From Verrucomicrobiota bacterium (GTDB lineage: Bacteria > Verrucomicrobiota > Verrucomicrobiia > Limisphaerales > J093), in contig JAAYVR010000284.1 of NCBI GenBank assembly GCA_012517065.1, forward strand, positions 1 through 34,245: a stretch of 34,245 nucleotides of DNA, read 5' to 3'. This document shows, piece after piece, positions 1 to 34,245 of this stretch; the first letter of the stretch is position 1, and each line of letters opens with the position of its first letter. The translations under genes were made by a program, and so were the position numbers. The notes beneath the pieces were generated by a model. That model was not told the DNA's origin, searched no databases, and was given only the letters and a program-made list of their open reading frames with translations.

Positions 1-240
1 GTGAGAAACCATTGGGATCAGCGGCGAGATCGAATGAGGCCATATGGGGACAGACACGTTGTTTTGTACGCCATGCCGATCCGGTTCCAGGCGCCTTGTT
101 TGTGCCGAAAGACAAAGCGGCGGCAAGCTGCCGCACTCCAAACGCTTCGCGCCTGCCAATGCCCACGGCATCCAAGCGCTTCGAGCCTTCCAGCGCCCAC
201 TGCATCCGCGGCAGCGCGTGAGAAACCATTGGGATCAGCG
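1..240 (+). repeat. Composite dispersed repeat with GGGGACAGACACG motif (copy 1)
   Basis: This stretch closely resembles 20811-20978. Positions 1-58 match the tail of that copy, ending in a GGGGACAGACACG box at 46-58. Positions about 110-235 match its body, including a hairpin GCGGCGG-CAAG-CTGCCGC at about 118-135 and a CATCCGCGGCAGCGCGTGA box near 204-222. The sequence GAAACCATTGGGATCAGCG occurs twice here, near 4-22 and 222-240, so the window probably opens inside a tandem pair of units. No credible gene is visible; the reading frames across it are products of the repeat. Such GGGGACAG boxes are often linked with REP/RAYT-type elements, but that link is inferred here. Confidence 0.7.
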
Positions 241-251
241 CGCTGTTCCTT

Positions 252-377
252 GCGACGGAGTTGCAGGGCATATTTCCCAGCCTGGGGTGGCTGATGGTCC
301 GGGTGGTGGAAGAGCCGGGGGCGTTGCCTGTCAGGCAACTTTGGTTCCGGGTGCGCCGGGCTTGGGAAATATGCGGG
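252..377 (+). repeat. Hairpin (MITE-like) element abutting the dinB stop
   Basis: The element opens with a small palindrome (GCGAC..GTTGC, 252-264). It has outer arms GCATATTTCCCAGCC (268-282) and GGCTTGGGAAATATGC (359-374), which pair with one bulge. Inside lies a perfect palindrome, GTTGCCTG-T-CAGGCAAC (323-339). A diverged copy lies at 27343-27465 and a half copy at 24566-24610. The right edge runs into the dinB stop codon (TAG on the minus strand, 380-378). It could act as a 3' structure for the dinB operon. Confidence 0.65.
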
Positions 378-1460
378 CTAGCGGAGTGGCAGCCACAGTT
401 GTTCAGCCGTGATTTCGGCAAGGCCGCTCACGGACAACCCGAGCAGGCGCAGGGGACGGTTTACGAGGCGATTGCGGGCGAGCAGCCAGCACGCAATGCG
501 GTAAATCTCAGCCGGTTTGGAAACCGGCTGATCCAATGATAACTGGCGTGTGAGGGTGGTGAAATCACCGTATCTGACCTTTACCTGCACGGTATGAGCA
601 GCGAGCTTGTGTTTGTTAAGTCTTTCAGCCACTTCGGTGGCTTGGGCGCGCAAACACGCTCGGAGCGTGGGGCGGTCGTCGGTGTCGCGCAGGAAAGTGT
701 TTTCAGCGCCGATGCTTTTGACTTCGTCGCTCAGGTCCAGTGGGCGGGAATCTTCGCCAAATGCAAACTGCCGTAGTTCGTCTGCCCATGAACCCAACAC
801 ATTGCGGAGGTTGCCTTTGTAGTCCTGCAGATCGCCTATTGTGTGCATTCCAAGGCTGTTGAGGCGTTGTTCGGTTGCCGGGCCCACGCCATGAAGGGAT
901 CGGAGCGGAAGAGGCCTGAGAAAGGCTGCTTTGGTTGATTCGTGGATGACGGTCAGGCCGTCTGGTTTGCGATAATCGCTGGCGATTTTGGCGAGCAGTT
1001 TGTTGGGGGCGACGCCCACAGTTGCTGTCAGATTTCGGCTGGTGTGAATTGCCTTTTTGAGTTGGGCGGCAAGCGGCACGGCCAGATCGATGCTTTCGTC
1101 ATGGGATTGTCCTTGGCACCTTTCTGACACATCGACGTAGGCCTCATCGATTGACACTTCCTGAACGAGAGGACCGGCATGTTCACGGAGTATCTGCATG
1201 ATTTGTCTGGATTCGGCCGCATAGACTTCGCTTCTGGGCCGGACAAAGATGCCGTTTGGGCAGAGTCGCGCTGCAGTAGCGCTTGGCATGGCGGATTTCA
1301 CACCGTATCGCCGTGCTTCATAACTGGCGGCGCAGACGACCCCTCGCTGTGTGGGTGGGGCGCCCACTATTACAGGTCGGCCCCTGAGGCTGGGTTGATC
1401 CCTTTGCTCGACCGACGCGTAGAAGGCGTCCATGTCAATATGAAGGATGACCCTGAACAT
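378..1460 (-). CDS. dinB: DNA polymerase IV (Y-family translesion polymerase)
   Basis: This 360-residue protein copies past damaged template bases without proofreading. The N-terminus carries the Y-family motif HIDMDAFYASVEQ (about residues 7-19), with the first metal-binding Asp. The second catalytic motif, SIDEAYVDVS, lies near residue 103. A helix-hairpin-helix (LHGVGPATEQRLNSLG) and a little-finger domain follow, so the length is complete for the family. I chose the ATG at 1460 over an upstream start at 1478 because it gives the canonical MxRxILHIDMD start and forms a TGATG overlap with the queD stop. It is the last gene of a luxE-luxC-queD-dinB operon. No LexA box could be assigned; expression is probably coupled to the upstream genes. 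The stop codon touches a hairpin repeat. Confidence 0.95.
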   Translation of the reverse strand: MFRVILHIDMDAFYASVEQRDQPSLRGRPVIVGAPPTQRGVVCAASYEARRYGVKSAMPSATAARLCPNGIFVRPRSEVYAAESRQIMQILREHAGPLVQEVSIDEAYVDVSERCQGQSHDESIDLAVPLAAQLKKAIHTSRNLTATVGVAPNKLLAKIASDYRKPDGLTVIHESTKAAFLRPLPLRSLHGVGPATEQRLNSLGMHTIGDLQDYKGNLRNVLGSWADELRQFAFGEDSRPLDLSDEVKSIGAENTFLRDTDDRPTLRACLRAQATEVAERLNKHKLAAHTVQVKVRYGDFTTLTRQLSLDQPVSKPAEIYRIACWLLARNRLVNRPLRLLGLSVSGLAEITAEQLWLPLR

Positions 1461-1819
1461 CAACCTCGATAGACGCACTTTGAACTGGGGGACTCAGCAA
1501 CAACAATCTCTGTCAGCCCGTTCAATCGCGGTTTCAGTTTTTGCCAGATGAACAGCGCGATTTGCTCGCTGGTGGGGTTTTCGAGCCCGGGAATCTCGTT
1601 GAGGCAGCGGTGATCGAGCTCTTCGAGCACTGGTCTGAAGGCCTCCGCAATCTCGCCGTAGTCAACAACCCACCCGTAACGCGGGTCGCATTCACCTGTT
1701 ACTGCGATTTCGACTGTGAAGCAATGCCCATGCAGGCGGCTGCATTTGTGTGAAGGAGGGAGATTTGGCAGTCGATGCGCCGCTTCGAATTGGAATGTTT
1801 TGCGAAGTTCGAGTTTCAT
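1460..1819 (-). CDS. queD: 6-carboxy-5,6,7,8-tetrahydropterin synthase (QueD/PTPS family)
   Basis: This 119-residue cytoplasmic enzyme of the 6-pyruvoyl-tetrahydropterin synthase family probably converts dihydroneopterin triphosphate to 6-carboxytetrahydropterin, the second step to preQ0/queuosine. Zinc-binding His residues are visible in FEAAHRLP near the N-terminus and in the LHGH motif. The spacing CSRLHGH fits the CxxxHGH signature of QueD rather than animal-type PTPS. ENPTSEQIA and the C-terminal VVAESPSS (catalytic and substrate Glu) are present. The ATG at 1819 overlaps the luxC stop as ATGA. No queC, queE or queF is in the window, so assignment to queuosine synthesis rests on the motif. 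Its pairing with acyl-reductase genes is unusual. Confidence 0.9.
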   Translation of the reverse strand: MKLELRKTFQFEAAHRLPNLPPSHKCSRLHGHCFTVEIAVTGECDPRYGWVVDYGEIAEAFRPVLEELDHRCLNEIPGLENPTSEQIALFIWQKLKPRLNGLTEIVVAESPSSKCVYRG

Positions 1820-3195
1820 AAGAATGATCTTTCTGACCGTTCCCAGTCTGTCCACAAGATCAAATCGCCGAGACTTGGGCGGCCGTCATGGCGCCAAGTT
1901 GGTGGTGGCGATTGCATGCGGCCGATTGGACAAACCCGGGGCACGCCCCATGCGGCGAGGCGATGTGCAAGCTCTTGCTCTCTCAGGCCGGGCGCTGCCA
2001 GTCCCACCGTTGCCACACGGCCTCGGACGGGATCGGCCCCGCGGAGCGCATGGTCAATGTTCTGTACTGCTTTGACGTAGATGAATCTGTTCAAACACGA
2101 AAATTGGAATTGAGGGTCGTTTTCGTAAACAACTGTCCATGAAGTTGAATCCGTGCTCTTCCATACCTTGGTGTCGCTCGAGAACGCCGCTCGCACTTCG
2201 TAGATGGACCGGCGTGCGGCTATGGCTGCTGCGGTTTCGAGGGGCAGATTTCCGCGTGGTTGTTTGGCCTCGAGGCGGTCAAGTTCCCGCGCCAATTGTT
2301 CCGCAAAATGGTCGGGCGAATGGCGTCCGCCGGTTTCGACATAGAACAGGTGCGGTGACAAACACCCGAGCTGATCCCATGCCGCGACGTCAATTGCGGC
2401 AGAAGCGGCTGTTTTGGAGAAAGAATGATGATCAAGCACCTCGCGCGCTATGTATCCGAAGCTGACGCGATGACCGTACCCGAGAAAGCGCACCTGTGGC
2501 GGCACTCGTGGTCGAATCGCCTCCAACGTCGAATCATCGCCCATCGCAGTCAAACAATCCGCCTGGGCGAACAGGGCGCTTTCGAGCATTTCGTTGCCCC
2601 CTTTCCATTCTGCGATTTCGAGACAAGCACCGAGTTTCGGTTCGACTTCGCGCAGTGAATGCCCGAACAATCTGAGCAGGAACGAGGTGCCGGAGGCGCA
2701 CTTGACGAATTGGGCCGAGCGCGCGAGCAGCCCCAGCACAACACTCATCACCGGGGGATTGGGAAGGCGCCCGGCCGTTATGTGGACGAGCAATTCGGGC
2801 CCGCGCGCTATTGCAAGGCGGCTTGATCCGGGTTCGGTCTCGCTTCCTGTGAGGCGTTCGAGCCGGTCCAAATGACCGAGGTCCTGCAGCACAAGGCGTT
2901 GCAAGCCCTCTGTTGTTATGGACCCAAAGAGGGCGTCAAGTCCTGCTTCGAGGGTTTCGCGTGAAAAACCTGTTTCTGACGGGCCTTTATCGAGCGCTGC
3001 TTGTCGGAACGGGTTGTCTGGATCAAGCCAATCTGCAGCCACACTGGCTATGGTGTCGATCAAACTGGCTGTTGAACGACCAGCAAGAAAACGTTCGCGA
3101 TTGCGCTTTAGGGTGAGGCATGCCTCAGTGATCAGCGCGCTGCTGAATTGCGCGTCGCTGGGAAGGTCTGCAAGGAAATAGTCTGGCAGTTTCAT
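1816..3195 (-). CDS. luxC: Acyl-CoA/acyl-protein reductase, LuxC family
   Basis: This 459-residue aldehyde-dehydrogenase-fold protein resembles LuxC, which reduces an activated fatty acyl group to the aldehyde with NADPH. The expected active-site segment WDQLGCLSPHLFYVE is present, with the candidate nucleophile Cys near residue 278. Upstream, the HITAGRLPNPPVMS and FVKCASGTSFL segments fit the nucleotide-binding region of the family. I chose the ATG at 3195 because it overlaps the luxE stop as ATGA; a GTG at 3213 is an alternative. The end overlaps queD. There are no luxA/luxB (luciferase) or luxD genes nearby, so the role is more likely making long-chain aldehydes or alcohols for lipids or another product than light. 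The substrate is unknown. Confidence 0.88.
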   Translation of the reverse strand: MKLPDYFLADLPSDAQFSSALITEACLTLKRNRERFLAGRSTASLIDTIASVAADWLDPDNPFRQAALDKGPSETGFSRETLEAGLDALFGSITTEGLQRLVLQDLGHLDRLERLTGSETEPGSSRLAIARGPELLVHITAGRLPNPPVMSVVLGLLARSAQFVKCASGTSFLLRLFGHSLREVEPKLGACLEIAEWKGGNEMLESALFAQADCLTAMGDDSTLEAIRPRVPPQVRFLGYGHRVSFGYIAREVLDHHSFSKTAASAAIDVAAWDQLGCLSPHLFYVETGGRHSPDHFAEQLARELDRLEAKQPRGNLPLETAAAIAARRSIYEVRAAFSSDTKVWKSTDSTSWTVVYENDPQFQFSCLNRFIYVKAVQNIDHALRGADPVRGRVATVGLAAPGLREQELAHRLAAWGVPRVCPIGRMQSPPPTWRHDGRPSLGDLILWTDWERSERSFL

Positions 3196-4355
3196 TTTGC
3201 CATTAACGAGCACCCTCGCGGCTCTGAGCCTGCTTTTCTGCCGAGGAACTCGAACCCGTGATTTCTCAGGACCACAAGGTCATCCGTTTGAACAGCCATA
3301 ACAGAATAAACATTCGCCAGATCGCAAATCCGAAGCAAACCTGTTTCGCCCTGAGACACCGGTCGTGAAGTCTCGGGCGAGATGACCTGGATTCGCGCCC
3401 AGGGCGGGAACCGGAAACACCGGGCCGTTTCGTGGCTGAGGCCCGATGAAGACCGGCTGGTTTTTCCTGCGACCCAATCGTAAGCCTGGGACGAAAGTTC
3501 GGTCATGCCATATTCAGACACACAATACTCGGGTGTAATGCCCAGGCGATCCCGCACCATGTTATACAATTCCTGTTTTGATACTTCGCGCGATCTGCCT
3601 TTGTACCCGCCGGTTTCCATTAAACGCGAACCGAGGGGTAGCCTGATGCGTTTGCCGCGTTCGGCAAGGCCGCTTATCAACTCAAGGCAATGAAATGCTG
3701 TTGTCAAAATGCACACCGGTGCATTTTCGACCTCCGCTTCATCCAGCATCGCGCATGCTGAGTCAACATCCAAAAGCCATGTGTTGTCCGATGCAGGCCG
3801 GCCGGCGAACACGGCTTTCCCCGAACCGAATCGTGAGGTCACAGCCCCAAGCATATGAACCAGTGAAGAGCGCGGAGCGAGATTCGGCGGCGGTGTGAGA
3901 GCCAACCATTGCAGGGGACACTGCTCGTCACGGCCGTGCTCCGGCACGAGGTGTGGTTGAAACCACGCCAACAATGATGCTTCGTACAGACTGAGCGATA
4001 GTTCGTTATGCCAATGACGGCTTGGCTGATGGCGACTGGTTCCACTCGAGTGAAACACCGCATGCCGTTGTTCAATTGGAAGGCACGTAAGTTCAAGTTC
4101 CTTGAACGCTGCGGTTGGCATGGCCGGAATCTGCGACCAGTGAGAAACCGACGGCGGTTTTACGCCCTTACTTTCACACCATGTGCGATAAGGTGATACC
4201 GAATCGTACTGGAGCTTGAACAACTCGATTGCAAGCGCGTTGAATTCGGAATCGGCGTCGCGTTCCGGCTCGGGGTGCGGGTGAAAAGACCCGGCGCTGC
4301 GCGAGATGAAATCGCGCATGCGCTCGCCAAACAGTTGGAAACGTTCGAGATTCAT
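3192..4355 (-). CDS. luxE: Acyl-protein synthetase, LuxE family
   Basis: This 387-residue protein belongs to the LuxE acyl-protein synthetase family (adenylate-forming fold), which activates a fatty acid with ATP and passes it through a Cys thioester to LuxC. Visible landmarks are the phosphate-binding-like VFHSSGTS motif (about residues 102-109), YCVSEYGMTELSSQ near the adenylate site, and the C-terminal EPRGCSLMA. The Cys six residues from the end fits the acyl-carrying Cys of LuxE. It is the first gene of a four-gene operon and overlaps luxC by four bases. No strong Shine-Dalgarno sequence precedes the ATG. Linkage to luxC without luciferase genes suggests a general fatty acid reductase. 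Confidence 0.88.
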   Translation of the reverse strand: MNLERFQLFGERMRDFISRSAGSFHPHPEPERDADSEFNALAIELFKLQYDSVSPYRTWCESKGVKPPSVSHWSQIPAMPTAAFKELELTCLPIEQRHAVFHSSGTSRHQPSRHWHNELSLSLYEASLLAWFQPHLVPEHGRDEQCPLQWLALTPPPNLAPRSSLVHMLGAVTSRFGSGKAVFAGRPASDNTWLLDVDSACAMLDEAEVENAPVCILTTAFHCLELISGLAERGKRIRLPLGSRLMETGGYKGRSREVSKQELYNMVRDRLGITPEYCVSEYGMTELSSQAYDWVAGKTSRSSSGLSHETARCFRFPPWARIQVISPETSRPVSQGETGLLRICDLANVYSVMAVQTDDLVVLRNHGFEFLGRKAGSEPRGCSLMAK

Positions 4356-4535
4356 GCGGTTTTGCTTTGCCTGTGGTTCAGGCAGGGTTGGTTATCCGCC
4401 ACAACCCGCCACAAGATTGCCCTAATCGAGCCTTTGCCGCAAGAGTTGGGTGGCCTTGGGAACGCTATTTCTGTCCATGTGATGAAATGATTCAGCACAT
4501 GCCGCCTGCCGCCCCCGCACAGCCAACAAGGACGC

Positions 4536-4567
4536 AAATATGGTGACAGGCACATTGTCTTCATTTT
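4536..4567 (+). repeat. Isolated TGACAGGCACATTGTC variant of the dispersed motif
   Basis: A degenerate copy of the motif seen at 41-65 and in the 20.2-21.0 kb island: AAATATGGTGACAGGCACA in place of ATATGGGGACAGACACG. It lies in the roughly 280-base divergent intergenic region between luxE and the small membrane-protein gene. No clear gene or terminator was seen in the rest of that region. Confidence 0.5.
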
Positions 4568-4635
4568 GGTGAGGTTTCCGGGGTGGAAACAATTCGCATT
4601 CTTGAAACTTGGTGTGTGGGCTGTATCTTTTGCGC

Positions 4636-4839
4636 ATGGATTGGCAACAGACAACCGCGTTGGGAGTGGTGTGTGTCACCGCTGTTATAATGTTGCGGAT
4701 GGCGGTGCGGGGGCGGTCTGTTGCTGGAGGCAAAGGGAAATGCTGGGAATGCGCATCGGGGCGCGCAAGCTCGTTGCCGGTGATCGTGCTGAGGGCGCGC
4801 AAGGACGGAACGAAAGAATGGCGATTTCGTTTGAGGTAA
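4636..4839 (+). CDS. Small single-pass membrane protein with CxxC motif
   Basis: This predicted 67-residue protein has one N-terminal hydrophobic segment (about residues 8-23), then a basic stretch, a Cys pair in GKCWECASG (CxxC), and a basic C-terminal tail. The layout resembles FeoB-associated Cys-rich membrane proteins and similar small verrucomicrobial proteins that begin MxWQ, but no feoB is present here. The ATG at 4636 sits directly before the hydrophobic segment. It lies 52 bases upstream of hsp20 on the same strand and may share its transcript. The Cys pair could bind metal or act in thiol chemistry; the function is unknown. Confidence 0.55.
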   Translation: MDWQQTTALGVVCVTAVIMLRMAVRGRSVAGGKGKCWECASGRASSLPVIVLRARKDGTKEWRFRLR

Positions 4840-4891
4840 CGGCTTGAAATTCTGTTGAAAATGCATTAGCCTCTAGCGTTGTTTGATTGGT

Positions 4892-5299
4892 GTGAACGAG
4901 ATCTCTGCCACAATTCAGTTCGGTCGCCGGCCCCTGTCGGGTGCTGAGCGTGAGCACGGCTCAGAGGCGTGCTGGACACCAAACACGGATGTGTACCTTT
5001 CGGACACGGGGTTGGTGATCAAGGTCGAACTGGCGGGAATGCGGCGAGAGGACCTCGAGTTGACAGTCGAGGGGAACAGGTTGCGGATCAGCGGTGTTCG
5101 CCGCGATGGCAGTCGTCCGCCGAACTGCAGGTTTGTGGTGATGGAGATCAACTACGGGCGGTTCGAGAGCATGATTGATTTGCCGCCCGGATACGATTTG
5201 AACGCAGCAAAGGCGTATTATCAGAATGGCTTTTTACGTGTGGATGTTCCATTGCTCGCATCCGCAAATCCAAGGTCGTTTTCAGTTCCGATTGAATAA
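4892..5299 (+). CDS. Small heat-shock protein, Hsp20/alpha-crystallin family
   Basis: This protein of about 135 residues is an ATP-independent holdase that binds unfolding proteins as oligomers in the cytoplasm. The alpha-crystallin domain starts near residue 28 (TPNTDVYLSDTGLVIKVELAG). It contains the conserved ELTVEGNRLRISGVR segment and the typical YQNGFLRVDVPL near the end, followed by a short tail. The start is uncertain: GTG at 4892 and TTG at 4883 are both possible, and no ATG lies in frame before the domain. It is followed 73 bases later by lon on the same strand, which suits a shared proteostasis role. No CIRCE element was seen upstream. Confidence 0.88.
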   Translation: MNEISATIQFGRRPLSGAEREHGSEACWTPNTDVYLSDTGLVIKVELAGMRREDLELTVEGNRLRISGVRRDGSRPPNCRFVVMEINYGRFESMIDLPPGYDLNAAKAYYQNGFLRVDVPLLASANPRSFSVPIE

Positions 5300-5372
5300 T
5301 AAACCGGCTGCCCGCGGTGCAATGAACTTATTGGCTGTCCGGTCCGTCTAAAGGAATCGAAACCGGCAGCCC

Positions 5373-7871
5373 ATGAAACTCTCAGACACGGAACTTGTAA
5401 GCATCGGTGGCACACCTGGCGGGGGGCAGGAGAACCAGCCCAACAAACCATCAGGCACGTCACTGCCGGAGTTGTTGCCCATTTTGGGGCTTTCCGACAT
5501 TGTGGTTTTTCCGGGGATGGTTGTTCCTCTTGTGGTTGCGAGCGCGCGCGGGATCAGGTTGATAGACAACGTGGTGGCTGGCGACAGGTTTGTTGCTTTG
5601 GTACTGCAAAAGGAGGCAACGGTTGAGGATCCTGGGCCGGACCAGCTCTGGCGGGTTGGCTGTCTTTCACGCGTTGCCCGGATGCTCAAGTTCCCTGACA
5701 ACACGGTGCGTGTTCTTGTCGAAGGATTGCGCCGAATCCAGATTCTGAGCTTTGAAAGCCAGGAACCTTACCTGCAGGGAAAATACGAGGTCCTAAAGGA
5801 GGTGTCCGAGGATTCGCTTGAGGTTGTTGCGTTGGTCAGAAACCTGAGGGACCGGTTTGCCGAGGTCATAGACCTTTCGCCCGCGCTGGTCGAACAGGTC
5901 AAGGTCGCGGCGATGAACATCGAAGACCCGGGCAGGCTGGCAGACCTTGTAGCAGCGAACCTCAATTTGAGTCTCGAGGAACGGCAGCGTCTGCTGGAGG
6001 CGGTTAACGTCAAGGACCGCCTCAGGCTTCTGCTCCCTCTGGTGAGCCGTGAACTTGAAGTTCTCAAGCTCGGCTCGAAGATACAGAAGGAAGTTTCTTC
6101 CTCGATGTCGAAAAGCCAGCGCGATTATTTCCTTCGGGAACAGTTGCGGGCGATCCAGCGCGAGCTGGGCGAAGGCGAATCCGGCAGTGAGATTGAGAAC
6201 CTTCAGGAGTTGATCAACAAAGCCGAGTTGCCGGAGGAACCCCGAAAAGTCGCGCAGCGGGAGCTGGACCGGCTTCGCCAGATTCCGCCTGCAGTTGCCG
6301 AGTACACTGTCATCAGGAATTACCTTGACTGGATTGTCAACCTGCCATGGTCGAGATCGACCCAGGACAAGCTGGATATCGATGCAGCGGAACGGCTGCT
6401 GAACAAGCACCATTACGGCCTTGAGAAGGTCAAGGAACGCCTGCTCGAGTATCTTGCTGTATTGAAACTGAAAGGGCAGATTCGAGGGCCGATACTCTGT
6501 CTTGTTGGGCCGCCGGGTGTGGGCAAGACCTCGCTCGCTCGAAGCGTTGCGGACGCGCTGGGGCGGAAATTTGTGCGCATTTCGCTGGGTGGCATGCGCG
6601 ACGAGGCCGAAATCCGCGGTCATCGGCGCACTTACGTTGGCGCATTGCCTGGCCGGATCATACAAAGCTTGCGGCGCGTGGAAGTTAACAATCCGGTGAT
6701 GTTGTTGGACGAGCTGGACAAGATAGGATCGGATTTTCGGGGTGATCCGGCGGCGGCGTTGCTGGAGGTGTTGGATCCGGAACAAAACTCGGCGTTCATA
6801 GACCATTACATTGACCTGCCGTTTGACCTGTCACGTGTGTTGTTCATTACGACTGCGAACTGGCTCGACCCGATCCACCCTGCGCTCAGGGATCGGCTCG
6901 AAGTGATCGAAATCCCGAGTTACACTCTCGAGGAGAAAGTCCAGATCGCGCGGCGGCATCTTGTTCCGAAGCAACGTGAAGAACATGGTCTGCCGCAAAA
7001 GTCGTTCGCCCTGCCCGTCGCCACGTTGCGTTGTTTGATCCGCGATTACACTCGCGAAGCCGGAGTTCGGCAATTGGACCGGGAACTCGCTGCGATTATG
7101 AGGAAGATCGCGCGGCGCCAATCCACTTCGCGCGTTTCGCGTCCTCCAAAGGTAATCAGACCGGCCGACCTTGCCAGTTTGCTCGGGCCGGCGAAGTTCC
7201 TGCCCGAAAAGGCCGAGGCAAAACTCGAATGCGGCATTGCTACTGGGTTGGCATGGACACCGTTCGGGGGTGAAATCCTTTACATCGAGGCAACACGCAT
7301 GCCCGGCGCCGGGAAACTGACGCTCACCGGGTCGTTGGGCGATGTCATGAAGGAAAGCGCGCAGGCGGCCTTGAGTTACTTGCGAAGCCAGGCAACTGCA
7401 CTCGGCTTGCCTGAAATCCAGATCGACAAGCAGGAAATCCACATCCACGTTCCGGCCGGTGCGACTCCCAAGGATGGTCCGAGCGCAGGCCTGACCATTG
7501 CGGCAGCGCTGGCTTCGCTTTTTTCCCAGCGCCCGATATCTCCGTATATTGCCATGACAGGCGAAATAAGCCTTCGAGGCCGTGTTCTGCCGGTTGGCGG
7601 CATCAAAGAAAAGGTGCTTGCGGCTGCGCGCGCCGGAATCAAGGAGCTGATTCTTCCCGGCCCGAACAAGAAGGACTGGAACGAAGTTCCGCCGGAGGTC
7701 AGGTCCAAACTGAGAGTTCATTTCGTTGACCGGATTTCAGATGCGATTGCGCTTGTGCTTGGCAAACCTCGGTCTGTTGAAGGCCGGCGCGATGGACATC
7801 CAAACCGGCGGTCAAAGTCGGTTCCGAAATCCCCGAGCCAACCGGCTGCCATGCCAACGGGGATGTCCTAG
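5373..7871 (+). CDS. lon: ATP-dependent protease La (Lon)
   Basis: This 832-residue cytoplasmic AAA+ serine protease degrades damaged and regulatory proteins. The N-terminal substrate-binding LON domain spans about residues 30-235, followed by a coiled-coil linker. The AAA module has Walker A GPPGVGKT (379-386) and Walker B VMLLDELDKIG (about 445). The proteolytic domain has the Ser-Lys dyad: Ser704 in PKDGPSAG and Lys747 in GGIKEK. Length is normal for LonA, with a basic Pro/Ser-rich tail after about residue 800. It lies downstream of hsp20. No key residue is missing. Confidence 0.97.
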   Translation: MKLSDTELVSIGGTPGGGQENQPNKPSGTSLPELLPILGLSDIVVFPGMVVPLVVASARGIRLIDNVVAGDRFVALVLQKEATVEDPGPDQLWRVGCLSRVARMLKFPDNTVRVLVEGLRRIQILSFESQEPYLQGKYEVLKEVSEDSLEVVALVRNLRDRFAEVIDLSPALVEQVKVAAMNIEDPGRLADLVAANLNLSLEERQRLLEAVNVKDRLRLLLPLVSRELEVLKLGSKIQKEVSSSMSKSQRDYFLREQLRAIQRELGEGESGSEIENLQELINKAELPEEPRKVAQRELDRLRQIPPAVAEYTVIRNYLDWIVNLPWSRSTQDKLDIDAAERLLNKHHYGLEKVKERLLEYLAVLKLKGQIRGPILCLVGPPGVGKTSLARSVADALGRKFVRISLGGMRDEAEIRGHRRTYVGALPGRIIQSLRRVEVNNPVMLLDELDKIGSDFRGDPAAALLEVLDPEQNSAFIDHYIDLPFDLSRVLFITTANWLDPIHPALRDRLEVIEIPSYTLEEKVQIARRHLVPKQREEHGLPQKSFALPVATLRCLIRDYTREAGVRQLDRELAAIMRKIARRQSTSRVSRPPKVIRPADLASLLGPAKFLPEKAEAKLECGIATGLAWTPFGGEILYIEATRMPGAGKLTLTGSLGDVMKESAQAALSYLRSQATALGLPEIQIDKQEIHIHVPAGATPKDGPSAGLTIAAALASLFSQRPISPYIAMTGEISLRGRVLPVGGIKEKVLAAARAGIKELILPGPNKKDWNEVPPEVRSKLRVHFVDRISDAIALVLGKPRSVEGRRDGHPNRRSKSVPKSPSQPAAMPTGMS

Positions 7872-7970
7872 CCCGAATCTTTGGCAGCCGGGCGCAGTCA
7901 TAACCGAATGATCGCGGCGAGACAGACGCGTTGGTTGCAGGCGTGGCGCTCGGCCGCGCTGCACTGTCTG

Positions 7971-7987
7971 GGGCGACCGGGTCGCCC
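7971..7987. repeat. Short GC-rich inverted repeat in the lon 3' region
   Basis: GGGCGACC-G-GGTCGCCC is a perfect 8-bp inverted repeat in the 188-base gap between lon and the LolA-like gene. No T tract follows, so it is not a classical terminator. It could be a protein-binding site or an mRNA hairpin. Confidence 0.35.
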
Positions 7988-8059
7988 TCGGCGCCGTTGG
8001 GTTGGGACGAGCGGATGAATTTCTTGAGATAAGAACCATGAACGATCGGACAACTTGCG

Positions 8060-8884
8060 ATGTTTGCGCGAATTATTGACGATAGGAGGACGGCAAATCT
8101 GGGTGTGGCCTGTGTTTTTTGGCTGGTGGGGCTGGTGGTCCTGACCTCCAATTCCGTGACAGGGCAAAACAACCTCTCAAGTGAAGTTCGGGGCGCTGCA
8201 CTGGCCCTGCAGTTGCGCACACAAAAACCGGCAGAACCGCTGGCAACGTCAGGTTTTTTGCGGCAACGCAACCCGGACGGCAAATGGCGTCCGCGTGTGC
8301 CTCTGCAATTCGAAGTCAGGATCATGGGAGATTCATGGCAGAGCATCTATCGTGTGCTTGGGGAAAATGACAAACCGATCGAGGTCCTAATGGTTACGCA
8401 CCATGAGTCGCGTCCAAACGTTTATGAATACTGGCGGGTTGGGGTTTCGGGATCAGGGGATGCAGGTAGAATGATCTTGCAGGGAGACGCCGCGGCAATA
8501 CCTTTCGCAGGCTCGGAATTCTGGTTGACGGACCTTGGCCTCGAGTTTCTGTGCTGGCCGGGGCAGTGCCTTATTGGAAATCAAATGCGCAAAGGGCGTG
8601 CATGCCATATCCTGGAAAGTGTTAATCCAGATCCTGGCAGGAGCGCGTATGCGCGGGTGCGGTCATGGGTTGACGTTGAACATTGCGGCATACTGCGAGC
8701 CGAGGCTTACGACCAGAACAAGAGGCTCGTGAAGGAGTTCAACATCGGCAGCTTCAAGAAGGTCAGCGGCAAATGGCAGCTCAAGTCGATGGAAATCCGT
8801 AACGAACGCACCGACGCCCTAACCAGGCTCGAGTTTGATCTTGAAATCGAAGAGAGGCCACAACGACAGGACAAGACCGATTAG
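8060..8884 (+). CDS. Secreted LolA-like outer membrane lipoprotein-sorting protein family member
   Basis: This 274-residue protein has an N-terminal hydrophobic segment (about residues 12-30, signal peptide or anchor). A body follows with the features of the LolA/RseB-like fold group annotated as outer membrane lipoprotein-sorting protein. Recognisable parts are GSEFWLTDLGLEFLCWPGQ, then the strand-rich RKGRACHILESVNP, VRSWVDVEHCGILRAEAYD and GKWQLKSMEIRNERT. These proteins are thought to hold lipid or lipoprotein in a half-barrel in the periplasm, but the substrate here is unknown. It lies 188 bases after lon on the same strand and converges on the fucosidase gene. No promoter was clear. Confidence 0.7.
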   Translation: MFARIIDDRRTANLGVACVFWLVGLVVLTSNSVTGQNNLSSEVRGAALALQLRTQKPAEPLATSGFLRQRNPDGKWRPRVPLQFEVRIMGDSWQSIYRVLGENDKPIEVLMVTHHESRPNVYEYWRVGVSGSGDAGRMILQGDAAAIPFAGSEFWLTDLGLEFLCWPGQCLIGNQMRKGRACHILESVNPDPGRSAYARVRSWVDVEHCGILRAEAYDQNKRLVKEFNIGSFKKVSGKWQLKSMEIRNERTDALTRLEFDLEIEERPQRQDKTD

Positions 8885-9008
8885 CCAAGCCCCTCCTCAG
8901 ACCGGCTTGGCATGTGATGTCGTAACGCCCACCGGGCTCTCGCCGCTCTCGGTGTTTGGCCCGTCTCGCTGGAACTTGACTCAAATGCTTGGGATTTTGA
9001 TTTTCGGG

Positions 9009-10337
9009 TTACCGCGGTGACGGGGGCGGGGTTGGTTGGACTCGATAGACGGCCAGCTTTCGGATGAGTGGCTCGCCTTCAGACTGTTTGACCTGAAGAC
9101 GCACGGCTGTGGTTTCGATTGGGTCGAATCGAATGATCTGTTTGTGGCCGATGACCCGGCCTTGTTTGAGTTGTTTCCAATCGCCGCCGACCATGGCTTC
9201 CAGCGAGTAACCCTTGATGCGTTCGCCCTGCCTGATGTCTTCCATGAGGATCACGTGATCGATCTTGGTGGCGCGCTCGAGGTTCAACTGGATTGTTTGA
9301 CCGCGACCCGCGGTCTCGGTTATGGGGCGTCCAAACCTGCGGTTGATTTCAGTACCAAATTCTTCGAGCCGCTTTGCATCGTTCTCATGAATGAGCCCGC
9401 GACGATCCGGCGGCACGTTCAACAGGAGAACAGCATTTCTGCCAACCGACTTGTAGTAAATGTCCATGAGATGATCCAGGCTCTTGACCCGCGAATCTTC
9501 TTTTGCATGGTAAAACCACCCTGGCCGGATCGACACGTCGCACTCGGCAGGGTACCAGATCCGACTCCGGCCGACATGGAACCCCGCCTGCCACGGTTCA
9601 TTTCCGACTGGTTGATCGCTTGCTTCATCTTCGCGTGCGAGGCCATCTTCATTGCCGACCCATCGGATGTCGGGCCCGCAAATGGCTATAAGAGCTCGAG
9701 GTTGGAGTTCGCGGACGACCTTGTAAAAACTCAGCCAATCGTATTCCTGCCGTTTTCCGTTCGGTCCCTCTCCGCACGCCCCGTCAAACCATACCTCGGT
9801 CACTTCGCCGTACTGCGTTAGCAGTTCACGCAACTGGTTTCGGAAATGCTCGTTGTACGCGGGCGAGTCGCCGTAAGTCGGCTCATGTCTGTCCCAAGGC
9901 GATAGGTACAGCCCGAGTTTCAGCCCGCCTTGGCGGCATGCTTCTGCCACTTCTTTGACAACGTCTCCCTGGCCGTTTCGCCATGGGCTGCTTCGCACCG
10001 AGTGGGATGTGTACTTGCTCGGCCACAGACAGAAACCGTCGTGGTGTTTTGCAGTGAGGATCAACAGTTTTACCCCGGCGGTTTTGAGTGCTTTGACCCA
10101 CTGGCGCGCGTCTAGAGCAGTGGGGTTGAACAGGGCAGGGTCTTCTTTGCCGTCGCCCCATTCGCGGTCGGTAAACGTATTGATGCCAAAGTGAGCGAAA
10201 GCGATGATTTCCATGTCCTGCCAATCAAGCTGCTGCGGGGACGGGCGGGGTATTTCGGATGCTGCTGCAGAAAAAAAGTTGCAACCGAGCAGGATAATTG
10301 CGCTGAAAGACTTGATAATATTGTATGGCTTGATCAT
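9009..10337 (-). CDS. Secreted alpha-L-fucosidase, glycoside hydrolase family 29
   Basis: This 442-residue enzyme removes terminal alpha-L-fucose from glycans. A signal peptide covers about residues 1-27, with a likely cut after SAAA. The GH29 TIM barrel shows FAHFGINTF, AKHHDGFCLW (96-105) and the nucleophile region EVWFDGA, with Asp185 as the candidate nucleophile. After about residue 350 a short beta-rich region begins (KIDHVILMEDIRQGERIKGYSLE), resembling the C-terminal domain that follows the barrel in this family. It stands alone, with no sulfatase or transporter next to it. A 15-bp-phased repeat lies upstream at 10424-10488. Substrate (fucoidan, mucin or plant glycan) cannot be told from sequence. 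Confidence 0.93.
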   Translation of the reverse strand: MIKPYNIIKSFSAIILLGCNFFSAAASEIPRPSPQQLDWQDMEIIAFAHFGINTFTDREWGDGKEDPALFNPTALDARQWVKALKTAGVKLLILTAKHHDGFCLWPSKYTSHSVRSSPWRNGQGDVVKEVAEACRQGGLKLGLYLSPWDRHEPTYGDSPAYNEHFRNQLRELLTQYGEVTEVWFDGACGEGPNGKRQEYDWLSFYKVVRELQPRALIAICGPDIRWVGNEDGLAREDEASDQPVGNEPWQAGFHVGRSRIWYPAECDVSIRPGWFYHAKEDSRVKSLDHLMDIYYKSVGRNAVLLLNVPPDRRGLIHENDAKRLEEFGTEINRRFGRPITETAGRGQTIQLNLERATKIDHVILMEDIRQGERIKGYSLEAMVGGDWKQLKQGRVIGHKQIIRFDPIETTAVRLQVKQSEGEPLIRKLAVYRVQPTPPPSPR

Positions 10338-10423
10338 GGCTTGCTAGTGTCAAACTGAGACCAAAATGCTGGTCTTGGTTCGACAATGGCAAGACAAATT
10401 ATTGCGCCCGAATCCCGGGTTGC

Positions 10424-10488
10424 GGCAGAAAGATTCTTTGGGTGGCAGAAACATAATTGGCAGAAATATCGTGGGCAGAAAAATGGGG
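10424..10488. repeat. 15-bp-phased GGCAGAAAnAT repeat (locus 1)
   Basis: Four units beginning GGCAGAAA start at 10424, 10444, 10459 and 10474; the first spacing is 20 bases and the other two exactly 15. The run lies between the end of the redox operon (10526) and the fucosidase start (10337), both on the minus strand. The same family forms eight perfect-period units at 31413-31532. Unit sequences differ, but the GGCAGAAA core is kept. Confidence 0.8.
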
Positions 10489-10525
10489 GTGATCGCGATT
10501 TTGCTGGCCCGGAAATTTCACCGGG

Positions 10526-12076
10526 CTAGACAGTTGACAGTGCCCCGGTGGGACATTGCGCGACGCACTCGGCGCCAACCTTCTGCAGCCCCTCATCCAC
10601 GGGGTGGCCAAATGGCACGGCAAGGCGCACGTTGAATCCACGCCCGACAAAAGCAAGCCCGAGAGGCTCGCCGCCCAATTCAGCAAGTTTCACGCAAATG
10701 CCGCACAGGATGCACTTGCCAGGTTCGAAAATGATGCCGCCAGGACGCCATTGTTGCTCGAATGGCCGGCGGTTGCCTTTGAATCGTCCTGCGTTCGCAT
10801 TGTAAATCTCAGCGTAACGCTGGAGGTCGCAGTTGCCTGCCGCGCGGCAGTCGCAATGAAGGCATCGCCCTGCCTCGATAGCGAAGTTCTTGTGGGCGGA
10901 ATCCGTTTGTTTGTTGGTCTCGGTTTGACGGTTGTGTGCCGACGCGCTCCGGACGAATACTTCGAGCTCGGCGCGGTCAAGTCTGCCAATTACGCTCGAG
11001 AACGGCTTTGGCGGGCGGCGAGCGGGTCTCCCGTCGAGCGTAAGGCTGATGCAATGTGCGACGGCTTTGCCTTCGCTCAAGGCTTTGACCAGATGGCGCA
11101 CTGGACGAACCGCACTGCCTGCTGCAAACACCCTTGGGCGTTTTGTCTGGAATGTTTCCAGATCGATTTCGATTGAACCGCCGGATGTTGGGACGCCGGA
11201 TAACGGCTGTTCCTGGTCGTCCGGTTGTCCTGTGGCAATGAGGACTGCAGCAAATTGCGATTCGATTGATTCGAGGCCGACGTTCTGGCCGATTTCGGCG
11301 TTGGGCTCGAACCTGATCCCGAGCTGCTCGAACAAAGCGAGTTCTTTTTCCAGCACATCGGGCGGCAGCAGGTTGGGATCAACTGCACGGAGTGTTCCGC
11401 CCGGACGCGGTTTTCTGTCGAACACGGTCACGGAATGGCCTTCAAGTGCGAGGAACCATGCTGCTGCGAGGCCTGTTGGACCTGCGCCAATGATGGCGAC
11501 ACTTTTCCCGGAGGCGGGCTTTGGTTGGGGCACGCGGGGGGCAGGGCTGGCGGCGTTTGTGTCGGCCACCATGCGCTCAGTGTCACGAATGGCGAGAGGT
11601 TTGTCCCATGCGCCTCGGCGGCATCCTTGCTCGCAGGGATGATGGCAGAGACGCCCGAGGATACGGGGCATGGGAAGGGCGGTTTGCACGGTAACAATCG
11701 CCTGATCCAGTCTGCCACTTGTCACGTGGCGGAGCATGAGGGGGACGTTGAGGTCAAGCGGGCACAACCGATGGCACGGGGCAAGACAATCGCCGACGTG
11801 ATCGCTAATGATCAATTCGAGCGCGGTGCGGCGTGCGTCGTGCACTTCTGGAGTTTCGCTTTCTACGGCCATTCCGGGTTGAACTTTTGTGCCGCAAGCT
11901 GGCACGAGTTTGCCGTTCAATTTCACAAGGCAAACGAGGCACGAGTTGATGGGCCCGCATTTTTCGAGGTAGCACAGGGTTGGGATATCGATTCCGATCT
12001 TGCGGGCTGCATCGAGGACGGACATGCCGCTGTGGACATCGACATTGTGGCCGTCAATGGTGATGGTGAAGTTCAT
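10526..12076 (-). CDS. Iron-sulfur flavoprotein: NuoG-like 2Fe-2S domain, GltD-like FAD domain, C-terminal ferredoxin
   Basis: This 516-residue cytoplasmic protein begins with a 2Fe-2S domain like the N-terminus of NuoG/HndD (LCYLEKCGPINSCLVC...VPAC, about residues 33-66). A GltD-type Fe-S helical domain follows (GDCLAPCHRLCPLDLNVP, then LCHHPCEQGC). The FAD-binding Rossmann motif VAIIGAGPTGLAAA lies near residue 195. The reading then passes quickly to the closing VFAAGSAVRPV, so the inserted NAD(P)H domain of GltD seems to be missing. A C-terminal Fe-S region has FEPGKCILCGIC and ECVAQCPTGAL, like the F-cluster part of hydrogenase or NuoG. There is no H-cluster domain. The ATG at 12076 overlaps the NuoEF-fusion stop (ATGA). 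It probably passes electrons between the NuoF-like FMN protein and an unknown partner. Confidence 0.8.
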   Translation of the reverse strand: MNFTITIDGHNVDVHSGMSVLDAARKIGIDIPTLCYLEKCGPINSCLVCLVKLNGKLVPACGTKVQPGMAVESETPEVHDARRTALELIISDHVGDCLAPCHRLCPLDLNVPLMLRHVTSGRLDQAIVTVQTALPMPRILGRLCHHPCEQGCRRGAWDKPLAIRDTERMVADTNAASPAPRVPQPKPASGKSVAIIGAGPTGLAAAWFLALEGHSVTVFDRKPRPGGTLRAVDPNLLPPDVLEKELALFEQLGIRFEPNAEIGQNVGLESIESQFAAVLIATGQPDDQEQPLSGVPTSGGSIEIDLETFQTKRPRVFAAGSAVRPVRHLVKALSEGKAVAHCISLTLDGRPARRPPKPFSSVIGRLDRAELEVFVRSASAHNRQTETNKQTDSAHKNFAIEAGRCLHCDCRAAGNCDLQRYAEIYNANAGRFKGNRRPFEQQWRPGGIIFEPGKCILCGICVKLAELGGEPLGLAFVGRGFNVRLAVPFGHPVDEGLQKVGAECVAQCPTGALSTV

Positions 12077-14580
12077 AGCACGTCGATGGCGGAGTACTGG
12101 CACATCTGTCGGCACGAATCGCATCGGGTGCACTTGGCGTCGTCGATCTTATGCCGCTGGTATGGGGTCATTGGGATTGCGCCTACAGGGCAATGCTGTG
12201 CGCAGAGCGTGCAGCCAGTGCATCGGTCGTTGATCACATAGTGGATCAACGGGACGCATTTTTTCGCCGGGCATCGGCCGTTGATGTGCGCCTCATATTC
12301 GTCCCGGAAATAACGCAGGGTGCTCAGAACCGGGTTGGGCGCTGTTTTTCCGAGCCCGCACAAACTGCTTTGGCTGACTCTGCGTGCGAGGTGTTCAAGC
12401 TCATCAAGATCGGCAAGGCGGCCTTTACCGTCACAAATCCTGTCGAGGATTTCGAGCATCCGCCGCGTGCCAATTCGACAGAACGTGCATTTGCCGCACG
12501 ATTGCTCCTGTGTAAACCGCAGGAAGTATCTTGCGATGTCCACCATGCATGTTGAATCGTCGAGCACGACCAACCCACCCGAGCCCATTATCGCGCCCAC
12601 CTGCTGGAGGGATTCGTAGTCGATGGGCGTATCGGCAAGGCGCGCAGGCACACAGCCGCCGGACGGTCCGCCTATCTGAACGGCTTTGAATCGCCTGCCG
12701 TCGGCTGCGCCGCCACCCATTTCTTCGACGATTTCGCGTATTGTTGTGCCCATTGGGACCTCGATCAGCCCACCGCGTTTCACCCGGCCTGCGAGCGCGA
12801 AGACCTTTGTCCCTTTGCTTGTTTTTGTGCCGATTCTTGCGAACGCATCGGGGCCGTTGCGCAGAATCCATGGCACGACTGCGAGAGTTTCGACGTTGTT
12901 GATCAGAGTTGGACAATTCCACAGGCCGGACTCAGCGGGGTAGGGGGGGCGCAGTCGTGGCATTCCGCGATGCCCTTCTATTGAAGCGATTAGCGCGGTT
13001 TCTTCGCCGCACACGAAAGCGCCTGCGCCTTCCATGACCGAAAGATGCAGCTCATAATTGCTGCCCAGCAGTCTCTTCCCAATCCAGCCTCGCTGTTCCA
13101 TTTCTGACAGAGCAGCTCGCACACGCCTGACGGCGAGCGGGTACTCGTGTCTGATGTAGAAAACGCCTTCGTGAGCGCCCACTGCAATGGCGGCTATGGC
13201 TATTCCCTCGATGATCCTGAACGGGAACGATTCGAGCAGCATGCGGTCCATGAACGCACCTGGATCGCCTTCGTCGCCGTTGCAAATGACGTATTTTTTC
13301 TCGGCCGCTTGGTCGCGGACAGCGCGCCACTTTTGGCCTGTGGGGAAACCTGCGCCACCTCGGCCGCGCAATCCGGCTTGGGCAATCTGGTTGATGATCT
13401 CTTCGGGCGCCAACCGTGTGTGGCTGGCGGTGGTGTGTGCCGCGGTTTCGTGATCACCGGCCTTCTCTTGAGCAATGCCGTGGCCTTTGCTCGTGCCGGT
13501 TTGAATTGGTGCGGGCACGCCGAGGCACTTGGCCAACGCCGCAAAACCGTCGTGTTCGATGTATTCGTCCAAATCGAGCGGGTCGAGTTTTCCGAAATGC
13601 TCGGTGGCGATGTGGACCTGACGGTCGAGGAAGACCGACACTTCGCGGTCGGCTCGGTTCAATGAGCACGCCTCGATTTGTTCTGAGGGAACCCGGTCGG
13701 CGAGAATCGCGTTCGCCATGCTTGTCCATGCCCGCGCAATGCTCGGGAGCAAACCGCGTGGTTTGAAGTGGCGTTGCAGAGCGTCGGGTGCTAACGCTGG
13801 CGTCAGCCCCGCATAGACAGTGTTGTTCTTCGACGCACCAGTGATTTCGACAAGTGGCGTTCGATGGCACATGCCGACGCAACCGACCCGTTTGACAATG
13901 ACGGGCAGGCGGTTGCGGCGGACTGTGTCTTCGAGAGCATGGTAGAGCTGGCCGCTTCCCTTCGCCATGCAACACGAGCCCAGCCCAACGCGGATTTCAG
14001 CTATGTGCGGCCGTTTTTCGGTTGGTTTTTCGGTCGATTTTTCCAGCTCACTGCTTGCGCTGACATTCGCGAGGAACTCATGAATGATCCGTGGAACCTT
14101 CTCCGGGGCGACATGGCCGAAAGTGGTTTGGCTGATTCTGACAACCGGGGCGAGCGTGCAGCATCCCAAACAAGCCACTGCTTCGATTGTGAACTGTTTT
14201 GTTGGATCGGTATCGTCGCCCGGAGGGATGTGCAACTCCCGCCGCAGGGCTTCATCGACTCTGTCGGCGCCGCTCACGTGGCATGCCGTGCCCCGGCAGA
14301 GGCGGATCATGTACTTTCCCACGGGCCGATGCCGGAAGATGTCGTAAAAGGACGCAACGCCTGTGATAGCGGCGGGTTTGATTTGAGTTTTATCGCAGAG
14401 GTGGAGCAAGGCCTCTTGCGGCAGGTAACCGTAATGATCTTGCAGAGCCTGCAGAATCGGAATCAACGCTTCGGGTTTTGTTCCGAACTGCGCAATTGCC
14501 CGGTCAACCGCGGTAAGATCGACGGTTCCTGCGGTTGGTTCAGCAGCAGCGGGCACTATTGCTATCGAGGCGTGACTCAT
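12073..14580 (-). CDS. NuoE-HndB-NuoF-ferredoxin fusion (NAD(P)H-oxidising flavin/Fe-S subunit)
   Basis: This 835-residue fusion joins parts that are separate subunits in HndABC or HydABC. Residues about 20-175 are NuoE/HndA-like, with 2Fe-2S Cys95, 100, 137 and 141. Residues about 195-275 are a thioredoxin-like ferredoxin (HndB type) with Cys203/204, 234 and 238. Residues about 300-765 are NuoF/HndC-like: GRGGAGFPTG, FMN-site GDEGDPGAFMDR, CGEETAL, and the N3 cluster in CGKCTFCRIG with a later Cys near 741. Residues about 785-830 hold two 4Fe-4S motifs, CTGCTLCAQHC and CTRCDSCRQMC. No export signal is visible, so it is cytoplasmic. It overlaps both neighbours by ATGA. The expected reaction is NAD(P)H oxidation by FMN. 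Confidence 0.9.
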   Translation of the reverse strand: MSHASIAIVPAAAEPTAGTVDLTAVDRAIAQFGTKPEALIPILQALQDHYGYLPQEALLHLCDKTQIKPAAITGVASFYDIFRHRPVGKYMIRLCRGTACHVSGADRVDEALRRELHIPPGDDTDPTKQFTIEAVACLGCCTLAPVVRISQTTFGHVAPEKVPRIIHEFLANVSASSELEKSTEKPTEKRPHIAEIRVGLGSCCMAKGSGQLYHALEDTVRRNRLPVIVKRVGCVGMCHRTPLVEITGASKNNTVYAGLTPALAPDALQRHFKPRGLLPSIARAWTSMANAILADRVPSEQIEACSLNRADREVSVFLDRQVHIATEHFGKLDPLDLDEYIEHDGFAALAKCLGVPAPIQTGTSKGHGIAQEKAGDHETAAHTTASHTRLAPEEIINQIAQAGLRGRGGAGFPTGQKWRAVRDQAAEKKYVICNGDEGDPGAFMDRMLLESFPFRIIEGIAIAAIAVGAHEGVFYIRHEYPLAVRRVRAALSEMEQRGWIGKRLLGSNYELHLSVMEGAGAFVCGEETALIASIEGHRGMPRLRPPYPAESGLWNCPTLINNVETLAVVPWILRNGPDAFARIGTKTSKGTKVFALAGRVKRGGLIEVPMGTTIREIVEEMGGGAADGRRFKAVQIGGPSGGCVPARLADTPIDYESLQQVGAIMGSGGLVVLDDSTCMVDIARYFLRFTQEQSCGKCTFCRIGTRRMLEILDRICDGKGRLADLDELEHLARRVSQSSLCGLGKTAPNPVLSTLRYFRDEYEAHINGRCPAKKCVPLIHYVINDRCTGCTLCAQHCPVGAIPMTPYQRHKIDDAKCTRCDSCRQMCQYSAIDVL

Positions 14581-16382
14581 GGGGTTGCTTGCGCGTTGGG
14601 CTTTGGTGCTCCGATGCAGTACAAGGCCACCGCGGTTCTTAGGTAGATTCTGTCTGCGACAAGGGCTGGGCTGGCGAAGATTTCCTCGCCCAGGTCAAAC
14701 CGTGCCAGTTCCTTGAACTCGGCTCCGGCTTGCAGGATCACGACGCGCCCCTTTTTCCCCGCCATGATGATTTTGTCTTTGGCGATTGCGGGGGTGGCAT
14801 TGACTTCGAGCTCGAAATCATGGTCCCAGGCCTTGGCACCGGTTTTCGCGTCGAGGCATGTCACCACACCCGGCGTGCTCACAACAAACACAAAGGCCCC
14901 ATTGCTCACCGGACTTGGGATGTCGGGAATGTTCTCGTCGTAACTCCATGCCAAATGCGTCTTGGTGACGTCGCCACGCCCATCGGGTCGAATTGCGATG
15001 ATTTTATCGTTTGGGCTGATGGCAAACACAAGGTCGGCGGCGAAAATCGGCGATGGCGTGATTTCTCCGCTCAGACACTCGGCCCGCCACAATTCGCTGC
15101 CATCGGCCGCGTTGTATGAGATGACCCATGACCCGCCCAGAGTGATGATTTGTGTCAGGCCGCCTGCTTCGATGAGGACAGGCGTTGCCCATGAGCTGGG
15201 CACGGGACGCGTCTTTTCCCAAACCACCTTCCCCGTTGCCCCTTCGAGCATGAACAGCTTTGATCGATTTTTTTCGGCTTCGCTCTGGTCGATCGGGACT
15301 ATCAGGCGGTCGCGCCAGACAAGCAGTGATTGTGCGTGGCCGTAGGGGTTGTCGGGAACGCCCATGTTCTTGCCCCACGCGAGCGTTCCGTCGAACTTGA
15401 ACGCTGCAAGATCGCCATTTCCAAAAATGGCGTAAACGCGCTGGCCATCGGTTGCGGGGCTGGGCGCGGCGAATCCGGTTCCCGCGGGTATTTCGGGCTG
15501 TTTTTGGGGGCTTCCGGGCAAATCACGAACCAAACGCTGCCATAGCAACTCACCCGAATTCGCGTCATAGCAAAGCACATAACGGTTGGTTTCATCGCCG
15601 CTCGTCAGAAAAACGCGGTCGCCCCACACAACAGGCGAGCTGTACCCGAACAGGCCCACCGGCGTCCGCCAACAAACGCCGACCTTGTTCGTCGGATCGA
15701 TCGCATCGGGGATTGACACGTTTGTTGCAAACGCGTTCCCGGTGGGGCCGAGAAATCTCGGCCAATTGGCCGCGGCCTCGGCAGGCGTTGGCAAAGGTGC
15801 GGCATTTGTTTCTGTGCTGGCACCCCCGGCCAGAAGCTTCTCGATTTCCGCCTCCGTCGCAGGCACGCGACTGCGGTGCGGGATTGCAAGCCCCAAACTT
15901 GCAATGGCAAAGAGCGCCATGGCTGCGATTGCAACGTGGCGCGCGTGCGCCGCCGCGCGCAAGTGAGATTCCGTTGGGTCAGAAGCCGGGCCGGGAATAG
16001 GCGGCGTCTCGCGCAGGCGAGCGGCTTTCCGTGCGCTGTACAAGAACACGGCCATTCCGATGACCAAAAGCCATGCCCCCGTTTGTTTGAATCGGAGCAC
16101 GGTGAAATAATCACGGCGAACCCGCAAATCCAGCTCACGGATTTTCTGTTTTAGCGATTCATCGTTTGGCGATGTGATCAACTGCTGTTTCAGCGCTGCC
16201 AACGTGGGTGCGTTCAGCGGGTCTTCTTTTTGCGAAGCGAAATCTCGTACCAAAATTGCCAGAGCAACCACCGCACAAAACACTGCAGAGGCAATGGCTG
16301 ACGTTCGCCACGCAAGGTAAAATGGGCATGGCGCTGACGGCTGGTTGCCGGTCTGGTTTTCTGCTGAGGCGGAACTGCTCAT
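14577..16382 (-). CDS. Membrane-anchored PQQ-like beta-propeller protein
   Basis: This 601-residue protein has three predicted membrane segments in its first 170 residues (about 26-46, 101-117 and 148-168). A large PQQ/BamB-like beta-propeller with about seven blades follows (about 205-595). Blade signatures recur: ANSGELLWQRL, FDGTLAWGKN, GATGKVVWEKT, ADGSELWRAE, AKTGAKAWDHD. Three segments plus a basic N-terminal loop would place the propeller outside the cytoplasm. No evidence shows that it binds PQQ; many relatives are scaffolds or assembly factors. It lies between the NapH-like and NuoEF-fusion genes, overlapping both by ATGA, so it is likely part of the redox complex or needed to assemble it. 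Confidence 0.85.
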   Translation of the reverse strand: MSSSASAENQTGNQPSAPCPFYLAWRTSAIASAVFCAVVALAILVRDFASQKEDPLNAPTLAALKQQLITSPNDESLKQKIRELDLRVRRDYFTVLRFKQTGAWLLVIGMAVFLYSARKAARLRETPPIPGPASDPTESHLRAAAHARHVAIAAMALFAIASLGLAIPHRSRVPATEAEIEKLLAGGASTETNAAPLPTPAEAAANWPRFLGPTGNAFATNVSIPDAIDPTNKVGVCWRTPVGLFGYSSPVVWGDRVFLTSGDETNRYVLCYDANSGELLWQRLVRDLPGSPQKQPEIPAGTGFAAPSPATDGQRVYAIFGNGDLAAFKFDGTLAWGKNMGVPDNPYGHAQSLLVWRDRLIVPIDQSEAEKNRSKLFMLEGATGKVVWEKTRPVPSSWATPVLIEAGGLTQIITLGGSWVISYNAADGSELWRAECLSGEITPSPIFAADLVFAISPNDKIIAIRPDGRGDVTKTHLAWSYDENIPDIPSPVSNGAFVFVVSTPGVVTCLDAKTGAKAWDHDFELEVNATPAIAKDKIIMAGKKGRVVILQAGAEFKELARFDLGEEIFASPALVADRIYLRTAVALYCIGAPKPNAQATP

Positions 16383-17758
16383 GTAGCGGTTTTCGGCTTA
16401 CCGGTGTCTCCTGAGGCAACTGGCGCGGTGTCAGTCCTTGCTGGTTCGGTACCCGGCAACTCTGACGGAGAGAGCAGACCGAGCCTGACGCGTTCATTCG
16501 GGCAAAACATGAAACACCGCCCGCAGGCAAAACATGCGCCACGGTCCGGCTCATAATCTGTCCTGACAGGACGTGACGTCAGCGAAATCAGGCGCACCCC
16601 GATCACCAAACCGACCCATCCGCCAAACCACCATCCGGCGCGGCTGAACCGGCGCTTGATTCGCGCAGCTTCGCTCAAAACCGACGCAGGATCATGGTCC
16701 GCGCGTTCGAGCGCCAGACTGTCGGGCGTTGGCACCTTGGGCGGCGGCGGTTTTGCCGGGTCAAGGTAGCGCTCCGCCAGCGCTACAGTCGGATGCACCA
16801 GAGCCGCCGGCGCCGCAACACGGTTCCCGATCAACGCAAAAACCGCAATCAGTGCCGGCAGCGCAATCAGAAACAGTCCCAGCCTCCGCCTGTCGGGCGC
16901 AAGTTCCATCGGGTTTGTGGGCGGCGGCACCGGTTCGCGAATCGCGCCAAACGGACAGGATTCCTCGCACAACCTGCATTTTGTGCAGAAATCCGGCGTG
17001 ATCCGCACGCGCCATTTCGACACAAGAGAAGCCAGCCTCAACAACGCCCCGTACGGACACAGGAAACGGCAGTAGGGTCGCCCAACAAACATCGACACAA
17101 CAATAAACCCGGCGCCCACTGTCAACATCGTTAGACCCCCGCTCAGCCTGAAGAACGGAACAAAAGGATCATATCGACAAATCACGAACGCGCTGCCTGC
17201 TGCAGCGAAAAACACGCCCGTACCCAGGTAGATGTAAGGAAGCACGCTGAGCCCTGTCTCGAGCCATGTCGGCACTTTTACAGGCTTGATCAGCAACAGG
17301 TCTTGTAGAGCGCCATGAGGACACACCCCGGCGCAAAAGGTCCGTCCCGCAAACAAAGCCACCAGCAACGGCGCAATGAAGAACACCGCCACAACCAGCG
17401 GAACTGCATAGGCCGGATCGAAAAATCCCAGAGCGATGTTCTGCGGCGCGCCAATCGGACAAATGCAACCCTTCCGGTAAAAGCCGAAATAGATCAGCGA
17501 GAAAATCGACAGCCACAACACGCTGCGGCGTGACCTCCGCCGGTAAACAAAATAACAAGCCAGCCCAAGGCACAACAACAGCACCGCTACATCAGCATAC
17601 TCCTGCCACAAAGCCCTTGGCGGTGGCACGGTGGTCACAGGCAATTGATGGCCGGACTCGAATTCGGGCGGCGGAAACCGCTGTTCTGCGGCCGCATTCC
17701 ACACTGCCGCTGTGCCGCTTAACACCAAAGCATAAAACGAACGCCCGCGCATCGTCAT
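16379..17758 (-). CDS. Polytopic 4Fe-4S membrane protein, NapH/NosR-like
   Basis: This 459-residue membrane protein has a signal-like first helix and about six further membrane helices. It carries the Cys motifs of the NapH/NosR/RdxA group: CICPIGAPQN, FCAGVCPHGALQD and YCRFLCPYGALLR. These are followed by a 4Fe-4S motif, CTKCRLCEESCP (about residue 264), and a partly degenerate C-terminal cluster site, CFACGRCFMFCPN (about 416). Proteins of this type pass electrons between the quinone pool and periplasmic redox proteins. Its upstream partner is a Tat ferredoxin, so the two form a NapGH-like pair. It overlaps both neighbouring genes by ATGA. Start ATG at 17758; Met3 (17752) is also possible. 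Confidence 0.88.
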   Translation of the reverse strand: MTMRGRSFYALVLSGTAAVWNAAAEQRFPPPEFESGHQLPVTTVPPPRALWQEYADVAVLLLCLGLACYFVYRRRSRRSVLWLSIFSLIYFGFYRKGCICPIGAPQNIALGFFDPAYAVPLVVAVFFIAPLLVALFAGRTFCAGVCPHGALQDLLLIKPVKVPTWLETGLSVLPYIYLGTGVFFAAAGSAFVICRYDPFVPFFRLSGGLTMLTVGAGFIVVSMFVGRPYCRFLCPYGALLRLASLVSKWRVRITPDFCTKCRLCEESCPFGAIREPVPPPTNPMELAPDRRRLGLFLIALPALIAVFALIGNRVAAPAALVHPTVALAERYLDPAKPPPPKVPTPDSLALERADHDPASVLSEAARIKRRFSRAGWWFGGWVGLVIGVRLISLTSRPVRTDYEPDRGACFACGRCFMFCPNERVRLGLLSPSELPGTEPARTDTAPVASGDTGKPKTAT

Positions 17759-18333
17759 CCGTGGCTATAGGAAGTTTTCAGCAAATAAGGTTGGCTGACC
17801 GGAACTCGGCGGAAAGCGTCCCCCGGACACGCGCGAGCAATCGAGCATTCATTGCAGTTGAGGCAGAGATTGTGCCGAACCTGTAGGAACAGGGAACCGT
17901 TGCCAAACCTGTGACATCCCTCGACGCACTTGCCGCATCCGATGCACAGGGTTTCGTCGATCGTGTACTCGTAGTACGGGTCCTCGATCCACCGCCGCTT
18001 TATTGCTGACACAGGGCAAAGCTGGTTTTCAGCGGCGGTGTTGAGTTCGTTCGGTTCCGGAACGAAATACCCCGTGCACAACTCACAGTACCCGCACAAG
18101 GCGAATGCATGGACACATTTGACAGCCGAAGGCTTCAACACGCATTCGGTTGCGCAACGCCCGCACCGGAGACATTTCGCAGGATCTATCTGCCAAACCA
18201 ATGTCTCTGACTTGAGCTTCGAGACGAGCAAACCGGCAAACCCGCCCAGCCCCGTCAGCGCAGCAACCCTCGAACCTTGCCTCAAGAAATCTCGCCTCGT
18301 CACCGGCGCTGATGTTTTTTCTTGGTCAGCCAT
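17755..18333 (-). CDS. Tat-exported polyferredoxin, NapG-like
   Basis: This 192-residue protein has a twin-arginine signal (TRRDFLRQGS, about residues 12-21, then a hydrophobic stretch) and so should fold in the cytoplasm before export. At least four Fe-S cluster motifs follow: CLRCGRCATEC (about 55-65), the central CGYCELC with a distant CP, CIGCGKCVEGC, and CLNCNECSIARACP. The pattern fits the NapG/MauM ferredoxin family. It lies directly upstream of, and overlaps, the NapH-like gene, which is the standard NapGH arrangement. It probably exchanges electrons with the membrane partner on the periplasmic side. Confidence 0.9.
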   Translation of the reverse strand: MADQEKTSAPVTRRDFLRQGSRVAALTGLGGFAGLLVSKLKSETLVWQIDPAKCLRCGRCATECVLKPSAVKCVHAFALCGYCELCTGYFVPEPNELNTAAENQLCPVSAIKRRWIEDPYYEYTIDETLCIGCGKCVEGCHRFGNGSLFLQVRHNLCLNCNECSIARACPGDAFRRVPVSQPYLLKTSYSHG

Positions 18334-18370
18334 GTTGGTAAACCTGCCTTGCGCGCGCTTAGACCTGCGT

Positions 18371-19486
18371 TCACCTGGCGGTGCCTGACCTGGTTTTGGG
18401 TACCATCACATGGATGTTACCCGTTACCCGATCAAGCACATAGACGTTGCCCTTCGAGTCAACAGCCGCGTCCAAACCGATCCGCGCCGGGTCTGATGTG
18501 CTTCCGGCACCTGCACGAGCGTTTTCACGGAATGACTCGGGCCCGGCCACGACACAGTCAAACTCGCCGTTTGCATTGTACACCTTGACCCGTGGCAGGC
18601 CCTTTTCGCACGTCACAAAACGCCCGTCCGGCAGCAAAGCCAGCCCGATAGGATTGCAACATCCGCAAAATCCTTCAATCCCTGCCGAAGGTTTGCCCCA
18701 CCACTTCAGCAAATCGCCGGCCACAGAATAGCATTCCACCCTGTGCCGGCCAGGATTGTTCACATGAATCACACCGTCACCGCGCGTTTCCACGTCAAGG
18801 TTCGGACTTGGCAATACGAATCCGATCACGCCGGCCTCCCGATCTCGTGCGCCAATTCGGCCAGCGATTTTTCCGTCCAACTGATACCTGATCACTACGC
18901 GGTTTCCCGAATCAGCCGCAAACAATTCGTTGCCTGCCACTGCCAGACCCGTAATGTACGGGTCGCCTTCGAGAGCTTCCCAGGCCGCCTTGCGTGTCCC
19001 GTTTGCCGCATAGACTTCGATGTGGTCTTTGAACCCGACATATAAGACTTCGTTTGCAACTGCTACGCACTGCGGAGGGGCGGTCAGACCGATCTCAGTC
19101 GCCACAGACCCGTCCGGCCGAATCACACAAATCCGTTTTTCGCCTGCGAGATAGATTCTCTGGTCACCGCCAATGGCCATGCGGCGTGGTTCTGAACACG
19201 GGCTTTTGAACCGGCGCGCCTCGACATACCCGATCAGCTTTGGATTCGTCTGCTCGAAACGGTCAACCCGATACGCAAACGGGTTTTCGCTGTTGTCGGC
19301 GCGCTGTCCGCGTCCCGCAGCGGCAAAAATGCTTCCAGTTGCGAGATTGCCGAGCGCCGCCGCGCCAAGGATCGCGCATTGACCGCCAATGAACCTGCGG
19401 CGGGTGACTGCGGTTTGGCCATTACCGATTGCTTTTGACCCACACGGCGACTGGAACCGGTCGGTGTTCTTCTGCAGCGCGCTCAT
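18371..19486 (-). CDS. Tat-exported NHL-repeat beta-propeller protein
   Basis: This 371-residue protein carries a twin-arginine signal (TRRRFIGGQC, about residues 28-37, then Ala/Gly-rich). The body is a six-bladed NHL/SMP-30-like propeller (about 80-370) with repeated PRRMAIGGDQRIYLAGEK, ITGLAVAGNELFAADSGNR, GVIHVNNPGRHRVECY, CNPIGLALLPDGRFVTCEK and DAAVDSKGNVYVLDRVTG. Cys residues in GFCGCCNP are unusual in such a propeller and could bind metal. I chose the ATG at 19486 because it overlaps the upstream small gene (ATGA); the longer frame to 19585 lies inside that gene. There is a 37-base gap to the ferredoxin gene. Role unknown, probably in periplasmic electron transfer or complex assembly. 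Confidence 0.85.
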   Translation of the reverse strand: MSALQKNTDRFQSPCGSKAIGNGQTAVTRRRFIGGQCAILGAAALGNLATGSIFAAAGRGQRADNSENPFAYRVDRFEQTNPKLIGYVEARRFKSPCSEPRRMAIGGDQRIYLAGEKRICVIRPDGSVATEIGLTAPPQCVAVANEVLYVGFKDHIEVYAANGTRKAAWEALEGDPYITGLAVAGNELFAADSGNRVVIRYQLDGKIAGRIGARDREAGVIGFVLPSPNLDVETRGDGVIHVNNPGRHRVECYSVAGDLLKWWGKPSAGIEGFCGCCNPIGLALLPDGRFVTCEKGLPRVKVYNANGEFDCVVAGPESFRENARAGAGSTSDPARIGLDAAVDSKGNVYVLDRVTGNIHVMVPKTRSGTAR

Positions 19487-19731
19487 TTGTTCGACTGTGG
19501 TTCCGTGACCTGGCTTGGGATCGTCCTTGCCGGTGATTGAACTCGTGCGCTGTTGCAGGTCGGCAGCGCAGGGCAGCCTGAGCAAGACCCGGCCTCAAGG
19601 CATGGGGTTCCGTTGGGTTTTGGCCGCGTGACGTACGCGGCGCCGAGCAAACCCGTGAAAAGAAGTGCCGTCCGCAACACCGTTCGCAACAGGTCGCGGC
19701 GGCTGATCCCCGAACCGAGCTGATCGTTCAT
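19483..19731 (-). CDS. Small Cys-rich protein with Tat-like signal
   Basis: This predicted 82-residue protein has SRRDLLRTVLRTALLFTGLL at residues 10-29, a twin-arginine motif followed by a hydrophobic segment, so it is likely exported or membrane-anchored. The mature part is short and has four Cys in CLEAGSCSGCPALPTC, followed by a Pro/Ser/Thr tail. Four closely spaced Cys suggest a metal or Fe-S site. ATG at 19731 was chosen; a GTG at 19737 is an alternative. It is the first gene of the redox operon and overlaps the NHL gene by ATGA, so it is probably a small subunit of that system. I do not recognise its family. Confidence 0.65.
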   Translation of the reverse strand: MNDQLGSGISRRDLLRTVLRTALLFTGLLGAAYVTRPKPNGTPCLEAGSCSGCPALPTCNSARVQSPARTIPSQVTEPQSNK

Positions 19732-19737
19732 ATCCAC

Positions 19738-20118
19738 AAACCGAGGTCCAAATTAGAACCGCCGGCGCTGCCCGGCAAGTCAACAGCCATTCAGACTTCC
19801 AATCAAGTTCGCTTCAGCCTGTGATTCCACAACACAGATTTTGGCAGCATGCAAACATCACTTGACCTGCCATAGCTGCGACTCAGAGCGACTATGCGGG
19901 CGGTGCCATACAGCCCAACGCATACTCGCCGCTCTCGGCGCTTTGCCGGACTGGCTAGCCCGGTAACTTCACCGCTTGATCAGCCCAGGACACCCGGAGT
20001 TTCATTGCGGTGAGATTTCCGTGGCCCGCATATTCCTTGATTTCTTGAAGACGCCCGTTTCGCAGACTGCTCAGGCTATATAATTATACTGAAACCCCGT
20101 TCATATTCGCGAAGATTC
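19738..20118. other. Upstream region of the redox operon, no gene seen
   Basis: About 380 bases with no convincing coding sequence. On the minus strand a TTGACT box (19784-19779) is followed 20 bases later by TCTAAT, close to the first gene. The spacing is longer than ideal, so this is only a weak promoter candidate. A GCGCCGGCGG run lies between the boxes. Confidence 0.35.
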
Positions 20119-20304
20119 TCAGGCTGCGAGTTTTGCCAGTTTCTCCGTATCTGCTTGTCTAACCGCCAGTAAGGCGGTCACAACGGCGCGGCTTTCGGGA
20201 GTGAGTCGGAATAGAGTGACAAGCTCGTTGTCTGGGTGTGGCCCCAAATAAGGTGACAGGCTCGACATTTGGCTTTTGTCCCCTGATTGCGGTCTGGTCC
20301 GCAA
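20119..20304 (-). other. Possible coding remnant at the edge of the repeat island
   Basis: A 61-codon frame whose last 35 codons (FRLTPESRAVVTALLAVRQADTEKLAKLAA near the end) have protein-like composition and a helical pattern. Its first part is read from the dispersed repeat motif and is probably not coding. It could be the tail of a decayed gene. No family was recognised. Confidence 0.2.
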
Positions 20305-20423
20305 ATTGCCCCTTGTTCCAATCCGCGGTTATCGAAGTCTGCGTGGGAACCCCGGGCATGCCGATATGGGGACAGACACGTTGTTTTCGCCATCACGCCG
20401 ATATGGGGACAGGCACGTTGTTT
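20245..20423 (+). repeat. Cluster of three GGGGACAG/GGTGACAG motifs
   Basis: AAATAAGGTGACAGGCTCG starts at 20246. ATATGGGGACAGACACGTTG starts at 20365, and ATATGGGGACAGGCACGTTG starts at 20401, 36 bases later. They belong to the same motif family as 41-65, 4536-4567, 20813-20834, 20957-20975 and the inverted copy at 34089-34104. Confidence 0.75.
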
Positions 20424-20432
20424 CTGCATCCC

Positions 20433-20760
20433 AAGCCGGTGAACGTTCGGGCGTCGGGTTTGCGTGAACGAAACCGGTGTAAGATCGGTCGTCGGGTTGA
20501 TGCGGCCGAGGACGGCCGCGCTCCCGGGGCCACTGCTTTTTCGAACGCGCTGCAGGAGCGCGGGCATTCTTGCCCGCCCCCAGCCGGTGAACGTTCGGGC
20601 GTCGGGTTTGCGTGAACGAAACCGGTGTAAGATCGGGCGTCGGGTTGATGCGGCCGGGGACGGCCGCGCTCGCAACCGTCGGTGTTTCTTCTAACGCGCC
20701 GGCAGGAGCGCGGCGATTCTTCGCCGCACCCAACCGGTGTATGTTCGGTGGCCCGATTTG
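20433..20760 (+). repeat. Tandem repeat of about 149 bp with covarying hairpins
   Basis: Two near-identical units start at about 20435 and 20583 (GCCGGTGAACGTTCGGGCG), and a diverged third starts at about 20734. The first two share more than 90 bases of almost unchanged sequence. At the end of each of the first two units is a hairpin: GCGGGCA-TTCT-TGCCCGC (20560-20577) and GCGGCGA-TTCT-TCGCCGC (20710-20727). They are exactly 150 bases apart, with paired base changes that keep the stem. Long frames across this region are artefacts of the repeat. Confidence 0.85.
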
Positions 20761-20810
20761 TGGGATCGAAACGGGTCGCATGACCGGTCATCGGGCTGAT
20801 GGGGAATACG

Positions 20811-20978
20811 GGATATGGGGACAGACACGTTGTTCGCGCATAAAAACAAAGCGGCAGCAAGCTGCCGCACCCAAACGTTTCGCGCCTGCCAACGCCCAGT
20901 GCATCCGCGGCAGCGCGTGAAAAAGCATCGGGATCAACGGCGAGATCGAACGAGGCCATATGGGGACAGACACGTAGT
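20811..20978 (+). repeat. Composite dispersed repeat with GGGGACAGACACG motif (copy 2)
   Basis: This copy is bounded by GGGGACAGACACGT at both ends (about 20817-20830 and 20961-20974). Between them lie a hairpin GCGGCAG-CAAG-CTGCCGC (20851-20868), the CAAACGTTTCGCGCCTGCCAA box, the CATCCGCGGCAGCGCGTGA box, and GGGATCAACGGCGAGATCGAA. The order matches the copy at 1-240. Confidence 0.8.
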
Positions 20979-21036
20979 TCCGAAGCCAGCTCTGCTGAAT
21001 GCGTGAGGAACAGTGCGTGTGCTGGGAAAGGGTTCT

Positions 21037-22488
21037 CTACCCGCCTGGCGCTCGCACGTCGAGGCACACCATTCGAGTTAGGTCCCGCAAGATCAGCAGC
21101 CCGTCCGCGAACGCCATCGGTGCCCATGCTTCGCGTCCCTTGAGGACTTGTGCCTGAGCCAGCAGCGAAAACCGATCTGGTGTGGCTTCGATGAGGCTTA
21201 GTTTGCCGGAGTCATTCAGGACAAAGAACACATTGCCGACCAGCAGGAAAGGCCCCATCCCAAATCTGTTAGCGGGATCGCTTGTCCAAATGATTTTGCC
21301 ATTGGTGTCGAGGCATGTGAATCGGCCGTCGGGCCGTACACCATAGATGTGGCCGTTGTGGAAGACCGGTGTTTGCTGGGTTGCGCCGAATGTTGCTGCG
21401 TCGAGTCTGAACTGCACTTTCGGGACAATTCTGCCTTCGGTTTCGGTCAGTTCCAGCATCATGCTGCCTGCGTCGTAGCCGCCGCTCAAGAAGACGCGGT
21501 TCCCCGGTATGGGCAGAGGCGAAGGCACGGTTGCGATCGAGATTTTCCAATCCGGGGTTTCCCACAGGATGGCGCCATTGTCTGCGGACACGCCCACCAC
21601 GCCTTTGTCGGCGCAATAGACGTAGGTGCGTTTTCCGCTGAGTTCCATGGGAACAACTGACGAATGCGTCATTTTCCAGTGGTTTGGGTTTGGGCTTTTC
21701 CAGAGCGGTTTGCCGGTGGCGAGATCAACGGCCATCAAGAGCGCGTCCTTGCCGCCCGGCGCGAGAATCGCGCGATCGCCGTCAATCAACGGGCACTGTC
21801 CTGCGTACCACTGCGGCACTTTTGCCCCGTACTCGGCAACCAGATCGATTCCCCACTTCAATTCGCCTGTGGTCGGATCGACACAAGCAACGTGACATTT
21901 GGGGCCGAGTGTTACGACGGCGCTGTCGCACACGGCGGGGACGGTGCGCGACATCCCATGGTTCCGCTTCACGCTCACCGGATATGCGAATCGCCAAATC
22001 TCTTTTCCGTCCGCGAGTGAGAGACAACGCAGCGCGTCTGCTTTGTTTGTCTGGTCATAGTCCAAAACATAAACGCGCCCGCGCCACACGGCTGCACCGG
22101 CGTAACCCTCGCCCATTTCTGCCGACCACAACTCCTTTGGGGGGCTGGTGTCCCACGACCTTGCAATTCGGCTGGCAGTGTTGACGATTCCGTCTCTGGT
22201 TGCGCCGCGGAAACCTGGCCATAACCCGGGGAGATTTGCAGGCTGTCCGGTTCCGCGGGTGAGCTTGCCGATCAACACAGGGTTTCTTGAACCGCCGGTC
22301 TGTTGGCTTGGCGGTTGGTCGGTCCCGGGCACGCGCATCGCCAATTGAACCGCCGGTCCAAGACTGAACCAGAGGACAACGGCGATCGCACCTGCGACTG
22401 CTGTCGCAACAGGTGCGGCCCAAACCCATTTGACTGGCACAGCCAATCTCATCGCAATCGAGATTCCACGCACAACGCGCGGCCACAT
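21037..22488 (-). CDS. Membrane-anchored PQQ-like/BamB-like beta-propeller protein
   Basis: This 483-residue protein has one N-terminal membrane anchor (about residues 23-47). A linker follows, then a PQQ-like propeller from about residue 90 (LWPGFRGATRDGIV) to the end. Blade signatures are LADGKEIWRFAYP, PTTGELKWGIDL, LATGKPLWKSPN, ADNGAILWETPD and DTNGKIIWTSDP. The opening WPxFRG motif is common in large verrucomicrobial and planctomycete PQQ-like proteins. Substrate and partner are unknown. It shares fold and strand with the propeller of the redox operon but is separated from it by the repeat island, so joint action is only possible. ATG at 22488 was used; Met12 (22455) is an alternative. 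Confidence 0.85.
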   Translation of the reverse strand: MWPRVVRGISIAMRLAVPVKWVWAAPVATAVAGAIAVVLWFSLGPAVQLAMRVPGTDQPPSQQTGGSRNPVLIGKLTRGTGQPANLPGLWPGFRGATRDGIVNTASRIARSWDTSPPKELWSAEMGEGYAGAAVWRGRVYVLDYDQTNKADALRCLSLADGKEIWRFAYPVSVKRNHGMSRTVPAVCDSAVVTLGPKCHVACVDPTTGELKWGIDLVAEYGAKVPQWYAGQCPLIDGDRAILAPGGKDALLMAVDLATGKPLWKSPNPNHWKMTHSSVVPMELSGKRTYVYCADKGVVGVSADNGAILWETPDWKISIATVPSPLPIPGNRVFLSGGYDAGSMMLELTETEGRIVPKVQFRLDAATFGATQQTPVFHNGHIYGVRPDGRFTCLDTNGKIIWTSDPANRFGMGPFLLVGNVFFVLNDSGKLSLIEATPDRFSLLAQAQVLKGREAWAPMAFADGLLILRDLTRMVCLDVRAPGG

Positions 22489-22609
22489 TAAGCGGGCTTG
22501 TGCCCGTTGTGAAGAGAGTAGTTGCTCTTTGCCGAAATGCTGGGGCTGCGGTGCTCTGAGAGCGCTTGATCACGAGGCCGCGCTTAGAACGCGGCGACCA
22601 ATGCAGAGT

Positions 22610-22945
22610 TTATTGTGAACCGGCCTGGATTCTGGCAAGCAGGTCGCGCAGGGCGGCTCTTTCCGCTTCAAGGGTCAAACGCCCGAAAGGTTGGTCTTCT
22701 TCGATCGCTTTAATCAGATCTTCGCGCGTATAAGGTCTTCCGCTTATGGCCTGGACCTTGATATCCGGGCCGGCGCGAAGTCTTTCGACAACCAATCTTT
22801 TCAGGTCATCGTCTGAGAGGGAGTCTATTGGAACGACTTGTTCTTTTCCGGAAAGTAATTCGGCGTAGGTGATTGCCTTTTTCCGAACCGGGTCATAGCA
22901 GACCGGCGTTTTCGGGTCCAATCCTTCGATCCTATGCATTGGCAT
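22610..22945 (-). CDS. Small protein sharing the N-terminal module of the caspase-like neighbour
   Basis: This predicted protein of about 111 residues is soluble, with no signal or membrane segment. Its sequence aligns along its length with the first 105 residues of the protein at 23144-24277. Both have a K-x-P-x-x-x-D start, a shared VER, an isoleucine-rich middle, and an ending of the form T-[RK]-[ED]-[DE]-x-x-I followed by FG-x-L-x-LEAE. ATG at 22945 or 22939 is the likely start, because the longer frame runs into a hairpin and non-coding sequence. It lies about 200 bases downstream of the caspase-like gene on the same strand. I infer an adaptor or regulator that binds the same module; no known family was recognised. 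Confidence 0.7.
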   Translation of the reverse strand: MPMHRIEGLDPKTPVCYDPVRKKAITYAELLSGKEQVVPIDSLSDDDLKRLVVERLRAGPDIKVQAISGRPYTREDLIKAIEEDQPFGRLTLEAERAALRDLLARIQAGSQ

Positions 22946-22963
22946 AACCAAATGTCGATTTGA

Positions 22964-23007
22964 TGCGCCGCAGATCCGGGTTGACCCGTGCAGTGATCTG
23001 CGGCGCA
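22964..23007. promoter_or_regulatory. 13-bp perfect inverted repeat upstream of the small gene
   Basis: TGCGCCGCAGATC (22964-22976) and GATCTGCGGCGCA (22995-23007) form a perfect 13-bp inverted repeat. The 18-base loop contains CGGG-TTGA-CCCG, which can itself pair. It lies 18 bases upstream of the small gene's start and 137 bases after the caspase-like gene. No T tract follows in the minus direction, so an operator or mRNA hairpin is more likely than an intrinsic terminator. Confidence 0.6.
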
Positions 23008-23143
23008 CTGTTCTTATATAAGTCCGGGGCCAAGCTTCACAAGCTATGCCAGAGACTCCGCTTTGTTGGGTCACCTGCTTTGACGGCCGCGACCCGCCAT
23101 GAAATGCCTTGTGACCTACACTGCCACTGCGATCTTGGAGTCG

Positions 23144-24277
23144 TCAATCGGTCACCAACTCGCCTGCGGCCAGGAGCGCAGCCTGACGCTCAAGCGCGGT
23201 CATCGGGAAACAAACTTTCACCAGGCGATAAGAAGCAATTGTGGTGTTTCCGTCTCCGTGCAGTTTCAGATGGTCACGATCCCACGTAAGATAGGAGGCG
23301 GCCACTGTGCCCGGCACAGAAGCAATCGCCGCATTGAAAGCCGCCACAGTGGAATTGAAGGCGACCTGCGCGGTGCAGCCGGCGGCCATTGACAGATCGA
23401 ACGTACTGTCGCACTTGGCGAACAGCTTGAATTCGTCGATCGGGGTTGCACTGTTATCCCATTGCAGAATGAAGTTCTCGGTGTAACCCGCGTAAGCGCG
23501 CGCGCCTTTGGCGACTGTGTCGGGCCCCAGCGTTTTGGCTGTTTGGCAGCTCAGGAAATGGATTGCCTTGTTTTTGACTTCCGCACTGTCGTACGCGCAT
23601 GCTTCCAGTATTCGGTTGCCGGCATGCCCGGTGTACACGGTGTAAGACCCGTGGCCGATGCCGCTGATATAAACAGTCAGTGTGTTCTTTGCCTGTGGAG
23701 TAAAATTGGCCTTGACGTCATCGACTCCTTGCAGGACCACAACGCTAAACCCCTTGGCGGCGAACACCGGGTGCACGTTGGCCATACGATAGTTCGCAAA
23801 CGGCGTGGTGACAGAGTCCGTCGTATTCTCACAGAACAAAACCCGAGTGGGGACCTTCAAAATAATGCAACGTTTGATGGGTTTCCAATCAGGGACTCTT
23901 GGCAGTGGAGTCTTTGGGATTACAGGCCATGCAGGGACTATCTCGCCTGCAAGTGCAGTCATCAGTTCGCTGCAATGAGCCATTTCGGCTTCTAGGGCCA
24001 GTTGTCCAAATTCAGTCTGATTTTTTAGATGTGCGATGGCCTCGTCTTTTGTGACAAGACCCATGCCAATCACACCGAGTGTGAATTCAGGTTCAAGCTT
24101 GTATCGCTCAACCGCGAGCTTGACCCGTGTTTCCGTGTCCAACGACAGGAGTGAGCCGAGACGGAGAGCGGGTCTCTCGACGATGTCACGGGCCGTAAGG
24201 TAACGCCCGGTCGCATCATCAATCGCTAGTGGTTTTTTCGCCGCGTATTCTTTGAATTCCAATTTCCCAATTTTCAT
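23144..24277 (-). CDS. Caspase/gingipain-like (clan CD) cysteine peptidase with N-terminal adaptor-like module
   Basis: This 377-residue protein has an N-terminal module (about 1-112) that recurs as the whole of the neighbouring small protein. A Pro-rich linker follows (115-131), then an alpha/beta domain (about 135-300) that resembles caspase/CHAT/gingipain folds. The strand TVYISGIGHG carries a candidate catalytic His209. The strand KAIHFLSCQTAK carries a candidate Cys244, followed by GARAYAGYTENF, like the 'GA..xxGY' element after the Cys in CHAT-type peptidases. No signal peptide is present, so it is cytoplasmic. I infer a regulated protease, perhaps an effector in a defence or death pathway. 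It could instead be an inactive scaffold. No promoter or strong ribosome site was seen. Confidence 0.65.
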   Translation of the reverse strand: MKIGKLEFKEYAAKKPLAIDDATGRYLTARDIVERPALRLGSLLSLDTETRVKLAVERYKLEPEFTLGVIGMGLVTKDEAIAHLKNQTEFGQLALEAEMAHCSELMTALAGEIVPAWPVIPKTPLPRVPDWKPIKRCIILKVPTRVLFCENTTDSVTTPFANYRMANVHPVFAAKGFSVVVLQGVDDVKANFTPQAKNTLTVYISGIGHGSYTVYTGHAGNRILEACAYDSAEVKNKAIHFLSCQTAKTLGPDTVAKGARAYAGYTENFILQWDNSATPIDEFKLFAKCDSTFDLSMAAGCTAQVAFNSTVAAFNAAIASVPGTVAASYLTWDRDHLKLHGDGNTTIASYRLVKVCFPMTALERQAALLAAGELVTD

Positions 24278-24871
24278 ACAGTTACTTTGTGATTATTGGC
24301 AACACAACATCACCTCCCGAGTTGCCTTCCTTAGGGGACTACGGGGGTGATTGCGTAGCCGTTGTTTACGAGCGCTGACGAATAGCAGATTTATGACCCG
24401 TCTCTTGCCCGAGCCCGTTCCCGACACCAAGAAGACCGCCTTCTCCCTCCTCCTCACCCCTCCTTCCGCCTGAAAAGACGAGCTTCTACTTCCACTATCC
24501 ATAACACCCTAAACCTCGGCACAGATGCGTGTCAAGCGCTGAATTGGGGCCTGGTCGCTGCCCGCCAAGCAACTTTGGTTCCGGCTATTCCGGGCGGCGA
24601 AATATGCGAGCCCGGGAATTTTGCAGGAGTGGGAGCATAGGTGAACTATAGGGGGTCGCAGGTGAGATTGCCGGACTGAAGGCGGGACTTTGAAACGCTG
24701 TGAGCGCGGCATCACCCAATGCGCGGTACCACAACCGACCGCTGCCGAGGCATTGCAGCACTGCACGCTTGTCCTGGTCTGAGGCCGAGCCTCGGTAGCG
24801 AATCGAATTCGACAAACGGCAATTCAACTCTACAATAAGAGTTCATCGCAACTTGCAGCTTTGATTGCGTC
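24278..24871. other. Intergenic region with a partial hairpin element, no gene seen
   Basis: This 594-base divergent region separates the caspase-like gene from the nitroreductase gene. Positions 24566-24610 match the right half of the hairpin element at 252-377 (CAACTTTGGTTCCGG, then GCGAAATATGCG). A pyrimidine-rich run (24443-24470) lies upstream of the caspase-like gene. Short frames exist but none looks coding. Confidence 0.6.
24566..24610 (+). repeat. Right half of the hairpin (MITE-like) element
   Basis: It shares CAACTTTGGTTCCGG exactly with 335-349 and ends in GGGCGGCGAAATATGCG, comparable to GGGCTTGGGAAATATGCG at the right end of that element. No left arm was found, so this is a truncated or decayed copy. 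Confidence 0.55.
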
Positions 24872-25534
24872 ATGATTATGAAACCAAATACCATCGAACC
24901 ATCACATCTCCTCGCGGCGTTGAACTGGCGGCGTGCGATCAAGGTTTTCGATCCAGATAAACTAATTCCGGCCGAGACATGGGCGGCGTTGGAGCAGGCG
25001 CTGGTAATGTCAGCGTCATCTTACGGTCTGCAGCCCTATCGTTTCATCGTGGTACAGGACAAGAAGATTCGCCAACAGCTTTTGCCGCACGCATGGGACC
25101 AGCGCCAGGTCGTCGATGCATCGCATCTTGTCATATTTGCAGCGCGCACGGATGTCACTGAACAGGAGATCGACGATTACATCCAGCTCATAGCGCGCGT
25201 GCGCGGTGTCAGCCCTGATTCCTTGCGCAATTATCGCGAAATGATGCGGGACTCGCTGTTGGCCGACGACTTCAAGCCCGTGGCGCGTCATTGGGCGGCC
25301 AGACAGGCTTACATCGCGCTGGGCAATTTGCTCACGTCGGCAGCCTTGCTCGGCGTGGATGCGTGTCCGATGGAGGGCTTTGTGCCGGCTGGTTTCGATT
25401 CGGTGCTCGGGTTAACAGAGCAGGGGCTCACGGCTGTTGTCATGTGTGCGCTCGGGTACCGGAGCGCCGCGGACGAGTACTCGAAAGCCGCCAAAGTGAG
25501 ATTTCCCGCATCAGTGCTGGTGAAGCACGTTTAG
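24872..25534 (+). CDS. Nitroreductase-family NAD(P)H-dependent FMN oxidoreductase
   Basis: This 220-residue cytoplasmic flavoprotein of the nitroreductase superfamily would reduce nitroaromatics, quinones or similar compounds with NAD(P)H. The N-terminal LNWRRAIKVFDPDKLIP is the usual FMN-phosphate RR(S/A) segment. MSASSYGLQPYRFIVVQD is the typical SxxGxQPW/Y-type motif near residue 50. ARQAYIALGNLLTSAALLGVDACPMEGF and the closing ALGYRS follow in the expected order. Length is normal. The start is ATG at 24872 or 24878. It stands alone, and its physiological substrate cannot be told. Confidence 0.92.
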   Translation: MIMKPNTIEPSHLLAALNWRRAIKVFDPDKLIPAETWAALEQALVMSASSYGLQPYRFIVVQDKKIRQQLLPHAWDQRQVVDASHLVIFAARTDVTEQEIDDYIQLIARVRGVSPDSLRNYREMMRDSLLADDFKPVARHWAARQAYIALGNLLTSAALLGVDACPMEGFVPAGFDSVLGLTEQGLTAVVMCALGYRSAADEYSKAAKVRFPASVLVKHV

Positions 25535-25642
25535 CGTAGCCGGGCGCAGCGACAACCGAATTGGCATGTTTGTTGCTCCTGGGTGCGTGTGTTGACGCTT
25601 CGGAGCAGCGGTTTGCGACGTTCAAAAAAATCCAAAAAAATG

Positions 25643-25671
25643 TTGACACCCGCTTGCTATTCTGAGAAATT
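25643..25671 (+). promoter_or_regulatory. Candidate promoter of the duplicated-module surface protein
   Basis: A consensus TTGACA box (25643-25648) lies 57 bases before the ATG at 25705, just after an A-rich tract (25624-25640). With a 17-base spacer the -10 position reads GAAATT, which is poor. The strong -35 box and the A-rich upstream tract are the reason for the call. Confidence 0.4.
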
Positions 25672-25704
25672 GAGCGCGCACACGGAAACAACAAAAACGA
25701 CGAT

Positions 25705-26346
25705 ATGAGAACAAAAACCTTATTGCTAACGGCTGCGCTCGGAGTTGCTGCGGCAGCAACAACAATGGCGCAGGTTTACTCGGTCAATGCAGTTGGCTAC
25801 GTCAACGTGTCATTGGTGAAGGGTTGGAACATGATTGCCAATCCTTTGCAGAACCAGACTGACAACAGCGTTGCGGGTCTGTTCGGTGACATGCCACTGG
25901 GAACGACGGTTTATAAGTGGAATGGCACAGGATTTGATTCGGCGACATCGCTGGGCGGTGGCGACTGGATCTATGGCGGGCCGGAGTTCACTGTGGTTCC
26001 AGGGGACGGTATTTTCGTATTTGTACCTGCTGATGCGACGGCTCCGACAGTGACGTTCGTGGGCGAAGTACCGCAAGGCGACGCTAGCAACATGAATGTC
26101 AAGGCGGGGTTCCAACTCATCGCTTCGAAGGTTCCGCAAGCTGGCAAGCTGGCGACGGACCTCAAGTTCCCGGGTGATGTTGGAGACACCGTTTACAAAT
26201 GGAACGGCGCCGGTTACGACAGCTACACTTGCCTCGGTGGGACAGATTGGTTGCCGGAGGAACCCACCGTCGCGGTTGCGCAATCGTTCTGGTCATACAA
26301 GGCCGCAGCGGTGAATTGGACGCGCAACTTCTCGGTCAACCCATAA
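25705..26346 (+). CDS. Secreted protein with two tandem 'NPL' modules
   Basis: This 213-residue protein has a clear signal peptide (about 1-22, cut after TMA). The mature part holds two copies of one module. The first (about 29-115) runs VGYVNVSLVKGWNMIANPL...TTVYKWNGTGFDSATSLGGGDW...GDGIFVF. The second (about 130-205) runs MNVKAGFQLIASKVPQ...DTVYKWNGAGYDSYTCLGGTDW...AQSFWSY. This 'VNAVGYVN...G(W/Y)xxIANPL' type is common among exported proteins in Verrucomicrobia, but the function is not known. It is followed 61 bases later by a PEP-CTERM gene, so both may be surface or matrix proteins made together. Confidence 0.75.
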   Translation: MRTKTLLLTAALGVAAAATTMAQVYSVNAVGYVNVSLVKGWNMIANPLQNQTDNSVAGLFGDMPLGTTVYKWNGTGFDSATSLGGGDWIYGGPEFTVVPGDGIFVFVPADATAPTVTFVGEVPQGDASNMNVKAGFQLIASKVPQAGKLATDLKFPGDVGDTVYKWNGAGYDSYTCLGGTDWLPEEPTVAVAQSFWSYKAAAVNWTRNFSVNP

Positions 26347-26407
26347 GGATTCGGTGTAGTTTTAACGGAAACCCAAACAAAATCGAAACCAGGAGAGAAA
26401 CAGCGAT

Positions 26408-26941
26408 ATGAAAAAGATACTGATAATGGCGAGCCTCGTTGCGTCTGTGAGCCTGATGGCGCAGGGGACGTTGATGCTGGCCAACCTCGGTGGTGGCGCC
26501 AATGCGCCAGTGTTCGAGAAAGATGGTGTAACCAAGGTTGCAAAGAACGCTTACAAGGCCTTGGTTTACGTGGCTGCTGACGAGGCGGCTGCGAAAACCA
26601 GCACCACCCCAGTGGCGGCGGCTGTAACGTTCAACGCGGCTGGTTACTTCGTTGGTCCGACGGTGACACTCACCGGTTTTGGTCCGGGCAGCAAGCCATG
26701 GGTCAAAGTCGAAGTCTTCGAAGCTGGCTACAACGACTATGCCACTGCAGCCAATGCTTTGGCGAAAGTTGGAGTTGCTACGTTCCAGCTTGGGTCCGGG
26801 CTTGGTGGTGGTGAACCTCCGCTGCCTGCGCCGGGATTGGTTGGGATGCCGAAGATTGAAGTCGCTCCCATCCCTGAACCGTCTGTCCTGGCTCTGGTTG
26901 GGTTGGGCGTCGCTGCGTTCTTGCTGCGCCGTCGCAACTAA
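26408..26941 (+). CDS. PEP-CTERM sorting-domain protein
   Basis: This 177-residue exported protein has a signal peptide (about 1-19, MKKILIMASLVASVSLMAQG), a Gly/Ala-rich beta-type body, and a C-terminal PEP-CTERM tripartite tail. The tail consists of PIPEPS, a hydrophobic helix (VLALVGLGVAAFLL) and RRRN. Such tails are recognised by an exosortase and attach or release the protein at the surface, often with exopolysaccharide. No exosortase gene is in the window. A good Shine-Dalgarno sequence, AGGAG (26391-26395), supports the start at 26408. A strong terminator follows at 26969. Confidence 0.88.
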   Translation: MKKILIMASLVASVSLMAQGTLMLANLGGGANAPVFEKDGVTKVAKNAYKALVYVAADEAAAKTSTTPVAAAVTFNAAGYFVGPTVTLTGFGPGSKPWVKVEVFEAGYNDYATAANALAKVGVATFQLGSGLGGGEPPLPAPGLVGMPKIEVAPIPEPSVLALVGLGVAAFLLRRRN

Positions 26942-26968
26942 TCTGAGATAGAGCAAATCGTTTTCACG

Positions 26969-26996
26969 AAGGCCGCCCATTTCGGGCGGCCTTTCG
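26969..26996 (+). terminator. Intrinsic-type terminator after the PEP-CTERM gene
   Basis: AAGGCCGCCC and GGGCGGCCTT form a perfect 10-bp stem with a 5-base loop (ATTTC) and are followed by TCGCTTTT. It ends the plus-strand unit 25705-26941. Confidence 0.8.
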
Positions 26997-27094
26997 CTTT
27001 TACTGCGGATTTGCTGAAACCAGTGGCGCGCCCGCTCCGCCAGAGTCCCGCCTTTAGGCGGCTTTGAAACGAGCATTCATCGGGCAGTAACGGC

Positions 27095-27204
27095 GTTGAA
27101 CGTTGTACGTTGAGGGTTGCACGTTGAACGTTCTCAAGAAGACGACCATGCTGATAAACCTATGAAAACGTTCAACGTACAACGTTCAACTTACAACGTT
27201 CAAC
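27095..27204. repeat. 38-bp inverted repeat built from GTTGAACGTT units
   Basis: The left arm (27095-27132) and right arm (27167-27204) match as an inverted repeat at 34 of 38 positions, with a 34-base loop. Each arm is itself made of roughly 10-bp GTTGAACGTT-like units, so it can fold into a long hairpin. It lies in the 615-base gap between the PEP-CTERM gene and the GspE-like gene. Confidence 0.85.
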
Positions 27205-27342
27205 TGGGCCGCGGGTTTGCCAACCCAGTGGTGTTGTCCGCCGCGGCTGTCAGAGTGCGGTGTTTAGGCGGGAAAGTTACATTTGGTTTGGAGTTGGCAC
27301 GGCAGGGTTGCGTCCAGTGGGGGGGCAGGTTGCGTTTCCCGG

Positions 27343-27465
27343 GCGACGGAGTCGCGGCTGATGTTTCGCAGCTCGGCGTGGCAGGCAGCCCGGGGGGCGC
27401 AGGAGCCAGGGCACTGCTCGTCCGGCGGCTTCGGTTCCGGCCACGCTTGGCTGCGAGATATGCGG
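27343..27465 (+). repeat. Hairpin (MITE-like) element, diverged copy
   Basis: This copy starts with GCGACGGAGTCGC (27343-27355), as does the copy at 252-264. The arms are ATGTTTCGCAGC (27361-27372) and GCTGCGAGATATGCG (27450-27464). Compared with the first copy the arm centre changes from CCC/GGG to CGC/GCG, a paired change that keeps the stem. The segment GGTTCCGG is shared. No gene is seen in the rest of 26997-27556. Confidence 0.6.
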
Positions 27466-27556
27466 GTCAAGGCTCGACAAGCTGTTGGTTGCGATGCAAC
27501 ATCGGGGTGTTTGTGAGATTTGGCATGGGCTGAGTTGAGGTCGCGAAATCCAACCT

Positions 27557-28774
27557 ATGAACGAAACAACCCGGTACCTGCAGTCGCTGAGCGACGACCG
27601 CGAAATCGAGGTGGCAGTGCTTGTCAATTATCTGATCATCGACGCGGTAAGACTGAACGCCAGCGACATTCATATCGAGCCGTGGGAGAGTACGATAGTG
27701 GTGCGCGTTCGGCTTGGCGGTGTGCTGCAGGAGCTTGTGCATTTGCCGCTCGAGCTCATGGAAAAGATAAGCGGCAGGGTGAAAGTAATGGCGACACTGA
27801 TTTCGTACGTGAACGATCTGCCGCAGGAAGGGCACGTGCCGGCGAGCCCGGAATTCGGTGGGGTGGAACTGCGCGTTTCGACTTTTCCCACCGTTCGCGG
27901 AGAGAAGATTGTCATTCGCATTTTTGATCCCAAGAGCCGGAACTTCGAGCTGAGCGGCCTTGGGTTCGAAGAAGACACTCTGAAGGCTTTTGTGCGGCTT
28001 TTGGCCAAGCCAAACGGGATGCTGCTGTTAACCGGGCCAACCGGGTCGGGCAAGACGACCGCGATTTACGCGGCACTTACGCATCTTGTGAAATGTCATG
28101 GCCCGACAATTAGCATTTCGACGGTTGAAGACCCGGTCGAGTTCAATCTGCCGATGATAAGCCAGGCCCAGGTCAACCCGGCCAAAGAATTCACATATCC
28201 GCGTGCACTGCGGTCGCTGATGCGGCAGGATCCACAGGTGATCATGATAGGGGAAATCCGCGATGCAGAGACTGCGGCGATTGCGGTGCAAGCCGGCCTC
28301 ACGGGGCACCTTGTCATAAGCACAATTCACGCGGGGAACACGGCTGGCGTTTTTGCGCGCCTGATCAACATGGAGATCGAACCGTTCCTGTTAGCCTCGA
28401 GCTTGAGTGGTGTGCTTGGACTGAGATTGATCAGGACCAACTGTTCGTTCTGCTCGGAACCGTATGAACCCGAACCGTCGATTCTGAAATATCTGCCCGA
28501 GGAGGCTTTGCCATCTGCGAATCTGCGCCGCGGCGGCGGGTGCGCGACTTGCCTCGAGACAGGTTACGGCGGGCGCACGGCACTGACAGAAATGCTGGTG
28601 GTGGACGAGGTGATACGCGATGCGGTTTTGCAGAAGCTGCCCACGCGCGCGCTTCAAGAGATCGCTATTCGGCAGGGCATGCAGACACTATGGCAAAACG
28701 GCATTCGGCGCGTCCTCCGTGGCGAGACCACAATGGAAGAAATCCTTCGTGTTTTGGCGGCGGATGTGTTTTGA
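27557..28774 (+). CDS. Short GspE/PilB/PilT-type secretion ATPase
   Basis: This 405-residue cytoplasmic hexameric ATPase belongs to the type II secretion/type IV pilus family. The N2-like domain (about 20-125) starts with the typical ASDIHIEP segment. The C-terminal domain has Walker A GPTGSGKTT (160-168), an Asp box with EDPVEF, Walker B IGEIRD (231-236) and the His box STIHAG. The zinc site has Cys296/299 and Cys329/332, a mark of GspE/PilB rather than PilT. The MshEN/GspE N1 domain is absent, so it is shorter than usual (about 500-570). No other pilus or secretion gene is adjacent. The glycosyltransferase gene begins 24 bases later. Confidence 0.93.
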   Translation: MNETTRYLQSLSDDREIEVAVLVNYLIIDAVRLNASDIHIEPWESTIVVRVRLGGVLQELVHLPLELMEKISGRVKVMATLISYVNDLPQEGHVPASPEFGGVELRVSTFPTVRGEKIVIRIFDPKSRNFELSGLGFEEDTLKAFVRLLAKPNGMLLLTGPTGSGKTTAIYAALTHLVKCHGPTISISTVEDPVEFNLPMISQAQVNPAKEFTYPRALRSLMRQDPQVIMIGEIRDAETAAIAVQAGLTGHLVISTIHAGNTAGVFARLINMEIEPFLLASSLSGVLGLRLIRTNCSFCSEPYEPEPSILKYLPEEALPSANLRRGGGCATCLETGYGGRTALTEMLVVDEVIRDAVLQKLPTRALQEIAIRQGMQTLWQNGIRRVLRGETTMEEILRVLAADVF

Positions 28775-28798
28775 ATTGTCGGATCGCCTCACGGTAAA

Positions 28799-29935
28799 AT
28801 GTTTGTTCCGCTGATCCTGGCTGGGGTTGCGCTGGCGAGTTTGGCGCTGGCATTGTGGCAATGGGTTGAATGTCGGCTTTTCCCGCTGCACGAGCGCAAG
28901 CGCGATTATTCATTTGCGCCTCCGATCACCGTGCTGAAGCCGCTGAAGGGCGCTGATGATCAGACGGAGAGTTGTTTGCGGAGCTGGTTTGAGCAGGATT
29001 ATCGCGGCGAAGTTCAGTTGCTTTTCGGAGTTCACACTGCGGATGACCATGCGGCGGCGGTCGTTGGGAAGTTGCTTGCTGAATTCCCGAAGGTGGACGC
29101 TCGGTTGATTGTTTGCGGGGAGCGGCTTGGAGCGAATGCCAAAGTTTCCACGTTGGTTCAGCTTGAACGGCTGGCGCGCAACGATCTGCTGGTGATCAGC
29201 GATGCTGATGTGCGTGCGCCGAAAGACCTATTGGCCGAGCTTGCAGCACATTCGGCGGATGCTCGTGCAGGCTTGCTGAATCCGCTTTACCGTGTGCTTG
29301 CTCGACCGAACTTTGCCGGGCGTTGGGAAGGGGTGAGTGTTAACGCTGATTTTTGGACGAGCGTGTTACAGTCGCGGCGCATCGAGCCAACTCGATTTGC
29401 GTTGGGTGCCGTGATGTGCGTGCGGCGGTTGGACGTCGGGAGGATTGGTGGGATTGCCGCGTTGTTGGACTATTTGGCCGATGACTTCGAACTCGGGCGG
29501 CGCGCGGCTGAGAGTGTCGGGATTGTCGAGCTCTTGCCGGTGGTTGTGGACTGTTGTCATGGCCGTGAGAATTGGGGACAAGTTTGGCGCCGTCAGCTCA
29601 GGTGGGCTCGGACGATTCGTGCGTGCCGACCGGTTGCCTACGGTTTGAGCATTGTGTCAAACACGACCTTGTGGGCGCTTGCATGTTTCATTTCAGCGCC
29701 ATGCACATGGACGGGCGTTTTGGCGGCAGTTTGTTTGGCGGCAAGGCTGGCTACAGCCTTTGACAACGAGCGGCGACTTGTGCAATCGGCGGCGCATTTG
29801 CCGTGGTTTTGGATGCCGCTTGTGAAAGACCTGCTTGCGGCTGTGCAATGGGCACTGGCATTTGCCGGAAACACAGTCGAGTGGCGCGGCCAAAGATATC
29901 GCATTGTTCGAGGGGGGAAGATAGAACCGGCATGA
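28799..29935 (+). CDS. Membrane glycosyltransferase, GT2/GT21 (ceramide glucosyltransferase/HpnI-like)
   Basis: This 378-residue membrane-bound enzyme transfers a sugar from a nucleotide sugar to a lipid or hopanoid-like acceptor. It has an N-terminal helix (about 3-22) and the family start ITVLKPLKGADDQTESCL. The metal and sugar motifs are SDADVRAP (about 138), the second Asp region DDFELGRRA (about 228) and the acceptor motif RQLRWARTIR (about 267). Two or three C-terminal membrane helices follow (about 285-345). This order matches GT21 ceramide glucosyltransferases and bacterial HpnI. No hopanoid genes are nearby, so the acceptor is undecided. It lies 24 bases after the GspE-like gene. Confidence 0.88.
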   Translation: MFVPLILAGVALASLALALWQWVECRLFPLHERKRDYSFAPPITVLKPLKGADDQTESCLRSWFEQDYRGEVQLLFGVHTADDHAAAVVGKLLAEFPKVDARLIVCGERLGANAKVSTLVQLERLARNDLLVISDADVRAPKDLLAELAAHSADARAGLLNPLYRVLARPNFAGRWEGVSVNADFWTSVLQSRRIEPTRFALGAVMCVRRLDVGRIGGIAALLDYLADDFELGRRAAESVGIVELLPVVVDCCHGRENWGQVWRRQLRWARTIRACRPVAYGLSIVSNTTLWALACFISAPCTWTGVLAAVCLAARLATAFDNERRLVQSAAHLPWFWMPLVKDLLAAVQWALAFAGNTVEWRGQRYRIVRGGKIEPA

Positions 29936-30027
29936 ACATAATGCGGTGCAGCACAAGCCGGTGAAACGTTGATGAACAAACCAGACGCAGCCAGACCGGT
30001 CAGAACGGTCCTACCTGGGTGACCTCA

Positions 30028-30720
30028 CTACTCCTCGATGGGTTTTGCGCCGTGAATGGCCAGAATTGCGTTAAGGCGCTGGCGTGGTGTCAGCCCTGGC
30101 AGTGCCGCAATTCTTTCCACAGCGAATCTGCTGAAGGCCACAAGGATTTGGTCGCGCAGTTCTCGTGGTGGGGTATTCCCGTCAAGCCGGACAAGGTATG
30201 GTTTGCGGATGGCAAGGAAGATGTCGCGAGACTTTGATTGTTGGGTGATGGTTTCGAAGTCGTTTGTGCGGCCGTCGCGATTTCCGACCCTTGCGAGCGC
30301 GGTTTGTGGGTCGAGGTCGATTATTATTAACAAGTTTGGTTCGATTGCGATGGTTTCGTTCTGTTTGAGCAGATCGTTGGGATCGAAACCGCGCGCGCCC
30401 TGGTAGGCGACGGTCGAGAAGTAATAGCGGTCTGTAATCACAATCTGGCCTGCCGACAGGGCGGGACGGATGACTTCATCGACATGCTGTCTCCGATCCT
30501 CCATGAACGCTTGGAGTTCTTCTTCCGGCGAGAGACGACCGTTTACGGCTGATTCGCGGAGTTTGCGTCCCCACGGGCCGTTGGTAGGTTCGTGGGTCAG
30601 GATGCAGTTCAGCCCGCGCTCGCGCAGGATGCGGCCCACTTCGCGTGCCTGGAGACTTTTACCTGCCCCATCGATGCCTTCGATGGCGATCAAGAATCCA
30701 CCTGGGATTGTTTGGTTCAT
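30028..30720 (-). CDS. tmk: Thymidylate kinase
   Basis: This 230-residue cytoplasmic enzyme phosphorylates dTMP to dTDP with ATP. The P-loop AIEGIDGAGKS lies at about 12-22. The DRY-type motif VITDRYYFSTVAYQGARGFD is near residue 95, and a LID-like Arg-rich stretch (ALARVGNRDGRTNDFE) is near 145. The protein is slightly longer than the usual 205-215. Its ATG at 30720 overlaps the ribE stop (ATGA), so it is translated with riboflavin synthase. The C-terminal RLNAILAIHGAKPIEE tail is extra. It converges on the glycosyltransferase gene across a 92-base gap without a clear terminator. Confidence 0.93.
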   Translation of the reverse strand: MNQTIPGGFLIAIEGIDGAGKSLQAREVGRILRERGLNCILTHEPTNGPWGRKLRESAVNGRLSPEEELQAFMEDRRQHVDEVIRPALSAGQIVITDRYYFSTVAYQGARGFDPNDLLKQNETIAIEPNLLIIIDLDPQTALARVGNRDGRTNDFETITQQSKSRDIFLAIRKPYLVRLDGNTPPRELRDQILVAFSRFAVERIAALPGLTPRQRLNAILAIHGAKPIEE

Positions 30721-31334
30721 TTGGGGCGGAGATCGATCTGCTGCAGCAACTGTGCGACGTATTTGCCGATGAGATCGGCCTCGAGGTTGACAAGCTGACC
30801 CGGTCTGCGCTCCCGGAGATTTGTCACTTCGAACGTGTGGGGTATGATCCAGATTCTGAAGCCCTTTGGCAGGACGTCGGCTATTGTAAGGCTGATGCCG
30901 TCAACTGCGATTGAACCTTTGTAGATTACGTATCGCATTACTTCCTGCGGCGCTTCAACTTCAAGGACCCAGTCTTGACCAACTTTTTCCCAGCGTGTGA
31001 TTCGACCGACTCCGTCGATGTGTCCAGTGACGAAGTGGCCGCCCATGGGCGCGGTGGCACGGAGCGAGCGTTCAAGGTTGACGAGCGAACCTGTACCAAG
31101 CTCGCGGAAGTTGGTTTTGTTCCATGTTTCCTGCAACAAATCGAACTTTGCCAGCTTGGATCGGCCTCGCAGTGGTGTTCCGACAACGGTAAGGCAACAA
31201 CCATTGACTGCGAGGCTGTCGCCAACCTTCAGCCCTTTTGCGCACAATTTGGGGCGGATTGTTAATACTATCGAGCGTTCGGTGGGCTCGATCGATTCCA
31301 CAACGCCTGTTTCTTCGACAATGCCTGTGAACAT
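30717..31334 (-). CDS. ribE: Riboflavin synthase, alpha chain
   Basis: This 205-residue enzyme makes riboflavin from two molecules of 6,7-dimethyl-8-ribityllumazine. It starts with the family hallmark MFTGIVEETGVV and has two lumazine-binding barrel repeats (about 1-95 and 96-195). LAVNGCCLTVV in the first and IAVDGISLTIADV in the second are the matching substrate-binding strands; GHFVTGHIDGVG opens the second. The ATG at 31334 was chosen over a longer frame because MFTGIVE is the universal start. It lies downstream of ribD across about 300 bases that hold a 15-bp repeat, and overlaps tmk. Confidence 0.96.
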   Translation of the reverse strand: MFTGIVEETGVVESIEPTERSIVLTIRPKLCAKGLKVGDSLAVNGCCLTVVGTPLRGRSKLAKFDLLQETWNKTNFRELGTGSLVNLERSLRATAPMGGHFVTGHIDGVGRITRWEKVGQDWVLEVEAPQEVMRYVIYKGSIAVDGISLTIADVLPKGFRIWIIPHTFEVTNLRERRPGQLVNLEADLIGKYVAQLLQQIDLRPK

Positions 31335-31412
31335 ACTTGAATGCTGTGTGCGGTACAAGGCGCACGCCAGACGGACTTCATAATCACAAAGTCGGGTTCA
31401 AGCAATAATATT

Positions 31413-31532
31413 GGCAGAAGGATTTTCGGCAGAAAGATCGTTAGCAGAAAGATTGCTGGCAGAAAAATGGGGGGCAGAAAAATAATTGGCAAAAAAATCA
31501 ATGGCAAAAAGATGGGGGGCAGAAAAATGGGG
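31413..31532. repeat. 15-bp-phased GGCAGAAAnAT repeat (locus 2)
   Basis: Eight units of exactly 15 bases start at 31413, 31428, 31443, 31458, 31473, 31488, 31503 and 31518. The core is GGCA(G/A)AAA(A/G)AT followed by a variable four-base tail (GGGG, AATT and others). The array fills the ribD-ribE gap (both minus strand). Read on the transcribed strand it is a pyrimidine-rich series of ATTTTTCTGCC-like boxes. A frame across it would encode a five-residue GRKxx repeat, which I regard as incidental. The same family is at 10424-10488. Confidence 0.9.
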
Positions 31533-31633
31533 GGGGCGGTTGGATGATTGGTCGATAGGCGAGGGTGACATGTCAAGTGTCGGCGGATTGTTCCGCGCTC
31601 TGGGCGACGCGGTGCGGGCGACCCGTCAGGCTG

Positions 31634-32734
31634 TCAGTACGCGAGGCGGGCCGAAAGAAGAAGGTCGGGGCCGATCCTGCGCCACTTCACAGCAGTTAGT
31701 TTGAGCACTTCGTGCCAGTTGCCTGCACCGAGGCCGGCGACTGATTTTGGCGCGTCGCGGCCGCCCAAAATCCTCGGGGCATAAAGAAAAACGACCCGAT
31801 GCGCGAGCTTGTTCGCGAGAAAGGAGGCGTTAACCTCGCCACCTCCCTCGACCAGGACGCTTGTGATTTCCTCTTCGCCCAGGCGATTCAAGAGCCAATG
31901 CAGATCAATCCTTCCGTTTTGCAGTGGCGCGCTCCACACAGTCACCTGCCGGCTCAGCGATTCGACTCGGCGATGAGGGGCATTTTCACCCACAACTATC
32001 AAAGTTGAATCGCGGAAGTCGTCTGAAACGAGTCGGGCCGACAGCGGCGTGCGCGCGTGGGTGTCGAGCACGACCCGTTTTGGAAGCCGGGATGCGGGCG
32101 GCAAAATTGTGCCGTCGGGATGACGCGGCGTGAGAGATGGGTTATCAGCCAACACAGTGTTAATGCCGACCAAGACGGCATCGACACCTCTTCGGATGCG
32201 CATTGAGTATGCTCGGGCAAGGGGGCCTGTGATCCACTTCGACTCGCCGTTTACGGTGGCGATTTTGCCGTCGAGGGTCATTGCTGCTTTAACAATGACC
32301 CATGGGGTTCTGTGGAGAATCCAGTGGTTCCATGATTCGTTAAGGCGCTCTGCTGAGTGTGCGAGGCAACCGGTGATCACTTCGATGCTGGCATGGCGGA
32401 GCAGGTCGATTCCCCTGCCGCTATGGCGAGGGTTTGGATCAACTGTTGCCATGACCACTCGCTTGATTCCGGCGGCGATGATTGCGTCTGTGCAAGGCGG
32501 TGTGCGGCCGTGGGTCGAGCATGGTTCGAGTGTAACGTACAACATCGAGCCTTCCGGGCTGATTCCTTTGGATTCTGCATCGCAGAGGGCTTCGATTTCT
32601 GCGTGTGGTTGGCCAGCGCGTTTATGCCAGCCTTTGCCAATGAGTTTCCCTGCCTTGACAAGCACTGCGCCGACCATCGGGTTTGGCGAGGTTCGGCCCC
32701 AGCCTTTTCTTGCGAGGCCCAAGGCAAGGCGCAT
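31634..32734 (-). CDS. ribD: Bifunctional riboflavin biosynthesis deaminase/reductase
   Basis: This two-domain cytoplasmic enzyme of about 366 residues deaminates and then reduces the first pyrimidine intermediate of riboflavin synthesis. The N-terminal deaminase has SPNPMVGAVLV, the zinc motif HAEIEAL with catalytic Glu, and EPCSTHGRTPPC with the zinc Cys residues. The reductase begins near residue 150 (VIVKAAMTLDGKIA) and has RRGVDAVLVGINTVLADNPSLT and LVEGGGEVNASFL. The start is uncertain: ATG at 32734 gives MRLALGLARKGWG. A GTG at 32743 or a TTG at 32797 would add a few residues, as in other RibD proteins. The open frame continues upstream into the next gene but is not coding there. Confidence 0.93.
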   Translation of the reverse strand: MRLALGLARKGWGRTSPNPMVGAVLVKAGKLIGKGWHKRAGQPHAEIEALCDAESKGISPEGSMLYVTLEPCSTHGRTPPCTDAIIAAGIKRVVMATVDPNPRHSGRGIDLLRHASIEVITGCLAHSAERLNESWNHWILHRTPWVIVKAAMTLDGKIATVNGESKWITGPLARAYSMRIRRGVDAVLVGINTVLADNPSLTPRHPDGTILPPASRLPKRVVLDTHARTPLSARLVSDDFRDSTLIVVGENAPHRRVESLSRQVTVWSAPLQNGRIDLHWLLNRLGEEEITSVLVEGGGEVNASFLANKLAHRVVFLYAPRILGGRDAPKSVAGLGAGNWHEVLKLTAVKWRRIGPDLLLSARLAY

Positions 32735-32969
32735 CCAGTGCACGTCGCAGGCGTGCTGCCGGGCATCGAAGTTTTCGATGTGCCCTGCTGTTTCCAAAGA
32801 TTTGGGGAGCCGTCTCAAATCATCTGTTTGTTCACGACCTTTGATTGCAGAGGGGTTAGTCGCCAAAGCTTCCTCTTGCCACGGGCGACGAACTCGCCGA
32901 AGCCATTGCGGTGCAATGGGCTGGCGTTTCGGGATTTTGCTGCGCCGCGATGTGGAGACAATGAGTTGT

Positions 32970-33863
32970 TCAGAATCGCACGGTTTCGAGGTAACGAAGG
33001 CTTTCCGGCAACTGCTGTTCAACGGACGGCGATTCGTCTTCGATGAAGTACCACTTTGTGCCGGCCTTTCTTGCGGCGCGGAGCAGCGGCGGCAGATCGA
33101 TTTGGCCGGTGCCGAGTGCGACGTCATTTGTTACGTCGGTGCTGCCTGAGAGCGAACCGGTTTTGACGCCTTTGCGCATGTCTTTAAGGTGCAGCAACTC
33201 CCATCTTTTGCCGTACTTCTGGAGTAGTTTGACCGGGTCTTGGCCGGGGTAAACCACCCAGAAAATGTCCATTTCGTATGTGACGTGTTTAGGGTTGGTT
33301 TCGCGCATCATTCTATCGAACAACGTTTCTGTTCCCTGCGGTTGGAATTCATACCCATGGACGTGGTAGAAGAACTTTATGCCGTGTTTTGCAAGGACAC
33401 GGCCTGCGCGATTAAAGACCTCGATGGCCTTGCTGCATTCGGTGTCGTCGAAGTCGCCATCGTGCGGAATCCAGGCGCATCCTGCGTATTTCAGACCAAG
33501 CGCTTTTGCTTCGCGGGCGACGGATTCCGGATTATCCCTGTACTGTTCATACGGGAAATGGCCTGCGATTGGTTTGAGGCCGTGCTCGAGCAAGAGGTTT
33601 CTGAACGCTTTTGGTTCCATTCCGTAGGTTCCGGCCAGTTCGACGTACCGGAATCCGAATGCGCGCACTTTGGCGACAGTACCGGGCACATCGTTCTTGA
33701 ACGAGTCACGCAAGCTATAGAGCTGCAGGCCTATTGGGCCTTTGAAACAGGGGCCGATTCCGGCCTTTGTTGTTTGCCCGTCTGAGGCAATCGACAGACT
33801 TGGCACAAACATGGGCGCGATCAAAGCGCCCATGACGATGAATTTGGAAAAGAAACGTTTCAT
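32970..33863 (-). CDS. Secreted xylose isomerase-like TIM-barrel (sugar phosphate isomerase/epimerase family) protein
   Basis: This 297-residue protein has a signal peptide (about 1-26, [19 protein letters not shown]) and an AP-endonuclease-2/xylose-isomerase-like TIM barrel. The barrel starts with [22 protein letters not shown]. Metal- and sugar-binding positions are suggested by [50 protein letters not shown] and [10 protein letters not shown]. Such exported isomerase-like proteins are abundant in Verrucomicrobia and Planctomycetes and are thought to act on sugars or inositols; some may be 3-keto-glycoside processing enzymes. ATG at 33863 gives the natural signal peptide. Its end lies 235 bases upstream of the ribD start. 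Confidence 0.87.
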
Positions 33864-34245
33864 ATGTTTTGTTGCGGTGCGACAGTAGCCGGTTTGCGCG
33901 TTCACCACAAGCCTTCGAAACAGTCAAACCTGGCCTGCAGGCGCGACATCGCCCGACGCGTGGGCCAACCCATCGCTGTGAGGGTCCCGTCTTTACGCGG
34001 AAAAGTGAAAGCTTTCTGGTCCCGATTGTGGCACGCCAGCGCTTTGCGCCTGGACCAAGGGACGGCCTGCGGCTCTCCGACCCAACTCCGTGTCTGTCCC
34101 CATGTCGCGTCATGAAAAGCCCAGTGAGAGGGGCGTGCTTAAAAGGCACAAAACTCTCAAACGGAACTCTGTGGGTAACCAATCCCACCCGGCAAAGGCT
34201 AACCACCAGCCGGAAGCGAGTTTTGCGTAGTTGTCAGCAATGGCA
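33864..34245. other. Upstream region at the window edge, no gene seen
   Basis: This 382-base stretch lies upstream of the secreted isomerase-like gene. It contains one inverted copy of the dispersed motif, CGTGTCTGTCCCCATG (34089-34104). Short frames exist on both strands, but none has a protein-like pattern. Confidence 0.5.
34089..34104 (-). repeat. Inverted copy of the GGGGACAGACACG motif
   Basis: CGTGTCTGTCCCCATG is the reverse complement of the motif found in plus orientation at 41-65, 20365-20384 and elsewhere. Here it stands alone, without the composite repeat around it. Confidence 0.6.

What the first reader, a model, noticed from the sequence alone, without database searches (positions are those of the whole stretch)
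31413..31532. Strict 15-bp-phased degenerate repeat in the ribD-ribE gap
Eight units keep an exact 15-base period while the last four bases of each unit vary freely. Exact phase with variable content suggests selection on spacing, or growth by slippage of 15-base units. A period of about 1.4 helical turns is unusual for protein arrays. In the transcript it would be a regular pyrimidine-rich series between two operon genes.
Basis: seen in the sequence. Interest (0 to 1): 0.6.

Follow-up and report, generated by a model that had tools for sequence, protein, structure and literature searches.

The report
Phased 15-bp intergenic DNA repeat family
The array between ribD and ribE is one arm of a previously unnamed, scattered gene-gap element, found in Verrucomicrobiota and related phyla, whose 15-bp units keep a fixed 11-bp word while the bases between words drift freely, which suggests that a still unknown protein binds one unit after another.

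Summary
Eight units of GGCARAAAnAT+N4 lie at exact 15-bp steps at 31413-31532 (no shuffle reproduces it). The same units occur as arrays across the genome (36 in the parts examined), with no excess of solo copies. A congener has them too, and planctomycetes, Verrucomicrobiota and Lentisphaerae have them patchily, usually as two units.

It is not simple slippage. Neighbouring units have unlike N4. Between the two congeners the word diverged 7-11%, the free positions 29-32% and the flank 26-27%; simulated detection bias does not explain the gap. Copy number does change (8 versus 3 at this locus).

The finding is larger than reported. Roughly a third to half of the arrays run into a conserved 54-bp core, in full copies followed by inverted units, making a roughly 106-bp imperfect palindrome. 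The focal array keeps eight left-arm units and a worn part of the core (31529-31575); no right arm is seen.

Arrays are intergenic (57/58) and favour convergent gaps (47% versus 16% expected), not co-directional ones. The GGCAG strand lies on the G-rich, presumed leading, strand in 29/36 (p=0.0003).

Best reading: a new MITE/BOX-like composite repeat whose arms are constrained, protein-bound arrays. The binder and mode of spread are unknown.

The parts
31413..31532 (+). left arm: eight 15-bp units, word GGCARAAAnAT plus N4 (last N4 ends at 31532)
31529..31575 (+). degenerate core of the composite element directly after the last unit (with 31503-31528 it matches positions 1-72 of the 106-position model); right, inverted arm not seen
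   Evidence: 30 bits, E 2e-6; core model
10424..10484 (+). second member in the window: one unit at 10424, then three units at 10444, 10459, 10474 at exact 15-bp steps; orthologous array with four units in the congener
30717..31334 (-). ribE (riboflavin synthase, PF00677), starts 78 bp from the array
31634..32734 (-). ribD (PF01872 + PF00383), stop codon 105 bp from the array; the start may lie further upstream (ORF runs to 33127)

Best explanation
The array is one arm of a dispersed, non-coding, MITE/BOX-like composite element: [15-bp direct units]n - 54-bp asymmetric core - [inverted 15-bp units]m, about 106 bp with two units a side. Shown: anatomy, dispersal, exact phase, constraint on the word, variable unit number, intergenic and convergent-gap placement, strand polarity by GC skew. 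Inferred: each unit is a site for one copy of a sequence-specific DNA-binding protein that assembles side by side with a fixed 15-bp step (about 1.4 helical turns) and a fixed direction, two adjacent units being the minimum; the element spread as a non-autonomous repeat, probably in a replication-linked way, and its arms gain or lose whole units afterwards. The focal copy has a long left arm, a worn core and no visible right arm.
For: Same unit family genome-wide with zero control hits. In G000 the unconditioned middle unit keeps GGCAGAAAnAT at 81-97% per base outside base 9, while base 9 and the N4 vary. Between congeners the word diverged 7-11%, free bases 29-32%, flank 26-27%; a simulation of neutral decay with the same detection filter gives means of 16-22% and never reaches 11% in 300 runs at each divergence tested. 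Solo words are not in excess (2 seen, 2.7 expected in 709 kb). Composite element: conserved downstream core, full alignment of 13 members including a Lentisphaerae MAG, genome-wide model hits (49 in G000, 57 in G001, 52 in G072, 2 in the Lentisphaerae genome, 0 in five other genomes of the family; some sites are counted on both strands). Arm pairing shows almost no compensatory support and the core no common fold, which points to double-stranded DNA read by protein. Polarity 29/36, p=0.0003, against 184/364 for control purine-rich intergenic words.
Against: No binder or transposase identified. No clean empty site and no consistent target-site duplication seen. At two orthologous gaps tested without prior knowledge of the outcome, the congener had no array and an unrelated gap sequence, so individual arrays are dispensable. 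Polarity is not seen in the pooled sample of other genomes (79/155), where paired inverted copies cancel out.
Confidence: 0.55

Rival explanations
1. Polar chromosome element: the arrays are host sites tied to replication or segregation direction (working like KOPS or a loading site), not parasitic repeats.
For: GGCAG strand on the G-rich strand in 29/36 arrays although coding bases are split almost evenly between the strands (160 vs 150 kb). In one Pirellulaceae genome arrays cluster in gene-poor stretches, several strongly skewed, with one orientation (C112 end all minus at skew -0.17 to -0.20; C180 start 15 plus, 1 minus at about +0.11). Word under constraint.
Against: Only some tens per genome, no excess of solo sites, absent from the other genera of the same family, absent at some orthologous loci; two regions of the same Pirellulaceae genome show the opposite orientation and several are mixed; replication strand is inferred from skew only.
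Confidence: 0.2
2. Purely parasitic MITE- or REP-like repeat; the arms matter only to a mobilising enzyme and have no host role. Strand bias comes from insertion into one template strand at the fork.
For: Convergent-gap bias and leading-strand bias are also reported for pneumococcal BOX/RUP/SPRITE (PMC3049150), and convergent/unidirectional intergenic placement for REPs (PMC3733652). Presence/absence differs between congeners; a contig junction differs between congeners at a copy; G000 lacks the right arm of a copy that is intact in G001.
Against: Constraint on the word at orthologous sites is not expected of dead copies; no fixed outer end or target-site duplication; no Y1 transposase adjacent and no units around the best Y1 copy.
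Confidence: 0.35
3. Neutral minisatellite grown by replication slippage.
For: Unit number differs between congeners (8/3, 7/3, 5/3, 4/6); a related 14-bp array in another genome has near-identical units.
Against: Neighbouring N4 barely more alike than shuffled; word slower than free bases.
Confidence: 0.08
4. RNA-level element in the ribD-ribE transcript: terminator, Rho loading site or stem-loop.
For: Enriched in convergent gaps, that is downstream of stop codons; in the genus 10 of 13 arrays in co-directional gaps read ATTTTTCTGCC in the transcript.
Against: Orientation in other genomes is mixed (19 vs 14); no terminator-like site in the gap; almost no compensatory pairing; no Rfam match; orientation follows GC skew.
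Confidence: 0.07

Closest known systems
BrickBuilt element of Porphyromonas gingivalis (PMC4596501)
   Same: Dispersed intergenic MITE-like repeat with a variable number of imperfect short direct repeats next to conserved non-repeated modules; many partial copies
   Different: There a 23-nt repeat lies between a leader and a tail with terminal inverted repeats and some target-site duplications; here 15-bp repeats form the two inverted arms around a core, and no fixed ends or duplications were found
BOX elements of Streptococcus pneumoniae (PMC3049150)
   Same: Composite, modular, variable number of an internal unit, convergent-gap and leading-strand bias
   Different: BOX is predicted to fold as RNA, causes target-site duplications and mirrors the coding strand bias; here the unit is 15 bp with an 11-bp constrained word and no conserved fold, and the strand bias does not mirror gene orientation
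REP/BIME elements, including GTAG and CGTC families in PVC bacteria (PMC3733652)
   Same: Dispersed, intergenic, convergent-biased, often in inverted pairs; present in PVC phyla
   Different: REP units are 20-40 bp palindromes with a GTAG or CGTC tag; here the unit is directional and non-palindromic, without the tag
KOPS / polar replication-strand motifs
   Same: Short G/A-rich words oriented with the leading strand (own knowledge)
   Different: KOPS are solo words in the hundreds, mostly in genes (own knowledge); here only arrays, tens per genome, outside genes

Membership tests
MITE | Short, non-coding, multi-copy, intergenic | tested here: met
   about 106 bp, tens of model hits in G000, 57/58 arrays intergenic
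MITE | Terminal inverted repeats | tested here: inconclusive
   Inverted arms present in about a dozen copies, but arm length varies and there is no fixed outer end
MITE | Target-site duplication | tested here: not met
   No consistent direct match outside the arms of 12 copies
MITE | Autonomous relative with a transposase and the same ends | not tested
   Only Y1 transposases were checked
REP/BIME with RAYT | Palindromic 20-40 bp unit with GTAG/CGTC tag | tested here: not met
   Unit GGCAGAAAnAT+N4 is directional, no tag
REP/BIME with RAYT | Y1 transposase gene flanked by the repeat | tested here: not met
   No unit near the best Y1 hit of G000; nearest array to a listed Y1 hit of G000 is about 4.7 kb away
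Minisatellite/VNTR by slippage | Unit number varies | tested here: met
Minisatellite/VNTR by slippage | Neighbouring units alike over the whole unit | tested here: not met
   N4 identity 0.43 vs 0.35 shuffled; word 0.85
KOPS-like polar motif | Strand polarity with replication | tested here: inconclusive
   29/36 by GC skew, p=0.0003; replication strand itself not measured, and no bias in the pooled other genomes
KOPS-like polar motif | Over-represented solo words | tested here: not met
   2 seen, 2.7 expected
Intrinsic terminator | G+C-rich hairpin followed by T run | tested here: not met
   0 in 31200-31750
Known structured RNA | Match to an Rfam family or covariation | tested here: not met

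The most novel reading that the evidence does not exclude
The 15-bp-phased arms are polar loading sites for a PVC-lineage DNA-binding protein that assembles one protomer per unit in a fixed direction relative to replication: a new class of chromosome-organisation or replication-linked element that spread as a repeat.
Probability: 0.2. Interest if true: 0.8.

Novelty: new variant of a known kind. Interest (0 to 1): 0.5.

Why it matters
Small dispersed repeats of bacteria are usually read as RNA hairpins or dead parasites. Here the units themselves are under measurable constraint with a fixed 15-bp register, they occur only as tandem pairs or more, and their direction follows the presumed replication strand. 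If true, that points to an unrecognised DNA-binding protein in Planctomycetota, Verrucomicrobiota and Lentisphaerota and gives a ready bait (the array) and ready controls (changed word, changed spacing) to find it.

Tried and rejected
Y1/RAYT mobilisation by adjacency: not adjacent. Rfam: no match. N4 pairing within inverted pairs as evidence for a hairpin: marginal (Watson-Crick p 0.055, with G-U p 0.005, 15 elements) and not borne out by the 13-member alignment. Single elements fold somewhat better than shuffles as DNA, as their inverted arms require, so this was not taken as evidence. Other-core arrays in 288 kb from nine other genomes of the same family: none of this AT-rich kind. Empty-site comparison: orthologous gaps differ throughout, so no clean insertion. 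Polarity in pooled named genomes: none. Phylum sample with the full 106-bp model under strict filters: only the own genome and one weak hit. Literature searches for the word or for such arrays in PVC bacteria found no description; only open-access papers are held.

Full report
The observation. The eight units at 31413-31532 are there, in exact 15-bp register. Shuffles give 0.10 words and no two-unit matches, against 9 and 9 observed. A shorter array of the same family lies at 10424-10484.

Whose genome. The window is contig C147 of a 5.26-Mb draft of 298 contigs. Its congener G001 shares a contig length and array sequence with Verrucomicrobiota bacterium A05DMB-I-23 (L102/L235, 4717 bp), so the host is taken to be a member of Verrucomicrobiota (inference).

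A dispersed family. Two exact units occur 26 times in G000 and 35 times in G001, and 128 and 104 times with up to three mismatches; the reversed control pattern gives none. Overlapping pairs of one array are counted separately. Twelve of 320 genomes of the order have exact pairs; the other genera of the same family have none. There 150 of 162 arrays have just two units, in some cases with an inverted pair nearby at a variable distance of 8-53 bp. A few single hits in unrelated genomes are compatible with the roughly one chance match expected by my own estimate, or with composition.

Phase and constraint. In G000 same-strand distances between units are 93 at 15, 3 at 14 and 12 at 16. If units p and p+30 match, the unit between them, not used for detection, reads GGCAGAAAnATsgkT, with 81-97% agreement at the word positions and freedom at base 9 and weak preferences in the last four. 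Neighbouring N4 are little more alike than shuffled (0.43 against 0.35). Eleven arrays are at orthologous sites in the congener, several with differing unit number (8/3 at ribD-ribE, 7/3, 5/3, 4/6). Over aligned units the word differs at 7-11%, free bases at 29-32%, flanks at 26-27% (Fisher p 7e-9 or lower). Because arrays were found by their word, I simulated neutral decay with the same filter: it predicts means of 16-22% and reached 11% in none of 300 runs at any tested divergence. So the word is constrained and the spacer is not. This rests on copies that persisted; at two loci tested without knowing the outcome the congener had no array and an unrelated gap sequence.

The larger element. 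Downstream of the last unit many arrays share a core, GAGGTTGGGGCGGATGTTYGGCGT and beyond (about 25 of 58 arrays). Full copies have inverted units 52-56 bp further on. Thirteen copies, one from a Lentisphaerae MAG, align over 106 positions. A sequence model built from them finds 49 matches in G000, 57 in G001, 52 in G072 (another family of the order), 4 in G052, 2 in the Lentisphaerae genome and none in five other genomes of the own family; some sites are counted on both strands. The focal array scores 30 bits over positions 1-72, so it is a left arm plus a worn core; no right arm follows. In one pair of orthologues the full element in G001 faces a G000 copy that lacks the right part (L382 against L197). 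In another, two G000 contigs, C173 and C259, each carrying a copy, correspond to the two sides of a single G001 copy, as expected if a rearrangement ran through the element (assembly error not excluded). Of 13 predicted arm pairs only one shows a kept two-sided change, the covariation term is unfavourable, and the core has no common fold.

Placement. 57 of 58 arrays in the two congeners are outside predicted genes (coding fraction 0.73). Convergent gaps hold 47% of arrays against 16% of gap bases; in named genomes 24% against 9%. Gene prediction was done with a simple codon-usage script, so single cases may be wrong.

Polarity. The GGCAG strand is the G-rich strand at third codon positions, corrected for gene direction, in 28/36 arrays with 4-kb flanks and 29/36 with contig-scale sequence (p=0.0012 and 0.0003). 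Purine-rich control words in the same gaps show none (184/364). G001 gives 15/22 (p=0.13; Wilcoxon 0.019). Core-bearing copies give 16/21 (p=0.027). The pooled named genomes show none (79/155). In a Pirellulaceae genome (G320) arrays cluster in gene-poor stretches, several strongly skewed, mostly with the expected strand, with two regions opposite and some mixed. The replication strand is inferred from skew, and this was one of several features examined.

Mechanism. A directional word repeated at a strict step, minimum two, without an excess of solo copies, without conserved fold or covariation, outside genes, is best explained by a protein that binds double-stranded DNA one unit at a time and contacts its neighbour. 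The element's dispersal, partial copies and convergent-gap bias resemble BOX, BrickBuilt and REP elements (PMC3049150, PMC4596501, PMC3733652), so spread as a non-autonomous repeat is likely. Whether the constraint serves the host or a mobilising enzyme is open.

Noticed in passing
window 27094-27205: Facing 7/14-bp repeat blocks (CGTTGAA)n and (AACGTTC)n, an inverted pair of short tandem arrays; similar words occur around a Y1 transposase gene of the same genome (L273).
   Followed up: no
L215:3000-3600: Gap next to the nine-unit array holds other dispersed repeats: a stretch of about 200 bp and one of about 54 bp each match many places in the congener.
   Followed up: no
L064, around 1-220 (minus strand): Two 15-bp units GGCAAAAAGATGGAT run into more than ten 14-bp units GGCTAAAGATGRGT up to the contig end, near a possible gene start: a sister array with another period.
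   Followed up: partly
L057:1705, L058:1373, L084:1501: Facing GGCAAAGGAATG-type units at a 14-bp step with inverted copies, in genomes that also carry the 15-bp family.
   Followed up: no
L146, L074, L117, L125, L170: In Rhodopirellula and Stieleria the two-unit array is followed about 20 bp on by a second 15-bp-spaced pair with another word, GACARGAAAAT.
   Followed up: no
L299:9657-13374: Six similar non-coding blocks, spaced about 640-930 bp, each with one array in the same orientation, mixed with simple-sequence words.
   Followed up: partly
L204, L213 and L360: G000 contigs C173 and C259 both carry a full element and match the two sides of one element in G001: a possible rearrangement through the repeat.
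   Followed up: partly
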